Shown here in pieces: positions 1 to 64,000 of a stretch of DNA of 64,000 nucleotides (position 1 is its first letter; the number at the start of each line of letters is the position of its first letter). Made by a program: the position numbers and the translations under genes. The notes under the pieces were generated by a model. That model was not told where the DNA came from and ran no database searches. It was given only the letters and a program-made list of their open reading frames with translations. The DNA lies in the NCBI RefSeq assembly GCF_008327825.1, contig NZ_AP019827.1:1674001-1738000 (forward strand), given 5' to 3'. This DNA is from Leptotrichia shahii. GTDB lineage: Bacteria > Fusobacteriota > Fusobacteriia > Fusobacteriales > Leptotrichiaceae.

Positions 1-195
1 ATGGATTTCTTTTACGTGAGAACTGTTCGCTCCTGGCACTTTTTTCAACGCAATGTTCATTGCCCTGTTTACTCCGATGTAGCTGTTTGAAGAAACATTT
101 CTGTTATATTTGTGTTTACTTTTTGCGTTTACAGTCACTGATACTCCTAATACCATGATTCCTAATAATGCGATACTTAAAATTTTCTTTTTCAT
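1..195 (-). CDS. PepSY-domain secreted protein, N-terminal part (cut by window edge)
   Basis: An open frame of 65 codons runs off the left edge. The start ATG at 193-195 has a good SD (AAAGGAG, 5 nt spacing after the core). The first ~24 residues are a signal peptide (MKKK, hydrophobic run, VNA-K cleavage-like site). The mature start reads YIGVNRAMNIALKKVPGANS, the typical first helix of a PepSY domain (small domains that often bind or inhibit peptidases, or sit next to two-component systems). A second PepSY protein occurs at 58.7 kb in this window. The C-terminal part lies outside, so length and domain number are unknown. Family call fairly secure, role not. Confidence 0.75.
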   Translation of the reverse strand, partial: MKKKILSIALLGIMVLGVSVTVNAKSKHKYNRNVSSNSYIGVNRAMNIALKKVPGANSSHVKEIH

Positions 196-299
196 AGTTT
201 TTCTCCTTTAATATTCATTTATTTTTTGCTTTTCTCTCTTATCTTGAATACATTATAATACAGTTTTATGAATATAAAATGAATGGAAAAAAATTTTTA

Positions 300-341
300 C
301 AAAAAAAGGAACAGTCCTAATTTTAATTAGAAATATTCCTT
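300..341 (-). terminator. Rho-independent terminator of ppc
   Basis: On the minus strand, just after the ppc stop, AAGGAA ... CTAATT-AA-AATTAG ... TTCCTT forms an interrupted stem followed by a run of T. It separates ppc from the PepSY gene downstream. Confidence 0.65.
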
Positions 342-350
342 CTATTTGTA

Positions 351-3152
351 TTATCCGCTGTTACGAAGTCCTGTTGCCAGTCCATTTATTGAAATATGAA
401 TGGCTTTTTTAAGTTCTTCTGAATTATCTCCAGCTCTTGAACGTTTTATTAACTCAATTTGCAAATAATTCATTGAATCAAAATATGGCAGGCGATTTCG
501 CAGACTGCTTACTAATTCTGGGTTATCTGCAAGTAAAACGTCATTTCCTGTAATTTTTTTCAAAACGTCAATCGTCAAAATCCATTCTTTTGCAATTTCA
601 TTAAAGATTTTTTGAGCAGTTTCCTGATCACTTGCTAGTTTTACATATTCAGAAAAGATTGATAAATCAGATTTTGATAAAACCATATCTACATTTGAAA
701 TTGTAGAACGGAAAAATGGCCATTCTTTATACATTCTTTGTAAAATGTCCATATTTTTATTATCATTGTTAATCCATTTTGTAAATGCTGTTCCAACACC
801 ATACCATCCCGGAAGCATTATTCTAGCTTGCGACCATGAAAATACCCACGGAATTGCTCTTAAACTTTCCAATGACTGTGTTTTTTTACGTGAAGAAGGT
901 CTTGAACCGATATTTAATCCAGCAATAAAGTTTATTGGAGTAACTTCAAAAAAGAAATCTGAAAATCCATCTGTATTGTAAACTAAATCACGATAAGCAT
1001 GGTAACTCAATTCTGAAACATCTTCTATTATTTTTTCATATTCTTCCCAGTTTGCGTCTTCTGCTGTCAATGCACTTGACTCAAGGGCAGCTGAAACTAA
1101 TGCTTCCAAGTTCTTTAATCCTAAATCAGGATTTCCATATTTTGCACCAATTACTTCTCCTTGCTCTGTAAGTCTGATTGTTCCATCTGTACTTCCTTCA
1201 GGCTGTGCTAAAATGGCTTCGTAGCTTGGACCTCCACCACGTCCGACTGTTCCTCCACGTCCATGGAAGAATGAGATTTCCACATCAAATTCACGTCCAA
1301 TTGCGGTAAGTTCTTTTTGTGCTTTATACAATGACCAGCTTGAACTTAAGTATCCTCCATCTTTGTTACTGTCTGAATATCCTAACATAACTTCCTGTTT
1401 TCTTCCTTTTTTATCCATCCATTTTTTTACTAATGACAAATTAAACCATTTTCTCAAGATATTAGGAGCTGCAATCAAGTCTTCAACTGTTTCAAAAAGC
1501 GGTACGATTTGTAAATCGCAAAATTCATTCCCTTCATTTCCTTTTGCAAGATTAGCTTCTTTTAATAAAATAGCTATTTCAAGCATATCTGAAACACTTG
1601 TAGCATGTGAAATTAGATTTTTTTCAATGATCTTATCTCCAAAACGATCTCTTAACGATTTTGCTTTTCTGTAAATTGCAAGTTCTGAAGCTAATGTTTC
1701 ACTTTGCGGAATTGTTGGATCACTTAAAATTCTAGGATCATACTCTAATTCCCTTAATAAAATTTCACATCTGGCATCTTCTGATAAACTTAAATAATCT
1801 CCCAAAATATTTGCACTTTTTAAAAGTTCTGCAACACACACTTCATGAACACTTGAATCCTGTCTTAAATCAATTGTTGCAAGATGAAATCCAAATGTTT
1901 TTGTAGCGCTGATTAAATTATTTAATTTTCCTTGTGTTAAAAATTCACTATTGTTCTTTTTAAGCGATTCTGCCACAATTACCAAATCTTTTGTAAATTC
2001 ACTTGCTGATTTATAAGGTATGTCAACTCCATTTTTTCTTTTTGGAGGCAATAAATCACGGTTATACTCGCACAAATTGTAAGCTGTAGCAAGCAATCTG
2101 TCTCTTATTGCTGTTAAAGCACGACGGTATGGTTCATGTGTACGATGCGGCGAAACTTCTCCAGAAGCATCAGCTAATTTTTGCAATTCTTCGGTAACAT
2201 TTGTCATGGCAATTGACATTGACAAATCCCTGTAAATTTCACGAACTACATCTAAATAGTGCTGGAATAATTTAATAGCCTGCTCTTGTGCCGATTTTTC
2301 AAGTGTATTTACTGTAACATAAGGATTTCCATCCCTATCTCCACCAATCCACATTCCCATTGTAAGTGGAAGTAGGGCTTGAGATTTTAATTCAGAATTT
2401 CCCAATGTTTTTGAAATTTCCTGAAATTTATTCATAAGCCGTGGAATTTCATTGAAAAATGTAATGTTGTAATAACTTAGGGCATTGCTTATTTCATCTG
2501 TCACACGCAACTTTGTAGCCCGCAACATTGCAGTTTGCCACCAGATTTGAATACCACGGCTCAAGTCATTTAGCCATTCATTTTCATCAATTTGATGTAA
2601 TTTTACATTTTCATATTTATCCAGAATATCCGTTAATTTTTTTGTCAAATCCAAAATACTTTTTCTTTGTACTTGAGTCGGATGTGCAGTCAGAACAGGA
2701 ACAATAGAAACTTTTTCCATAGCCTTTAATATTTTTTCTTGACTAATTCCCTTATTTTTTAGGTTTTTTAATGATTTTTCAAGCGATCCAATTTGAAGCT
2801 TATTGGAAATCTTCGCATATCTCTGTTCGTGAGTTTGATACACATCTTCAGCAATATTAGCAAGAGCCGAAAAAATCGAGAAACTTCTTATTACCCTCAA
2901 AATTTCTACATCAGTAAGATCTGAACAAAAAGACGACAAATTTTTTCTAGCCTCTTGTTTTTGTGTCTTATAATATTTACTCGAAGCCTCCTTCAACTTT
3001 TCAGTAACTTCATAAATATGCAAACCTGCATACCTAAAAATCGTTTCTCCAAGTAAATTGGAAAACAGCTCATTATGAAGGAGCAAATCCTCCTGATGCT
3101 TATCCAATTTTACTGACGGTAAAGGAGTTATTGGTAAATTCTTTAAATCCAT
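351..3152 (-). CDS. ppc: Phosphoenolpyruvate carboxylase
   Basis: Carboxylates PEP with bicarbonate to oxaloacetate, an anaplerotic step feeding aspartate and reductive C4 metabolism. The 933 residues are normal for bacterial PEPC. Hallmarks seen: the catalytic-histidine region VLTAHPTQ near residue 155, GGDRDGNP near 275, the glycine-rich mobile loop FHGRGGTVGRGGGP near 630, and a C-terminus ending NGLATGLRNSG as in the family (final Gly). Monocistronic on the minus strand: divergent from mutS2 and followed by its own terminator. Nothing unusual seen. Confidence 0.97.
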   Translation of the reverse strand: MDLKNLPITPLPSVKLDKHQEDLLLHNELFSNLLGETIFRYAGLHIYEVTEKLKEASSKYYKTQKQEARKNLSSFCSDLTDVEILRVIRSFSIFSALANIAEDVYQTHEQRYAKISNKLQIGSLEKSLKNLKNKGISQEKILKAMEKVSIVPVLTAHPTQVQRKSILDLTKKLTDILDKYENVKLHQIDENEWLNDLSRGIQIWWQTAMLRATKLRVTDEISNALSYYNITFFNEIPRLMNKFQEISKTLGNSELKSQALLPLTMGMWIGGDRDGNPYVTVNTLEKSAQEQAIKLFQHYLDVVREIYRDLSMSIAMTNVTEELQKLADASGEVSPHRTHEPYRRALTAIRDRLLATAYNLCEYNRDLLPPKRKNGVDIPYKSASEFTKDLVIVAESLKKNNSEFLTQGKLNNLISATKTFGFHLATIDLRQDSSVHEVCVAELLKSANILGDYLSLSEDARCEILLRELEYDPRILSDPTIPQSETLASELAIYRKAKSLRDRFGDKIIEKNLISHATSVSDMLEIAILLKEANLAKGNEGNEFCDLQIVPLFETVEDLIAAPNILRKWFNLSLVKKWMDKKGRKQEVMLGYSDSNKDGGYLSSSWSLYKAQKELTAIGREFDVEISFFHGRGGTVGRGGGPSYEAILAQPEGSTDGTIRLTEQGEVIGAKYGNPDLGLKNLEALVSAALESSALTAEDANWEEYEKIIEDVSELSYHAYRDLVYNTDGFSDFFFEVTPINFIAGLNIGSRPSSRKKTQSLESLRAIPWVFSWSQARIMLPGWYGVGTAFTKWINNDNKNMDILQRMYKEWPFFRSTISNVDMVLSKSDLSIFSEYVKLASDQETAQKIFNEIAKEWILTIDVLKKITGNDVLLADNPELVSSLRNRLPYFDSMNYLQIELIKRSRAGDNSEELKKAIHISINGLATGLRNSG

Positions 3153-3310
3153 TTATTTCACACTCTCTTTCTTTTAGTAATTATATTTATTGTCTAAATT
3201 ATTTATTTTAAGTACTTCACCGTTTAAATTATATCATAAAAAGACTTTATATTAAATAGCGATTTTAAATTATTCCAAAATGTGATATAATTTTAACAAA
3301 ATAAGACAAG

Positions 3311-3339
3311 GCAAGGGGAACAGTCGCCATCCCCCTTGC
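3311..3339. repeat. Hairpin repeat with conserved loop (copy 1)
   Basis: Stem GCAAGGGGA / TCCCCCTTGC around the loop ACAGTCGCCA in the ppc-mutS2 intergenic region. A second copy, in the other orientation, is at 46740-46769 with the same loop and a stem changed on both sides (GTAAAGGGGA / TCCCCTTTGC). Not followed by a T-run, so it is not an obvious terminator. Possibly a REP-like unit. Confidence 0.6.
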
Positions 3340-3440
3340 GTTAAAATAAGAAATGAGTAAAATAGAAAATATTTATTAATAAAAATAATCTTAAAATTAG
3401 ATAGATATTTGAAATTAAAAAGAATGTTGAGGAAAAGAAA

Positions 3441-5780
3441 ATGGAAAAAAATTATGATGTATTGGAATTTTATAAGATAGTTAATGAACTTATTGATTTA
3501 TCACGATTGGAAAAAACGAAAGAAAAGTTTCTGGATATTGATATTATAAAGGAAAAGTCAGTTTTAGATAAGGAACTTATGCTTATGATGGAGATGATTG
3601 ACTTTTATAAGTATGATGATGGATTGGAACTTGCGGGGCTTGCGGATATTACTAGAATGATGAATTCCATTGATATTATTGGATCTTATTTGAGTGCTGA
3701 GGATTTGGCAGTTTTGAAGAAGAATTTAACAATTTTTAGAATTTCTAAAAGTCGGGCTAAAAATGCAAGAGATAAATATAAGGCAATTTGGAATTTGTTT
3801 AGCGATGTTGAGGAAGTTAAGGATATTGAAAATTTTATTTCTGAAGCGATTAATGATGAAGGAGTTTTAAAGGATGATGCTTCAATTGGGCTTCGAGATG
3901 TCAGAAGACAAAAACAAAATATTAATGCAAACATTAAGGAGAAATTTGATGAGCTAATTTCTAATAAAAATACACAAAATGCAATTCAGGAAAGAATAGT
4001 AACTCAAAGAAATGACAGATATGTAATTGCTGTAAAAACTGATTTTAAAGGGCTTGTAAAAGGGATAGAACATGATAGATCTGCAACTGGAAGTACAGTT
4101 TACATTGAACCTTTAAACGTTGTTTCATTGAATAATAAATTACGTGAATATGAAGCTCGTGAACGTGAAGAAATCAGGAAAATATTGCTTAGAATTACAG
4201 AAATTATAAAAACTAAAAAGGAAGAAATTCTGGAAATCAAGGAAATTCTGGAAAGACTGGACTTTATTGATGCCAAAACGACTTATTCAGTTAATAAAAG
4301 ATGTATCGTTCCAAAAATTATTAACAAGGAATATTTGAAACTAGTTGAGGCAAGACATCCGTTAATTGATGAAAATATCGTTGTACCAATTAATTTTGAG
4401 CTTGGAAACCCTGAAAATATAATGCTTATAACAGGACCTAATACTGGTGGAAAAACGGTAACATTGAAAGTGGCTGGACTTCTTACAATTATGGCATTGT
4501 CTGGTATTCCGATTCCTGCAAATGAAAAAACTGAAGTTGGATATTTTCACAATGTATTAGCAGATATTGGGGATGAACAAAGTCTGGAGCAAAATTTATC
4601 TTCATTTTCAGGGCATGTTAGCAAAATAAAAGATATAATTGAACATGCAAGCAGTAAATCACTTGTATTAATGGATGAATTAGGAAGTGGAACTGACCCG
4701 ATGGAAGGAGCAGCTTTTGCAATGGCAATCATTGATTATTTGAACAAAAAGCACGTAACTTCAATAATCACAACCCATTATAGCGAAGTAAAAGCTTATG
4801 CCTTTAACACAACAGGAATTAAAAGCGCCTCAATGGAATTTAATGTGGAAACATTGTCACCAACATACAGATTACTGGAAGGAATACCTGGAGAAAGCAA
4901 TGCTCTTATAATTGCAAGAAAATATGGAATTAGCGAAGAAATTATTGAAAATGCGAAAAGTTATATAAGCGAAGATAATCAGCGAGTTGAGGAAATGTTA
5001 AAATCCATAAAGGAAAAAAATGATAAATTGGAAATGATGCATGCGCAATTGGAGGCAACAAGAGCTGAACTTGATAAACAGAAAAACATTTACGAGCAAA
5101 AAATGGTAAAACTCGAAAATGAAAAAAATGAAATTATAAAACGTGCCTACGAAGAAGCCGACAATTACCTGAAGAATATGCAGGCAAAAGCCAAAAACCT
5201 AATTGACAAAATTAACAGCGAGGAATCTAAAAAAGAAGATGCCAAAAACGCTCAAAGAAGCCTGAATATGCTACGTGAATCATTCATTACAGATAAAAAG
5301 AAAAATGTAAAAGAAAAGAAAGTTGTTACTCAAAACGTAGATTTTGCTGTTGGAGAAGAAGTGCTTGTAAAAACAATGAACCAAAATGGAAAAATTTTGA
5401 AAATAGTGCCAAACAACCGTATCCAAGTGCAAACTGGAATATTAAAGCTGGTTGTATCAACTGACGATATTGTAAAAATCCAAAAGAAAAAAACAAATAA
5501 ATTCAAAAACTTCGCCTCATTAAAACGAACTTCCCAAGTACGAGGAGAAATTGACTTGCGTGGAATGAATGCCGACGAAGCAATCGCAGAACTCGAAACT
5601 TATATGGACAGAGCAATGCTCACAGGTTACCACGAAATCTACATAATTCACGGAAAAGGAACAATGGTACTAAGAAAAAAAATCCACGAATACTTGAGAA
5701 CTTCAAAATATGTAACTGAGTTTAAGGATGCTAATCAGAATGAAGGTGGAATTGGGTGTACGGTGGTTACTTTGAAATAG
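3441..5780 (+). CDS. mutS2: MutS2 ATPase/endonuclease
   Basis: MutS2 family protein of 779 residues, the normal length. Order: N-terminal helical core/clamp region (1-300), MutS-type ATPase with Walker A GPNTGGKT near residue 331 and Walker B/ABC-like segment LVLMDELGSGTDP near 410, a long charged coiled coil (about 510-620), a KOW-like segment, and a C-terminal Smr nuclease domain (IDLRGMNADEA, then IIHGKG near 755). MutS2 lacks the mismatch-recognition domain of MutS. It is linked to suppression of recombination or rescue of collided ribosomes. ATG preceded by GAGGAAAAGAAA. Ends 30 nt before ptuA. Confidence 0.96.
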   Translation: MEKNYDVLEFYKIVNELIDLSRLEKTKEKFLDIDIIKEKSVLDKELMLMMEMIDFYKYDDGLELAGLADITRMMNSIDIIGSYLSAEDLAVLKKNLTIFRISKSRAKNARDKYKAIWNLFSDVEEVKDIENFISEAINDEGVLKDDASIGLRDVRRQKQNINANIKEKFDELISNKNTQNAIQERIVTQRNDRYVIAVKTDFKGLVKGIEHDRSATGSTVYIEPLNVVSLNNKLREYEAREREEIRKILLRITEIIKTKKEEILEIKEILERLDFIDAKTTYSVNKRCIVPKIINKEYLKLVEARHPLIDENIVVPINFELGNPENIMLITGPNTGGKTVTLKVAGLLTIMALSGIPIPANEKTEVGYFHNVLADIGDEQSLEQNLSSFSGHVSKIKDIIEHASSKSLVLMDELGSGTDPMEGAAFAMAIIDYLNKKHVTSIITTHYSEVKAYAFNTTGIKSASMEFNVETLSPTYRLLEGIPGESNALIIARKYGISEEIIENAKSYISEDNQRVEEMLKSIKEKNDKLEMMHAQLEATRAELDKQKNIYEQKMVKLENEKNEIIKRAYEEADNYLKNMQAKAKNLIDKINSEESKKEDAKNAQRSLNMLRESFITDKKKNVKEKKVVTQNVDFAVGEEVLVKTMNQNGKILKIVPNNRIQVQTGILKLVVSTDDIVKIQKKKTNKFKNFASLKRTSQVRGEIDLRGMNADEAIAELETYMDRAMLTGYHEIYIIHGKGTMVLRKKIHEYLRTSKYVTEFKDANQNEGGIGCTVVTLK

Positions 5781-5810
5781 GACATTTGATTTAAAGGAGA
5801 ATGAAAATTT

Positions 5811-7031
5811 ATGAAAATAAAAAATCTTCATATAAAAGAATTTAAAGGATTGAGAGATATATCTATAAATTTTGAAAAAAATGATAAGCCGTTAGATTTA
5901 GTAGTTTTAGCAGGTTCAAATGGAAGTGGAAAAACTAGAATATTAGAAAGTATTAAAGACTATTTCGAAAGTTACATTGATATTCAAGCAATAAAAATTA
6001 TTAATAATTTGCAAATATTTTTTGAAAAAAAAGAAAAAGAATGTATAGATAAAATAGGAAGTGAAAAATATTTTTATAGTACTTTGAAATATTTTTCTTT
6101 AAATGATAAAAAAGAGAATCTGAATGATTCTTCATATTTGGTTATTAAAAAAAATTTATCAATTCTTCCTAAAATAATTTATGTTCCAACAGAAATAAAT
6201 TTTCAAAAAGTAGAAATCGCTTCTCCTATGTTAGTTAGAGAATATAAGTTTTTAAACATTGTAGATACGGGATTAATAAAAGATGTGCCTTCCTACATAG
6301 CGACAAGAATTATAGAAATGGCTAATGATCAGGAAGATACTCCAATGCAAGAAATAAGGACAGCTGTATTCAAAGAAATAAATGAGATTTTTGAAATATT
6401 GGATTTAGATATAAAAATTTCAGGAATTTCTAAAAATGCAAAAAGTATACCGATTTTCACAAATTCTTCAGGAGATAAATTTGATATAAATGAATTGTCT
6501 TCTGGGGAAAAACAGTTATTTTTACGTACTTTAGCTATAAGAATGTTAAATCCTGAAAATTCTATTATTTTGATTGACGAGCCAGAACTTTCGTTGCATC
6601 CAAAATGGCAACAGAGAATCGTCGATGTTTATAGGAAAATTGGAAAAAACAATCAGATAATTATTGCGACACATTCACCGCATATTTTAGGAAGTGTAAA
6701 AAAAGAGAATATTATATTGCTAGATAAGGATGGTGAAGGGAAAATTGTGGTTAAAACTGGGGATGAATTGTATGATTCTCACGGACAGCCGACAGATAGA
6801 GTGTTGAAGGATATTATGGGCTTGGAAACTACTAGAAATCCTAAAGTGTTTAAGTTGTTGGAAGAAGCTGGGGAGTTAGTGGATAAAAATGAATATGAGA
6901 GTGAAGAATTTAAAACTAAATATAAAAAATTACGAGAAATATTAGGTAATAAGGATGAGGATTTGCTTTTAATGGGTATGGATATTCAAATTAGAAAAAA
7001 ACGAGGTTTGAAAAATGTTGAAAGTAAATAA
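5811..7031 (+). CDS. ptuA: Septu-type anti-phage ATPase PtuA
   Basis: ABC/RecF-like AAA-type ATPase of 406 residues: Walker A GSNGSGKT at 35-42, signature LSSGEKQ near 227, Walker B IILIDEPELSLHP near 252, and the switch-histidine motif ATHSPH near 286. The next gene, overlapping by 17 nt, encodes an HNH nuclease; an ATPase plus HNH pair is the Septu defence arrangement, where the ATPase is thought to license the nuclease against phage. No reverse transcriptase or retron RNA is nearby, so this is a stand-alone Septu rather than a retron effector. SD AAAGGAG precedes the ATG. The function is inferred from the family and the gene pair. Confidence 0.8.
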   Translation: MKIKNLHIKEFKGLRDISINFEKNDKPLDLVVLAGSNGSGKTRILESIKDYFESYIDIQAIKIINNLQIFFEKKEKECIDKIGSEKYFYSTLKYFSLNDKKENLNDSSYLVIKKNLSILPKIIYVPTEINFQKVEIASPMLVREYKFLNIVDTGLIKDVPSYIATRIIEMANDQEDTPMQEIRTAVFKEINEIFEILDLDIKISGISKNAKSIPIFTNSSGDKFDINELSSGEKQLFLRTLAIRMLNPENSIILIDEPELSLHPKWQQRIVDVYRKIGKNNQIIIATHSPHILGSVKKENIILLDKDGEGKIVVKTGDELYDSHGQPTDRVLKDIMGLETTRNPKVFKLLEEAGELVDKNEYESEEFKTKYKKLREILGNKDEDLLLMGMDIQIRKKRGLKNVESK

Positions 7032-7667
7032 AAAGGATGAACCAGAATTTTTTTCAGAGTTCAAAAGAAAGAAAAATCCTAAACACTGGGATGTTCTTAA
7101 TAAACCAGAGAATCTTCATATAAAACCAGAGTTAAAATCTTATATGTTAAAAAATGAACAAAAAATAGGAGATAAAAGTTACTGTCCTTATTGTGAAATG
7201 ATACTGTCTTTTGAAGATAATGATTTAAAAGAAGATAAAAAAAGCCATATAGAACATATAAAACCAAAAAGTAAATTTGCTAATCTCACTTTTGATTACA
7301 GAAATTTTTTAACATCCTGTTCAGAAAACAAAACATGTGGGCATAAAAAACAATCTACTTGGGATAATAAATTATTTATAAATCCAGTTGAAAAAAATCC
7401 AGAAGAATATTTTTCATATAGCATAAGAACAGGTAAATTATTCCAAAAAAAGAAACTGGACTTGACTACAAGAAGGCAATAAAAACAATTGAAATTCTAA
7501 ATTTAAATGAAAATAAATTATGTGATTATAGAAAAAGTTACATAAATCAGATATTAAATAGTATTAAAAACTCAAGAAATGATGATGAGAAAATAGAAAT
7601 TATAAATTATTTTGATGAACTTCCAACATTAAAAAAATTTTTAATAGAAAATATTAAAATTTTATAA
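7015..7667 (+). CDS. ptuB: Septu HNH nuclease PtuB, reading frame shifts by -1 near 7450
   Basis: Frame 0 from ATG 7015 (SD GAGGT, overlapping ptuA) encodes 155 residues to a stop at 7480-7482. It holds CPYCEM near residue 56, the HNH core HIEHIKPKSKF near 80, a conserved NFLTSCSEN block and CGHKK near 106, typical of the TIGR02646/PtuB nuclease group. The -1 frame continues without a break to 7667 (TGLDYKKAIKTIEILNLNEN ... LIENIKIL) and supplies the expected C-terminal helical tail, for about 217 residues in all. The switch point is CAA-AAA-AAG, i.e. the heptamer A_AAA_AAG in frame. This is either a one-base deletion in a poly-A run (inactive or sequencing error) or a programmed -1 frameshift. 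The nuclease core itself is intact. Confidence 0.75.
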
Positions 7668-7709
7668 GAAATAATCTAAAAAATAAGAAAATTTTTCAAG
7701 GAGAAAAAA

Positions 7710-9161
7710 ATGAAACTTTACAATACAATGACAAATAAAATTGAAGAATTTAAAACAATAGAAGAAAATAAGGTAAAAATGTATGTTTGTGGACCTACTG
7801 TCTATAATTACATACATTTGGGAAATGCACGACCGATTGTGGTGTTTGATACGTTGGCACGATATTTTAAATATAAAGGGATGGAAGTTAATTATGTACA
7901 GAATTTTACGGATGTGGATGATAAGATTATAAATAAGTCTATGGAAGAAGGGACTTCTGCGAGTGAGGTTTCGGAAAAATATATAAAATATTTTTTTGAG
8001 GATATTAGCAAGCTGAATATTCTTGAGAGTGTGAAAAGACCTAAAGTTACTGAGAATATGGCGGAAATTATTGAGATTATTCAAAAATTAATTGATAATG
8101 GGTTTGCTTACGAGAAAGATGGGGATGTCTATTTTGAGGTAAAAAAATATAAGGATTATGGGAAATTGTCAAATCAGAAAATAGAGGAGCTGGAACTTGG
8201 AGCTAGGATTGATGTTTCAGAAATCAAGAAAAATCCAGTAGACTTTGCCCTTTGGAAGAAAAAGAAGGATGGAGAGCCATTTTGGGAATCGCCTTGGGGA
8301 CAGGGACGTCCTGGATGGCATATAGAATGTAGTGCAATGGCAAAAAAATATCTTGGAGATACATTTGATATTCACGGCGGTGGACAGGATTTAGTTTTTC
8401 CGCATCACGAAAATGAGATTGCCCAAAGCAAGTGTGCTTATCACGGAAACTTTGCAAATTATTGGCTTCACAACGGATTTATTCAAATAAATGGCGACAA
8501 GATGTCAAAATCGCTAGGAAATTTCTTTTTGCTTCGTGAAATACTTGAAAAATTCTCTGGGAATGTAGTAAGACTTTTTATTCTTAGCACTCATTACAGA
8601 AAACCAATTAACTTTTCATTCGAGAATATGGAGGATACAAAAAAAGCATTGCAAAACATTGTAAAATCAATGAATAAATTTGAAGATATTGTTGAAAAAT
8701 GTAAGAATGAAAAAATAGAAAATGTTAAAATTTCAGAGTTTTCTCAAAAAATTGATGAATTTGATAAAAAATTTGAAGATGCGATGGATGAGGATATGAA
8801 CACACCGCAGGCACTAGCGACTATTTTTGATCAGATTAGGGAAACAAATAAATTTATTTCCACAAATGAAAGTGAGTTTTCCACAATTTATTATGAAATA
8901 AAAAAATCTTATGATTCTTTGAAGGCAAAAATAGAAAATGTGTTTGGAATAGCGATTGAAGCAGAAAATGCTGTGAAGGGAGAAGATGGAGAAAATATGG
9001 AATTGACAAAAAAATTAATTGAATTACTGATAAAATTGCGAAGTGAGGCAAGAAGCGAGAAAAATTTCAAATTATCTGATGAAATTCGGAATGAGTTGAA
9101 GGCACTTGGGGTAGAAATTAAGGATAATAAGGATGGAAGTACAGATTATAATTTATTGTAA
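7710..9161 (+). CDS. cysS: Cysteinyl-tRNA synthetase
   Basis: Class I aminoacyl-tRNA synthetase charging tRNA-Cys, 483 residues. Seen: N-terminal MYVCGPTVYNYIHLGNARP (zinc-ligand Cys plus the HIGH-type motif HLGN), the WHIECSAMA and HHENEIAQ zinc-site segments, and the KMSKSLGN loop near residue 264, then the DALR-type helical C-terminus. ATG preceded by AAGGAGAAAAAA. It lies 42 nt after the ptuB tail frame and 25 nt before coaBC, probably in one transcript with coaBC. Confidence 0.98.
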   Translation: MKLYNTMTNKIEEFKTIEENKVKMYVCGPTVYNYIHLGNARPIVVFDTLARYFKYKGMEVNYVQNFTDVDDKIINKSMEEGTSASEVSEKYIKYFFEDISKLNILESVKRPKVTENMAEIIEIIQKLIDNGFAYEKDGDVYFEVKKYKDYGKLSNQKIEELELGARIDVSEIKKNPVDFALWKKKKDGEPFWESPWGQGRPGWHIECSAMAKKYLGDTFDIHGGGQDLVFPHHENEIAQSKCAYHGNFANYWLHNGFIQINGDKMSKSLGNFFLLREILEKFSGNVVRLFILSTHYRKPINFSFENMEDTKKALQNIVKSMNKFEDIVEKCKNEKIENVKISEFSQKIDEFDKKFEDAMDEDMNTPQALATIFDQIRETNKFISTNESEFSTIYYEIKKSYDSLKAKIENVFGIAIEAENAVKGEDGENMELTKKLIELLIKLRSEARSEKNFKLSDEIRNELKALGVEIKDNKDGSTDYNLL

Positions 9162-9186
9162 TTTTTGATTTAAAAAGAGGGAAAAA

Positions 9187-10392
9187 ATGAAAAATATTTT
9201 AGTAGGAGTTACAGGAGGAATTGCGGCATATAAATCGGCTGGGATTGTATCGCATTTGAAAAAGAAAGGATATAATGTGAAAGTTGTGATGACTGAAAAT
9301 GCTACGAAAATCATTGGACCTTTGACTCTTGAAACTTTATCAAGAAATAGGATTTATGTGGATATGTGGGACAGCAATCCGCATTATGAGGTGGAGCATA
9401 TTTCACTTGCGGATTGGGCGAATATAGTTTTGATTGCACCTGCGACTTATAATATAATTGGAAAAGTGGCAAACGGGATTGCAGACGATATGCCTACGAC
9501 GATTCTTGCTGCTGTTTCGGTAAGAAAGCCAGTATTTTTTGCTTTGGCGATGAATGTAAATATGTATGAAAATCCGATTTTAAAAGAGAATATTGATAAG
9601 CTAAAATCTTTTGGATACAGGTTTATTGATGCAGAAGAAGGATTACTTGCCTGTAATTATAGTGCGAAGGGCAGAATGAGCGAGCCAGAGGATATTGTCG
9701 ATGAAATAGAAAGATACAGTATTTTTTCAAAAATAGAAAATTTTGATACTGCACTAAAAGGTAAAAAAATTCTTATAACAAGCGGGCGAACAAAGGAAAA
9801 TATTGATCCTGTCAGATATTTGTCAAATAATTCAAGTGGGAAAATGGGATATTCACTTGCTCAGGCGGCGGCTGATCTGGGAGCAGAAGTAACGTTAATT
9901 AGCGGGCCTACGGATTTGAAAGTTCCAAATGGGCTTAAAAATTTTATTTCTGTGGAATCGGCGTTGGAAATGTATGAGAAAGTGGATGAGTATTTTAAAA
10001 ATACTGACATTTTCATAGCTTGTGCAGCAGTTGCAGATTACAGACCAAAGGAATATAAAAATGAAAAAATAAAGAAATCTGACTCAAATCTTGTTATAGA
10101 ATTGATTAGAAATCCTGATATTTTGCTAGAGATGAGTAAGAAGAAGGAAAAACAACTATTGGTTGGATTTGCCGCAGAAACTAATGATATAAAGGAAAAT
10201 GCCTTAAAAAAGCTGGAAAAGAAAAATTTGGATATTATAGTGGCAAATAATGCGTCTGTAATGGGCAGCGATGAAAATGTGATTGAGATTATTAAAAAAG
10301 ATAGGACTTCGGTGGAAATTAGTCAGAAAAGCAAGATTGAATTGGCTTATGATATTTTGAATGAAGTTATTTTTGAGTTGAAAAAGAGATAA
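9187..10392 (+). CDS. coaBC: Bifunctional phosphopantothenoylcysteine decarboxylase / phosphopantothenate-cysteine ligase
   Basis: Two consecutive CoA-biosynthesis steps from 4'-phosphopantothenate, 401 residues. The N-terminal flavin-dependent CoaC half starts LVGVTGGIAAYKS and has the catalytic-histidine region VEHISLADWAN, AMNVNMYENP and ACNYSAKGRM. The C-terminal CoaB half starts near 190 with ILITSGRTKENIDPVRYLSN and NSSGKMG (nucleotide site) and contains FIACAAVADYRPKE. Upstream neighbour cysS uses the same amino acid, cysteine. SD AAAGAGGGAAAAA. Confidence 0.97.
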   Translation: MKNILVGVTGGIAAYKSAGIVSHLKKKGYNVKVVMTENATKIIGPLTLETLSRNRIYVDMWDSNPHYEVEHISLADWANIVLIAPATYNIIGKVANGIADDMPTTILAAVSVRKPVFFALAMNVNMYENPILKENIDKLKSFGYRFIDAEEGLLACNYSAKGRMSEPEDIVDEIERYSIFSKIENFDTALKGKKILITSGRTKENIDPVRYLSNNSSGKMGYSLAQAAADLGAEVTLISGPTDLKVPNGLKNFISVESALEMYEKVDEYFKNTDIFIACAAVADYRPKEYKNEKIKKSDSNLVIELIRNPDILLEMSKKKEKQLLVGFAAETNDIKENALKKLEKKNLDIIVANNASVMGSDENVIEIIKKDRTSVEISQKSKIELAYDILNEVIFELKKR

Positions 10393-10460
10393 AGTTTTTT
10401 GAAATTATGGATGTGTAGATTTTTATAAGTTCATTGATTTTGTAAAAGGGAGAATAAATT

Positions 10461-10694
10461 ATGAAATCTGAAAAACAAAAGATAAAAAAAGTGTACATGT
10501 TGTATCATAGAGATGAAAAGGATGACGATAAATTAATAGGATTTTTTTCAACAAAGGAAAAGGCATTGGAAATTGTTGATAAATGGAAAGAAATGAAAGG
10601 TTTTAGGGATTTTCCTGAAGGATTTAAAATTAGAACCATGATAATTGGGAAAAATTACTACACAAAAGGGTTTAAATCTAAAAGCCTTAAATAA
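10461..10694 (+). CDS. Small DUF7336-like protein
   Basis: A 77-residue basic protein with no signal peptide. The segment KLIGFFSTKEKALEIVDKWK followed by MKGFRDFPEGFKI matches the pattern I associate with DUF7336 (short alpha/beta domain with ‘lIG.yss.e.A...i...k..pGF.d.p.gF.I’). Function unknown. SD AAAGGGAG. Followed 12 nt later by a protein carrying two diverged copies of the same fold, so this is a three-domain series of related sequence. Family assignment from memory of the pattern, not from a search. Confidence 0.6.
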   Translation: MKSEKQKIKKVYMLYHRDEKDDDKLIGFFSTKEKALEIVDKWKEMKGFRDFPEGFKIRTMIIGKNYYTKGFKSKSLK

Positions 10695-10706
10695 TTAGGA
10701 GAAACT

Positions 10707-11177
10707 ATGGAAATATGGATTTTATCACATGGATATGATTATGGAGATGTCTATGATAAGTATAAGTGGAATGAAGAAGCAAGGTTTTTAGGTGCCTATT
10801 ATTCAAGGGAAGAAGGATTGAAGGCACTGGAAAAATATAAAAAAATCAAAGGATTTTGTTCACATTTGGATGGGTTCTGGCTAGAAAAGCATCATTTGGA
10901 TAAATATGCTGGATGGGAAGGTGGTTATGTTACTTATTATAAAGAAGATGAGGTAAAGATTGATAATTCAAAAAATCAAAAATTATATGTACTTTCTCAT
11001 TTTTATTATACTGGTAAAGATAAAATAAAAGAAAAACATCGAATTTTATCAGTATGTTTGTCAAAATTAGAAGCTAGGAAGAAAATAAAGGAATATCAGA
11101 AAATAGAAGGATTTTCTTCACATATTTCTAATTTTTACATTGAAGAATATATTTTAGATGAAGAAAAAAATAAATAA
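10707..11177 (+). CDS. Tandem DUF7336-like two-domain protein
   Basis: A 156-residue soluble protein. Residues 1-75 and 92-156 are internal repeats: each begins with a hydrophobic strand (IWILSH / LYVLSH), has a charged helix, and then the motif KIKGFCSHLDGF / KIEGFSSHISNF and a final E-rich strand (LEKHHLD / IEEYILD). The preceding 77-residue protein shares this layout, so gene and domain duplication are both visible. SD TAGGAGAAACT. No enzyme motif. Function unknown; small soluble domains of this sort sometimes act as immunity or adaptor proteins, but nothing here shows that. Confidence 0.6.
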   Translation: MEIWILSHGYDYGDVYDKYKWNEEARFLGAYYSREEGLKALEKYKKIKGFCSHLDGFWLEKHHLDKYAGWEGGYVTYYKEDEVKIDNSKNQKLYVLSHFYYTGKDKIKEKHRILSVCLSKLEARKKIKEYQKIEGFSSHISNFYIEEYILDEEKNK

Positions 11178-11215
11178 AAGAAGGAGAAGCTATACAAATT
11201 TAGCGAATTAATGTT

Positions 11216-12163
11216 ATGGATAATGAAAAGAAAAATGTAAATAGAGTTTTGAATGAAAAAAAAGAAAATTTGGAAAACAAAAATTCAAAATCTAGAAAAA
11301 AAATAGGAATAATTTTGGGAATAACGGCTTTATTGATTTTAGGAATTATAATTTTGGGGATGATATTTGGTAGAAAAAATATTAATTTTAGAAATATTGC
11401 AACTGAAGATGAAGATGACAAAATTTTTAGAATTAATCCAGTAAAAAATCCACAAGTTACGTATTACAATTTTCGTGGAGAAGTTTATCCTGATTGGGCT
11501 AAATTTGGGCTTACTCGAAGTAATGGAGCAAGAGGGCATCAAGGAATTGATATTTTTGCATTGCCTGGAACAGATGTTTATGCGGTTCTGGATGGCAAAA
11601 TTGTGGATATGTATGTGGATAAAACAGGGTATGGATTAAATTTTTATTTGGAAGTTAATCCAAAGGAGCTTGAGAAAATAAAAAGAAAAAATTACAAGCC
11701 TAAAGAAAGTGCAAGAGAATGGGCATACAGCCCAAATTATGACCCTAATACAATGCAAGTAAAATACATTAGATATTGCCATTTAAGCGAAGTAAACGTA
11801 AAAATTGGAGATACGGTAAAAGCTGGACAAGTAATTGCTAAAACAGGAACAACTGGAAATGCAAGTGGTACTCACGCTCCTCATCTCCATTTTGAAATAG
11901 CTTTTGAAATGCGTGGAAAAGGGCTTACAAACAGAGTCGATCCAGAAATGTACTTTAAAATAAAAAATGGAAATCAGATGTCAAGACATGAAATAAAGAT
12001 TCAAACTGAAGCAGCTAGAACAGAATGGTTTGAACCAAAAGGGTATGATATTGGATTTAGAAATAAAAGTATATTTTTAGAAAAAAAAGATGATTTACAT
12101 AAAAAAGAAAAAATAATAAACAATTCTAAAAAAATGAATTTAAAAAAGGTGGGAAAAAAATAA
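11216..12163 (+). CDS. Membrane-anchored M23 (LytM-type) peptidase
   Basis: Peptidoglycan-active zinc metallopeptidase of 315 residues. A basic N-terminus is followed by one membrane segment (about 28-50, IGIILGITALLILGIIILGM). Zinc and catalytic signatures of the LytM fold are visible: HQGIDIF near residue 107 (H and D ligands) and HAPHLHFE near 220 (HxH), with TGTTGNASGTHAPHLHFE as in active enzymes, so it is probably catalytic rather than a NlpD-like activator. Lysine-rich C-terminal tail. The start is not certain: the SD AAGGAG lies about 28 nt upstream of ATG 11216. Convergent with aroC, sharing a terminator. Confidence 0.88.
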   Translation: MDNEKKNVNRVLNEKKENLENKNSKSRKKIGIILGITALLILGIIILGMIFGRKNINFRNIATEDEDDKIFRINPVKNPQVTYYNFRGEVYPDWAKFGLTRSNGARGHQGIDIFALPGTDVYAVLDGKIVDMYVDKTGYGLNFYLEVNPKELEKIKRKNYKPKESAREWAYSPNYDPNTMQVKYIRYCHLSEVNVKIGDTVKAGQVIAKTGTTGNASGTHAPHLHFEIAFEMRGKGLTNRVDPEMYFKIKNGNQMSRHEIKIQTEAARTEWFEPKGYDIGFRNKSIFLEKKDDLHKKEKIINNSKKMNLKKVGKK

Positions 12164-12171
12164 AATAAAAA

Positions 12172-12195
12172 GCAAGGGACATTCAAATCTCTTGC
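12172..12195. terminator. Bidirectional terminator between M23 peptidase and aroC
   Basis: GCAAGGGA-cattcaaa-TCTCTTGC stem of 8 pairs, T-rich on the plus side and A-rich on the left (T-rich for the minus strand), between two convergent genes. Confidence 0.65.
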
Positions 12196-12215
12196 TTATT
12201 TATTACATTTTTTAT

Positions 12216-13313
12216 TTACAAAAAACGTTTCTTAGCTTCCAAAACTCTATCCAAAATTACAATCGCCGTAGTCGCCTCCAGTACTGGCACTGCTCTTGGC
12301 ACTATTATTGGATCATGTCTTCCATGAACTTCTAAAATATCATTTTGCTTTGTTTCAAGATTCACAGTTTTTTGTGCTTTTTCGATTGAAGCCGTCGGTT
12401 TTATTGCCACTTTAAATGAAATTGGCATTCCAGTCGTTATTCCACCTATAATTCCACCATTATTATTTGTAAATGATTTTATTTCTCCATTTTCATCAAA
12501 ATACATCTCATCATTAGCTTCATACCCTGTCATTTCTGTAATTCCAAAGCCTGCTCCAAATTCTATTCCCTTTGTAGCCGGCACCGAGAAAATCATTCTC
12601 GAAAGCTCGCTTTCCATGGATTCAAAATATGGATCTCCTATTCCCGCAGGAAGTCCTGTAACCATAAGTTCCACAATTCCACCAAGCGAATTCTTTTCTT
12701 CCCTAGTTTTTTCCACAGTCTTTTCAATTTTTTCCACAATTTCCTCATTCAAGACAGGTAAAGTCATATTTCTGAGTTTATTAATATTTTCTTCTGTAAT
12801 ATCGCTTTCCACAAAATCTCTATCTTCAATATCTTTCACTGATTTAATGTGAGCTGCAATTAAAATTCCTTGCTCTTTCAAAATCTGTTTTGCAATCGCT
12901 CCAGCAAATACCAATGAAGCCGTTATTCTCCCAGAAAAATGTCCACTTCCACGAATATCATTAAATCCGTTATATCTGTTAAATCCGCTCCAGTCTGCAT
13001 GTCCTGGTCTTGGCTTTCTTTTTAATTCGCTGTAATCCTTTGAACGCTGATTTGAATTTCTGATAATCATCGCAAGTGGCGTTCCAGTCGTTTTTCCATC
13101 AAAAAATCCACTCAAAATCTCAAATTCATCCTTTTCCACTCTAGGTGTTGTCAATTTCGATCTTCCAGGTGCTCTTCTTCTCATTTCCTGCGAGATAAAT
13201 TCCAAATCCAGCTCTGTTCCTGCTGGAATTCCGTCAATATTTACGCCCAACGCATTTCCATGTGATTCCCCAAAAATTGAAATTTTATAGTTTTTCCCAA
13301 AATTTGCTGCCAT
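12216..13313 (-). CDS. aroC: Chorismate synthase
   Basis: Last common step of the shikimate pathway: converts 5-enolpyruvylshikimate-3-phosphate to chorismate with reduced FMN. 365 residues, normal length. Start MAANFGKNYKISIFGESHGN holds the GESHG signature; RRRAPGRSKLTTPRVEKDE, GHADWSGFNRY, RGSGHFSGRITA and the C-terminal HGRHDPIIVPRAVPVLEA signature are all present. SD GGAG, ATG at 13311-13313. It is the most promoter-distal gene of the minus-strand aromatic block. Confidence 0.98.
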   Translation of the reverse strand: MAANFGKNYKISIFGESHGNALGVNIDGIPAGTELDLEFISQEMRRRAPGRSKLTTPRVEKDEFEILSGFFDGKTTGTPLAMIIRNSNQRSKDYSELKRKPRPGHADWSGFNRYNGFNDIRGSGHFSGRITASLVFAGAIAKQILKEQGILIAAHIKSVKDIEDRDFVESDITEENINKLRNMTLPVLNEEIVEKIEKTVEKTREEKNSLGGIVELMVTGLPAGIGDPYFESMESELSRMIFSVPATKGIEFGAGFGITEMTGYEANDEMYFDENGEIKSFTNNNGGIIGGITTGMPISFKVAIKPTASIEKAQKTVNLETKQNDILEVHGRHDPIIVPRAVPVLEATTAIVILDRVLEAKKRFL

Positions 13314-13487
13314 TTTCTCACTCCTTCTATTTTATGAAAATTATAACAAAAAATAATTTTTATCTTTTATCAATTTTTCTTTATATATTTTTAAAAAATT
13401 TCATAATACTTTAAAAATTTAATTTTTTACTTTATACCCTTTTTTAACAATGTTAATTTCTATTTACAACTTTTAAAATTAAAAATT

Positions 13488-15434
13488 CTATTTTTCAGAT
13501 TTTATTAAATCATTATAATTTTTAACTTTTGTTTTTTCTTCTTTTGAAAGTAAATTATATAATTTACGAACCATTTCCACGTATGATTTTTTCGTATATT
13601 TTTCGCCAGTTCTCTTATTCAATACTATTTTTTCAGCATTTGGAATATCACTTATCAATTTACTCACAATAACATAAGGCTTCCAATCTTCTGTGTAAAT
13701 ATCACTTTTTCCATTAGGCGTATATTGAGCTGTGTTCAATTCAGCAGTCCCAGATCCTTTTTTAATATTTCCATCTTTATCACGACCAAGCCATTTATTT
13801 TTTAACTGTTCCACTTTTCCACGAGCTTGAGCAGTTTCCCGTCTTTGCTCAAATAACCACTCAAAAGGATAATCTATTTGATATCCGTATTTCCAAGTCG
13901 ACATGTGCGATCCCTTGATAAATTCTCCCCAGTTAATTCCAGTACCTGGTTTTGTATTATCATGAGTTGTCATTTTTCTATCAATTTTATTTTGCTCTTC
14001 AATTGAAAGATAAGGGTCCCATTCATCATGAGCAATTTCAACTCCTGCAGCCTTAAAATATTCCTGAATCGTTTTCCACAAACTTGTTGCCATCAAATCA
14101 TCCGCAGCTGTATGAACAAGTACATTGTCGTCTGAAATCATGTAATACCAGTTCTGATAGTTCTTTTTATCGAGTCCAAATCCATTAAAGCTGATTGGGT
14201 CATTTTCTGGAGAACGTGCCGGCGCACCATTATTCTGAAAGTCTTTATTATAGTTATTAGACCATTGAGAACCTAAAATTGCTACACCTGCAAAAAAATT
14301 ATCTCTTTGTGCCGCCATATCTAAAAGAAGCATACCACCCATAGATTGACCTGTTCCATAAATACGGCTTTCATTAATATATCCCCTGTATTCTGCCAAA
14401 ACTGAATCTAATAACTCCCAAATTGCTGTATTCGCTTCACTTGAAGAAACAACATCATTTGTAGAACGTCGACTTTCCTCAACTTGTGGAACAATAATTA
14501 TTGCAGGATTTTTATCCTGTATCTCTTTACTTGCCGCTTTTACCGCCGCTTTTGAAGAAGTAAGCGAAGCCATTGGATCAGTATCATTTGCTCCTGCATG
14601 TTCCATATGCAGAACAACCGAAATATTTCCTTTATTTTTTTCTAAAACTTCTTTATTTGGAACATAAATTGCATAAGGCATTTCAAAATCCTCATATTTT
14701 CCAGTATATTCACTATATGCCTTAGTAGCTTTAAATCCTCCATTTCCAATATAATGTATTTTCCATCCGCTATTTTTGTCAAATTCCGGCAAGATAATTT
14801 TGTTTTTATCTGCTGTAATTATTGTTTTTGTAACAGTTTCTCCTGTTGGTCTTGTCTGTGTTTCTTCTGATAAAGTATAATTTGAAACTTCTTTTGTTCC
14901 CGCAGTAATTTTTCCATTTTTCCCAGTAATTTCACCAATCTGTTTCACACCGGCCATCATTGTACTCGTATAGGATAAATTCTGTCCCATGAGCATATAT
15001 GCTGTATTCACTTCAATAATAACATATTTTCCTTCCTTCGTTCCACCATTTTTAGAAATTTCCGGATTATCATTGACATAAATCCTCGTAATTTGTCCTT
15101 CATTTCCTTTTATACTATCTTTATCAATTTCTATCGTTTTCTCAAAACCATCTTTTTTCTCACTATAAATCGCATAATCTGTAATTTCATAATCATTTTT
15201 ATCTACAGAACTCGCCTTAATATCTTGATTATATTCAACAATAATTGCTGAAGTTTTTGCCCCTTCCAAATCAACAAATCCATAGGATTTTACACCAACA
15301 ATAGCGTTATCAGCTGAAATTGATTTTACTATTTTACTTGTAGTTTTTGCAACAGAAATCGTACTAAACCCCATTCCTACTAAAAATAAAGCTATCATTC
15401 CAAAATATAGTTTCTTTTTACAATTTAATTTCAT
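13488..15434 (-). CDS. Secreted alpha/beta-hydrolase esterase (PHB-depolymerase/feruloyl-esterase-like)
   Basis: About 648 residues with an N-terminal signal peptide (KKKLYFGMIALFLVGMGFST). I take the start at Met 15432-15434, because GAAGGAA lies 7 nt upstream; an in-frame ATG at 15449 has no SD. Residues ~50-260 look like a beta-rich N-terminal domain; the catalytic part has the nucleophile elbow GTGQSMGG (Ser near 365), IIVPQVEESRR and a late His region (THDN / GSHMSTW). Substrate unknown: the layout resembles secreted poly-hydroxyalkanoate or feruloyl esterase-type proteins. Not related to aromatic synthesis, though it sits between aroC and pepE. Family call good, substrate open. Confidence 0.72.
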   Translation of the reverse strand: MKLNCKKKLYFGMIALFLVGMGFSTISVAKTTSKIVKSISADNAIVGVKSYGFVDLEGAKTSAIIVEYNQDIKASSVDKNDYEITDYAIYSEKKDGFEKTIEIDKDSIKGNEGQITRIYVNDNPEISKNGGTKEGKYVIIEVNTAYMLMGQNLSYTSTMMAGVKQIGEITGKNGKITAGTKEVSNYTLSEETQTRPTGETVTKTIITADKNKIILPEFDKNSGWKIHYIGNGGFKATKAYSEYTGKYEDFEMPYAIYVPNKEVLEKNKGNISVVLHMEHAGANDTDPMASLTSSKAAVKAASKEIQDKNPAIIIVPQVEESRRSTNDVVSSSEANTAIWELLDSVLAEYRGYINESRIYGTGQSMGGMLLLDMAAQRDNFFAGVAILGSQWSNNYNKDFQNNGAPARSPENDPISFNGFGLDKKNYQNWYYMISDDNVLVHTAADDLMATSLWKTIQEYFKAAGVEIAHDEWDPYLSIEEQNKIDRKMTTHDNTKPGTGINWGEFIKGSHMSTWKYGYQIDYPFEWLFEQRRETAQARGKVEQLKNKWLGRDKDGNIKKGSGTAELNTAQYTPNGKSDIYTEDWKPYVIVSKLISDIPNAEKIVLNKRTGEKYTKKSYVEMVRKLYNLLSKEEKTKVKNYNDLIKSEK

Positions 15435-15473
15435 AAAGTTTTCCTTCATTTATCATAATATTTTCCCACATTT

Positions 15474-16094
15474 TTATTTATCATCATTTTTTACAACAAA
15501 ATCTTTTCCATTTACAAAAACTGCCTCACTATTGCTTATTGGAAGTAAATTTAATTTACTTTCATAAATTTTTATAGTTTCTTTTGTACTTTCGACAAAT
15601 GGAAATTCATTATTATGTGGCAAAATATAAAAATCTGTAATATTCATTGCTTCATAATTATCCAAATCAGGAGCAATATCCTTATTATCCATTATCTGAT
15701 TGTATTCTATATTTTTAGAAGTAATAATCGCCCCAGCCGATTCTCCTATATAAAGCATTCCATTTGAAATTTTGTCTTTGATAGTATCTAAAATTTTTTT
15801 ACGTTTTAGTTCCTGCAATAGATAAAATGTATTTCCACCTGATACATACAAAATTTTTGTATTCTTTAATATATTTTCTATTTTTTGTTTTTCTGTTTTT
15901 GAAATATCTAAAATATTTATTGAAAATCCCAATTTCAAAAATGCCTGCTTAGCTTCGTCTACATATCCTTTATAATCTTCAGTGTTTGAAGCAGTCGGAA
16001 CAAACGTAATTTCTTTTTCTGGTACATCTTTTAAAAATTCTTTCGCTAAATTTTTCGTTCCTGCTAAATATGATGTCAAAAATAATTTACTCAT
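15474..16094 (-). CDS. Peptidase E-like S51 protein (type 1 glutamine amidotransferase fold)
   Basis: 206 residues. Motifs: ILYVSGGNTFYLLQEL near 95 and the nucleophile elbow YIGESAGAI near 115 (Ser), with the late LPHNNEFPF histidine segment, as in S51 peptidases that cleave Asp-X dipeptides (PepE) or cyanophycin products. No signal peptide, so cytoplasmic. SD AAAGGAATTTAT. It follows the aroA transcript on the same strand and ends 40 nt before the esterase. Assignment to S51 is sound; the exact dipeptide substrate is not shown. Confidence 0.82.
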   Translation of the reverse strand: MSKLFLTSYLAGTKNLAKEFLKDVPEKEITFVPTASNTEDYKGYVDEAKQAFLKLGFSINILDISKTEKQKIENILKNTKILYVSGGNTFYLLQELKRKKILDTIKDKISNGMLYIGESAGAIITSKNIEYNQIMDNKDIAPDLDNYEAMNITDFYILPHNNEFPFVESTKETIKIYESKLNLLPISNSEAVFVNGKDFVVKNDDK

Positions 16095-16254
16095 ATAAAT
16101 TCCTTTCCTAACGGTCTCAACAAAATTTAATTAAATTTTACATCCGCATATTCTATTAATTTTCTATCTCATTAAAAAAATTTTTATTTTAGATTTTACC
16201 ATTTTTAACTTATTTATCTATTATAAATAAACTTTATCTTTCTAAAAAATCTTT

Positions 16255-17547
16255 TTAGCAATCTTTCTCTATTTCTCCACCCATTTTTACAAAATCATCC
16301 CAGAAATGCGGATAAGATTTTCTAACACTCTCAGCTTCTTCCAAAATGATCTCTTTTTCACATCGAGATGATGCAACTGCCAAAGACATTGCAATTCTAT
16401 GATCATTCCAAGCACTCACCGTAACTCCGCCTGCAAATCCCTCTACACCTTGAATAATTAAACTGTCCCCTTCCTCAGCCACATTCGCTCTAAGTTTATT
16501 CAGTTCAGTCTTTATTGAAGTTATTCTATCTGATTCCTTTATTCTAAGTCTTTCCCCATTAATAATCCTAGTTTCCCCTTCGCTCAAGGCAGCCAACACA
16601 GTCAAAATTGGTGCAATATCAGGACATTGTGAAATATCAATCACAGTTCCTTTTGTTTTAGATGGTTTCACAATCACATAATCATCAAAAATCTCAAGAT
16701 TTGCCCCCATTCTTTGAACAATTTCTATTATTTCCCTGTCGCCCTGCAGCGAGTTCTTATTCACATGCAGGCATTTCACTTCATTATCCTTATTTGCAGA
16801 AATTATTCCAGCCACAATCCAGAACGCCACTTGCGAATAATCCCCCTCAACAGTATAATCAAACGGCTTATAAATCTGATTTCCCTTTATATCGAAACTC
16901 TTATAGTCATTGTTCACAATCTCAATTCCTGCCAGTTTCAATATTTCCAATGTCAAATCAATATATCCCTTAGATTCCAAATTCTTATTAATAGTCAGCT
17001 TTGAATCCCCGTCCAATAGTGGCAAGGCATATAAAAATCCAGTAATAAACTGTGAACTTATATTCCCGTCAATTTCATAATTTCCTGCCTTCAATTTTCC
17101 ATTTACTGTAAGCGGTAATTTTCCATTCTCATTTTTATAAAAGATTCCCTGCTTATCAAAAATCCTATAATACGATTCAAGCGGTCTGTCCACCAGTTTT
17201 CCTTTTCCATCGAAAATCAGTTCATTTTCACTTGTAATCCCGATCGGTATCAAAAACCTGATTGTAGATCCCGATTCATTACATTGTACATATTTATCTT
17301 TTGGAACAACTTTTCCGCCATTTCCAATAATTTCAAGAGAACTTTCCTCTCGATTGATTTTTGCTCCCCAGTTTTCCATAATATCCGTTGTTGTTGTAAT
17401 GTCTACTGAAAACTTCAAATTATCAATCTTTGACCTCTTCCCGCCTTCACCTAATGCAGCTGCAATTACTGCTCTGTGTGAATAACTTTTAGATGGCGGA
17501 ATTTCTATTGTACCGTTTAATACACTTGGTTTTATTTTTATTTTCAT
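16255..17547 (-). CDS. aroA: 3-phosphoshikimate 1-carboxyvinyltransferase (EPSP synthase)
   Basis: Adds enolpyruvyl from PEP to shikimate-3-phosphate. The start at ATG 17545-17547 is favoured because AAAAAGGAG sits 9 nt upstream; a longer frame begins at 17571 without an SD. Seen: IPPSKSYSHRAVIAAAL (PEP-site Lys/Ser), NESGSTIRFLIPI (SGSTIRF), ISSQFITGFLYALP, CPDIAPILTVLAA, RIKESDRI and AWNDHRIAMSLAVAS. Full length. Part of the minus-strand aromatic cluster, preceded by two DUF2262-like genes. Confidence 0.97.
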   Translation of the reverse strand: MKIKIKPSVLNGTIEIPPSKSYSHRAVIAAALGEGGKRSKIDNLKFSVDITTTTDIMENWGAKINREESSLEIIGNGGKVVPKDKYVQCNESGSTIRFLIPIGITSENELIFDGKGKLVDRPLESYYRIFDKQGIFYKNENGKLPLTVNGKLKAGNYEIDGNISSQFITGFLYALPLLDGDSKLTINKNLESKGYIDLTLEILKLAGIEIVNNDYKSFDIKGNQIYKPFDYTVEGDYSQVAFWIVAGIISANKDNEVKCLHVNKNSLQGDREIIEIVQRMGANLEIFDDYVIVKPSKTKGTVIDISQCPDIAPILTVLAALSEGETRIINGERLRIKESDRITSIKTELNKLRANVAEEGDSLIIQGVEGFAGGVTVSAWNDHRIAMSLAVASSRCEKEIILEEAESVRKSYPHFWDDFVKMGGEIEKDC

Positions 17548-17586
17548 AAATTTTTTCTCCTTTTTATTCATTCTACTTTAAAAATT

Positions 17587-18117
17587 TTATCCTACTTCAC
17601 CATCACAATCCAACTCTCCATTAACATTTCCACTTAACATAATAGCATGTCCAAGAAAAAATATGTCATTGTCATAATAAAATGCTGTAAAATCTCCATC
17701 AGCGGTTACCCATAAACCTTGCAAATAAATACAATTTCTAAATACTCTTTCAGGAACTATTTCTCTCTTCAATTCTTCAATTTCTTCCTCTGATAATTCA
17801 ATCTCTGAATTTTCATGAATATTCTCAATAAATTCTTCCAATTCTTCTTCATCGTCAACACAAAGCCAATCCATAACTCCGTCTTTCCCATAATCACTTA
17901 CCAAATCTTTCATTTTTGTGTCCCATTCTTCTTGATTGAGATACATAATTTTAAATTGTTCAATTACTCTTTTAATTTCTTCTACTTTTTTCTCTTCACT
18001 CCAATCACTCTCAATTCCACCATCAAAACTCACACTTATTTTTCTCCCAAGCCACTCAACTTCAGTTTCAAAATTTTTTATTTCTCCAAAAATTTCATCT
18101 TTTATAATATTACTCAC
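17587..18117 (-). CDS. DUF2262-like protein, paralog 1
   Basis: 176-residue acidic cytoplasmic protein. The C-terminal part (WVTADGDFTAFYYDNDIFFLGHAIMLSGNVNGEL) has the pattern I know from DUF2262. Residues 1-60 are almost identical to the neighbour at 18163-18696, including a stretch of about 70 bp identical at DNA level (18037-18107), while the middles have drifted, showing a tandem duplication. Function unknown. Start ATG with GGAGGATTAGT upstream. Lies between aroB and aroA with no link to aromatic synthesis. Confidence 0.6.
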   Translation of the reverse strand: MSNIIKDEIFGEIKNFETEVEWLGRKISVSFDGGIESDWSEEKKVEEIKRVIEQFKIMYLNQEEWDTKMKDLVSDYGKDGVMDWLCVDDEEELEEFIENIHENSEIELSEEEIEELKREIVPERVFRNCIYLQGLWVTADGDFTAFYYDNDIFFLGHAIMLSGNVNGELDCDGEVG

Positions 18118-18162
18118 ACTAATCCTCCATTTTATTATTTTTTTTATTTCATAAAATTAAAA

Positions 18163-18696
18163 TTATCCTATAATATCCGCTTCACCGCTAAATTCCCCAC
18201 TAACATTCCCCATTAAATCAATTCCATGCCCTGCAAAAAATACTTCATCATCATAATAGTACACCGTAAAATCTCCATCAGAAGTTATATGCACCCCTTC
18301 AAGATAAATCCCATTTTTAAAAACTTCTTTTGAAACTTTCTGTTTTTTTAACTCTTCCTTTTCTTTTTCCGTAAATTTAGAATTTGAATTTTTTTCAAGT
18401 ATTTCTATCATTCCATCTATATCTTCCTCATCTACTGAAGAAAACCAATCTTCCGCTAACCAACGCAAATCTTCCACAATTCTATCTCTTATTTTTTCAT
18501 CCCATTCTTTTTGATTAAGATACATAATTTTAAATTGTTCAATTGCCCCTTTAACTTCTTCTACTTTTTTCTCTTCACTCCAATCACGCTCAATTCCATA
18601 ATCAAAATTCACACCTATTTTTCTCCCAAGCCACTCAACTTCAGTTTCAAAATTTTTTATTTCTCCAAAAATTTCATCTTTTATAACATTATTCAT
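18163..18696 (-). CDS. DUF2262-like protein, paralog 2
   Basis: 177 residues, tandem paralog of the preceding gene. Same N-terminus (KDEIFGEIKNFETEVEWLGR) and same C-terminal ‘DGDFTVYYYDDEVFFAGHGI’ block; the central acidic region (DEEDIDGMIEILEKNSN) differs. SD GGAG. Together the pair looks like a small expanding family such as immunity or accessory proteins. That is inference from duplication only; no toxin partner is visible. Confidence 0.6.
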   Translation of the reverse strand: MNNVIKDEIFGEIKNFETEVEWLGRKIGVNFDYGIERDWSEEKKVEEVKGAIEQFKIMYLNQKEWDEKIRDRIVEDLRWLAEDWFSSVDEEDIDGMIEILEKNSNSKFTEKEKEELKKQKVSKEVFKNGIYLEGVHITSDGDFTVYYYDDEVFFAGHGIDLMGNVSGEFSGEADIIG

Positions 18697-18814
18697 ATTA
18701 GTTCTCCATTTTATTCTTTTTTAATTCAAGATTTTAATAAATTTATCAGACACTGCCTAACCTTTTCAATTTCCCCACATAATCACACATTTCTATTTCC
18801 ACAATTTCAAATGC

Positions 18815-19906
18815 TTACTCAAAAATCTCTTCCGCCCCAATCTTCATAATCTCAACTTCCCCAATCTCTTTCAAAATCACAAAATTAATCCCATCACTCG
18901 TACTTTTCTTATCCCTTTTCATAATCTTCGCAATCTCATCTTTTGGATACTCAATTTCAGTTGGCAAATTCAATGCTTTAAGCAATTTCGCAATTTTCAC
19001 AGCTTCCCCTTCTTTAGTAAACCCTTTTTTCTCTCCAATTTTCGTAATATCCACCATCCCAGCAGAAATCGCCTCTCCGTGAGAATATTTTTCATAATTT
19101 GTAAACTGCTCTATGGCATGTCCAATCGTATGCCCAAAATTCAGTATCATTCTCAAGTTGCTTTCCTTCTCATCCTTTTCCACAACTTCCTTTTTTATCT
19201 CACAGGAACGGTAAACAAGTCCATTTATATGCTCCATCAAATGTTTTCGCAAATTTTCCTTATAATTTTTGTCAGTTTCAGAAAGTCCAGATAATTTTAC
19301 AATATTTTCCAGCTTTTCAAAAAAATTCTTATCGTAAATACAGCCATATTTCACAATTTCAGCAAATCCATCGTAAAAATAACGATTTGTCAATGTATTC
19401 AAAAAATAATTGTCAATTAAAACAAGTTTCGGCTGATGAAATGCCCCAACAAGATTTTTACCCTCCGGCAAGTCAACTCCGACTTTTCCTCCAACGCTGC
19501 TGTCAACTTGAGAAATTATTGTCGTAGGAATTTGGACAAAATCAATGCCACGCATATAACTAGCCGCTGCAAATCCAGCAATATCTCCAACAACTCCGCC
19601 TCCAAACGCAACAACCATATCCTTTCTCGTAAGTCCAGCCTTCACCATCCCCGAATAAATCGCAGGCATTATCCCAATATGCTTATGTTTTTCCCCCGCT
19701 TCCAGCACATAAATCGTATAGTCAAACCCTTTAAACATTTTCCCATATTCATTTTTATAAATCTTATCCACATTAGAATCTGTAATCACAAATAATTTTT
19801 TTCCGTCATAAACATTCCCAATACATTCAGGAAATTTCTCAAAAAAATTCTCCCCAATCAAAATATCATAAGAATTTTTCCCCAATCCGACATTCAATAT
19901 TTCCAT
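18815..19906 (-). CDS. aroB: 3-dehydroquinate synthase
   Basis: Second shikimate step: cyclises DAHP to 3-dehydroquinate with NAD and a divalent metal. About 363 residues from the Met at 19904-19906 (TGGAG 6 nt upstream); another ATG at 19918 has poor spacing. Signatures: EKHKHIGIMPAIYSGMVKAG, FGGGVVGDIAGFAAASYMRG, IPTTIISQVDSSVGGKVGVD, GAFHQPKLVLID, NFGHTIGHAIEQF and YSHGEAISAGM (metal-site His/Glu). Normal length, no oddities. Confidence 0.97.
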   Translation of the reverse strand: MEILNVGLGKNSYDILIGENFFEKFPECIGNVYDGKKLFVITDSNVDKIYKNEYGKMFKGFDYTIYVLEAGEKHKHIGIMPAIYSGMVKAGLTRKDMVVAFGGGVVGDIAGFAAASYMRGIDFVQIPTTIISQVDSSVGGKVGVDLPEGKNLVGAFHQPKLVLIDNYFLNTLTNRYFYDGFAEIVKYGCIYDKNFFEKLENIVKLSGLSETDKNYKENLRKHLMEHINGLVYRSCEIKKEVVEKDEKESNLRMILNFGHTIGHAIEQFTNYEKYSHGEAISAGMVDITKIGEKKGFTKEGEAVKIAKLLKALNLPTEIEYPKDEIAKIMKRDKKSTSDGINFVILKEIGEVEIMKIGAEEIFE

Positions 19907-19948
19907 AATTTTCTCCATCCTCTCTTACAATAAATAATTTATATTTAA

Positions 19949-20112
19949 CACCCATTTAAATAACGAATTTATTACAAACTTTTTCAAAAAAGTATAAAAA
20001 CCTAGTATAGTAAAACTGCTTTAAAGCTGAACTCAAAAGCTATGACTATTTTATTCAAACCCTAAATTTATATAATTTTCAATAGTTTGGTTTTAAATGG
20101 GTTCGAGTATAT
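19949..20112 (-). repeat. Dispersed intergenic repeat, full copy (R1-A)
   Basis: Read on the minus strand, the first ~110 bases match 41217-41330 (plus) at most positions (shared: GAACCCA, ATATAAATTTAGG, TTTTGAGTT, GTTTTACTATAC). The last ~60 match 38311-38370 (plus; shared: TTGAAAAAGT, AAATTCGT, ATTTAAAT). So one composite element is seen whole here and in halves elsewhere. No ORF. Confidence 0.65.
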
Positions 20113-20177
20113 TTTCAAATAATTAAAATATAATTTTCACTTTTTAAATAGAATCTAGTATAAACTAATCTGTCGGA

Positions 20178-20241
20178 ACATTTTTCTGTGCTGACAAAAC
20201 TGTTTAAGTATAGCTAATTTTTTGTCAGTGCAGAAAAATGT
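20178..20241. repeat. Long hairpin, 22-bp arms
   Basis: Arms 20178-20199 and 20220-20241 pair at all 22 positions if two G-U pairs are allowed (core ACATTTTTCTG / CAGAAAAATGT), loop 20 nt. No T-run follows on either strand, so it is unlikely to be a simple terminator. Could be a palindromic repeat unit or a structured RNA. Confidence 0.6.
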
Positions 20242-20275
20242 GGTAGACTAACCATAGGTTGTAGAATTTGTGGCA

Positions 20276-20338
20276 ATGAACAATCCTACAAAAATAAAAA
20301 AGAAAAAATATAATAAAAATAGTAAAAATTGTTATTAA
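20276..20338 (+). CDS. Micro-ORF (20 codons, Lys/Asn-rich), doubtful
   Basis: ATG in the loop of a small hairpin (TTGTAG ... CTACAA, 20259-20291). The encoded peptide ends NKNSKNCY. A similar micro-ORF ending in the same eight residues is on the minus strand at 38044-38103, and a shorter cousin is at 60800-60841. There is no convincing SD at this copy. It may be a repeat unit rather than a gene. Confidence 0.3.
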   Translation: MNNPTKIKKKKYNKNSKNCY

Positions 20339-20437
20339 ACAAAATATATAGACAGATTTTTAAAGTTATTTGTATATTAAAATATAGCAAAACCACCAAA
20401 TTCACACATTTAAAATGATTTTACTATAAATAAATTT

Positions 20438-21040
20438 TTATTTCAAATTATATCTTTTTTCAAGTTCTCTTTTTATATAAACCGACTGAAACTCTTCCTT
20501 TAGCATATCCAATATAATCACATCGTATGTTTTTCCCATAATTTCTAAGGCTTTTCGTAATCGTCCAACTTCTTTAAAACCAACTTTTTTGTACAGATTG
20601 TAAGCTGGTTCATTATATTCAAATACACTTAGCGATATATTTCTTAGATTTAAAAATGAAAAACCATAATCAAGTATTAACTTTAGAGCTTCCATTCCAT
20701 AGCCTTTTCTCTGATGTTTGGGATTTCCTATAAGAACTCCCAATGCACCATTTCTATTTACAATATCTAACGAGTTAAATCCAATATTTCCCAAAAGCTC
20801 ATCATTTTCAAGCAACCTAACAGCAAACATTTTTTCTTTTTTTACTGAAATTAAAAATTTCTTTTCACTTTCAAAATCTATAATATTTGTATAGGAAAGA
20901 TAACCCAAACCAACCGAAACTTTTATATCATTAACCATTTGAGCATATTCTTCGACATCATCAAGAGAAATTGGAGAAAGATAAACAGCATCGCCAACCA
21001 ATGTTTTCAAATATTTTTTCATTTCAAAGCCATTTTCCAT
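20438..21040 (-). CDS. GNAT family N-acetyltransferase (RimJ/RimL type)
   Basis: 200 residues. The acetyl-CoA site GVLIGNPKHQRKGYGMEALKL near 100 fits GNAT motif A (R/Q-x-x-G-x-G/A), followed by the beta-strand NISLSVFEYNEPAYNLYKKVGFKEVGR, typical for RimJ/RimL-like amino-group acetylases. Start ATG with GGGAGGAATAAA. Cytoplasmic. Substrate cannot be told. Lies alone between aroB and tyrA on the same strand. Confidence 0.88.
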   Translation of the reverse strand: MENGFEMKKYLKTLVGDAVYLSPISLDDVEEYAQMVNDIKVSVGLGYLSYTNIIDFESEKKFLISVKKEKMFAVRLLENDELLGNIGFNSLDIVNRNGALGVLIGNPKHQRKGYGMEALKLILDYGFSFLNLRNISLSVFEYNEPAYNLYKKVGFKEVGRLRKALEIMGKTYDVIILDMLKEEFQSVYIKRELEKRYNLK

Positions 21041-21173
21041 TTTATTCCTCCCAAACAGATTTCTCTTATAGTCATTTGTAAAAGTCTAAAACTTTCAATA
21101 AATATAGTATTTTTAATATTTAATTTCTTATTTTTCTCCATTCTCTGACAAGGAAGGAGTGCGATTATAAATA

Positions 21174-21221
21174 CTGCTGTTATTCAATCTTTATTACTTT
21201 TACAATTGCCTAAAATTTTTC
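21174..21221 (-). repeat. 3'-flanking repeat after tyrA (R3 copy 1)
   Basis: Immediately after the tyrA stop. On the minus strand, ATTGTAAAAGTAATAAAGAT then AACAGCAGTATTTATAATC. Matches the segment after rlmB (26800-26857) with only transition differences in the core; a weaker match follows recJ (about 31075-31112). Confidence 0.55.
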
Positions 21222-22097
21222 TTAATCAATTTTTTCCCTACGTCTCGTAGACATTATGAATTTTTCCTTCAATGTTCCCAAATCATTATCATTCAATGCA
21301 TCTTTTATTACATCTAATTCTCTTTCAAACTGTTGTATCATCTTCAAAAGATTTTTTTTATTTCCCATAAACAGTTCTGCCCACAAATCTTCATTTATTT
21401 TTGCAATCCTTGTCAAATCACGATAAGAATCCCCAATAAAACGATTCGTATCGTACTTTTCGCTATCGCTATTTACAAGTGAAACGGCAATTGCATGCGT
21501 AAGCTGGCTCGTAAACGCAATAATTTCATCGTGTTCCTTTGCTGTAAGAAAACTGACTTTCTTAAAGCCCATCAGCTTAACAATTTCCGACAGCAATTCT
21601 AGATTTTCTTTTTTATTTTTTTCGTCCTTAATAATTATATAATTTGCATCTTTAAACACTCTACTATCTGCAAAATCAATCCCACGTTTCTCACGTCCTG
21701 CCATAGGATGTCCAAAAATAAAGTCAATATTTCTTCCACTCTTCTCAATAATTGGATCAATATCCTTAATAATTTTCTCTTTAATTCCAACAACATCAGT
21801 AATTATCGCATTTTCCTTAAAATAATTAATATTATTCACAAAAAACGACTTCATCAAATTCGGGTAAAGAGTAATTACCACAAAATCTGACTTTTCCAAA
21901 GGCTCCCTAGTTTCTAGAAATCCTTTATTTATCATTTTTTTTTCTTCTGCCTTCTTTATTGTTTCCTCATCAATATCAATCCCGTAAACAGTCTTAATTC
22001 CCATTTCCTTAAAACTTTGTGCAAAAGCTGCTCCAATTACTCCAAGTCCCACTATTGTTACTGTCAAATTTTCTATTTTTTTTAAAATTGTAAACAC
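21222..22097 (-). CDS. tyrA: Prephenate dehydrogenase
   Basis: NAD(P)-dependent oxidative decarboxylation of prephenate toward tyrosine. About 290 residues: Rossmann GLGVIGAAFAQSF at the N-terminus, catalytic-His region IFGHPMAGREKRGI near 130, FTSQLTHAIAVSL near 195 and FIGDSYRDLTRIAKIN. No ACT or chorismate-mutase domain. Start is odd: the GTG at 22095-22097 lies inside the SD-like AAAAAGGGGTG, and the better-spaced in-frame codon is ATT at 22086-22088 (8 nt spacer). Member of the aromatic block. Confidence 0.93.
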   Translation of the reverse strand: MFTILKKIENLTVTIVGLGVIGAAFAQSFKEMGIKTVYGIDIDEETIKKAEEKKMINKGFLETREPLEKSDFVVITLYPNLMKSFFVNNINYFKENAIITDVVGIKEKIIKDIDPIIEKSGRNIDFIFGHPMAGREKRGIDFADSRVFKDANYIIIKDEKNKKENLELLSEIVKLMGFKKVSFLTAKEHDEIIAFTSQLTHAIAVSLVNSDSEKYDTNRFIGDSYRDLTRIAKINEDLWAELFMGNKKNLLKMIQQFERELDVIKDALNDNDLGTLKEKFIMSTRRREKID

Positions 22098-22156
22098 CCC
22101 TTTTTACAAATTTTCTTATAAACAGCTATTTCAATCTAAATACCACTATCAAAATT

Positions 22157-23158
22157 TTAATTATTCCACCAACTTTTATTTTGCTTTTCTAATTTTTTCA
22201 TTTCCTCTGTTCTTCCTTGCGACTTATAAATTTCTATTAACATATTTCGCTCGTATGTTTTACCATCATTTGGATGCTTAAACGCCATAGAATTTTTATA
22301 CGCCTTTTCAGCTTCAATAAAATTACCTTGTAAAAAATACATATCTCCTATTCTAATCCAATAATCCCGTGCATCAAACTTTTGTTTTTTATTAGATATT
22401 TTTTGTATTGCCAATTTATAATACTTTATGGCATTTTCATAATTTTGAGTTTTATAATCATACATTTGGGCTAATGAAGCATAATCAGGTTGATAGTCTT
22501 CTAATTCAATTAACTGTAAATAAGTTTTTTCTGCTAAATCATATTTTTTTAAACTTACATAAGAATACGCTAATATTCTTAAATCTCTAACATCACCTGT
22601 TTCCTTATAATTATTTTCATATTCTTGTAATTTTTGTTCACCAAAACTTTTATCCTTCTTCTGTCTTTCCAAAGTTTCTTGAGCTGGTTTATATTCTTTA
22701 TCAGCAGCTTCTTTCAACAATTTATTTCCTTTTTCATCCTGTTTTATCCAAATATAAAATTCTCCCAAATCATTTAACGCTTTTACATCACCAGATTTTA
22801 TTAATTCATTATACCGTTCAATAATTTTTTCTTCTAATTCTTTAGTTTTCTCTATATTTACTTTTAAAACTGAACGCACTATTGAATCTCTCCAGTATCT
22901 ATAGAATGAAATAATTTTTTCTTTTATTTCTCTACTATTTCCTAAGTTATTATTTTCTTTTTCATATTTTAATAATAATTTCTCAGATTCTTCAAATTTT
23001 CTATTTCGAAAATAATAATCACTTAATTTTAATAGTGAATCCTTATCTCCTTTTTCAATTTGCTTTAAATACTGCTTTTCCTCTTTAGTATAAGTTTCTT
23101 TAGAAAAAGAATTAATTGAAGAAATTAAAATTAGTAATAATAGCCATTTTCTTTTCAT
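22157..23158 (-). CDS. Secreted tetratricopeptide-repeat protein
   Basis: 333 residues with a signal peptide (KRKWLLLLILISSINSFSK). Several TPR/Sel1-like helix pairs are visible: LLKLSDYYFRNRKFEESEKL, ALNDLGEFYIWIKQDEKGNKL, LRILAYSYVSLKKYDLAEKTY, YASLAQMYDYKTQNYENAIKYY, WIRIGDMYFLQGNFIEAEKAY. Probably a periplasmic protein-protein scaffold. No enzymatic motif. SD GAAGG. Sits between aroF and tyrA; nothing connects it to aromatic synthesis. Confidence 0.82.
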   Translation of the reverse strand: MKRKWLLLLILISSINSFSKETYTKEEKQYLKQIEKGDKDSLLKLSDYYFRNRKFEESEKLLLKYEKENNNLGNSREIKEKIISFYRYWRDSIVRSVLKVNIEKTKELEEKIIERYNELIKSGDVKALNDLGEFYIWIKQDEKGNKLLKEAADKEYKPAQETLERQKKDKSFGEQKLQEYENNYKETGDVRDLRILAYSYVSLKKYDLAEKTYLQLIELEDYQPDYASLAQMYDYKTQNYENAIKYYKLAIQKISNKKQKFDARDYWIRIGDMYFLQGNFIEAEKAYKNSMAFKHPNDGKTYERNMLIEIYKSQGRTEEMKKLEKQNKSWWNN

Positions 23159-23180
23159 TTTTTACAACCTTCTAATAAAT

Positions 23181-24203
23181 TTACTTAAAACTTTTCTCCA
23201 ACACATTTGCAATCTTCTCCACATCCTGCATTAAATCGTCAAACACTTCAAACTTCAATGATTGAGGTCCATCTGACAACGCCTTGTCTGGCTCAGGATG
23301 TACTTCTACCATCAGTCCGTCTGCTCCAGCAGCAATTCCTGCCATTGCAAGCGGTTTTACCATCCAGTATTTTCCAGTTGCATGAGCTGAATCCACAATT
23401 ATCGGCAAGTGTGTCAATTTTTTAATCATAGGTACCGCATTTAAGTCCAATACATTTCTATAGGCTGTTTCATAAGTTCTGATTCCTCTTTCACAAAGAA
23501 CTACATTTTCATTTCCACCAGCTAAAATATATTCTGCCGACATTAGCCATTCTTCGATTGTTGCACTCAATCCTCTTTTTAGCAATACTGGAATATTTGT
23601 TTTCCCAACCTCCTTTAATAAATCAAAGTTTTGCATATTTCTTGCACCTAATTGAATCATATCAAGATGTGGACCAAATTCATGCAATTGAGCAATTGAC
23701 ATAACTTCACACACTATTGGAAGTCCTGTTTCTTCTTTCGCTTTTTTCATCAATTCAATACCTTCCATCTCTAATCCTTGGAAAGCATAAGGCGATGTTC
23801 TCGGTTTTACAACTCCACCTCTTAAAATATTTGCTCCAGCCGCTTTTACAGCTTTTGCCGTATCAATAATTTGCTTTTCATTTTCCACAGAACAAGGCCC
23901 TGCCATCATTACAAGATTATTTCCACCAATTTCCACATTTCCAACTTTTACAATTGTATCTTCTGGTTTGAATTTTCTACTTGCTCTTTTATAAGGCTCT
24001 TGAACTCTTTGAACATCCAACACATAGTCAAGTGATTGTATATGTTTAATATCAATTGTACTAATATCTCCAACTAATCCCAAAATGGAATAATCTTTGC
24101 CAGTAATTAATTTTACACTTACGTTATTTTCAATTTCCAATCTATTTATCATTTTTTCCAAAATTTTTTCATCAATTCCACCATCTACTTTAATAATCAT
24201 CAT
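23181..24203 (-). CDS. aroF: 3-deoxy-7-phosphoheptulonate (DAHP) synthase, type I-beta
   Basis: First shikimate step: condenses PEP and erythrose-4-phosphate. 340 residues. N-terminal ~75 residues are the ferredoxin-like regulatory domain (VSVKLITGKDYSILGLVGD); then the KDO8P/DAHP barrel with VMMAGPCSVEN (PEP site), ILRGGVVKPRTSPYAFQG, ARNMQNFDLLKEVGK, PVLLKRGL, CERGIRTYE and PIIVDSAHATGKYW. The regulatory domain suggests feedback control by an aromatic amino acid. First gene of the minus-strand aromatic block. SD GGAGAAGGC. Confidence 0.97.
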   Translation of the reverse strand: MMIIKVDGGIDEKILEKMINRLEIENNVSVKLITGKDYSILGLVGDISTIDIKHIQSLDYVLDVQRVQEPYKRASRKFKPEDTIVKVGNVEIGGNNLVMMAGPCSVENEKQIIDTAKAVKAAGANILRGGVVKPRTSPYAFQGLEMEGIELMKKAKEETGLPIVCEVMSIAQLHEFGPHLDMIQLGARNMQNFDLLKEVGKTNIPVLLKRGLSATIEEWLMSAEYILAGGNENVVLCERGIRTYETAYRNVLDLNAVPMIKKLTHLPIIVDSAHATGKYWMVKPLAMAGIAAGADGLMVEVHPEPDKALSDGPQSLKFEVFDDLMQDVEKIANVLEKSFK

Positions 24204-24308
24204 GCCTTCTCCTATTCTTTTTCTTTTATTCTAATATCTGTAAAAACTTACAAGATTCAATTAATTTATTATTTTCAAACTTTCTCTTATTTTTTAATCT
24301 TTATAAAA

Positions 24309-24629
24309 TTAATCTACAATTACAGCTGTCCCACTGCAAGTTACCATAAGCATCCCATTATCCGATCCCAAAACTTCATAATCCATTTTTACGCCAATAA
24401 CAGCATTTGCTCCCATAGCTGCTGCTCTAGTTTTCATTTCTTCTAAAGCATTTGTTCTTGCAGCCAAAAGTTCATTTTCATATCCTTTAGATCTTCCTCC
24501 AAATATATTTCTTAAATTTGCTCCCAAATCCTTAAACATATTAACTCCCGAAATAACTTCTCCAAAGACAATTCCCTTGTATTCCACGACTTTTTTATCT
24601 TGAATTTCATTTGTAGTTGTAATAATCAT
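24309..24629 (-). CDS. YbjQ/UPF0145 (heavy-metal-binding domain) protein
   Basis: 106 residues covering one YbjQ domain: [20 protein letters not shown], then [20 protein letters not shown], then [19 protein letters not shown] and a C-terminal GTAVIVD strand. The family forms pentamers; its role is unproven. Start ATG with a GAGGTG SD. The leader upstream contains a promoter and a strong terminator (24663-24785), suggesting attenuation. Confidence 0.9.
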
Positions 24630-24662
24630 CTTTACTTACACCTCATTTCTGTAATTTTTTAT

Positions 24663-24785
24663 AAAAAAAACTCTCTTAAAATAATTTTAGGAGAGGATAA
24701 AATCTAAATATTTATATATACTTAATTATATATTTTATGATACTTTAATAGTCTATTTATTACATCTAAAATTTTTTCTTGTCAA
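24663..24785 (-). promoter_or_regulatory. ybjQ leader: promoter plus premature terminator (or small RNA)
   Basis: On the minus strand, TTGACA (24780-24785) is followed 17 nt later by a weak -10. About 60 nt downstream a hairpin with CTCTC/GAGAG and TAAAAT/ATTTTA (24671-24695) ends in eight T (24663-24670). The hairpin lies about 35 nt before the ybjQ ATG. Either an attenuator or the end of a separate ~85-nt RNA. Confidence 0.45.
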
Positions 24786-25350
24786 TCTAGATTAAATTAT
24801 AAGGCACTTTAAGCAATTATTATATTAAACCTCTGCATCTACAATTATATTTAATTACTCTTGAATTATTCAATAATTGTTAGGTATAAAATGTCCTTCA
24901 AAATTAAACAACTATAAATTTTTATTTGTTTTATAAATTCCTTCAATGCTTCATCACTACATTTTTTCTAAACTACTAAATTATCTTTTATTTTTTCTAT
25001 AAAATTAAATTTCTTCTACCCTACTATCCTACTAATTATTTTCCAAATACTCAAACCTTTTTAAAATTAAATTATAAACACTAAATTCAAATAAATCAAT
25101 TATCACTTTCGGATTTAACTTTAAAATGATTTATTATATAATAGCAAATATTATATACATTGTCAACCATTAAAATTTAATTAATAAAAAAAGAAATATT
25201 AACCCCTTGTCAAATAAATTTACTATTTCATTCTAAACTACGTTAAAAAATAGAAATTATATCTATATTATTTACTAACAAAAGGTTTCGCCTCCTTGCA
25301 AAGAAATTAATAACTATCCCACTATCTAAATGGCAAATAATATAAAATAA
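24786..25350. other. Gene-free region between ybjQ leader and rpmE2 terminator
   Basis: About 560 bases, extremely A/T-rich. I see no gene. A 33-codon minus-strand open stretch around 24870-24970 (KCSDEALKEFIKQIKIYSC) has no start or SD and may be a decayed remnant. A weak hairpin related to 50799-50826 lies at 25275-25300. Confidence 0.5.
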
Positions 25351-25376
25351 AAACAGAGAATAAATTATCCCTGTTT
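25351..25376 (-). terminator. Terminator of rpmE2
   Basis: On the minus strand, AAACAGGGA-taatttat-TCTCTGTTT followed by TTTA, directly after the L31 stop. Confidence 0.65.
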
Positions 25377-25391
25377 CCAATATCTTCAAAA

Positions 25392-25631
25392 TTATAAGTT
25401 GTATTTTTTCTTAAATTTGTCAACTCTTCCAGTTTCATCAACAAATTTAGATTTTCCAGTATAGAATGGGTGAGAAGTTGAACTTGTTGCAACTTTTATT
25501 ACTGGATATTCTTGCCCTTCAAAAGTTGTTGTTTCTTTAGAAGTTTTAGTTGATTTTCCTAAGAATTTTTCTCCGTTACTTGTATCTTCAAATACTACAA
25601 ATCCGTATGATGGATGTAAATCTTTTTTCAT
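25392..25631 (-). CDS. rpmE2: 50S ribosomal protein L31 type B
   Basis: 79 residues: [20 protein letters not shown] ... [26 protein letters not shown]. It is the type B form (zinc-free, lacking the CxxC pairs of type A L31, with the characteristic long insert and HPFYTGK motif). Monocistronic with its own terminator. SD AAGGAG with a rather long spacer. The zinc-free form is often used when zinc is scarce; no Zur-like box was recognised. Confidence 0.96.
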
Positions 25632-25779
25632 AATTGCTTATGCTCCTTTCTATTTATAACTATAATTATTTTCAATATTTCATATAATAATACCATATTT
25701 TTCTTTATTTTTCAAGTCTCCATATAGTAAAATTTAGATGAAATATATAAGATTCTATTTTTTTGTATTTTGAAAATAT

Positions 25780-26085
25780 TTAAATACATTTCTTCAAAAT
25801 TTTCTTTGCAATATCAAACTCTATATTTTCATCAGAATAATATACATCTTCTCCAAAAGCATTTTTAAATACAGTCTGTATCACAAGAGCCAATTCGTCA
25901 GTTTTAATATCTTTATTTATAAGCATTTTATTCTTAATTTGCTTAATTTCAAAATCGTATTCATCCTGTGGAGCAAAAGACAATAACTTGATTGGATCCC
26001 AAAAATCAATAATCTCTTTTATATTATTTTCAAGTTTTTTTATTTTATACATTTCCTCTTTTTTATTATACTTTTTGAATTTCAC
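25780..26085 (-). CDS. DUF1871-like small protein
   Basis: 101 residues from a GTG start, or 90 from the Met at the AAAGAGGAAATG site. The sequence IKEIIDFWDPIKLLSFAPQD followed by EYDFEIKQI matches the DUF1871 pattern (‘I..W.P..L....PeDEYd.Ei..I’). Function unknown. Two nt after the preceding gene, so translationally coupled with it. Soluble, no signal peptide. Confidence 0.62.
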   Translation of the reverse strand: MKFKKYNKKEEMYKIKKLENNIKEIIDFWDPIKLLSFAPQDEYDFEIKQIKNKMLINKDIKTDELALVIQTVFKNAFGEDVYYSDENIEFDIAKKILKKCI

Positions 26086-26087
26086 AA

Positions 26088-26669
26088 TTAATCAACTCTC
26101 TTGTATTTTTCCCAAAATAACTCATCTATTTTAGTCTTTATCTCCATTATTTTACTAATTTCCACTAAAATTTCCTTATTTTCTGGCAATATATCCTCAT
26201 AAGGCAAACTTATCATTATATCATCCATTACTTTTTTATTCCCAAATTTTTCAAAAAATATATGAATATTTCCATCATCAAATAAATACTGCCCAAAAAA
26301 TTTATCTTCTTTATATTCAAAATTCAAATTTTTATTGTTTCTTTTAAGATATTTCCTTATTTTAGGAAGAACTGTCTTTATTTCATCTCCTACTTTTATA
26401 TTTTCCCGATTATTCAAGTACAATTTTTCCATACAAAAAGTCAAAGATTGATTCTCTGGTTTTTTAAGATTTTCAACAAAAAAATATAATGAATAGTATA
26501 TTTTCAATCCTTTATATATCAAATCTATTGATATTGTTATTTTATCATCACTCAATTTCATTTCTACTTCTTCAGGTACAGAAAAAATTTTCATTATTTC
26601 CTTTAAAGATATTTTTTCTATCCCATTGATTCCATAAGTATTATTTAAAATATACTTTTGTTTTCCCAT
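26088..26669 (-). CDS. Hypothetical protein, upstream partner of DUF1871-like gene
   Basis: 193 residues, lysine-rich and soluble, not recognised. Good SD (GGGAGGGAAATTAA). Mixed alpha/beta look, with no catalytic motif and no membrane segment. Its stop lies within 2 nt of the next start, so the two are likely co-expressed; pairs of this sort are often immunity/accessory proteins, but nothing here proves it. Confidence 0.6.
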   Translation of the reverse strand: MGKQKYILNNTYGINGIEKISLKEIMKIFSVPEEVEMKLSDDKITISIDLIYKGLKIYYSLYFFVENLKKPENQSLTFCMEKLYLNNRENIKVGDEIKTVLPKIRKYLKRNNKNLNFEYKEDKFFGQYLFDDGNIHIFFEKFGNKKVMDDIMISLPYEDILPENKEILVEISKIMEIKTKIDELFWEKYKRVD

Positions 26670-26799
26670 TTAATTTCCCTCCCATAAAATATTTCTTTAG
26701 CTATTTTCAAAAATCTAAAAATTCGATAAATACTGTCTCTTTTATACTTGAGTTTTTTGTTTTGCTTCACTCACTAACAAGCAGTCTTGACTCTTTGTG

Positions 26800-26857
26800 A
26801 CTATAAATACTGCTGTTACTCGATCTTTATCACTTTTACAATCACCTAAATATTTTT
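26800..26857 (-). repeat. 3'-flanking repeat after rlmB (R3 copy 2)
   Basis: Matches 21174-21221 over ~50 nt (shared core ATTGTAAAAGTRATAAAGAT and AACAGCAGTATTTATARTC on the minus strand). The differences are transitions. It lies just downstream of a minus-strand stop codon, as at tyrA. Confidence 0.55.
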
Positions 26858-26883
26858 TATGAATAAGAAAATTCCAGATCTTA

Positions 26884-27582
26884 CTATTTTGACATCTCTG
26901 ATAGTATTATTCCCCCAGCCACAGACACATTCAGCGAGTTTATTTCCCCTTTCAAGTGTATTTTTACAATTTTGTCGCAATGCTCCTTCACTTTTTTTCG
27001 CATTCCGTTTCCTTCACTTCCAAGTACAAGACACGTTTTTTCTGGATAATTTTCTTCATAATAATAATTCTGTCCATCAGCTTCTGCACCGTAAACTGTA
27101 TATCCATATTTTTTTAATTTATCAATCGTATCAGAAATATTTGTGACTTTTACAATATCCACATGCTCAATCGCCCCTGTCGATGATTTTACAACTGTTT
27201 CCGTAACTTTCACGCTGTTTCTGTCCTGAATAATAATCCCATCCACTCCAAAGCACTCCGCACTTCTTATAATCGCTCCAAAGTTTCTCGGATCCTGAAC
27301 CTGATCCAGCACAACAACTATAGATTTTTCCTTTTTCAAAAGTTTTTCTAGAAATGCAGTAAAATCCACATAATAATCAAATTCCGAAACAAGTGCCACA
27401 ACTCCCTGTGAATTTTCAGTCCGTCTATCTGTATAAAAAATCTTTATATTCCTTCTACTTGCCAAATTCAATATTTCCCTAATTGTTTCTTTCTTTATCT
27501 TCTTATAAACCTCCAGTTTCTCAATATTCTTATCTGATTTCAATACTTCTATTACTGGATTTATTCCTATTATTTTTTCCAT
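26884..27582 (-). CDS. rlmB: TrmH-family 23S rRNA (guanosine-2'-O)-methyltransferase
   Basis: 232 residues of SpoU/TrmH class. The N-terminal L30e-like substrate domain (IGINPVIEVLKSDKN, then EFDYYVDF) is followed by the knotted SAM domain: VLDQVQDPRNFGAIIRSAEC (motif 1 with catalytic Arg), LVLGSEGNGM (motif 2) and IHLKGEINSLNVSVAGGIIL (motif 3). Length and N-terminal domain fit RlmB, which modifies G2251 of 23S rRNA. SD AAGGAGAAGAAA. Confidence 0.92.
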   Translation of the reverse strand: MEKIIGINPVIEVLKSDKNIEKLEVYKKIKKETIREILNLASRRNIKIFYTDRRTENSQGVVALVSEFDYYVDFTAFLEKLLKKEKSIVVVLDQVQDPRNFGAIIRSAECFGVDGIIIQDRNSVKVTETVVKSSTGAIEHVDIVKVTNISDTIDKLKKYGYTVYGAEADGQNYYYEENYPEKTCLVLGSEGNGMRKKVKEHCDKIVKIHLKGEINSLNVSVAGGIILSEMSK

Positions 27583-27630
27583 TTTCTTCTCCTTTTCTAT
27601 TATAATTAATTATTATTTTAACAAATAAAA

Positions 27631-27711
27631 AAGAATCTCTTCAAAAGTACTTTCATAATGTACATCTAAAAATCTGAAAATGCACATTTTTTATTCTTTC
27701 AAGAGATTCTT
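27631..27711 (-). terminator. Long composite terminator hairpin
   Basis: Perfect 11-bp arms AAGAATCTCTT / AAGAGATTCTT flank an inner stem AATGTACAT / ATGCACATT (one G-U). On the minus strand it ends in TTTTTTATTTG, after the gene at 27734-28201. The 81-nt span is unusually long for a simple terminator. Confidence 0.6.
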
Positions 27712-27733
27712 ATAGTTTTATATTTTAAATTAT

Positions 27734-28201
27734 TTAATCCCAGGTCAAAGGTTCAAAAGGTCCACATTGACGCATATTTTCACTTATTTTTTCAGTACTT
27801 CTTGCACTAGGTTTAAATGTTGTAATGATATTTCCATCTTTATAAACTTCTATTTCTGTAGCAGATGATAATGCATCCATAAATTCCGTCCAAATTTCTG
27901 CACCTTTTCTAGTAGTTGATCTCATGCTTAGAGGATAATACGCATTTCCATCAATTAAAAATTCAATATCTGGAGCTGACGAAATAAGTTTATCATAATT
28001 ATCTTTATACAAAGTAACACTATGATCCCCTTCTGTATTAAAAGACTGGACATTGCAAGAAATATCCAAAATATAATTCTGTTTATTACTAATCGCAAAT
28101 ATTTCTGAACCTTGTTCATAATCCCAAGTCCAAACATTCGGTATTTGTGCCATTGTAAAAATTGATGACAATAATAAACATATTAATACTTTTATTTTCA
28201 T
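27734..28201 (-). CDS. Hypothetical secreted protein
   Basis: 155 residues from the ATG at 28199-28201 (SD GGGGGT; a longer TTG frame starts at 28219). Clear signal peptide (KIKVLICLLLSSIFTMAQ). The mature part contains two Cys and reads like a small beta-rich periplasmic protein (ILDISCNVQSFNTEGDHSVT, EIWTEFMDALSSATEIEVYK); the latter, with a GNIITTFKPS tail, resembles invasion-protein-B/‘toxin co-regulated’ style beta folds only vaguely. Not recognised. Downstream of the GH57 gene, 21 nt from its stop. Confidence 0.65.
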   Translation of the reverse strand: MKIKVLICLLLSSIFTMAQIPNVWTWDYEQGSEIFAISNKQNYILDISCNVQSFNTEGDHSVTLYKDNYDKLISSAPDIEFLIDGNAYYPLSMRSTTRKGAEIWTEFMDALSSATEIEVYKDGNIITTFKPSARSTEKISENMRQCGPFEPLTWD

Positions 28202-28222
28202 ATATACCCCCACTTTCAATAA

Positions 28223-29812
28223 TTACAACCAATCACTTCTGTACATTCTATATTCGATTTCAGGGAAAATATTATCTCTGCTTTCAATTTCACTTATCCA
28301 GCTTTCATCTAAATTGCCATTTTTGAAGTCTTCGTAAATTTTGAATAATCTGTGGATATGATCGCTTATTTTTTTATGAGCATAACCAACCATTGTTCCT
28401 GTGTACATTATAAATTCCCAACATGAAGTTTGTGCCATTAATAATTCTCTTGCGGCTTGATTTAATGCCCTGTATTCTAATTCGTTATATGGCTCTCTTC
28501 CGTTTGCTAGTTCTATCATTTTTTGTGCAGCTTTATGTAAATGTCTGTATGCATAATCATTTGAACCGTCTATCCAAACGTCATAATAACCGTTTGCTCC
28601 CCAGCTTGACATACTCACATCGACTATTTGATTTGTAGGGTATTGCTGTAAATATTTGTATGGTGTTATTGTAGAAAAATTAGATTCAGCTATTGCCCTG
28701 AATACCCATTCCAAAAATATTGGTCCTTCATACCACCAGTGTCCATATAATTCAGCATCATAAGGTGACACTACGATAGGTTTTCTATATTTCATTTTTG
28801 AAGCAAGATATTCAATCTGTTTTGAACGATTGAATACAAAGTTATAAGCATGTTCTTTTGCTCTATCTGCTGCTGCCTGCGGATTATAAACTGCTTTATA
28901 AGTTCCTTTCTTATCTGTTATTGCATGATATTTTATTCCTATGTTTCTTCTTACTCCATCACTGTGCAAGTAAGGTTTTACAAGTTCATAATCTAGTTCA
29001 TATCCTGCATCCTTATGGAATTCACGGTAAAGTCCATCTCCTGGATATCCTGATTCAGAACTCCAAACTTGTTCTGATGATTCCAAATCTCTGGCAAATG
29101 CAGCTACATAATTCTTAGTGTAGACTGGTGAATAAATACCATAAACTGGACGTGGATCACTATGCATAATTCCATGCGCATCAACTAGGAAGTATCTTAT
29201 TCCGTGTTTTTCCAAGAACTTATCTTGTCCTGGATAATAGGCACATTCAGCTAGCCAAATTCCCTTCGGATCTCTTCCAAAATTTTTAATATAATCTTTT
29301 TTTGCCATAAGCACTTGAGCATTTACTGCTTCAGGATAGTCTTTCATAACTGGCAAAAATCCATGTGTCGCTGTAACTGGAATGATTTCTAAGTTACCCT
29401 GATCTTGAAATTTTCTAAATGCCCCCACTAAATCTTTGTTGTACTTTTCTTCAAATACTTGTCTTGCTCTAGTATTGAACCATAAATTATGTTTTGCAAC
29501 ATTTAGCATGTCAGGATACGGACTTAGTCTTTCCACTTCATTTTCACAGAATTCAACTAATTTATTCATATGACGAAGATATCTTTCACGCAATAAACCA
29601 TCATTTAGCATATTTACAAGCGTTCCAGACATTGTGATAGTTATATTCCAAGGAATGTTATCTCTTGTTAAATTTTCAAACATTTCAAGTAAAGGGATAT
29701 ACGTTTCCGTAATCGCTTCATATAACCAATCTTCTTCTAAAAATTCTTTATACTCTGGATGTCTTACATACGGCAAGTGTGCATGTAAAACAAGACTAAA
29801 ATATCCATTCAT
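28223..29812 (-). CDS. Glycoside hydrolase family 57, probable 1,4-alpha-glucan branching enzyme
   Basis: 529 residues. GH57 hallmarks: HAHLPYVRHPEY at the N-terminus, GIWLAECAYYPGQDKFLEKH (nucleophile Glu in conserved region 3, residue ~190), and SPYDAELYGHWWYEGPIFLEW (region 4, acid Asp, near 350) followed by a DUF1957-like helical C-terminus (MSSWGANGYYDVWIDG, AQTSCWEFIMYTG). This set matches branching-type GH57 enzymes better than amylopullulanase, implying glycogen-like polymer synthesis. Cytoplasmic. SD GGAGG. Confidence 0.85.
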   Translation of the reverse strand: MNGYFSLVLHAHLPYVRHPEYKEFLEEDWLYEAITETYIPLLEMFENLTRDNIPWNITITMSGTLVNMLNDGLLRERYLRHMNKLVEFCENEVERLSPYPDMLNVAKHNLWFNTRARQVFEEKYNKDLVGAFRKFQDQGNLEIIPVTATHGFLPVMKDYPEAVNAQVLMAKKDYIKNFGRDPKGIWLAECAYYPGQDKFLEKHGIRYFLVDAHGIMHSDPRPVYGIYSPVYTKNYVAAFARDLESSEQVWSSESGYPGDGLYREFHKDAGYELDYELVKPYLHSDGVRRNIGIKYHAITDKKGTYKAVYNPQAAADRAKEHAYNFVFNRSKQIEYLASKMKYRKPIVVSPYDAELYGHWWYEGPIFLEWVFRAIAESNFSTITPYKYLQQYPTNQIVDVSMSSWGANGYYDVWIDGSNDYAYRHLHKAAQKMIELANGREPYNELEYRALNQAARELLMAQTSCWEFIMYTGTMVGYAHKKISDHIHRLFKIYEDFKNGNLDESWISEIESRDNIFPEIEYRMYRSDWL

Positions 29813-30093
29813 AATTTTTCCTCCATACTTTTCTAAAATTTTTTATATAATATATTTATACCATATTTTTGAAAAAATTCAAAACATTTTTATTCAAAAT
29901 CATTATATCATTTTTTCAAAAAAAATTCATAACTTACTGTGTACATTGTAAATATCAAAATTAAAAGTAATTTTTTTTATAAAATATACTCCTATACAAT
30001 ATTTCATTTATTATATTATACCTTTATGATTTCCAAATTTCAATTGATTGTTTTATTTTTTTGGATTAGAGTTCTCTTATATTGCAAATTTTT

Positions 30094-30993
30094 TTAGCAA
30101 AAAACTTTTAATTTCCCACTAATAAACTCAATTGTTACATCCATATTTTCTCCTTCTTCTCCATCAATGCTTACGTCAATTTCTTCGGAAACTTTTTTTA
30201 TTTCGCATTTTTTGGCTTGTAAAGTTCGGATGTAATCGTTGTTTGTTAGATTGCTGTTCATTAAATCGATTATAATTTTTGGAATATCTAGCGGGTTTTC
30301 AATGCTTTTTACAATTAGAATATCCATAAATCCGTCATTCATACTGGCTTCATCAATTACATTTTCAAATCCACCGACACTTTTTCCATTCAGAATTGCA
30401 TATAAAATAGCCTTTTCCTTAATTGTTTCATTCCCATCCAGCACGATATCCAAGTCAAAAGTCTTTATATTTGTAAGTTCTCCAAGTCCATTTATGTAAT
30501 AGGCAACTTTTCCAAAGGTTTTTTTCAACGTTTTATCCGTATTATAGGAAATTTTAGTAAACAGTCCGCCAGCATACGAAGATAAAAATACAGTTTTACC
30601 ATTGATTAGCCCAAAGTCAACATATTTAGCAGTTTTATCCGTAATTTTCTCTATCCAGTTTTCGATATTTTCTTCAATTTTCAATGCTTTTGCAAAGTCG
30701 TTTGATGTTCCTGTCGGAAATATTGCAACTTCTGGAAATTCAATATTTTTAGAATAAAGTTCGCTCAAGCAACGGCTCAAAGTTCCATCTCCGCCAGATA
30801 AAATTAAAATATCATATTTTTCATTTTTCAAAATTTCTGTAAGCAAGTCATAATCCCAACTTATGCTGTAAAGTGTCAAAGTAATCCCTTTTTCCAGCAG
30901 TTTTGTCGTTATTAAATCAAAATTGCTTAAAATCGTATTGGCATTTCCAGATTTTGGATTGTAAACCAAAATAGCCTTTTTTAATTTTTCCAT
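30094..30993 (-). CDS. YegS/DagK-family lipid kinase
   Basis: 299 residues from the ATG with AGGAGG 5 nt upstream; the frame extends to 31029 without an SD. DAGK catalytic domain: AILVYNPKSGNANTI (ATP site), LILSGGDGTLSRCLSELY (GGDGT motif), AIFPTGTSNDFAKALKI, and the C-terminal DGEEGE beta-sandwich. Phosphorylates diacylglycerol or a related lipid in the inner leaflet, recycling lipids. No membrane segment. Confidence 0.9.
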   Translation of the reverse strand: MEKLKKAILVYNPKSGNANTILSNFDLITTKLLEKGITLTLYSISWDYDLLTEILKNEKYDILILSGGDGTLSRCLSELYSKNIEFPEVAIFPTGTSNDFAKALKIEENIENWIEKITDKTAKYVDFGLINGKTVFLSSYAGGLFTKISYNTDKTLKKTFGKVAYYINGLGELTNIKTFDLDIVLDGNETIKEKAILYAILNGKSVGGFENVIDEASMNDGFMDILIVKSIENPLDIPKIIIDLMNSNLTNNDYIRTLQAKKCEIKKVSEEIDVSIDGEEGENMDVTIEFISGKLKVFC

Positions 30994-31117
30994 AGTTCCT
31001 CCTATTTTTACAAAACTTATAAAACCCATTATTTCAGTATTTCCCGTATCTTTTGATAGGAATCCTAATTACTTGCTTAATAAACACTTACACAGTCTTT
31101 ATTTTTACAATTATTAT

Positions 31118-34111
31118 TTACAAAATCTCATTAACTGAATAATCAGAATAAATCTTTTCTCCATCTTGCAGTAATTTTTTCAATTTAATTTTTTCCTCAA
31201 TCGGTAAATATTCCACAAAAATATTTTTTGCATTTTTTCTCTCCTTCTTTGTTGAATTTTCTAAAAATATTATATTTTCTGGCACTTCAATTTTCGTATC
31301 TATCTCTTCAATATTATTTTTGTCCAAATCATCTGTTCTTACCATGAAATCTTCAGAATTTATTATTATGCAAAATCTTTTCTCCACTTTTTGTTTTCTA
31401 TCTTCACTTAACTTTTCAGTATTTTCCAGCTGTTTTTCCACAATATTCTTAGAGTTTTCCACATTCTCATTATTTTTAAATTCTATTTTTTCAACTTTTT
31501 TATACTCCAGTTGCTTTGGATCTTCGTTAATTTCACTCTCCACAGCATTTTTATCTTCTGCCTCATAAAAAATTTCGTTTTGTATTGAAAAATCTGTTTT
31601 TATAATATGTTCCAGCTTTTCTGTATCCTTATAGTTATAAAACAATGTAAATGGATAGCCGTTTTCCGAATATTCTTCATTTATATCAAAATATGATTTT
31701 ATAAAATTGTTAAAAGATGGCTTTTTATCTGAACTTACTACAATTTGACTTTTTTTATCAGTCATTTTTTTATAATAAATTCCAACTGTCAGTAAAAAGT
31801 TTTCAAAATTTGACATTTTGTACTTATATTTTTCATTTTCATCAAAAATATTTTTTATAATCAAGTTTTTATTTTGCTTAAAAAACTGTGCCAGCAATTC
31901 TTTAGTCTGTGAATTATACTCCATTTTCCCAATCAGAAATTCTTTTATTTTCTTAAAAATACCAATTTGCGTGTAATCGTAACATTTAAAATTATAATCT
32001 CTTTTTATCAGTATATTTACAATATTATGATTTGAAGCCTGCTTTACATTCTCAATTTTCACGGTAAAATTCCAGTTATAATACTGATTTAAAAGTATTA
32101 ACAAGTTGGAAATGCTATAATCAAGCCGTCCAATGAACTTTCTTCCTTGAAAAAGCGAAACCTGGTCAAATTCCATTTTCATTGTAATTTTCTTTTCCGT
32201 TTCCAGCTCAATATTTGTATAAAATACCGACTTCATCGGGAAAGATGTGTTAAAAAGCGAATGATAATAAGATAAAGTATCGTCCTTCAACTGCGACACC
32301 TTCACATCTTCAACATACACTTTCGTATAATATCTATCTTGAAACATTTCCGTCTTTAATTTATAAACAATATCGTAAAACAAATTCTCGTTCAGTTCCT
32401 TAAAATACTCGCCAGAATTAAACCAGACAGCATTTCTATTAAAAAATCCCTTTTGCTTTATGTCAAACATTATATGATTTTTATTTTCTCCAATAAATTT
32501 TATATTTTCAAAAAGTACGTTATTTGTCCTAAAAGTCGGCATTGGATTTCCAAAGCCAAACGGCTTTAAAAGTTCTATTATTTGGAAAAATTCGTAGGAA
32601 ACCTTTTGAATTGGGATTTGCTTGTCAATTTCTATTATTTTTACAAAATCCTCTTCCTTTAATTTTGTTTTTGCAAATTTATTTATTTTTTTCCTAAATA
32701 ATTCCAAATTTTTTATTCCAATCGTAAATCCAGCCGCTCCAGAATGTCCTCCAAACTTCACAAAAAGTTCAGGCATTGACTGCAACGCTTCCAAAATATT
32801 AAAGTTCCCAATACTTCGACACGATCCAACCGCTATTCCTTCATCTTCCTTCACTTCAATGATAATCGCAGGCTTATAATATTTATCCACAATTTTGGAA
32901 GCCGCTATACCAATTACACCGTGATGATATTCAGGCGAATAGTCTACAATCACATAATCTTCCTTCAAATCGCTTTCTTCAATGTGTTTTTCCACTTTTT
33001 CCACGATTTCATTCTGTAATTCTTTTCGCTCAAAATTTTTATTAATCAATTCCTTTACGATTATCTCAATTTCTCTATCATTATCCGAAATTAGTAATTT
33101 TACTACCATTTTTGCATCTTTAAGCCTTCCAGCCGCATTAAAGACAGGTGCTATTATAAAGCCTACGTCATACGAATTATACTCAGTTTTCTCATTAAAA
33201 TCTGAATTTTGCGTACTAAATAATTTATACAGCAAAAATCTAAGCCCCTTATTTTTAGAACGGCTAAGCTGCTCCAGCCCAAACTTAGTCAAAATCCTGT
33301 TTTCTTCCACCAGCGGCACAATATCGGCAACCGTACCAATTGCCACCAAATCGAGATACTTATATGCTTTTGCCTTTTTCCCGATTCTTTCATAAAGACA
33401 AAGAATTACCATAAAAATAGTTCCAACTCCTGCTAGAAACTCAAAGGAAAATTCATTTTCAGGACGTTTGGGATTCACAACGGTGATAGCGTCTGGAACT
33501 TTATCCCCATGTAAATTATGGTGATCAGTAATAATTATCGGCAAATTTATAGAATTTGCAAACTCCACTTCAGGAAATGCTGTAATTCCACAATCCACAG
33601 TAATTACCAAATCTGCCCCAGATTCTTTTATTTTTTTCAATGCTTCATTATTCAATCCATACCCTTCATCCCGAATTGGAATATAATAGTTCACATTTTC
33701 CGCCCCAAGCTCCTTTAACGCCATATACAAAATAGATGTCGAAGTAATCCCATCCACATCATAATCTCCATATATCCAAATATTTTTCTGTTCCTTTATC
33801 GCCTTTTCAATTTCCAAAACTGTCTTTTCCATATCCTGCAGTCCATAAGGATTCTGGATATTTTCAAGTTTTGGATTCAAAAACTCCCTTACTTCCTTCT
33901 CTGTCGTTATCCCACGTGAATAAAGTATTTTCAAAATATCATTATCAATTAATGAATTCAAATTTATATTTTCAAAATTCTTTTTTTTATTTTTAGTTTT
34001 TTTCAAATTTTTTACTTTATAATCATCTTTCTGTTTGCTGTCCCTTTCGATGTATTCACGCTCTTGTCGTGGATTAGGAATAATTTTTGCAGCCCATCTA
34101 GTATTTCTCAT
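31118..34111 (-). CDS. recJ: Single-stranded-DNA exonuclease RecJ with long C-terminal extension
   Basis: 997 residues, much longer than the ~570 of E. coli RecJ. DHH/DHHA1 core: IWIYGDYDVDGITSTSILYM near 115, LVITVDCGIT, PIIITDHHNLHGD near 200, GRLKDAKM, then VGSCRSIGNFNILEAL and FGGHSGAAGFTIG (GGH-type motif) near 450, followed by an OB-fold (about 480-590). The remaining ~400 residues are Lys/Glu/Asn-rich with coiled-coil-like stretches and no domain I recognise. 5'-3' exonuclease in recombination and mismatch repair. SD AGAGGGG. Confidence 0.93.
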   Translation of the reverse strand: MRNTRWAAKIIPNPRQEREYIERDSKQKDDYKVKNLKKTKNKKKNFENINLNSLIDNDILKILYSRGITTEKEVREFLNPKLENIQNPYGLQDMEKTVLEIEKAIKEQKNIWIYGDYDVDGITSTSILYMALKELGAENVNYYIPIRDEGYGLNNEALKKIKESGADLVITVDCGITAFPEVEFANSINLPIIITDHHNLHGDKVPDAITVVNPKRPENEFSFEFLAGVGTIFMVILCLYERIGKKAKAYKYLDLVAIGTVADIVPLVEENRILTKFGLEQLSRSKNKGLRFLLYKLFSTQNSDFNEKTEYNSYDVGFIIAPVFNAAGRLKDAKMVVKLLISDNDREIEIIVKELINKNFERKELQNEIVEKVEKHIEESDLKEDYVIVDYSPEYHHGVIGIAASKIVDKYYKPAIIIEVKEDEGIAVGSCRSIGNFNILEALQSMPELFVKFGGHSGAAGFTIGIKNLELFRKKINKFAKTKLKEEDFVKIIEIDKQIPIQKVSYEFFQIIELLKPFGFGNPMPTFRTNNVLFENIKFIGENKNHIMFDIKQKGFFNRNAVWFNSGEYFKELNENLFYDIVYKLKTEMFQDRYYTKVYVEDVKVSQLKDDTLSYYHSLFNTSFPMKSVFYTNIELETEKKITMKMEFDQVSLFQGRKFIGRLDYSISNLLILLNQYYNWNFTVKIENVKQASNHNIVNILIKRDYNFKCYDYTQIGIFKKIKEFLIGKMEYNSQTKELLAQFFKQNKNLIIKNIFDENEKYKYKMSNFENFLLTVGIYYKKMTDKKSQIVVSSDKKPSFNNFIKSYFDINEEYSENGYPFTLFYNYKDTEKLEHIIKTDFSIQNEIFYEAEDKNAVESEINEDPKQLEYKKVEKIEFKNNENVENSKNIVEKQLENTEKLSEDRKQKVEKRFCIIINSEDFMVRTDDLDKNNIEEIDTKIEVPENIIFLENSTKKERKNAKNIFVEYLPIEEKIKLKKLLQDGEKIYSDYSVNEIL

Positions 34112-34249
34112 AATTTTTTCCCCTCTTAATTAAACTTTTTTATAACTCCTCCCCAAATATTCAAATAAATTATTTTTAAATACCCACATAATTTTACCAC
34201 ATTTTTTCACCAAAATAAATGCCAGTTATTTCAATTTTTTCCTAAAAAT

Positions 34250-34283
34250 AAGAAAAACCCCTAAAATAAAGGGGAATTTCTTT
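34250..34283. terminator. Terminator between nifJ and recJ
   Basis: AAGAAAAACCCCT ... AGGGGAATTTCTT hairpin with T-run on the plus strand and A-rich left side (T-rich for minus). It lies after the nifJ stop and ends that minus-strand transcript. Confidence 0.7.
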
Positions 34284-34315
34284 TATAAAAAATTAAATTT
34301 TATTTTAATTAAAAG

Positions 34316-37300
34316 TTATTCTTCTGTTGAATAATCCATTGCTGCCATTCTCTTATAATAATTCCAGTTGTCTTTGGCATTTTTCAAGTTTGCTTCTAAC
34401 AGCTCTTTTGCCTTTTCAGGAAATTCTGCAGCTAAAGTCGCATATCTTCGTTCTCCTAACAGAAATTCCTCATACTTTTCCCAAGCTGGATTTCTTGTAT
34501 CCAATTGTAATGGATTTTTGCCTTTTTCAGCTAATCTTGGGTCAAATCTGAAAATTGGCCAATATCCTACTTCTGTCGCCAATTTTTCTTCTGTCTGAAA
34601 TTTACCCATACCCGCCTTTATTCCATGTTCGATACAAGGCGAATAGGCAATCACTATTGATGGTCCTGGATATGCTTCGGCTTCTCTTATCGCTTTTAAT
34701 GTTTGGTTCTGATTTGCTCCCATTGACACCTTAGCAACGTAAATATTTCCATAAGTCATTAATATTGCAGCTAAGTCTTTTTTCTTCGCCGGTTTTCCTG
34801 AAGCCGCAAATTTGGCGACTGCTCCTGTTCTTGAAGATTTTGATGATTGTCCTCCTGTGTTTGAGTAAACTTCTGTATCAAGCACGAGAATATTTACATC
34901 ATCTCCAGAAGCTAAAACATGGTCAAGTCCACCAAATCCAATGTCATAGGCCCATCCATCTCCACCAAACATCCAAATAGATTTTTTGATTAAGTATTGT
35001 TTTAATTCTAATATTTCAGAAATATTATTTTTAACTTTTTCATTCACGTTTTCTGCATTTTCTTTTTCTAACGCTTCTACCAGTTCATCACGTATTTCTG
35101 TAGTTTTATCTCCATCATCAAAGTTTTCTTCAAACGAAATAAACAATTCTCCAAGTTTAGGTGAAACATCTTCTTTTATTTCTCCCATTCTCTTCAAAAT
35201 TCTGTGCCGAATTGTATTTACAGCCTGAAACATTCCATATCCGTACTCAGCATTGTCTTCAAATAGTGATGATGCCCACGCAGGTCCACAACCACTTTCT
35301 CCAGTTGTATACGGTGATGATGGTGTTGAAGCTCCGTAAATTGAAGAACATCCAGTCGCATTTGCTACGATCATTCTCTCTCCAAATAATTGTGTTACTA
35401 ACTTAATATACGGTGTTTCTCCGCAGCCTGCACAAGCTCCAGAAAACTCAAATAACGGTTTTGCAAATTGTGAACCTTTTACTGTATTTTTTCCTAAAAT
35501 TTTATCCTTATATGAAACATTATTAAACAAATAATCTGTATACTCAACTTCGTTTTTTTCAATTTGAGATTGAGTAGATTTCATAACAATCGCTTTTCCA
35601 CGTGGTGCAGGACACACATCCACACAGGCACTGCATCCTGTACAATCCAAAGGCGATACTTGAATTTTATAATTCAAATCATTCATTCCACGCCCCAAAG
35701 CCTTTATTGTTGGCATTCCTTCAGGTGCTTTTTCCATTTCTTCCTTATCTAATAAAAATGGTCGTATTACAGCATGTGGACAGACATAGGCACATTGATT
35801 ACATTGTATGCACATATCGGGCTGCCATTCTGGCACTTCATCAGCAATTCCTCTTTTTTCATAATGTGCTGTCCCATGTTGAAAACTTCCGTCTACCATT
35901 CCATTTTCTATAATTGAAGAAACTGGCAATTCGTTACCTTTCATAAGGTTAATTGGATCTACAATTTTTTTGATAAATTCAGGTTTTGCAGCTTCAATAA
36001 TTTGTTCGTTGACTTCAAGATTTGCCCATTCTGGCAACACTTCAATTTCTTCCAAGCCGTCAATTCCCCTATCAATTGCATCCCAGTTTTTTTGAACAAT
36101 ATCTTGCCCTTTTCTTCCATAACTTTTTTCTGCATACTCTTTCATATATTCTTTTGCTTCCTCATGCGGAATTACTCCCGAAAGGTAAAAGAATGCTGAT
36201 TGCATAATAGTATTTGTTCTGTTTCCTAATCCAATTTCTTTAGCTAATTTTGTAGCATTTATAATAAAAAATTTGATTTTTTTTCTAGCCAATTCTCTTT
36301 TTATCTCATTTGGAATACTTGGAATCAATTTCTCCTTCTCCCAGATTGTATTCAGCAGAAATGTTCCACCTTCTTTCAATCCAGAAATCATATCGTATTT
36401 CCCAAGATATGCAGGTGCCGAACAGGCTACAAAATTAGGTCTTGTAACTAAGTAAGTTGAGTGAATTGGACTTTTGCTAAATCTTAAATGTGATCTTGTT
36501 ACTCCTCCAGCTTTTTTTGAATCGTATGCAAAATAACCTTGTGCATACAAGTCTGTTTTATCTCCGATGATTTTTATCGAATTTTTATTGGCTCCAACTG
36601 TTCCGTCTGAACCAAGTCCGTAAAATAGGCACTCCTTTACATCTTCATTTCCTGTGAAAACTTCTTCCTCCAGTGCAAGTGATGTAAATGTAACATCATC
36701 AACAATTCCAATTGTGAAATTATTTTTTGGCTCTTTTTGTGCAATATTCTTGAACACTGCTACAATTTGTTCAGGCGTTGTATCTTTTGATGACAGCCCA
36801 TATCTTCCACCTACTATTTCAGGCGCATTTTCTCTTCCGTAGTAAAGCGCTTTTATGTCCATGTATAGCGGCTCTCCTAATGCTCCCGGTTCTTTTGTTC
36901 TGTCAAGTACGGCAATTTTTTTCACGCTTTTTGGCATTACATCAAAGAAGTATTTACTTGAGAAAGGTCTGTACAAGTGAACGTTTAGCACTCCTACATT
37001 TTCTCCTTTTTTATTTAAATAATCTACAACTTCTTTGATTGTTTCGTTTACAGAACCCATCGCAACAATAACTCTCTCAGCATTTTCAGCTCCATAATAA
37101 ACAAATGGAGCATAATGCCTTCCTGTTTTATCACTAATTTTTTTCATATAGTCATTTACAATATCAGGCACAGCTTCGTAAAATTTATTTTGAGCTTCTC
37201 TTGCCTGAAAATAAATATCATCATTTTGTGCTGTTCCTCTAGTTACTGGATTTTCTGGATTTAAAGCCCTTTCTCTAAATTCTCTAACTGCTTTTTTATC

Positions 37301-37885
37301 AAGCAGACTTTCAAGAAAATCGTAATCCATCACTTCCACTTTATTTATTTCGTGTGACGTTCTGAAACCATCAAAAAAGTGCATAACAGGCACTCTCGAC
37401 TTAATTGCAGCCAAATGCGCAATTCCTGCTAAATCCATCACTTCCTGAACCGAGCTTGTTGCAAGCATTGTCCATCCTGTCATTCTAGCTGAATAAATAT
37501 CTTGGTGATCTCCAAATATTGACAATGCCTGTGCTGAAATAGCTCTTGCAGCCACATGCATTACTCCTGGCAGCAATTCACCTGCTATTTTGTACATATT
37601 AGGTATTTTCAATAATAATCCCTGAGATGCAGTAAATGTTGTAGTCAAAGCTCCAGTTTGCAATGATCCATGTACAATTCCTGCTGCTCCAGCTTCAGAC
37701 TGCATTTCTACAACTTTCACTTGTGTTCCAAATAAATTTTCCTTTCCGTATGATGCCCATTGATCTACAAGTTCTGACATAGTTGATGACGGAGTAATCG
37801 GATAAATTCCGGCAACTTCCGTGAATGCGTACGCTATGTGAGCTGCAGCTTGGTTACCATCCATTGTTTTCATATTTTTTGTCAT
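34316..37885 (-). CDS. nifJ: Pyruvate:ferredoxin (flavodoxin) oxidoreductase
   Basis: Converts pyruvate and CoA to acetyl-CoA, CO2 and reduced ferredoxin; the central oxidative step of a fermenting anaerobe. 1189 residues from the ATG with GGAGGGAAAA. Fused domains in order: pyrimidine-binding ([20 protein letters not shown]), domain II, gamma-type domain ([15 protein letters not shown]), 2x[4Fe-4S] ferredoxin domain ([12 protein letters not shown] near 680; [12 protein letters not shown] near 740), and the TPP/Mg domain ([42 protein letters not shown]). Four cluster-proximal Cys sets intact. Monocistronic. Confidence 0.98.
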   Translation of the reverse strand: [1189 protein letters not shown]

Positions 37886-38043
37886 TTTTCCCTCCAAAAA
37901 TTAGAAATTTCATAACTTTTTTCTTAATTATAAAATTTCAATTACATATATATAATTATATATTTTCTAGTCCAAATTTGCAATTACTTTTTAACTTTTC
38001 TTTCTATTATTTTTTATCAAGTTATTATTTTAAGTCATTTTAT

Positions 38044-38103
38044 TTAATAACAGTTTTTACTATTTTTATTATGTTTTTTCTCTTTTTTTGCAGAATTACT
38101 CAT
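38044..38103 (-). CDS. Micro-ORF (19 codons, Lys/Asn-rich), doubtful
   Basis: ATG preceded by AAGGAG with 8-nt spacer (GATAAGGAGTTGCGGCA). The encoded peptide ends NKNSKNCY, the same last eight residues as at 20276-20338. SD, start and second codons lie in a hairpin (AGGAGTT / AATTCTG). The DNA match continues past the stop, so it could also be a non-coding repeat. Confidence 0.35.
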   Translation of the reverse strand: MSNSAKKEKKHNKNSKNCY

Positions 38104-38195
38104 TGCCGCAACTCCTTATCTCGCAGTAAAGGCTTATCCTGATAATTAAAATTGTGGCAAGATTGCCTACGCGATACCTATAGGTAGACCTCGAC

Positions 38196-38259
38196 TTTAT
38201 TTGCTCAGCTTCAGAACTACTCCTTTCGGTTGTCAGATAGTTGTAGTTGAACAAATAAA
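38196..38259. repeat. Imperfect long hairpin
   Basis: Left arm begins TTTATTTGCTCAGCTTCAG, right arm ends GTTGAACAAATAAA; about 25 positions mostly paired, loop about 13 nt (CCTTTCGGTTGTC). No T-run. Unlike neighbouring DNA it is not extremely A/T-rich. Confidence 0.45.
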
Positions 38260-38310
38260 AGCTCTGTCAATTTATTAAACTAAAAAATTATATTTTAACT
38301 ATTTGAAAAT

Positions 38311-38370
38311 ACTAGAGTTTAATTTTTTGTTGAAAAAGTCTATAACAAATTCGTCATTTAAATAGGATTT
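38311..38370 (+). repeat. Dispersed repeat, right half (R1-C)
   Basis: Matches the aroB-proximal part of R1-A read on its minus strand (shared TTGAAAAAGT, AAATTCGT, ATTTAAAT). Confidence 0.5.
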
Positions 38371-38422
38371 TTAGTATTATAAATCGTTATAAATTTAAAT
38401 AAATTATCCAAGAAAATCATTT

Positions 38423-39262
38423 TTAAATTCCTTTTTTTGTAGATTTATGTTCAACGATGTTTTTTATAATTAAAATAAATATTGAAATCATTACCAAAAG
38501 TGAAGATACTGCAAATGCGGCTGTTATTGACTCTGATGACCCTGATAGATAAAGGGCATCAATTTCTAGCGGCAATGTGAAAGTTCCGCCTCTTGCTTTT
38601 GAAAGTGCATTTACTGCACCAAACTCTCCTAATGCTCTTGCTGTACAAAGGATTATTCCATAAAGCAATCCCCATTTTATATGTGGTAGCGTTATTTTTC
38701 TAAAAATTGTGAATCCATCTGCTCCCATCAGTGCCGCTGCTTCCTCCTCATCTTTTCCTTGAGCATTCAAAATTGGTACAATTTCTCTTGATATAAAAGG
38801 AAATGTTACAAACACCGTTGCTAAGATTACTCCTGGAATTGCAAAAACTATTTTTATATCAAGCACAAAAAATTTATTCAATGCCGTAATATAAGGTGCT
38901 GCCCAACCCATTCTTCCAAAGGTCATAATAAAGGCAAGACCTGCTATTACTGGAGAAATTGAGAAAGGAATATCTATTAACGTGGCTAGAATATGTTTTC
39001 CACGAAAAGAAAATTTTGTAAGAAGCCATGCTGCCGTTACACCAAAAAAAGTATTTATAATCAGCGCCGATATTGTTGCAACTGCTGTAACTTTCAGAGC
39101 TGAAAGGACATATCTGCTTGTCAGGCTTTTTATGTAGAATTCCCAGCCCCTTTGAAGCGAATTTACAATAATCGCAATTAACGGAAGTACAAGCATAACT
39201 CCTACAAAGACTATGCTTATTGTTATTAATACGTATTTCGCTGCACTATTTTTTTCCCCTAT
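38423..39262 (-). CDS. cysW: Sulfate ABC transporter permease CysW
   Basis: Inner-membrane permease of the CysAWTP-type importer. The first ATG (39194-39196) would cut the first membrane helix and has an SD only 2 nt away. The open frame continues upstream (GEKNSAAKYVLITISIVFVG), and a perfect AGGAGG lies 7 nt before an in-frame ATA at 39260-39262, which I take as the start (about 279 residues, family-normal). EAA loop: EEEAAALMGADGFTIFRKITLPHIKWGLLYG; GEFGAVNALSKARGG follows. Last gene of sbp-cysT-cysW, 16 nt after cysT. Confidence 0.9.
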   Translation of the reverse strand: MGEKNSAAKYVLITISIVFVGVMLVLPLIAIIVNSLQRGWEFYIKSLTSRYVLSALKVTAVATISALIINTFFGVTAAWLLTKFSFRGKHILATLIDIPFSISPVIAGLAFIMTFGRMGWAAPYITALNKFFVLDIKIVFAIPGVILATVFVTFPFISREIVPILNAQGKDEEEAAALMGADGFTIFRKITLPHIKWGLLYGIILCTARALGEFGAVNALSKARGGTFTLPLEIDALYLSGSSESITAAFAVSSLLVMISIFILIIKNIVEHKSTKKGI

Positions 39263-39278
39263 TTCATTTCCTCCTTTG

Positions 39279-40127
39279 CTAAATATTGTTTGTTCGCTTG
39301 AACTGATTCATCTGAACTAGGTTTATTAAAAATAAAAGTATGAATGAAAATATTAACATAACTAGAGCTATAACAGTTGCCGATGGATAGTCAACATAAT
39401 TTAATTTTTGCATAATTACATAAGAAATGACCTGTGTATGTTCTTTTAGGCTATTTCCTGAAATATAAATTACGCTTCCGTATTCTCCAATTCCTCTCGA
39501 AAATGCAAGTCCAAATCCTGTTAAAAGCGCAGGTCTTATTTCGGGAAAAATCACTTTCCAAAAAGTCGTTTTTTTATCTGCTCCCAAAATATATGCAGCT
39601 TCCTCATACTGATTATCCAGCTTTTCCAATATTGGCTGAACCGCCCTTACCACAAAAGGAATTCCCACAAAAATTAATGCAATTATTATTCCAATGTGAG
39701 TATATGAAATTTTTATTCCAAATTTTGCAAAATATCTTCCAACAATTCCAGTATCAGAATACATTTTTGAAAGTGTAATTCCTGCAACTGCGGTAGGCAA
39801 GGCAAAAGGTAATTCCAACATCCCGTCTAAAAACCTTTTTCCAAAAAAATCATACTTTACAAGCACCCAAGCCAAAATTACTCCAAAAACACAGTTTACA
39901 GCAGCCGCAGCAAACGAACAGGCAATACTTGTAAAAAGTGCACTTAAAACTGCCTTTTCTGTTATAAGTTGCCAAAATTCAGAAGGCGACAGCCTAAAGG
40001 AATAAACTAATACTGAAACAAGCGGTATCAGTATTAAAATTGACAACATTGCCAGTGATATTCCAAATGTCAGTCCAAAACCTGGAATCACAGTTTTTTC
40101 TTTTCTTTTTAAAGCTAATATTCTCAT
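39279..40127 (-). CDS. cysT: Sulfate ABC transporter permease CysT
   Basis: 282 residues, about six membrane segments, starting with GLTFGISLAMLSILILIPLV. The EAA loop YEEAAYILGADKKTTFWKVI followed by FPEIRPALLTGFGLAFSRGIGEYGSV is typical of CysT/CysU. Pairs with CysW to form the sulfate/thiosulfate channel; the ATPase CysA is encoded 6 kb away at 46.9 kb. SD AAAGGAG, 8-nt spacer. Confidence 0.94.
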   Translation of the reverse strand: MRILALKRKEKTVIPGFGLTFGISLAMLSILILIPLVSVLVYSFRLSPSEFWQLITEKAVLSALFTSIACSFAAAAVNCVFGVILAWVLVKYDFFGKRFLDGMLELPFALPTAVAGITLSKMYSDTGIVGRYFAKFGIKISYTHIGIIIALIFVGIPFVVRAVQPILEKLDNQYEEAAYILGADKKTTFWKVIFPEIRPALLTGFGLAFSRGIGEYGSVIYISGNSLKEHTQVISYVIMQKLNYVDYPSATVIALVMLIFSFILLFLINLVQMNQFKRTNNI

Positions 40128-40162
40128 TGTTTCACTCCTTTCATTTAAAATCTTTTTTATTT

Positions 40163-41194
40163 TTAATTTTCATAAATTTTATCAAATAACGCACCTTCAT
40201 TGAAAAATTTCTCGTATGCTTTTTTCCAGCCACCAAAATTATCTATTTTTGTCAATTTCATCTTTAAATCAAATTTATTTCCGTATTTTTTTAGAACTTT
40301 TTGGTCATAAGGTCTGTAGCCGCTTTCAGCTATTATTTCCTGAGCTTTTTCTGAATACAAATACTTTAAATATTCTGTACTTGCTTGATAAGTCCCGTCA
40401 TCTTTTGAAATCTTATCGACAACTGCTACTGTCGGCTGAGCTAAAATGCTCACACTCGGATAAACAATTTGATATCTGTCAGGATATTCCTTAACCGTTG
40501 CAATCGCCTCATTTTCCCATGCAATTAACACATCTCCCTGATTATTTTCTACAAAAGTTGTAGTTGCTGCTCTTGCTCCTGAATCCATTACAGACACATT
40601 GTCATAAATACTCTTTACAAAACTTTTTATTTTATTTTCATCTTTTCCATATTTTTCAAGCCCATACGACCATGCTGCCAAAAAATTCCAGCAAGCTCCT
40701 CCACTACTTTTTGGATCAGGTGTTATTACTTTTACTCCTTTTTTTGCTAAATCGTTCCAATCCTTGATATTCTGTGGATTTCCTTTTCTTACGAGGAAAA
40801 CAATTGTCGAGGTATACGGAGAAGAATTGCCTGGAAATTTGCCTATCCAGCCTTTTTCAAGCAAGTCTACCTTCTCAAGAAGTGCAACATCATTTTCCAA
40901 AGCCAAAGTTACCACATCCGCATCAAGCCCTTCAATTACGGAACGTGCCTGTGAGCCTGAGCCTCCGTGTGACTGGATAATATTCACATCTTTTCCATAT
41001 TTTTGCTTGTAATATGCCTTAAACAGCCCATTATATCTCTCATATAGTTCACGGGTAGGATCATAGGAAACATTCACAATTTCCATCTTCTGCTTATTCT
41101 TCCCAATTTTGCTGCTTTGCCTTGCAATTCCTATAAAATAAAGCAAAATTACAATTATAGCTAATATTGCTGGTACTTTCAATTTTTTTAGCAT
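40163..41194 (-). CDS. sbp: Sulfate-binding protein of the ABC importer
   Basis: About 343 residues from the ATG preceded by AAAGGAGAAGGGAAAT; a longer frame to 41257 lacks an SD. N-terminal hydrophobic segment (KVPAILAIIVILLYFIGIARQ) without a lipobox Cys, so it may be an uncleaved anchor or signal peptide. Sulfate-site motifs: IVNVSYDPTRELYERYN, QSHGGSGSQARSVIEGLDAD, TPDPKSSGGACWNFLAAW and LIAWENEA. First gene of the sbp-cysT-cysW transcript. Confidence 0.94.
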   Translation of the reverse strand: MLKKLKVPAILAIIVILLYFIGIARQSSKIGKNKQKMEIVNVSYDPTRELYERYNGLFKAYYKQKYGKDVNIIQSHGGSGSQARSVIEGLDADVVTLALENDVALLEKVDLLEKGWIGKFPGNSSPYTSTIVFLVRKGNPQNIKDWNDLAKKGVKVITPDPKSSGGACWNFLAAWSYGLEKYGKDENKIKSFVKSIYDNVSVMDSGARAATTTFVENNQGDVLIAWENEAIATVKEYPDRYQIVYPSVSILAQPTVAVVDKISKDDGTYQASTEYLKYLYSEKAQEIIAESGYRPYDQKVLKKYGNKFDLKMKLTKIDNFGGWKKAYEKFFNEGALFDKIYEN

Positions 41195-41216
41195 ATTTCC
41201 CTTCTCCTTTCCCTTT

Positions 41217-41330
41217 TTATACTTGAACCCACTCAAAATTGAACTCTTAAAAATCATATAAATTTAGGATTTGAGTAAAATAATTATAATTTTTGAGTTA
41301 GGTTTTAAAATAGTTTTACTATACAACCGT
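41217..41330 (+). repeat. Dispersed repeat, left half (R1-B), upstream of sbp
   Basis: Matches R1-A (minus strand) over ~110 bases. AACCCACTCAAAA near the start pairs with TTTTGAGTTAGGTT near the end, so the unit could fold into one long hairpin. It overlaps the leader of sbp. Confidence 0.6.
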
Positions 41331-41393
41331 CTACTTTTTATTCATTAATTTTTTGTTTCTGTATTTGCTAATTTAATAATCTAGAATTTAAAA

Positions 41394-43079
41394 TTAAATT
41401 ACGTAAAAACTATCTCCACTTACTATTCTTCTATAAGTTTCAAATCTTGCCCATTTTTTATGAATTTCCACTTTATTTATATTTCGATTGTAATCTAAAA
41501 GATAATTTTTCATATCTTCTCTAGTTTTAATCTGTAATCCAAATCCTGCTTCGTCTAGCACTGGAAGCCCTGTAAAATGATAATCTTCTAATCTCACAAT
41601 ATCAAAAATCTTACGATCCCTAACTAACACTGCCGCTTCACTTTCAAGTGAAATAATGTCAAAATATTGCGGATACTCAAAGCTATCTCCCTTTTGAGGC
41701 ACAATGTCGCCTACATGATACGTTTTTTCTCCTGTTTCTTCTTTAGACATTCTTGCATTTTCAAAATCAAAATACAATTCCTCAAAAATATATCCGCCAA
41801 TTTTTATATCATCTTTTTCAAAATATGGTTTTTCTCCAGTCGTATCAATATTTTCCACTACTCCCGCAGCAGCTGTTTGATGAGAGAGTCTGTCAATTAA
41901 TATCAATTCTCCCAAAGTCTTATTTTTCTTAAATAAATCAACAATAACTTTATCTGAAAATTCAATTTTACAAAGAGCAATTTCATTTTTCACAATACTT
42001 TGCATTTCGATTTTTTCTCCAGTATTTACATCAATTTTATAAACAATTTCCTTCAATATTGCAGGAAGTTTCTTCGTTCCAAGTTTTGCCAAATATTCTT
42101 TTCCAACAATTAATTTATCATCGTCCATCCACAATAATGCGGCTTCAATTGATTTTGCAACTGAAAGATTTTTGTTTTTCGTGATAACAGAACCACGACT
42201 CACATCTACTTCCTTGTCCAGCTGAATTGTAACAGCCTGTCCAGAAAATGCCTCTTCTACATTCCTATCCCCATTCAAAATCGTTTTCACAGTCGCAGTT
42301 TCATTACTTGGCAACACAACAATTTCTTCTCCAACTTTTATAAAACCACTTTCAATTTGCCCTTGAAATCCTCTAAATTCATGATTTGGACGGCAAACTC
42401 TTTGAATCGGTACATAAAAATCAGAATTTTTAGTATCTTCTGTCACATCAACTGTTTCTAAATATTCGATAATGCTTTCTTCCTTATACCAAGGCATATT
42501 TTCTGATTTTTTAGTAACATTATCTCCTTCAGTTGCACTCACAGGAATTATTTTTATATTTTCCAATTCCAATTCTTTTGCCAATTCCTTTACTTCATTG
42601 ACAATTTTATTAAATTTCTCTTCGCTATAATTTGCTAAATCCATTTTATTTACTGCAAAAACGAAATGACGTATTCCGACCATTGAGCAAATTCTTGCGT
42701 GTCTTCTAGTTTGAACAAGTACACCTTTTGTAACATCTAAAAGCAAAATTGCAACTTCGGCAAATGAAGCTCCAACCGCCATATTTCTTGTATATTCTTC
42801 ATGACCTGGCGTATCAGCCACAATAAAGCTACGTTTATTTGTAGTAAAATAACGATAAGCTACATCAATCGTGATTCCTTGTTCTCTTTCAGCCATCAAT
42901 CCATCTAAAAGTAGCGAATAATCAATCGCTCCTCCACGTGATCCAACTTTACTATCTAAAATCAATGCTTCCTCTTGATCTGCATAAAGCAATTTTGAGT
43001 TATAAAGAATATTTCCAATCAATGTTGATTTTCCATCATCCACACTTCCACAAGTAATAAATTTTAATAATCTCACCAT
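41394..43079 (-). CDS. cysN: Sulfate adenylyltransferase subunit 1 (GTPase)
   Basis: 561 residues. EF-Tu-like GTPase: ITCGSVDDGKSTLIGNILY (P-loop, 10-20), ADTPGHEEYTRNMAVGASFA, FAVNKMDLANYS; then beta-barrel domains (RPNHEFRGFQGQIESGFIKVG). With CysD it makes adenylylsulfate (APS) from sulfate and ATP, driven by GTP hydrolysis. The C-terminal ~90 residues exceed the usual CysN and have no P-loop, so there is no fused APS kinase. Overlaps the cysD stop by 1-3 nt (coupled translation). Confidence 0.95.
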   Translation of the reverse strand: MVRLLKFITCGSVDDGKSTLIGNILYNSKLLYADQEEALILDSKVGSRGGAIDYSLLLDGLMAEREQGITIDVAYRYFTTNKRSFIVADTPGHEEYTRNMAVGASFAEVAILLLDVTKGVLVQTRRHARICSMVGIRHFVFAVNKMDLANYSEEKFNKIVNEVKELAKELELENIKIIPVSATEGDNVTKKSENMPWYKEESIIEYLETVDVTEDTKNSDFYVPIQRVCRPNHEFRGFQGQIESGFIKVGEEIVVLPSNETATVKTILNGDRNVEEAFSGQAVTIQLDKEVDVSRGSVITKNKNLSVAKSIEAALLWMDDDKLIVGKEYLAKLGTKKLPAILKEIVYKIDVNTGEKIEMQSIVKNEIALCKIEFSDKVIVDLFKKNKTLGELILIDRLSHQTAAAGVVENIDTTGEKPYFEKDDIKIGGYIFEELYFDFENARMSKEETGEKTYHVGDIVPQKGDSFEYPQYFDIISLESEAAVLVRDRKIFDIVRLEDYHFTGLPVLDEAGFGLQIKTREDMKNYLLDYNRNINKVEIHKKWARFETYRRIVSGDSFYVI

Positions 43080-43981
43080 TAAAAATACCCCTCTCTTTTT
43101 CTTTTTTCCATGCTTGCTGCCCCACTATCTCTATCGATAACTCTACTTGTACGCTCAGATTCAACTGAACTCAATGTTTCATCAATTATTTCCTCCAAAG
43201 TTACAGCATCTGATTCCACAGCCCCAGACAATGGATAATCTCCTAGAGTTCTAAAACGAACCATTTTAATTTCAGGCTCTTCGCCTTCTTCCAATCGCAT
43301 TCTTTCATCATCAACCATGATTAAATTTCCATCCCTTTCCACAACAGGACGTTCTGCGGCCGAATAAAGTGAAACAATTGGTATATTCTCCCTTTGAATA
43401 TACTCCCAAATATCCTTTTCAGTCCAGTTGGAAATTGGGAAAACTCTAATACTTTCACCTTTACTAATCTCTGTATTGTAAAGTTTCCACATTTCTGGAC
43501 GTTGATTTTTGGGATCCCATGCTTGTGCTGCATTTCTAAATGAGAAAATTCTTTCTTTAGCACGACTTTTTTCCTCATCTCTACGACCTCCGCCAAATGC
43601 CGCAGTAAATCCATATTTATTAAGTGCCTGTTTCAACGCTTGTGTTTTCATAATATCTGTAAATGAAGAGCCATGATCAAATGGATTAATATTTTTTTCA
43701 ACTCCTTCAGGATTGATATATTCAATCATTTCAATTCCAAGTTCTTTCGCCCTTTTATCACGAAAATTAATCATTTCCTTAAATTTCCAACCAGTATTCA
43801 CATGTAGAAATGGAAAAGGCGGTCTTTCAGGATAAAACGCCTTCATTGCCAAATGTAACATAACCGAGCTATCCTTTCCAATTGAATAAAGCATAACAGG
43901 ATTTTCACATTCAGCCGCAACTTCCCGAATAATATATATCGCCTCCGCTTCCAATTCATCTAAATGAGATAATTCATTCAT
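43079..43981 (-). CDS. cysD: Sulfate adenylyltransferase subunit 2
   Basis: About 300 residues from the Met of [20 protein letters not shown] (SD AAAGGGTGAT; the frame extends to 44068 without an SD). PAPS-reductase/ATP-pyrophosphatase fold with PP-loop [48 protein letters not shown] and the RP..W.lyN.....[14 protein letters not shown] block. Adenylylates sulfate together with CysN. Confidence 0.97.
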
Positions 43982-44156
43982 ATTATAAATCACCCTTTCT
44001 TTTTTTATTTTTTCAAACTTATGAATAAAAAAATTTAATATATTATATTTTTCTATATTATTACACATTACATTTGTACAGTCAAGTGTATATACAATTT
44101 ATTTTTAATTTGTGATAAAAATATTTTTTACATCAAACTAATTTGTTTAAAAAAAA

Positions 44157-44183
44157 CTCACTACTCAGATTTAGAATAGTGAG
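44157..44183 (-). terminator. Terminator of the candidate toxin mRNA
   Basis: Minus strand CTCACTA ... TAGTGAG hairpin followed by eight T (44149-44156), 12 nt after the micro-ORF stop. Confidence 0.8.
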
Positions 44184-44194
44184 AAAAAATACTG

Positions 44195-44266
44195 CTACAT
44201 AGCATTATTTTGTATCAAAAAGAATAATACTATAATCAGTATTGTTATTTTTATATACCGTAGCAT
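44195..44266 (-). CDS. Candidate type I toxin: 23-residue hydrophobic peptide
   Basis: ATG 44264-44266, stop TAG 44195-44197. The peptide starts MLRYIKI, has a hydrophobic core TILIIVLFFLI and ends QNNAM: one short membrane helix with a basic N-terminus, like Fst/Ldr/TisB-type toxins. The SD is essentially perfect (AAGGAGGTG, 7 nt from ATG) yet can be masked by CTCC-gtaaaaa-GGAG in the leader. -10 TATAAT at 44332-44337, leader hairpin 44293-44323, own terminator. Small-RNA complementarity covers the start codon. I do not recognise the sequence as a known family; toxicity is inferred. Confidence 0.65.
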   Translation of the reverse strand: MLRYIKITILIIVLFFLIQNNAM

Positions 44267-44292
44267 TTTTGCACCTCCTTTTTACGGAGATA

Positions 44293-44323
44293 CTTAAAAT
44301 AAGAGATCAAACTTATTTTTAAG
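44293..44323 (-). promoter_or_regulatory. 5' UTR hairpin of the candidate toxin mRNA
   Basis: CTTAAAAATAAG-tttgatct-CTTATTTTAAG: 11-bp stem with one bulge, right at the predicted 5' end (-10 box TATAAT at 44332-44337). The loop TTTGATCT is complementary to AGATCAA in the divergent small RNA. A 5'-terminal stem-loop of this sort commonly stabilises type I toxin mRNAs. Confidence 0.6.
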
Positions 44324-44400
44324 CCACTTACATTATATAATAAAATTAATCTAAATTCTACAAAAACTCAAAAAATCATTTTTTTTATTAAAAATTACTA

Positions 44401-44429
44401 TTGTTTTTTTCTCTAAAATGTTGTATAAT
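44401..44429 (+). promoter_or_regulatory. Promoter of the candidate antitoxin RNA
   Basis: TTGTTT (44401-44406), 17-nt spacer, TATAAT (44424-44429). Strong match to a housekeeping promoter in a region with no plus-strand gene; the start of transcription is expected near 44436. Confidence 0.7.
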
Positions 44430-44435
44430 TAATAT

Positions 44436-44505
44436 AACAAAATACGTAGCATTTTTGAAAAAAGATCAACTTAGGCTATCTCATAATTGGGGTAGCCATT
44501 TTTAT
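44436..44505 (+). ncRNA. Candidate antisense/antitoxin small RNA (~70 nt)
   Basis: Starts after the promoter above and ends at a 9-bp hairpin GGCTATCTC-ataatt-GGGGTAGCC (44474-44497, two G-U) plus ATTTTTATT. Contains CGTAGCATTTTTG (44445-44457), identical to plus-strand 44259-44271, and hence perfectly complementary to the toxin mRNA from the SD spacer through codon 3. It also has AGATCAACTTA (44463-44473), complementary with one bulge to the loop and stem of the toxin leader hairpin (44304-44315). Both blocks are in the same order as on the target. Confidence 0.65.
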
Positions 44506-44520
44506 TATTCATTATATTTA

Positions 44521-44850
44521 TCAATATTTATTTGCATCTTTCCTATTTATATCAATTTCTTCCACAGTTCCGTCCCTTTTTTCAATAATCCATTTCAGAA
44601 CATCTCCTTCTTCCTTAGTCGTCATCGTACTTCCATTCCCTCCAATATCTGCCCCAAGAAAAAACGAAATTGCCTGAACCGGACATTCCTTTACACAAGA
44701 AACACAGCCCCAGCAGTCTTTTGGATACTGCATAACCGCCTTTTCGATTTTCATGTCATCCACTTTCTGCATTTCAATCAAAGTCCCCGGACACACCAAC
44801 GTACATTTTGTACATCCTATACACACATACGGATCAATTACTATGCTCAT
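44521..44850 (-). CDS. aprB: Adenylylsulfate reductase beta subunit-like ferredoxin
   Basis: 109 residues from the ATG with AAGGAGGAGAAAT. Two [4Fe-4S] motifs: CIGCTKCTLVCPG and CWGCVSCVKECPV, then a C-terminal tail that resembles AprB (wraps around AprA). Overlaps the aprA stop by 17 nt. Supplies electrons to AprA for reduction of APS to sulfite and AMP. Assigned as AprB by context with aprA, cysN and cysD. Confidence 0.85.
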   Translation of the reverse strand: MSIVIDPYVCIGCTKCTLVCPGTLIEMQKVDDMKIEKAVMQYPKDCWGCVSCVKECPVQAISFFLGADIGGNGSTMTTKEEGDVLKWIIEKRDGTVEEIDINRKDANKY

Positions 44851-46582
44851 ATTTCTCCTCCTTAACAATTTCCCTCATAAATACTTCCAGTTCTCCATCA
44901 ACTAATCTTGAATTCACATATTTAAAGTAATTTTCATCAGTTTCAGGATAATCCAGATTCTCATTAAACGAACGCCATCTCGTTTCCTTCCTGAAAAAAA
45001 GATGCCCAATTAGTGATTTACACACTATCAATCTCTCTTTTAGCTCATAAGCAAACATTAAATCATGCATATTATCTGCCGAAAGCTCATCAGAAAGCTC
45101 TATAAGCTGATCAATTTTCTGTTTTGCCAAATTTAGCTGCTTTTCATTAAATTGATAGTTTGTAGAGATTCCACCTGCATATTCATCCATAATTTTTTGC
45201 ATTCCTTCTTCCATATCTTCCGTTGAAAATCTTTTGGCTTCTGTATTTCTTATTTTTTCATACTGATTAATAATTTGATTCTTTTGTTCATTCAAGAAGT
45301 TTTCCACATTTTCATAAATTTTTCCACAATTAATATTTTTTTCATCAGCTAACTTTGAAATTATGTCAAGCGCCGCAATTTCCCCTTCAGCCAATGCACC
45401 TGTAACATATTTCTGTGGACAGCCTCCAGCTACATCTCCAGCCGCATAAAGTCCATTAATTGTAGTTTCTCTATTCGTATTTACCCAAAAGCCGCTTGCG
45501 GTATGCCCACCGACAATATACGGCTCTGTCCCTTCAATTTCAACATCTTGCTCATTTGGATTTTTTCCACTTTCAATCCACTTCAATGTTTGACTCGGTG
45601 CCATATTTAAATATGCTTTCAACAAACTATCGCTTTCATCTTCACTAATTCCACTCGTCTTCAAATAACAGGGTCCATTCCCAAGTTGATTTTCCCTCAC
45701 AGTTCCATAAACACGCTCACTCGTTGTAAGCCCGTATTTATCCTCATAAACAACTCCTTTTGAATTTATTTGCTTCGCTCCAACTCCCTGAGCAATCGTT
45801 CCAACTGGTGCAATTGTGTCCTTACATCTCAAAGCAATAAATCTCATCTCAAAAGTTGTCATTTCTGCTCCAGCTAAAATTCCCATCGCATATCCTGCCC
45901 CAGTATTAAATGGTGGATACCACATCTTATGCCGTGAAAATCCAGGATTATTAGGCTTATAAAGTCCAGCCGCTCCTCCAGTTGAAATTATTACTTTTTT
46001 CGCTCTAATTACAAAAGCCTCCTCTTTTTTTATAGAAAATCCAACTGCCCCATAAACTTTCCCATCTTTCACAAGCAAATCCGTAATATTAAGTGTATTC
46101 AGAACTCTCACATTTTTTGTCTTTTTCACAGCATCAGCAAGTATCGGCTTGAAATTTTCTCCATTTATTTTTATATTTCTATTTCCACGTGCAACATACT
46201 CTCCATTCTCATCTTTCAAAATCACAAGCCCCAGCTTTTCCACTTCAGTGGTAATCTCATTAAATCTATTCGCAGCAGTAATTAACAAATCGTGCCGTAC
46301 AATTCCATTGGCATCCTTTGCCGCATAATCCACATAATCCTGTGGCACACGTCCTTTCACATTATACGCATTTATTGCATTAATCCCAGCCGCAAGACAC
46401 CCGCTCCTCTTAATATTCGCCTTCTCTGCTACAATTACCGATAAATCAGAATTTTTTCCAAGCGTAATCGCCGCATAACATCCAGCAGTTCCCCCACCAA
46501 TAATTAATACATCCGTTTCCAATTCCTTTATTTTAAGTTTTTTTCTTTCCTTATTATTTTTATCATCCTTATTCTCTGCCAT
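44834..46582 (-). CDS. aprA: Adenylylsulfate reductase alpha subunit-like flavoprotein
   Basis: About 582 residues from the ATG of MAENKDDKNNKERKK (SD AGAGGT; the frame extends to 46630). FAD fold of the fumarate reductase/AprA superfamily: DVLIIGGGTAGCYAAITLG, KRSGCLAAGINAINAY (AprA-type rather than fumarate-reductase signature), ISTGGAAGLYKPNNPGFSRH, MWYPPFNTGAGYAMGILAGAEM, and GGHTASGFWVNTNRETTING then LYAAGDVAGGCPQKYVTGAL. Reduces APS to sulfite with AprB. It sits in a gene set with sulfate importer, CysDN and siroheme sulfite reductase, so an assimilatory role is likely. AprA assignment rests on motifs plus context. Confidence 0.87.
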   Translation of the reverse strand: MAENKDDKNNKERKKLKIKELETDVLIIGGGTAGCYAAITLGKNSDLSVIVAEKANIKRSGCLAAGINAINAYNVKGRVPQDYVDYAAKDANGIVRHDLLITAANRFNEITTEVEKLGLVILKDENGEYVARGNRNIKINGENFKPILADAVKKTKNVRVLNTLNITDLLVKDGKVYGAVGFSIKKEEAFVIRAKKVIISTGGAAGLYKPNNPGFSRHKMWYPPFNTGAGYAMGILAGAEMTTFEMRFIALRCKDTIAPVGTIAQGVGAKQINSKGVVYEDKYGLTTSERVYGTVRENQLGNGPCYLKTSGISEDESDSLLKAYLNMAPSQTLKWIESGKNPNEQDVEIEGTEPYIVGGHTASGFWVNTNRETTINGLYAAGDVAGGCPQKYVTGALAEGEIAALDIISKLADEKNINCGKIYENVENFLNEQKNQIINQYEKIRNTEAKRFSTEDMEEGMQKIMDEYAGGISTNYQFNEKQLNLAKQKIDQLIELSDELSADNMHDLMFAYELKERLIVCKSLIGHLFFRKETRWRSFNENLDYPETDENYFKYVNSRLVDGELEVFMREIVKEEKYEHSN

Positions 46583-46739
46583 AAAATTACCTCTTTTATT
46601 AATTTTAATGATATTAACTACTCCATTCAATACTATTAAACTATATTATTTTTCTTTTTTTATTTATCAATATTTTACTTTAAAATCTTTTTAATTAAAT
46701 TAATTTTCATAATTAAAAATGCTTAGACAAGCCGGGTTT

Positions 46740-46769
46740 GCAAAGGGGATGGCGACTGTTCCCCTTTAC
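46740..46769. repeat. Hairpin repeat with conserved loop (copy 2)
   Basis: Minus strand GTAAAGGGGA-ACAGTCGCCA-TCCCCTTTGC between cysA and aprA. Loop identical to 3311-3339, stem compensated. It might also slow transcription between the two genes. Confidence 0.6.
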
Positions 46770-46887
46770 TTTATAAAAAAGAAAAAACATAAAAATTACA
46801 GAAAAAATCTCTATTAATCATAATTTCTTTGAAAAAATTTATATAAAAATATTTTTAGATATTTAAAAAATCTTTTTTTATTTTTTT

Positions 46888-47952
46888 TTAAATAACAACA
46901 TCATTTTGATTTCTTGTATTTGCATTTTCCACAATTTCCACTTCCTCATTTTTCCCAAAAACATAGGCACGATATATGTAAATATTGACTTCTTCTCCTA
47001 CAGATACCGTATCTTCTTCTATTTTTCTGTTTCCTTTTATCAAAATTCCGTTTATTCTTACGCCAATTTCTACTTCTTTTCCACGAAATAAAGTGTATTC
47101 AACAATTCCAGTTTCTGTTGAGGCTGAGTATCTAAATTTTTCATTTGATTTTATAATACTTACATTTTCAGGGCGAATGATTGCTTTCTGACTATTTTCT
47201 AAATTTTCAAAACCTTTAAATTTGTTTATATTTTCCAGTTCTATTGGATTTCCCATGAATTTTGCTACAAATGCAGTTTTAGGATTGGCATAGATTTCCT
47301 TTGGACTCCCAATTTGCTCGATTTTTCCCTTATTTGTTACAATGATTTCATCTGCCACTTCTATTGCCTCTTCCTGATCGTGTGTTACAAAAATGCTTGT
47401 AATACCCACTTTGTCAATTGTTTCCCGTAGCCAGTTCCTAAGTTCCTGTCTGACTTTAGCATCAATTGCAGCAAAAGGCTCGTCAAGCAACAATATTTCA
47501 GGATTTGGAGCCAACGCCCTTGCAAAAGCTACTCTTTGTCGCTGTCCCCCTGAAAGCTGATTTGGATATCGTTTCCCAAGCCCTTCAATATTTACAAGTT
47601 CCATCAATTTCTCCACTCGCTCTTTAATGACAGACTTTTTTTCTTTTGCAATTTTCAACCCAAAAGCAATATTGTCAAAAACCGTCATATAACGAAACAA
47701 CGCATAATTTTGAAAAACAAAACCAATCCCTCTTTTACTAGGCGAAACATCATTCACGACTTTTCCGTCAATCACAATTTCCCCAGAATCAGGCGTTTCT
47801 AATCCCGCAATCATTCGTAAAATTGTAGATTTTCCACTTCCCGAAGGTCCTAATAACGCCACTAATTTTCCTTTTTTTATTCCTAAATTGATATTATTTG
47901 ACGCTTTATAATCATTATACATCTTATTTATATTCTTTAATTCAACATACAT
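46888..47952 (-). CDS. cysA: Sulfate ABC transporter ATPase CysA
   Basis: 354 residues. Walker A LLGPSGSGKST (34-43), Q-loop FVFQNYALFRYMTVFDNIAFG, signature LSGGQRQRVAFARAL, Walker B ILLLDEPFAAIDA, H-loop FVTHDQEEAI; C-terminal TOBE-like domain (RPENVSIIKSNEKF ...). The FRYMTVFDNIAFGL variant is the one usual for CysA. Partner of CysT/CysW encoded 6-8 kb downstream. Follows the sulfite reductase gene by 23 nt. Confidence 0.93.
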   Translation of the reverse strand: MYVELKNINKMYNDYKASNNINLGIKKGKLVALLGPSGSGKSTILRMIAGLETPDSGEIVIDGKVVNDVSPSKRGIGFVFQNYALFRYMTVFDNIAFGLKIAKEKKSVIKERVEKLMELVNIEGLGKRYPNQLSGGQRQRVAFARALAPNPEILLLDEPFAAIDAKVRQELRNWLRETIDKVGITSIFVTHDQEEAIEVADEIIVTNKGKIEQIGSPKEIYANPKTAFVAKFMGNPIELENINKFKGFENLENSQKAIIRPENVSIIKSNEKFRYSASTETGIVEYTLFRGKEVEIGVRINGILIKGNRKIEEDTVSVGEEVNIYIYRAYVFGKNEEVEIVENANTRNQNDVVI

Positions 47953-47975
47953 AAATTCGCTCCCGCTTTTTTATT

Positions 47976-49685
47976 TTACCAAGCCCTCTTTGCATCAGCA
48001 TTACGAAAATCATTAAAATCAATTGTTTCAAGCTCAAATTCCTTATATTTCTCAATAAGCTCAATAAATCTATCTTCATTCACAAGTCGCTCAAATTCAA
48101 TATTTTCCACTTTTATAATATTTGCAATATCTTCAAGAAAATATGGTATTTTAGCAGCTTTTATCTCTCCAATAATTTCATTTAATTTAACAGTTTTACC
48201 TGTAAATTCTCCTCTTGCAAAAATTGCAAAATATTCTCCATCTTTTTTACGTCTTCCACTAAATCCAAGTCTTGCTATCTGCGGTGTCGCACAGGAATTT
48301 GGACATCCAGCAATTTTTATTTGTGGCAAGTAATTTGTAAGTTCTATTTTTTCTGGATTTTCAAAATATTTAAAAATATAATCCAATATTGGCGGAGTAT
48401 CTAAAATACCAACATTACAAGTTGTACTTCCAATGCAAGAATATGAGTTGAAAAATTCATTTCCGCCATAATACTCTTCCATAATTTCTTTTAATTTTAA
48501 AACATCTTCTTTTTTTAATCCTTTTACCAAAATACTTTGAAAACTTGTAAGTTTCAATTCAACTTTATAATTTAAACCTTTTACAAAATTAATTAATTTT
48601 TCTCCATCTTCCTTATAAATATTTCCTCTTGCAGGTCTTAAATAATATCCATATTCTCCCTTATACTTTCCTGCCACGATATTTTTTTCATTTTTCAAAA
48701 ATTCATCGTTTTTAATGCTTTCATCGGTATTTTCTTCGCTAGAAAATATTTTTATTCTTTCTATTTTTTTTTCTTTATCTAAGATTTCTCTTTCATCAAG
48801 CAATTTTCTTGTATAAATTTTAAGACTGTCTCCTTTTTCAGCATAAAAATTAGAAATGTATTCATTGCATAATTCCAAAAATTTTTCTTCTCCCAAATTC
48901 AGTAAAACATAACGAAGTCTTGCCCTAGCACGAATTTTACGGTTTCCATGATCATTAAACACATTCCTCATTGCATGTATATAATACAAAATTTCATCTT
49001 CTTCGATAAATTCCCTCAAGATAATAGCATTAGTTGAAATTGGTCCCAATCCGCCTCCAACATACACTCTAAAACCTTTTTTTCCATCTTGAATCACCGC
49101 TTGAAACCCGATATCGTTTATTTTTACATAAAGTGAATTTTCCTCTTTGTTAGAAAAAGCAATTTTGTATTTTCTTGGCAGATGCATAAATGTACGTCCA
49201 TCTAAAATATAATCTGTCACAATTTTTGCATAAGGTGAAACATCAAAAACTTCTTCTTCAAATCCAGTTGTTTCAGGAGTAATTACTGCCCTTGTAGAAT
49301 CTCCGCAAGTTGCCTTTGTAAAAAATCCTCTCTTTGAGATAACTTCCAGCAGTTCTGGCAAATTTTCCCTTTCTATTCCGTGCAGCTGAAAATCCTGTCT
49401 GGTTGTAAGATGAAGCCTTTTATCCGAATATTTTTGCACAGTATCTAGCAAATACTCAAAATCTTCAATCTCAATTTTACTTTCAAAAAAACGAGGTCTT
49501 ATCATAAATGTCCCTTTTTTTCTTCCTTCGGTATAAAGTGCAAATGAAGTTCTGACAGCATTCCATTCCTTTTCCTTTTCAGGATCAGTTAGTGCTTCCC
49601 TTGTCAAATTTATAATAAAATCCAACTCTTTTTTTTCTCTTTCCGCTTCATAACTCTTAATTCTCTCAAAGTTATCCAGTTTCAT
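47976..49685 (-). CDS. Siroheme [4Fe-4S] sulfite (nitrite) reductase
   Basis: 569 residues of the ferredoxin-type nitrite/sulfite reductase family: N-terminal half with LHLTTRQDFQLHGI and CGDSTRAVITPETTG, second half with the cluster ligands CIGSTTC (C-x5-C, near 414) and CPNSC (C-x3-C, near 460). Next to cysA and the APS reductase genes, so reduction of sulfite to sulfide is the likely job; nitrite cannot be excluded by sequence. First gene of a minus-strand transcript (start with SD GGAAGGATG... at 49685). Confidence 0.9.
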   Translation of the reverse strand: MKLDNFERIKSYEAEREKKELDFIINLTREALTDPEKEKEWNAVRTSFALYTEGRKKGTFMIRPRFFESKIEIEDFEYLLDTVQKYSDKRLHLTTRQDFQLHGIERENLPELLEVISKRGFFTKATCGDSTRAVITPETTGFEEEVFDVSPYAKIVTDYILDGRTFMHLPRKYKIAFSNKEENSLYVKINDIGFQAVIQDGKKGFRVYVGGGLGPISTNAIILREFIEEDEILYYIHAMRNVFNDHGNRKIRARARLRYVLLNLGEEKFLELCNEYISNFYAEKGDSLKIYTRKLLDEREILDKEKKIERIKIFSSEENTDESIKNDEFLKNEKNIVAGKYKGEYGYYLRPARGNIYKEDGEKLINFVKGLNYKVELKLTSFQSILVKGLKKEDVLKLKEIMEEYYGGNEFFNSYSCIGSTTCNVGILDTPPILDYIFKYFENPEKIELTNYLPQIKIAGCPNSCATPQIARLGFSGRRKKDGEYFAIFARGEFTGKTVKLNEIIGEIKAAKIPYFLEDIANIIKVENIEFERLVNEDRFIELIEKYKEFELETIDFNDFRNADAKRAW

Positions 49686-50053
49686 CCTTCCACCATTCCT
49701 CTCTTTTTCACAGACTTTAGATTTTAAAATTTTTTCTTCCTAAATTTTTCTCTCCAATAAAATTTACTTTCAAATTTTTACTAAAATTCTAATATCTAAT
49801 CTTAAAAAATAACCTTTATTTATTTAATTATTAATATATTTGTATCTACAATTGTATTTTAACATTTTTACAAAAAAACTTCCACAAATATTATTATTTT
49901 GATAATCAAAATTTCAGTTTTAACATTTTTTATAGACATTCATAAAACCAAAAAAATAATTATAGTTGTAAAAATCAAAAAAAAATGCTAAAATACGGAA
50001 AATGCAATGATTAAAAGTCAAAATATATAAAAGTTGAAAGTTGGAGGAATATA
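49686..50053. other. Divergent promoter region between sulfite reductase and dapH
   Basis: 368 bases, nearly all A/T. I saw no riboswitch, T-box or repeat. The two genes diverge from here. dapH has SD TTGGAGGAATATA. Confidence 0.6.
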
Positions 50054-50752
50054 ATGACAGAATTAGAAAAATCAAAAGCAATTATTCAATATATTGCTGA
50101 TGCAAAAAAAACTACACCTGTAGAACTTTATACAGATGAAGAGATAAAAAATGCTTATTCTTGTAAAATCATTGGAAAAGAAGGGCTAAAGGTAGTTTTT
50201 GGGAATTGGGAAGAAATTGACAAAATTATTAAAAAAAATAATCTTACTAATTATTATCTAAAAAATGACAGAAGAAATTCTGGTGTTCCTATGCTTGACA
50301 TTAAAAACATTAATGCAAGAATTGAGCCAGGAGTATTTATCCGTGATAAAGTAAGTATCGGAGACAGAGCAGTTATTATGATGGGAGCTGTTATAAATAT
50401 CGGTGCTGAAATCGGTGAAGGAACAATGATTGATATGAACGTTGTTCTTGGTGGACGTGCAAAAGTTGGGAAAAATTGCCATATAGGTGCAGGAGCAGTG
50501 CTTGCAGGAGTTATTGAGCCGCCTTCAGCTGATCCAGTAGTTATTGAGGATGATGTAGTTGTAGGAGCAAATGCAGTCGTGCTGGAAGGTGTAAGAGTTG
50601 GAAAAGGATCTGTCGTTGCAGCAGGAGCAATCGTAACTGAAAATGTACCCGAAGGCGTAGTTGTAGCTGGAACGCCTGCAAGAATTATAAAGGGTGTAGA
50701 CGCAAAAACTGCATCAAAAACAGAACTAGTTGACGCTTTAAGAAATATCTAA
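50054..50752 (+). CDS. dapH: Tetrahydrodipicolinate N-acetyltransferase
   Basis: Lysine/meso-DAP synthesis by the acetyl branch, acting on 2,3,4,5-tetrahydrodipicolinate with acetyl-CoA. 232 residues. N-terminal ~85-residue alpha/beta domain characteristic of DapH, then left-handed beta-helix hexapeptide repeats ([61 protein letters not shown]) and the C-terminal [12 protein letters not shown]. The motif ‘[12 protein letters not shown]’ is DapH-typical. Confidence 0.96.
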
Positions 50753-50798
50753 TAACAATTTTCATTTAAAAAATAGAATCTTTATTTTTATTTCTTTA

Positions 50799-50826
50799 TT
50801 AACAAAGGATTTTGACTCCTTGTTAA
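50799..50826. repeat. Hairpin TTAACAAAGGA / TCCTTGTTAA after dapH
   Basis: 10-bp stem with one bulge and a TTTTGAC loop, 45 nt after dapH. A related hairpin (CAAGG..loop..CCTTTTG) lies at 25275-25300, and a degenerate one at 26774-26800. No T-run, so not a standard terminator. Confidence 0.4.
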
Positions 50827-51046
50827 TTATAGAATGAAAGATGATATAAAATATTTTTAGAAATTTTATTTTTGAAATTTCATGAAAAAATACTTTATTA
50901 AAATTTTTTAAACTTCTTTATAAGCATAATCAAATAAGCAGATGATATAATACCTTATAAAGAAATAGTAAGTTTTTAAATATTTATGAAAAATAATTAT
51001 AATATTTTTTAGTTTTTGTAAATTTTCAAATTAATTAGGAGGAAAA

Positions 51047-52189
51047 ATGAAAAAATTATTACTAATAGGAGCCATTTTGGTCACAGGAGCCATCTCATTC
51101 GCTGATGGAAAAACAGATTATGAAAAAGCAGTAAAATTAGCTGGAGAAAATAAAATAACAGATGCTGTAAAAGTATTAGAAGGCGTTGCAAAAGGAACAG
51201 ACGCTTCTTATGCACAAAAAGCAAATCTTGAATTAGGAGCCTATTATTTAAAAGATAATAAAATAGCTCAAGCAAAACCTTATTTACAAGCAGCTTGGGG
51301 AAATGGATCATCTACAACTCCAGAAGCTGTTGAAGCCGCAAGATTACTTTATCTTGTAGGAATCCAACAAAAAAACAAAGCTGATGCTGAAAAATATATT
51401 ATCTGGACAGATGAAAAATCTGGAGGAAATAATGCTGACGTAGTATCGAGCTTAATTATTTTCTACTTTGATAATAATGAACAATCAAAAGGAACTGCAA
51501 GATACAATAAAGCTGTACAATCTGCAAATAAAGATTTCGTAGCTGAAGTTAATTACAACATTGGGCAATATTACTTAACAAAAAATAATACTGCACAAGC
51601 TAAATCTTACTTGCAAAAAGCATATACAGGAGCTTCTGATCGTGTAAACGGAGCAGGAATCTTATTAGCTGAACTTGCAATGAATGAAAAAAATCCAGCA
51701 CAGGCTGAAAAATATTTATTAGAAATGAATACGGCTGCAAAAGGTAAAAATGCACAAATTCTTGAAATATTAGGAACTTATTATTTACAACAAAATAACC
51801 CAGCAAAAGCTGAAGAATTTTTAACAAAAACAATAGCAGTAGAACCTAAAAACTCAGCTGCAAAAATATTACTTTTAGGAATTTACGAAGTACAAAATAA
51901 TACAGCAAAAGTAAACTCAATTTACAGTCAATTGAAATCAGCTTCACCAAAAGTAACAAACAGACAAATTGGAACTTACTTTGGAAGCGTTGGTGCAGGA
52001 TCATTAGCTGAAAAATACTTAAAAAAAGCAATAACTGAGGATAAAGATAATAATGCAAAAGTTGTTTTGGGACAAGTTTACGCAGGACAAGGTAAAAAAG
52101 ATGAAGCAATCAAAATTTTACAAGAAGCTGTAAATAACAAAGTAAATGGAGCAGCAGAAGTTTTAAAACAAGTTCAAGCTATGAAATAG
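51047..52189 (+). CDS. Secreted tetratricopeptide-repeat protein
   Basis: 380 residues with a signal peptide (KKLLLIGAILVTGAISFADG). The mature protein is almost entirely TPR: repeated blocks such as ANLELGAYYLKDNKIAQAKP, VNYNIGQYYLTKNNTAQAKS, EILGTYYLQQNNPAKAEEFL, VVLGQVYAGQGKKDEAIKIL. Probably periplasmic scaffold; no catalytic motif. Strong SD (AGGAGGAAAA) and a strong terminator suggest good expression. Monocistronic. Confidence 0.85.
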   Translation: MKKLLLIGAILVTGAISFADGKTDYEKAVKLAGENKITDAVKVLEGVAKGTDASYAQKANLELGAYYLKDNKIAQAKPYLQAAWGNGSSTTPEAVEAARLLYLVGIQQKNKADAEKYIIWTDEKSGGNNADVVSSLIIFYFDNNEQSKGTARYNKAVQSANKDFVAEVNYNIGQYYLTKNNTAQAKSYLQKAYTGASDRVNGAGILLAELAMNEKNPAQAEKYLLEMNTAAKGKNAQILEILGTYYLQQNNPAKAEEFLTKTIAVEPKNSAAKILLLGIYEVQNNTAKVNSIYSQLKSASPKVTNRQIGTYFGSVGAGSLAEKYLKKAITEDKDNNAKVVLGQVYAGQGKKDEAIKILQEAVNNKVNGAAEVLKQVQAMK

Positions 52190-52208
52190 TAAAAAATTAA
52201 AGAATTAA

Positions 52209-52259
52209 AGGCAAGGTATCTCTAACTTTCATCAGTTAAGATAAATTGCCTATTTTTTT
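52209..52259 (+). terminator. Terminator of the TPR gene
   Basis: AGGCAA-TATCT-AACT stacked stems pair with AGTT-AGATA-TTGCCT (small internal loops), followed by ATTTTTTTT. Confidence 0.8.
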
Positions 52260-52284
52260 TAAATAAATCTATAAAAAAAAGGAT

Positions 52285-53358
52285 GTGAGAACAATAAAAA
52301 TAAATAAAATATTAATAATATCAGGATTAATTGGAGCTAGCCTAGCATTAAATGCTGCAACATACAGACCATTAAAATCTTCAGAAATAAACACAAGAAT
52401 AAGAAATGCTGCAAGTCCCGAGAATACCAAAAATACTACATCAGATGAAATTATTATTCCAAAAGGCTTAAAACCTGGTGATACAATCGGTTTAATTGCA
52501 CCTGCAAACTACACCAACGAAAATAGTAATGCAGAAGTGGAATATTTAAAAAGCAGAGGATTTAACGTTGTTTATGGGCAATCATTTTATTCAAAGTGGT
52601 ACGGATTTGGAGGCACTGACAATGTAAGGGCAAAAGATATAAACGATATGTTTGCAAATCCTAACATCAATGCTATTTTTGCTGTACGTGGAGGTTATGG
52701 TGGAATTAGAATTGTCGATAAGATAAATTATGATGTAATCAAAAAAAATCCAAAAATTATTTCGGGATTTAGTGATAATACGACATTACTTTTGGCAATT
52801 AATGAAAAAACAGGGCTTATAACATTTCAAGGACCTATGGCAGATAACTTAAAAAATATTCCGCCAGTTACAGAAAATGCTTTTAATAAAGCATTTATGA
52901 GCAATGAATCATATAACTTGCTAGACTTTGATGACACGTATTCAATTATAAAAAATGGACGTGGAAACGGAAAAATTACTGGCGGAAATTTATCTTTGGT
53001 AGTTGCAACGCTTGGAACAGACCATGAAATTAATACAGATGGAAAAATACTTTTTCTGGAAGAAACAAATGAAGCAAGCTACCGTATAGATAGAATGTTA
53101 CAACAGCTTAGATTAGCTGGAAAATTTGACAAATTACAAGGAATCATACTTGGTGACTTTAAAAATCCCAAACAAGCTGATCCTACAGATATGACAATAG
53201 ATGAAGTATTTTATGACAATTTCGGAAAATTAAATATTCCAATCATAAAAAATTTCAAGTCTGGACACGTAAGACCTTTTATAGCCGTTCCAATCGGAGC
53301 AAAAGCTAAAATGGATACTTACAACAGACAAATTATTATAGAAAAAGCAACAAAATAA
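52285..53358 (+). CDS. Secreted LD-carboxypeptidase (S66)
   Basis: Peptidase S66 family, which trims tetrapeptide stems to tripeptides in murein recycling, or inactivates peptide antibiotics (MccF). 357 residues: signal peptide (KILIISGLIGASLALNAATY), GLIAPANYTNEN, FAVRGGYGGIRIVDKI, nucleophile region ISGFSDNTTLLLAINEKTG, the Glu region ILFLEETNEASYRIDRML and the His region NFKSGHVRPF. A signal peptide implies an envelope location. Start: GTG 52285 lies within the SD-like AAGGATGTGA; the in-frame ATA at 52294-52296 has the ideal 8-nt spacing. Confidence 0.92.
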   Translation: MRTIKINKILIISGLIGASLALNAATYRPLKSSEINTRIRNAASPENTKNTTSDEIIIPKGLKPGDTIGLIAPANYTNENSNAEVEYLKSRGFNVVYGQSFYSKWYGFGGTDNVRAKDINDMFANPNINAIFAVRGGYGGIRIVDKINYDVIKKNPKIISGFSDNTTLLLAINEKTGLITFQGPMADNLKNIPPVTENAFNKAFMSNESYNLLDFDDTYSIIKNGRGNGKITGGNLSLVVATLGTDHEINTDGKILFLEETNEASYRIDRMLQQLRLAGKFDKLQGIILGDFKNPKQADPTDMTIDEVFYDNFGKLNIPIIKNFKSGHVRPFIAVPIGAKAKMDTYNRQIIIEKATK

Positions 53359-53474
53359 GACTTATTTAATAACTATACAATTATTCTCTAACCCTCATAC
53401 AATTAAAGTCCAAGTGATTATTTAATTATGTATTACTCTATTCTTTAAGTTACATAATCTATAAAAATTAAAAA

Positions 53475-53509
53475 ATGTGTTTTAAATTTTTTTAAACACA
53501 TCTTTTTTT
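53475..53509. terminator. Bidirectional terminator
   Basis: ATGTGTTTTAAA-ttttt-TTTAAACACAT hairpin with TTTTTTT on the plus side and A-run on the other, between convergent genes. Confidence 0.75.
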
Positions 53510-53527
53510 ATAACTATAATTAATTTT

Positions 53528-54148
53528 TTACCACTTCCACAAATCTTTTTTTTCTCTTTCTACCATACTATTAATAATTTTCTCTTGACGCCTGCTTTCT
53601 CGCTCTTGAATCTCTAGCATATTTGCCATATCCTGATCTATTTGTTTACTTAATTCATCAATGCTAGACTTTGTATTATATTCCTGAATCCACTCGTATT
53701 CTCTAGATTCTTCTAATTCATAATCTGAAATTTTACTTCTGTATCCTGAATTATATGAATGACCTGTTGCTGTTGACCTTGGATTTTCTTGTATAAAGAT
53801 TCCATAACTATAAAACATAAATGAACCTAATAAAAATAAACAGCCTATTTCATCGTATGGTATGTAAATATGAAGTTCCATAGCATAAATAACAAATGTT
53901 ACAATTGTATATATTATATATTTGTATATAAAAGCTACAACTAAAAAAGCAATGCTCCCTACTATAAAAGCTAAGATTCCATTAAGTAATTCATTACGTT
54001 TTGATTTAAGCCTCTTATGTTCGATTGCAATTTCTCTATAAATCGCATATAGATAGAATACACACAAAACTAACAGAATAATTTTTGTTATTATAGAAAA
54101 ATTCATAATAGAAAAATATTCTGAAAATATATATGAAATAAATTTCAT
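53528..54148 (-). CDS. Hypothetical membrane protein
   Basis: 206 residues with three to four membrane segments (FSIITKIILLVLCVFYLYAI, LLNGILAFIVGSIAFLVVAF, YIIYTIVTFVIYAM, IGCLFLLGSFMFYSYGIF) followed by a ~85-residue charged cytoplasmic-looking tail (SDYELEESREYEWIQEYN, MLEIQERESRRQEK). Strong SD AGGAGGTTTATATT. Not recognised as a family. Single gene. Confidence 0.7.
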   Translation of the reverse strand: MKFISYIFSEYFSIMNFSIITKIILLVLCVFYLYAIYREIAIEHKRLKSKRNELLNGILAFIVGSIAFLVVAFIYKYIIYTIVTFVIYAMELHIYIPYDEIGCLFLLGSFMFYSYGIFIQENPRSTATGHSYNSGYRSKISDYELEESREYEWIQEYNTKSSIDELSKQIDQDMANMLEIQERESRRQEKIINSMVEREKKDLWKW

Positions 54149-54434
54149 AATATAAACCTCCTATTTACAATTTTAATAATAGTTATTCTAAAAAATTTAT
54201 AAAATAAAAAATATATTCTTTTTATTTCTTTTGTTTTTATATAATTATTATTGGAAATATTGTTTTTCAATTTTTATGAGATTTATTTTGCAATTACTTA
54301 ATAATCTTATAATTTTTTAACAAATTTTGTTTATTATTTAACCCTTTTTGTATTTCCTAAATGAAAGTTATAATTTCTATCTTTGCAATAAAGGAAAATC
54401 CTTTTTTAGGGCTCATCATTCTAATTTACTACTA
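54149..54434. other. Intergenic, A/T-rich
   Basis: 286 bases upstream of the membrane-protein gene. A weak hairpin AAAGGAaaaTCCTTTTTT (54388-54405) is terminator-like on the plus strand, but no plus-strand gene precedes it. Nothing else seen. Confidence 0.4.
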
Positions 54435-55085
54435 TTATTTCAAAATTCCAATTAAGTCTGTAAACAAAAATGGAATATACACTTCTCCATCAGCAAAATT
54501 AGAAGCTTCTCCCTTATTATAAATCAAAACAAGAGCATCATTTTCCATATAAAAATTTTGTTGTTTATCAATAGCATCAAATTTATCAATTTGTGGAATT
54601 CCAAATTGCTTAAATTTCAAGTTTACGGCTTCTGTTAATGAATCATTAAATCCATCTACAAATAATTCTTTAAGCTGTAATGGCTTTCCATTTTTTAAAT
54701 TATATGTTATTGCATTATGAAGAACTGTTTTTTGCCCCGAATCATTATCCATTAAATTGATTGTAAACAAAACACTTAAAAATGAACTATTATTAGCTGT
54801 AACTTCGTAAGAAGTATCATAAGATACATGTTTTGTAGATTTATAATTAGAAATAAATTTTTCCATAATTGCATTCATATTCTTTATAACATCGGAATTT
54901 CTACCTGCAAATACTGGATAAGAAATCTTTGATTTCTTCAAAACTTTTGTTTTTGGAGTGACTCTTACAATACTTGCTGATGTTGGAGAATATCCTTGAA
55001 ATGTAAAAGTCGTATCAATTTTTTCTTTTGCAAATGACACATTGAATACTAGTAATGCCATAAAAAACAATGTTAATTTTTTCAT
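54435..55085 (-). CDS. Secreted DUF3298/DUF4163-like (RsiV-type) protein
   Basis: 216 residues from the ATG after GAGGTGATTATAAAA; signal peptide KKLTLFFMALLVFNVSFA. KKSKISYPVFAG, then NAITYNLKNGKPLQLKELFV, and C-terminal FYMENDALVLIYNKGE ... VYIPFLFTDL match the DUF4163-DUF3298 pair found in RsiV and lysozyme-binding periplasmic proteins. No membrane anchor remains after cleavage. Role unknown, perhaps envelope sensing or lysozyme binding. Confidence 0.78.
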   Translation of the reverse strand: MKKLTLFFMALLVFNVSFAKEKIDTTFTFQGYSPTSASIVRVTPKTKVLKKSKISYPVFAGRNSDVIKNMNAIMEKFISNYKSTKHVSYDTSYEVTANNSSFLSVLFTINLMDNDSGQKTVLHNAITYNLKNGKPLQLKELFVDGFNDSLTEAVNLKFKQFGIPQIDKFDAIDKQQNFYMENDALVLIYNKGEASNFADGEVYIPFLFTDLIGILK

Positions 55086-55258
55086 TTTTATAATCACCTC
55101 AAAATTTTTTTAATTAATTAAAACCTATTTTATTATACCATAAGCAAGAAAATATTTCAAATTTTTTAATTTTTTTTGTTATTATTTTTTTCAATTAAAT
55201 GATAAAAAATTTATACTTCTTTTTAAATTTTTTTAAATAAGCAAAATAAAAGAATAAA

Positions 55259-55288
55259 TTGACAAATATAGAGAAAAAATGGTAATAT
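55259..55288 (+). promoter_or_regulatory. rnpB promoter
   Basis: TTGACA (55259-55264), 18-nt spacer, TAATAT (55283-55288), seven bases before the 5' end of RNase P RNA. Confidence 0.8.
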
Positions 55289-55294
55289 AAATTC

Positions 55295-55652
55295 AGGTTT
55301 TGGAGTTAGTCGCTTGATAATTTTTAGAATAAAAATTTTTAAGAGGAAAGTCTGGACTTTATAGGGCAAGAGAGGCAGTTAACGACTGCTGGGAGAAATC
55401 TTAAGGAAAGTGCCACAGAAAAGAAACCGCCTGTATTTTTTCAGGTAAGGGTGAAAAGGTAGTGTAAGAGACTACCAGTGATTTAAGGGATTAAATTAGC
55501 TAGGTAAACCCCTCTCAAAGCAAGGGCAAGTAGAAAGCTATTAAGAGACGGCCCGTCTTGGCTTGATTGGTAGCTCGCTAAAATCCATAAGCAATTATTG
55601 ATTTAGATAAATGATTAACAAATACAGAATCCGGCTTATACCAAAGCCTATA
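55295..55652 (+). ncRNA. rnpB: RNase P RNA
   Basis: Catalytic RNA of RNase P (tRNA 5' maturation). Conserved elements in order: GAGGAAAGTCTGGACT (CRI), GGGCAAGAGAGGCAG, AAGTGCCACAGAAA and GAAACCGCC (CRII/III), AGGGTGAAAAGGTAGTGTAAGA, GGTAAACCCC, AAGGGCAAG, and ACAGAATCCGGCTTA (CRV) near the 3' end. P1 pairs AGGTTTTGG (55295-55303) with CCAAAGCCT (55641-55649). Own promoter and terminator. Confidence 0.97.
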
Positions 55653-55655
55653 AGA

Positions 55656-55691
55656 CTCAGAAAAATTTCTGAGTTTTTCTTTTTTTTCATA
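55656..55691 (+). terminator. rnpB terminator
   Basis: CTCAGAAA-aa-TTTCTGAG followed by TTTTTCTTTTTTT. Confidence 0.85.
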
Positions 55692-55728
55692 GATTGCTAT
55701 AATATATTGCAGCAAATTTAAAAAATAT

Positions 55729-55753
55729 AAAAGCTCTCATTTTATTTTAATGT
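55729..55753 (+). promoter_or_regulatory. Envelope-regulon box, copy 1
   Basis: AAAAGCTCTCATTTTATTTT then AATGT, 83 nt before the DUF2628-like start; a -10-like GATAAT follows. Same element at 61036-61060, 62349-62373 and 60077-60098 (minus). Confidence 0.55.
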
Positions 55754-55811
55754 TTTGATAATACCATATTTTTGAAAATATAAATAATAAAATAAAAGGA
55801 GATGATTACTC

Positions 55812-56501
55812 ATGAAACAGATAAATCGAAAAAGAGCGATTTTGGAAAATGACGTTTTAAGAAAAGAAGTGAAATTTGGTTTTTCAAGAGCAGCATTTCT
55901 TTTAGGATTTATATATCCTTTAATTAAAGAGGATTACATCACAGCTGGAATTACTTTTGTTGTAATTAGTACGGCAGGTATAATATTTTTTCCATTGATA
56001 TTTGTTTTATCAATTATATTCGGTTTTATATACAATAAAATGTATGCTAAAAGTCTGATTAAACAAGGCTGGTACCCATTTACAAAAGAAGATGCACAAG
56101 TTTTGAGAATGAATGGGATTCTTTTTAATGATAAAAATAATTTTTATGAAAATAATAAAGAAAGAGAGATAAAAGAAGTTAAAACTTATGAAACACAGCA
56201 GCCAGAAAAAAATGAAATTATTGAATTTGAGGAAAATGACAGTAATAATACAAATAATAATAGTATTAAAAATAATGTAAATGCTGATAATTCTTATCAT
56301 AGCAATCCGAATGTTCCGAAAACGAATTATAAAAACCGTGCGATTCAGAAATTTATTGCAAGATTGATTGGTGGAGGGCTTGTTTCGCTTGTTTCAGGAG
56401 TTTTTACAGCAAATATTATTTTAATTCTTTTGGGAGTGTTACTGACAGGCGGAGGAGCATTTCTAGCTGTAAAAAATAAGGATAAAATAAAATGGAAATA
56501 A
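55812..56501 (+). CDS. DUF2628-like membrane protein
   Basis: 229 residues. Residues 25-95 have the DUF2628 pattern: FGFSRAAFLLGFIYPLIKED, two membrane segments, FGFIYNKMYAKSLIKQGWYP. A long Asn-rich polar linker (about 120-180) leads to a C-terminal pair of membrane segments (GGGLVSLVSGVFTANIILIL, LGVLLTGGGAFLAV). First gene of a five-gene operon with a two-component system and PepSY protein. SD AAAGGAGATGATT. Function unknown; possibly the envelope component sensed or controlled by the kinase (inference). Confidence 0.75.
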   Translation: MKQINRKRAILENDVLRKEVKFGFSRAAFLLGFIYPLIKEDYITAGITFVVISTAGIIFFPLIFVLSIIFGFIYNKMYAKSLIKQGWYPFTKEDAQVLRMNGILFNDKNNFYENNKEREIKEVKTYETQQPEKNEIIEFEENDSNNTNNNSIKNNVNADNSYHSNPNVPKTNYKNRAIQKFIARLIGGGLVSLVSGVFTANIILILLGVLLTGGGAFLAVKNKDKIKWK

Positions 56502-56713
56502 GAAAATTTTTAATTAAATCTGGAAATTATAGAAATCTTATAAAAAGAATTTTTCTTCTTTCACTGTTTTTAACTGTATTTATGAGGTATAATAAAAATG
56601 AATTGTTTACAGAAAGTGATGAAAAGTATGAAAAAATAGTGAAAACAGAACAATTAAAATTGTTTTGTGAAGAGAATCAGTGTGTCCTGACTGAGACGGA
56701 AGAGAGTGAGTGA
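56492..56713 (+). CDS. Small membrane-anchored protein
   Basis: 73 residues, ATG overlapping the end of the previous gene by 10 nt. One membrane segment (RIFLLSLFLTVFMRY), then a charged tail with two Cys (FCEENQC) that may be extracytoplasmic. Ends 3 nt into the regulator frame. Not recognised. Its tight coupling between the DUF2628-like gene and the regulator suggests a small accessory to the two-component system. Confidence 0.6.
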   Translation: MEIRKFLIKSGNYRNLIKRIFLLSLFLTVFMRYNKNELFTESDEKYEKIVKTEQLKLFCEENQCVLTETEESE

Positions 56714-56715
56714 TA

Positions 56716-57399
56716 ATGAGATTATTAGTTGTAGAAGACGAAAAGAAATTGAACGAACTTATTACAAAAAAGTTAGAAAAGGAATATTATGGAGTTGATA
56801 GCTGTTTCGATGGAGAAGAGGCAGTCAGGTACGTGGAAGGGACTGAATATGATGCAATAATTCTAGATATTATGCTCCCAAAACTTGATGGATTTGAAGT
56901 GATTAAAAGAATAAGGGCAAAGAAAAATAAAGTTCCAATACTGCTTTTAACTGCAAGAGATAATATAGATGATAAAGTAAAAGGGCTAGATTACGGAGCA
57001 GATGACTATCTTGTAAAACCTTTTATTTTTGAAGAACTTATGGCTCGTATCCGTGTCCTGCTAAGACGTAATTCTGGAAATGCCGACAATATAATTACAA
57101 TAGCCAATCTTAAGGTCGACCTTGATGCTAAAACAGTTTTTAGAGATGATGTGCTTATAAAGCTATCAGGTAGAGAATATTCGATTTTGGAATATCTAAT
57201 ACGAAATAAAGGAAAAATTTTACCAAGAGAAAGAATAGAGGATCATATATGGAATTATGAATACGAGGGTGGAACCAATGTTATAGATGTTTATATCAGA
57301 TATTTGAGAAAAAAGATTGATGACGGCTATACCCCAAAACTCATTCACACAGTTCGTGGACTGGGCTATGTCCTGAGGGTTGATAATGAAAATAAATAA
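56716..57399 (+). CDS. OmpR/PhoB-family response regulator
   Basis: 227 residues from the ATG of MRLLVVEDEKKL (a GTG two codons upstream is also possible). Receiver domain with phospho-acceptor Asp51 in IILDIMLPKLDG, T in LLTARD and K in YLVKPF; C-terminal winged helix (LSGREYSILEYLIRNKGKIL, NVIDVYIRYLRKKID, IHTVRGLGYVLR). Overlaps the kinase start by 14 nt. Likely binds tandem sites near its own operon; the repeated box described in the findings is a candidate. Confidence 0.95.
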   Translation: MRLLVVEDEKKLNELITKKLEKEYYGVDSCFDGEEAVRYVEGTEYDAIILDIMLPKLDGFEVIKRIRAKKNKVPILLLTARDNIDDKVKGLDYGADDYLVKPFIFEELMARIRVLLRRNSGNADNIITIANLKVDLDAKTVFRDDVLIKLSGREYSILEYLIRNKGKILPRERIEDHIWNYEYEGGTNVIDVYIRYLRKKIDDGYTPKLIHTVRGLGYVLRVDNENK

Positions 57400-58750
57400 A
57401 TTTTCCATAAAATCCAAAATAGCTTTCTGGTATATTGGTCTTATGATAAGCCTTGCAATTATATTTCTTACAACAATAATTTATATTAGCGAAAATCTTA
57501 TACGGGCAAATGCTTACAAAAATTTAAAAAACTCTGTAGTTTCAGCATTTGATGAGATTGAAGTTTATGATGGTGAACTTACGATTGACAATGATTTTAT
57601 TATTTTTAATAATAATGTTCATCTGTCAGTTTATAACGATGAAACAGGATTTATTTATGGGGATATTCCGCTGGATTTTGAATATGATGAAACTTTTTCT
57701 GATAAAAACAATGTGAGAATTATAAGGCATAAAAATAAAAAATGGTATATTTTTGATAGCAAAAAGAATTTTCAAGATTATGGTATTGTTCATATTCGGG
57801 GAATCACTCCTGCGACAGAAGTTGAAAATATTATCGAAACAATTGTTTTGATTTCTCTGATTGTATTGCCATTTTTCCTGTTATTTTCAGCAATAAGCGG
57901 ATATTTTATAACAAAGAAAGCATTTAAACCGATAGAAAAAATAAGGGAAGCAGCGGAAAAAATCAATGAGGGAAACGATTTGACACAAAGAATTAACATT
58001 GGAGAAGGAAATGATGAAATTTATACTTTGGCAAATACATTTGATACAATGTTTGACAGACTGCAAAGCTCCTTTGAAAGAGAAGCACAGTTTACATCGG
58101 ATGTTTCACACGAGTTGCGGACACCTGTCTCAATTATTATTTCCGAATGTGAATACGGTCTTGAAAACCTAACTTCAATAGAAAATGCCAAACATACAAT
58201 TTTTTCTGTGCTTGATGAAACTAAAAAGATGTCAAAATTAATTTCACAGCTTCTAACTTTATCAAGAATGGACAGAGGGAATCAGAAACTTAATTTTGAT
58301 AAAATAAATATGAGCGAAATGGCACATCTTATTGCTGACAGTCAGCTATACAATGCAGATAGCAAAAATATAAAAATTCATCCTGAAATAGAGGAAGATA
58401 TTTTTATTATTGGTGATGAAATGATGATTATGAGAATCTTTGTTAATTTAATTTCAAATGCGATTAACTATGGTCGTGAAAACGGCAATATTTGGATAAA
58501 ATTAACACAAGATAAAAATTTTGCAATATGTAAAATTATTGATGACGGAGTTGGTATTGAAAAAGAAAATATCCCTAAAATCTGGGGGAGATTTTATCAA
58601 GTAGAAAGTTCCAGAACAACTGAAAATCTAGGACTTGGATTATCAATGGTAAAATGGATTATAGAAGCTCACAAAGGAGAAATTTATGTAGAAAGTGAAA
58701 TTGGAAAAGGAAGTTCGTTTATATTTAAGTTGAAAAAGGAGGTAAAATGA
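57386..58750 (+). CDS. Sensor histidine kinase
   Basis: 454 residues. TM1 (IAFWYIGLMISLAIIFLTTI), extracytoplasmic domain of ~120 residues, TM2 (TIVLISLIVLPFFLLFSAIS), HAMP (FKPIEKIREAAEKINEGNDL), HisKA with phospho-His near 242 in DVSHELRTPVSIII, then HATPase N-box (FVNLISNAINYG), G1 (DDGVGIE), F-box (IWGRFYQVESS) and G2 (GLGLSMVKWI). Partner of the overlapping response regulator. Ends 4 nt into the PepSY start (coupled). Confidence 0.95.
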   Translation: MKINKFSIKSKIAFWYIGLMISLAIIFLTTIIYISENLIRANAYKNLKNSVVSAFDEIEVYDGELTIDNDFIIFNNNVHLSVYNDETGFIYGDIPLDFEYDETFSDKNNVRIIRHKNKKWYIFDSKKNFQDYGIVHIRGITPATEVENIIETIVLISLIVLPFFLLFSAISGYFITKKAFKPIEKIREAAEKINEGNDLTQRINIGEGNDEIYTLANTFDTMFDRLQSSFEREAQFTSDVSHELRTPVSIIISECEYGLENLTSIENAKHTIFSVLDETKKMSKLISQLLTLSRMDRGNQKLNFDKINMSEMAHLIADSQLYNADSKNIKIHPEIEEDIFIIGDEMMIMRIFVNLISNAINYGRENGNIWIKLTQDKNFAICKIIDDGVGIEKENIPKIWGRFYQVESSRTTENLGLGLSMVKWIIEAHKGEIYVESEIGKGSSFIFKLKKEVK

Positions 58751-59358
58751 AAAAAAATTTCTTAAAAAAATTGCTTATACTATTTTTTATTACAATGACA
58801 GGAGTTTTTGCAAATGAAAATTCAGTTAAAAAGACTAAAACAGTAAGAGTTTTAAATGTTGATGTTAAAATTTCGATTGAACAGGCAAAACAACTTGCAT
58901 TGAATCACTCAAAAGTGGCAAAAAATTCTGCAAAAATGACTAAAATTCGTCTGGATAAAGAAAATAGAAAATTTATTTATGAAATAGAATTTTATACAGA
59001 ACGGAAAAAATATAAATACAACATTGACGCAAACACAGGAAAAGTCCTGAGTTACAGTGAAAAAGAACGATCATCCGCTTCAACAGTAATCAGAGATGAC
59101 GGAAAAATTATTAATACAAATGGCAGCGATACAGAAATAAGAAAAACACCAAAATATATCGGAATGGAAAAAGCAAAAGAAATAGCAGTTTCACGAATTA
59201 CTGGTGCAAAAAAAATAAACGTTACAAATATTCAGCTAGATAATGAAAAAGGAAGAATGATTTACGAAGGAAGAATGGTGTATAAAAATACAGAATATAA
59301 GTTTGACATTGATGCTACAACAGGTGAAGTAATAAAATGGGAAGTAAATGAAAATTAG
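58747..59358 (+). CDS. Secreted double-PepSY protein
   Basis: 203 residues: signal peptide (KKNFLKKLLILFFITMTGVFA), then two PepSY domains: SIEQAKQLALNHSKVAKNSA ... YNIDANTGKVLSY and GMEKAKEIAVSRITGAKKIN ... FDIDATTGEVIKW. ATG overlaps the kinase stop. PepSY proteins encoded beside two-component systems are often their targets or input modulators. Terminator follows. Confidence 0.88.
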   Translation: MKKNFLKKLLILFFITMTGVFANENSVKKTKTVRVLNVDVKISIEQAKQLALNHSKVAKNSAKMTKIRLDKENRKFIYEIEFYTERKKYKYNIDANTGKVLSYSEKERSSASTVIRDDGKIINTNGSDTEIRKTPKYIGMEKAKEIAVSRITGAKKINVTNIQLDNEKGRMIYEGRMVYKNTEYKFDIDATTGEVIKWEVNEN

Positions 59359-59365
59359 TGAAGTT

Positions 59366-59417
59366 AAATATCCTCTAAAGTTTAAACTGAAAAAATAGAC
59401 TGAAGAGGATATTTTTT
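59366..59417. terminator. Terminator at end of two-component operon
   Basis: AAATATCCTCT / AGAGGATATTT, 11-bp perfect outer stem with inner AGTTTAAACT pairing, then TTTT; shared with the convergent CPBP gene. Confidence 0.8.
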
Positions 59418-59425
59418 GTTAAAAA

Positions 59426-60022
59426 TTATGCTTTGTAAAGTTTTTCATAATTAAATTTATTTTTAAGTTGTTTAAGAGTATAATCAAATATGAATAAAGG
59501 TGGAATAAATACGATAATTAATGTTATTATCGGCATATTTTGAAGATAAAATATTTTTTCAACTATAATCATAAAAGGCTTGTATAGAAAGATCGAAACA
59601 AGATTGAATGTTGAATGTAATAAAATTATCCACCAGATTGGATTGGGTTTTAGCCGCACATTTCCGAAAAAGATGCCTGATATTGTTGTGTATATAAATT
59701 TAATCGGATTCAAATGAAGTATTCCAAAGATTATAGCCTGAATTAAATTAGCATATTTTGTTTTTTTCTTTAAAAAATGAAGCATCAGTCCTCTCAATAA
59801 AAATTCTTCTCCAACAGGATAAAATACTAGAAATTTAAGTAATTCATTAATTGCAAAAGACTGCTTTGAATAATCGGCAAGAACTATCTTTTTAGACAAT
59901 AAAGAACTTAAAACGGCAAGTAAAATTATTACAGATGTAATAACTATTGCTGAATAACAGGCTGTATTTAATATTAGTAACCCCAATTCTTTTATTTTAG
60001 ATTTTTCAATATTTTTTTCCAT
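59426..60022 (-). CDS. CPBP-family intramembrane (CAAX-like) protease
   Basis: About 198 residues from the ATG after AAAGGAGAACAATCAAA (frame runs to 60070). Several membrane segments; catalytic motif YPVGEEFLLRG (Glu72/73), second motif FGILHLNP (His) and third motif LLHSTFNLVSIF. Such proteases process or bind membrane substrates; some give bacteriocin immunity. Its leader carries the same box as the two-component operon, on the minus strand. Confidence 0.88.
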   Translation of the reverse strand: MEKNIEKSKIKELGLLILNTACYSAIVITSVIILLAVLSSLLSKKIVLADYSKQSFAINELLKFLVFYPVGEEFLLRGLMLHFLKKKTKYANLIQAIIFGILHLNPIKFIYTTISGIFFGNVRLKPNPIWWIILLHSTFNLVSIFLYKPFMIIVEKIFYLQNMPIITLIIVFIPPLFIFDYTLKQLKNKFNYEKLYKA

Positions 60023-60076
60023 TTTGATTGTTCTCCTTTCCTGAATTTTTCTTGTAAAACATATTATCATTAAAAT

Positions 60077-60098
60077 ATTAAAATAAAATGAGAGATAT
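60077..60098 (-). promoter_or_regulatory. Envelope-regulon box, copy 4 (minus strand)
   Basis: CTCTCATTTTATTTTAAT on the minus strand, about 55-76 nt upstream of the CPBP protease ATG; GATAATAT follows as a -10-like hexamer. Confidence 0.55.
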
Positions 60099-60257
60099 TT
60101 TATTTCATCTTTGTCTGTTGCATAATAAAATAACTTTCAGTTATTTTATATAGATTTTATTTGTAAAAAATAATTTTCCATTATATAATACATTCAAACA
60201 ACTTTAAAATCAATTTTTTATTCTGTCTTGTATATTATAGAAAGGAAAGGAAATAAA

Positions 60258-60776
60258 ATGAAAAAAGTTATTATTATACTGGTGCTTATATTTTTTAATT
60301 TGAGTTTTTCAGCAGAACAGTCTGAAAAAATTATATGTTACATTCCGAAAGAGTTAAAAACAAACAGCAAAGCAAGATTAATTTATGAAGATACAGAAAA
60401 ATATAAAGATGAAGAAATACCACCTGAAGTAGCAAATCCTGAAATTGTTAAAGCATTAAAGGAAAGAAGGCTTGTCGTATTTCAAATGAGATGCAAATAT
60501 GACGGTGATATGTACCGTTATATAACAGCTTCAGACTATGCAGTCGAATATCTTACAAAACAGACAATAAATAAAGAAAAAGGAGATTATTATTTACTGG
60601 AACTTCCGACAAATAAGGCACTCGCTTTTCAGGATATGTTATTTATTGGAGATTTTATAGATAATTCAATCAGTACAAATGATGAACTTTTTCAAATTCT
60701 CTATATGATAAATGTTCAGTTTCTAGAAATAAGACAGCAGGAACTGGAAGAGGAAGGATTGAAAGTAGTTTTTTAG
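60258..60776 (+). CDS. Hypothetical secreted protein
   Basis: 172 residues from the ATG after AAAGGAAATAAA (frame opens at 60228). Signal peptide KKVIIILVLIFFNLSFSAEQ. Mature part acidic, with two Cys (IICYIP, MRCKYDG) that could form a disulfide. Not recognised. Single gene between two regions carrying the shared regulatory box, though its own leader shows only an imperfect resemblance. Confidence 0.65.
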   Translation: MKKVIIILVLIFFNLSFSAEQSEKIICYIPKELKTNSKARLIYEDTEKYKDEEIPPEVANPEIVKALKERRLVVFQMRCKYDGDMYRYITASDYAVEYLTKQTINKEKGDYYLLELPTNKALAFQDMLFIGDFIDNSISTNDELFQILYMINVQFLEIRQQELEEEGLKVVF

Positions 60777-61035
60777 TCTATTATTTTTATTCTTAAAATT
60801 TACTTATTATTTATTTTTTTCTTTTTGTAGGGATTACTCATTTCCATAAATCCCTGCATTTAAATTGATTTATAATTGCTTAACAGGAATTATATTTTTA
60901 AATTATATTTGTTCTAAAATTTTTACATCTTTTCTATATAACCTTATCAGATATTTTTTGATTACATTTCTAAACGCTTTTTTACAAAAAACTTTTAACA
61001 ATTACAACAGAATTTTTCTCTAAAAAAAGAAAAGT
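60777..61035. other. Intergenic with micro-ORF hairpin
   Basis: No gene beyond the 13-codon micro-ORF at 60800-60841 (minus). Together with the regulatory box that follows it makes a 345-base gap before the next gene. Otherwise A/T-rich. Confidence 0.5.
60800..60841 (-). CDS. Micro-ORF (13 codons, Lys/Asn-rich), doubtful
   Basis: MSNPYKKKKINNK, ATG in the loop of a 7-bp hairpin (AGGGATT / AATCCCT, 60829-60855) whose arm contains an SD-like AGGGA. Third member of the family with 20276-20338 and 38044-38103. Confidence 0.25.
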   Translation of the reverse strand: MSNPYKKKKINNK

Positions 61036-61060
61036 AAAAACTCTCATTTTATTTTAATCT
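61036..61060 (+). promoter_or_regulatory. Envelope-regulon box, copy 2
   Basis: AAAAACTCTCATTTTATTTT then AATCT, 86 nt before the ATG at 61122. 23 of 25 bases as in copy 1. Confidence 0.55.
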
Positions 61061-61121
61061 ATATTACATATCATAAAATTGAAAAATGACTAATTAATTA
61101 GTATTTAAATAAGGAGGAAAA

Positions 61122-61536
61122 ATGAAAAAAATATTTTTTGCAAGTCTGTATTTTATTCATCTGCTCTGTTTTAATATTCTAGTACTATTTTTTCTGGCTG
61201 TATTAGAAGTATCAGTTTTAAGTAATTTGAAAATTAGTGGGAGGTATATACTCGGAAAATCTTATATTAATTTTGCTTAATATATTTTTATCATATTTTT
61301 ATGCAAAAGCAGGAATAGGAAAAAAGGCTTTGATAATTTTAACAATAATTGGTGTAATATTAAAAATACTAATATCTTTAATATCGTATAAATATTTAGT
61401 TTCATCAGCAGGAGATGAAGAATTTTTACCAACTTATTATGCTTATTTTGCCATAGGTTTATTGGATGTAATATTTCTTGTGGGGCTTGGTGTAAATTTA
61501 TTGATAGGAAGGAGAAAACAGCATGATAAAAATTAA
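61122..61536 (+). pseudogene. Frameshifted four-helix membrane protein
   Basis: ATG 61122 (SD AAGGAGGAAAA) opens a 52-codon frame with one membrane segment (HLLCFNILVLFFLAVLEVSV) that stops at 61280. A second frame, from around 61237 (GTG, no SD), continues with three more membrane segments (LILILLNIFLSYFYAKAG, ALIILTIIGVILKILISLIS, YYAYFAIGLLDVIFLVGLGV) to 61536. A one-base change near AGTGGGAGG joins them into about 137 residues. Next gene starts 14 nt before its end. Either a real frameshift mutation, phase variation or a sequence error. Confidence 0.65.
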
Positions 61537-62350
61537 AAAATTGACAGGATTTATGATTTTTCTACTTTTTGGAATGATATTTATTTCCTGCGGAAAACCT
61601 TTAAAAAAAGACATAATAGACAAGGGATATATATTAGAAGTAGGTGTATCCAATGAGATTGACAGGGAATTTGCCGGAAAAATGGAGCATTCTCCCACTT
61701 ATACTATTTTCAAAGCGACTGAATATAAGGACAATGATATTATGGTGCAGAATCTCAAAAATAGAACAGTTAAAGCAATCCTTTCGCCTATGCTGTCGTT
61801 AGGAAATTCTGATTACGGCTATTATCCTGTCTATGTGGATAACAAAAATTATGAAACTGTATATCTCATATACAGAAAGGATATTCCCGATTTTTTGAAA
61901 AACAGCTTTGAAAAAGGGGACGGCTTCATGCTAAAGGGTATGGAAAAATATTCTAAAGAAAAATATAAAGACAGATTTTCATTTTTTAGTAATATCGAAG
62001 ATTTTGAGAAAAAAATAATGGCTAATGAATGGACACTTGTGAATATTGCAGGGTTTGAACTTAAAAACAGTAAAATTTCAATAAAACTTGATAAAGGAAA
62101 TGTTGTCATAACGGGAAAAAATGGAAAAAAATATTCGGGAAAATATTCCCTGAAAAATCACAGGATTTCTTTTGAAATAGATAATTTGAATAACCTGCTG
62201 AAAAAAGGGAGTGAACTGAGTGACAGTGATAAAGATTTTTTATACGCTTTAAGTAATGCCGATGTAATAACGCTTATGGATAATGAACAAACTCTTTATA
62301 TCGAAGTTCCTGAAAGCAATCTTATATTTAAAAAAATAAATAAAAAGTAA
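61523..62350 (+). CDS. Lipoprotein with META/HslJ-like C-terminal part
   Basis: 275 residues. Lipoprotein signal: KKLTGFMIFLLFGMIFISCG with lipobox Cys (FISC). The N-terminal ~130 residues are unrecognised; residues ~165-215 (NEWTLVNIAGFEL ... VVITGKNGKKYSGKYSLKNH then RISFEID) resemble the META/HslJ beta fold. Overlaps the frameshifted membrane gene by 14 nt, so in the same transcript and under the same regulatory box. Surface or periplasmic face; function unknown. Confidence 0.7.
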   Translation: MIKIKKLTGFMIFLLFGMIFISCGKPLKKDIIDKGYILEVGVSNEIDREFAGKMEHSPTYTIFKATEYKDNDIMVQNLKNRTVKAILSPMLSLGNSDYGYYPVYVDNKNYETVYLIYRKDIPDFLKNSFEKGDGFMLKGMEKYSKEKYKDRFSFFSNIEDFEKKIMANEWTLVNIAGFELKNSKISIKLDKGNVVITGKNGKKYSGKYSLKNHRISFEIDNLNNLLKKGSELSDSDKDFLYALSNADVITLMDNEQTLYIEVPESNLIFKKINKK

Positions 62351-62373
62351 AAAGCTCTAATGTTCTTTTAATC
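62349..62373 (+). promoter_or_regulatory. Envelope-regulon box, copy 3
   Basis: AAAAGCTCTAATGTTCTTTT then AATCT, 92 nt before the ATG at 62441; TATAAT at about 62389 fits as -10. Confidence 0.5.
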
Positions 62374-62440
62374 TAAAAAATATACAGTATAATTAAATAA
62401 TAGAAATCATAAAAAAATAAAATTTTTAGGAGGAATAATT

Positions 62441-63217
62441 ATGAAAATAAATTTGAAAAAACTATTTGTTATAGCAGTTATTGGGACAGGTTTATTTATA
62501 TCACAGCCTGCACAGGCATTTTATTATGATATGTCAGACAGTTTTAACTATACAAACAATGTGATAAATAGTACAAGAAATTATTTACTTGGTAGTGAAG
62601 TAATAAGCCACATTAAAAAAGGAGATTATTCTTCAAAGAAAAAATCAAATTCTAAAAAAACAACTACAAAAACAACGGGAAGTTCAGCAACTTCAACTAC
62701 AGCCCCAAAAACAACAAAAGCAAATATTACTTTTAAATCGGACGGAAATACAAGAGGACTTGATTATTTTGTTAATAACTATCCGTCAAAACAGAGAGGG
62801 GAAGCAAGAACATATCTGAAAAAAATTCAGGATTCTTTCCCGCAGGTAGCACGTTCTGTAGGAATACCTACAAATGACCTGTCTTCAGGAATGGCAGCTG
62901 CAATAGCAGGAGCATATATGGCATATAACAATGTCAGTCTGAATGACAGTTATATGAAACCTCTGCAAAATCAGTTAAAAACAGTGCTTCAAGGTGTAGA
63001 TGACTTTGATAAAATGAGTAACAGCGATAAAAAATATATTTACGATCAATTGGTAATAATAGGAATGACTTTGGCTGTAAATCAGTCCCAAAATCAGCAA
63101 AATCCAAATGCAAAAGTTACCGCTCAGTTAAGAAATGCAGGAAAACAGGTGCTTGAGGGACTTCTCGGAGTAAGTGCAAGTGAAGTAAGAATAACATCAT
63201 CAGGACTTTCTTTTTAA
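62441..63217 (+). CDS. Secreted protein of DUF6683-like type, paralog 1
   Basis: 258 residues: signal peptide ending SQPAQA-F, a low-complexity Ser/Thr/Lys linker (SKKKSNSKKTTTKTTGSS), then a conserved domain (ITFKSDGNTRGLDYFVNNYP, GEARTYLKKI, VGIPTNDLSSGMAAAIAGAY, NDSYMKPLQNQLK, DKKYIYDQLVIIGMTLAVNQ). I associate this domain with DUF6683; function unknown. SD AGGAGGAATAATT. Tandem paralog follows 97 nt later. Confidence 0.65.
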   Translation: MKINLKKLFVIAVIGTGLFISQPAQAFYYDMSDSFNYTNNVINSTRNYLLGSEVISHIKKGDYSSKKKSNSKKTTTKTTGSSATSTTAPKTTKANITFKSDGNTRGLDYFVNNYPSKQRGEARTYLKKIQDSFPQVARSVGIPTNDLSSGMAAAIAGAYMAYNNVSLNDSYMKPLQNQLKTVLQGVDDFDKMSNSDKKYIYDQLVIIGMTLAVNQSQNQQNPNAKVTAQLRNAGKQVLEGLLGVSASEVRITSSGLSF

Positions 63218-63314
63218 AATAAATAATTACAAAATAAGAAGTTTTATTATAGTATATGGTGACAATAAAAAACAAAAAAATGAAAATATATAATTCAATC
63301 TGGGAGGAATAATT

Positions 63315-64000
63315 ATGAAAATAAATTTAAAAAAATTATTTGTTACAACAGTTATTGGAGCAGGATTATTTGTATCGCAGCCTGCACATGCATTTATGGG
63401 ATACTGGTATGATTATAACAGTGACTGGATTCAGCAGGATATAATGAGAAGAACTTTTGAGAATCATAATAGAGTTTTTGGTAATAATACAAATAACAAC
63501 AGTTCAAGTGGAAAAAGTTCAAGTTCTAAGAGTACAGGAAGCAGTAAAAGTAAATCATCATCATCCCAAACATCGTCTAAACCAAAACCAGCAAAAAAAG
63601 CCAAAATAACTTTTAAATCAGATGGAAGCACAAGAGGACTTGATTATCTTGTTAACAAATATCCTTCAAAACAACGAGGAGAAGCAAGAACATATTTGAA
63701 AAAGATGTATGATTCATTCCCTCAAGTAGCACGTTCAGTGGGAATACCTACAAATGACCTGTCTTCAGGAATGGTTGCTATATTAGCTGGAGCATATATG
63801 GCTTATAACAATGTCAGTTTAAATGACAGTTATATGAAACCTATGGCAAAACAATTTAAGGAAGCTCTAGAAAGTGTAACTGAGTTTGATAAAATGAGTG
63901 ACAGTGATAAAAAGTATATTTATGACCAAATGGTAATAATAGGAATGACTTTGGCTGTAAATCAGTCCCAAAATCAGCAAAATCCAAATGCAAAAGTTAC
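63315..64000 (+). CDS. Secreted protein of DUF6683-like type, paralog 2 (cut by window edge)
   Basis: ATG 63315 with GGGAGGAATAATT; open to the right edge (228 codons plus). Same signal peptide layout (SQPAHA-F), Ser/Lys linker (KSSSSKSTGSSKSKSSSS) and domain as paralog 1. The last 70 bases (63931-64000) are identical to 63051-63120 including silent positions, indicating very recent duplication or gene conversion. C-terminus lies outside. Confidence 0.7.
   Translation, partial: MKINLKKLFVTTVIGAGLFVSQPAHAFMGYWYDYNSDWIQQDIMRRTFENHNRVFGNNTNNNSSSGKSSSSKSTGSSKSKSSSSQTSSKPKPAKKAKITFKSDGSTRGLDYLVNKYPSKQRGEARTYLKKMYDSFPQVARSVGIPTNDLSSGMVAILAGAYMAYNNVSLNDSYMKPMAKQFKEALESVTEFDKMSDSDKKYIYDQMVIIGMTLAVNQSQNQQNPNAKV

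Follow-up and report, generated by a model that had tools for sequence, protein, structure and literature searches.

A probable AUA start codon of the sulfate permease gene cysW in Leptotrichia shahii

In the window, the 64,000-nt stretch of contig NZ_AP019827.1 analysed here, an assimilation cluster of Leptotrichia shahii that looks intact ends with the gene cysW. The cluster runs in the order sulfite-reductase-like gene, cysA, aprA, aprB, cysD, cysN, the gene of a sulfate-binding protein, cysT and cysW. On the minus strand we found the cysA-type ATPase (46888..47952; TIGR00968, 362 bits against a cut-off of 342.75), cysD (43079..44068; TIGR02039, 482.1 bits), cysN (41394..43079; TIGR02034, 531.8 bits), the sulfate-binding protein (40163..41257; TIGR00971, 380.4 bits) and the permease partner cysT (39279..40127; TIGR02139, 345.5 bits, cut-off 246.1). 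The aprB- and aprA-type genes (APS reductase) lie in positions 44521-46630, beside cysD, cysN and the sulfite-reductase-like gene, and the cluster is apparently assimilatory.

Read from an ATA codon, cysW occupies positions 38423..39262 of the minus strand (279 codons and a stop) and codes for a sulfate ABC transporter permease subunit. Its product scored 254.1 bits with TIGR00969, the model of the sulfate permease subfamily, above the cut-off of 240. The best model was TIGR02140 (CysW), with 295.4 bits, a score under the equivalog cut-off of 329.1, and the name CysW was assigned from this best model together with the place of the gene after cysT.

Along the minus strand, the stop codon TAG of cysT (39281-39279) is followed by a C, the Shine-Dalgarno (SD) sequence AAAGGAGG (39277-39270), the letters AAATGAA and the ATA (39262-39260); the cysT stop is 16 nt ahead of the ATA. 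The initial annotation had placed a perfect AGGAGG 7 nt before this ATA, and a reading of the minus strand confirmed both the coordinates and the spacer. The cysW frame, claimed to stay open upstream of 39196, indeed reaches back to 39307, next to the preceding stop (39310-39308), and runs on to the stop at 38423. Direct reading found no ATG, GTG or TTG in this frame between the stop at 39310-39308 and ATG 39196, which bears out the narrower claim made for the interval from the SD to this ATG. Further near-cognate codons upstream in the open frame, ATC 39307 and ATA 39286, are both within cysT. The first in-frame ATG is, as had been stated, the one at 39194..39196 (minus strand, codon 23 counted from the ATA), with an SD, AGGAG, 2 nt away. 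The 19-residue average of hydrophobicity of the product is maximal at residues 13-31, a part of which would be removed by a start at 39196. We also read from the sequence, out of the cysW frame, a mini-ORF ATG AAA TAG (39259..39267, minus strand), with its TAG overlapping the ATA; it was absent from the congener start regions examined.

For a comparison with relatives, cysW was searched for in 13 genomes of the genus, the present one included: nine carry the gene and four had no match. Leptotrichia sp. oral taxon 879 F0557 (L021) was left out of the count, since it shares its start region with L006 and the two are probably one genome. In seven of the eight congeners carrying cysW (L004-L010), ATG stands opposite the ATA in the alignment, while the eighth (L011) has an ATG one codon upstream of that position; in a family-level MAG (L040) the ATG is situated four codons upstream. 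The ATA is private to this genome, with an AUA start shared by none of the eight congeners. Opposite ATG 39196, all eight have an internal Met within the first membrane helix, in line with the earlier remark that a start there would cut into this helix. The starts of close relatives had been named in the initial annotation as a check on its proposal that cysW likely starts at AUA, and their aligned ATG, along with the lack of another standard start, supports that interpretation, the translation start itself being predicted.

The alignment of the start regions was ungapped against three of four congeners (G002, G001 and G011), the fourth (G012) lacking two bases of the spacer. Therefore, a G to A substitution at the third codon position is the simplest history, rather than an indel. 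The codons beside the start have diverged as well, reading GGG GAA here and GAT AAA in the relatives. When the starts of 35 frames of the window were compared with those in up to five congeners, using the congener stretches around their own cysW, only cysW was short against every congener compared (five of five). The other flagged frames were 7680-9161, against one of two congeners, and 28223-29842, against one of four. With the relatives as a guide, the ancestral cysW start falls at this codon.

The 16S rRNA 3' end of this genome is GGATCACCTCCTTTCT, with which AAAGGAGG pairs by eight contiguous matches at a duplex energy of -12.4 kcal/mol, compared to -6.8 kcal/mol for the AGGAG of the rival ATG 39196. 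Thus cysW has what is seen at natural bacterial AUA starts, a strong SD at proper spacing ahead of the AUA. The RNA around the start is unstructured (fold z 0.67). The start-proximal extension of the SD known from S. aureus is absent at cysW, which has GGAGGAA instead of GGAGGTG and an extension on the far side; the SD of infC in Leptotrichia, unlike that of cysW, has the start-proximal GGAGGTG match. We rejected the idea of an SD strengthened in compensation for a weak codon, as five close congeners started by ATG have energies from -9.4 to -14.9 kcal/mol. A tRNA scan of sampled stretches of the genome gave nothing bearing on the cysW start.

The pattern AAGGAGG-N5-9-ATA has 37 matches genome-wide, and four of them (cysW, L174, L190 and L204) open a frame of at least 60 codons at the ATA. 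In L174 an in-frame ATG comes two codons after the ATA, in L190 ATG is the next codon, and in L204 the ATA sits 84 codons into an open frame. Among the 37 matches, only cysW opens a long frame without lying in mid-frame and without a standard start one or two codons on. The combination of SD and ATA at cysW is not due to chance.

A second gene with a conserved ATA is infC, coding for initiation factor IF3. All 13 genomes of the genus (the present one and 12 congeners, loci L123-L134) carry infC with an in-frame ATA behind TTAGGAGGTG; the locus of the genome under study is L121 (G000:C1:1309726-1310229, minus strand). The infC frame, preceded by TTAG or CTAG, opens right after the stop as GAG GTG TTT/TTC TTT ATA AGA GGA/GGG. 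The sole GTG at this 5' end belongs to the Shine-Dalgarno sequence AGGAGGTG, and the ATA follows AGGAGG by 8 nt. No ATG was found at a usable place in any of the 13 genomes: the first 30 residues hold no Met codon in the present genome and in L123, and elsewhere the MNERIR motif contains the next ATG. Throughout the genus, this ATA appears to serve as the start of infC. At the order level, Leptotrichiaceae have ATA (L156-L159, L161, L166) or ATT (L169), and ATT is at the corresponding place in L162, L163, L165 and L170 (a tally made without L155, L160, L164, L167, L168 and L171). IF3 autoregulation through a near-cognate start may extend to this phylum. The conserved ATA of infC in the genus and the published AUA starts of S. 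aureus make AUA initiation at cysW plausible.

Given all this, cysW is probably translated from the AUA at 39262-39260. The explanation that we prefer, and hold to be rather better than an even bet, is a lineage-specific change of ATG to ATA in which the old site retained weak initiation. The ancestral ATG would have become ATA in this lineage, and the long SD AAAGGAGG with its 7-nt spacer would hold the 30S subunit over the AUA. Ribosomes finishing cysT would stop 16 nt upstream and thereby help initiation at the old place; since cysT ends at this distance from the ATA much as it does in close congeners, translational coupling of cysT and cysW is likely. The fMet-tRNA would pair with AUA with a mismatch at the third position, so initiation should be weaker than from AUG and is expected to be sensitive to IF3. 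We thus infer a translation start at the AUA that is reduced in strength, coupled to cysT and responsive to IF3.

The largest doubts about this explanation are a truncated start and a miscalled base. Under the former, which we consider unlikely, cysW would now start at ATG 39196 and make a CysW devoid of the cytosolic tail and of part of membrane helix 1, and the upstream codons would be a decaying leader. This ATG is the first standard start in the frame and has AGGAG nearby; yet the spacing of that SD is 2 nt, its pairing is the weaker one, the Met is internal in all the congeners, and the strong SD at 39277-39270 would then serve nothing.

The pattern of evolution of cysW bears on the truncated start in both directions. 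For the whole gene against the nearest congener, dN was 0.044 and dS 0.58 (dN/dS 0.08). We observed 13 residues of CysW private to the window, 12 of which fall in codons 2-61 (39080..39259, minus strand), with a chance of 5e-8 if they were evenly spread. The ratio of private nonsynonymous to synonymous changes was 12:6 in codons 2-61 compared to 1:29 in codons 62-276 (Fisher p 3e-6). In the nearest congener the two parts did not differ in this way (2:7 and 3:23, p 0.59). As codon 61 was picked as the boundary after inspection of the data, the p-values of the N-terminal contrast are somewhat too good. Private synonymous codons were not denser at the N-terminus (6 in 60 vs 29 in 215). Such a concentration of private residues with no rise in synonymous changes indicates that the constraint on codons 2-61 fell or shifted. 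The permease core thus stayed under strong selection, and the changes came in the tail, in helix 1 and in the loop behind it; this unevenness argues against both a long-dead gene and an import of diverged DNA. Identity to four aligned congeners falls at 39300-39001. Recombination with a distant donor for this divergent 5' part was not favoured, because private synonymous changes show no increase in it.

Seven of the 13 private residues fall in codons 2-22, which would be untranslated with a start at 39196, but others are found beyond that ATG, at residues 38-61. CysW is matched by the nearest solved permeases only from residue 16-17 onwards, and TIGR02141, the molybdate-permease model, begins to match at residue 62, so that helix 1 is perhaps less essential. 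Codons 9-22 stay open with as few amino acid changes in 17% of neutral simulations, and in 6.5% the replacements are, in addition, all hydrophobic or small; by composition alone, 21 codons free of stops have a chance of 0.12. With such values the test is weak and cannot show that coding was kept in codons 9-22. Overall, the N-terminal pattern would fit a relaxed or altered demand under weak initiation as well as a truncated start.

The second doubt is an error in the sequence: if position 39260 were misread, the actual codon would be ATG and cysW would have a normal start. The ATA rests on one genome, and one miscalled base would give the same picture, the whole finding being a one-base difference from the ATG of relatives; a scan of viral contigs turned up no other strain, and one of genome contigs gave no record closer to this genome. 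We regard an error as quite unlikely. The genome is assembled in two contigs and is 99.96% complete; a plasmid search with the second contig returned seven records, all from Leptotrichia. None of the 93 congener frames matched at an identity of at least 60% was split over two frames of the window, so that nothing points to numerous indel errors in the assembly here; this count probes indels, not substitutions. Also, the divergence of the adjoining codons means that the site is not identical to the relatives save for one base.

A bolder extension of the preferred explanation is that selection favoured the AUA of cysW as a weak start, tying sulfate uptake to the level of IF3 and joining infC in this respect, with the N-terminus reshaped concurrently. 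We think it doubtful; if true, cysW translation, like that of infC, would rise when IF3 discrimination falls.

It is also improbable that the ATA is real but recent and damaging, leaving an isolate that makes little or no CysW. Such a lesion would agree with the presence of ATA in no relative and with the expression from non-canonical starts in S. aureus reporters, about 10% of that from AUG (PMC13009471). Nevertheless, cysW is otherwise free of lesions, its neighbour genes are intact, and codons 62-276 were under strong selection along this branch. A route in which ribosomes start at ATG 39267, translate ATG-AAA-TAG to its end and return to the cysW frame at the overlapping ATA, through reinitiation or a -1 slip, is highly improbable, even though TAG and ATA overlap as ATAG, an arrangement resembling coupled stop-start overlaps: only 2 nt separate the SD core from ATG 39267, the mini-ORF is missing in relatives, and AAA-TAG is not known as a slippery site. 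A fusion of cysT and cysW by a +1 shift, suggested by the frame open to 39307 inside cysT, was rejected, as a stop interrupts that stretch in G012 (L004), the nearest congener, and ATT-TAG-C is not known to act as a shift site.

The cysW gene is a further case of an already known, rare kind of start, not of a new kind. In E. coli, infC and pcnB start at AUU, and the weak start has a known role, infC being kept weak by IF3. These starts share with cysW a near-cognate codon differing at the third position, although the codon is AUU there and not AUA. AUA has been counted among rare starts (PMC9094748), and IF3 was reported to speed dissociation of non-canonical complexes (PMC8266586). In S. aureus, AUA starts were described for infC, where ribosome mapping has shown it, ccpN and citZ; ccpN reached up to 30% of AUG expression in rich medium (PMC13009471). 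The AUA of infC and ccpN stands, like that of cysW, behind a strong SD at proper spacing; the ccpN start, however, is conserved and regulatory, whereas the AUA of cysW is private and predicted from sequence (PMC13009471). Also similar is citZ, a metabolic gene whose AUA start is confined to a single lineage and conserved among strains of that lineage, NCTC 8325; its start was shown by ribosome mapping and reporters, while cysW is known from the sequence of one genome of another phylum (PMC13009471).

Lineage-specific start switches, in which an ancestral AUG is substituted among close relatives as in cysW, have been surveyed for 61,358 ancestral AUG starts, with 363 switches to GUG, 113 to UUG, two to CUG and one to AUU; unlike cysW, none of the switches given in the available portion of that source leads to AUA, which is not mentioned there (PMC5622118). 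Our literature search returned no report of AUA starts in Leptotrichia or in cysW. Gene callers miss AUA starts and few are proven in bacteria; the change at cysW can be placed against close relatives. Together with the conserved infC of the same genome, cysW offers a clean test of AUA initiation and IF3 control beyond the well-studied phyla.

In 464 kb of this genome (the window and 20 further stretches), we also surveyed the frames of 120 codons or more, 358 in all. A near-cognate codon behind an SD core was present ahead of the first standard start in four of them: cysW, the only one with an SD-led ATA, and three frames with ATT. Two of these ATT cases are alike frames on the plus strand (L141:4172-4807 and 8697-9152), with no standard start for 78-105 codons; they look transposase-like by eye and may each be the second frame of an insertion sequence, produced through frameshifting. 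In the third (L151:6026-6949, minus strand), an SD-led ATT precedes the first standard start by five codons, leaving the start of that frame ambiguous.
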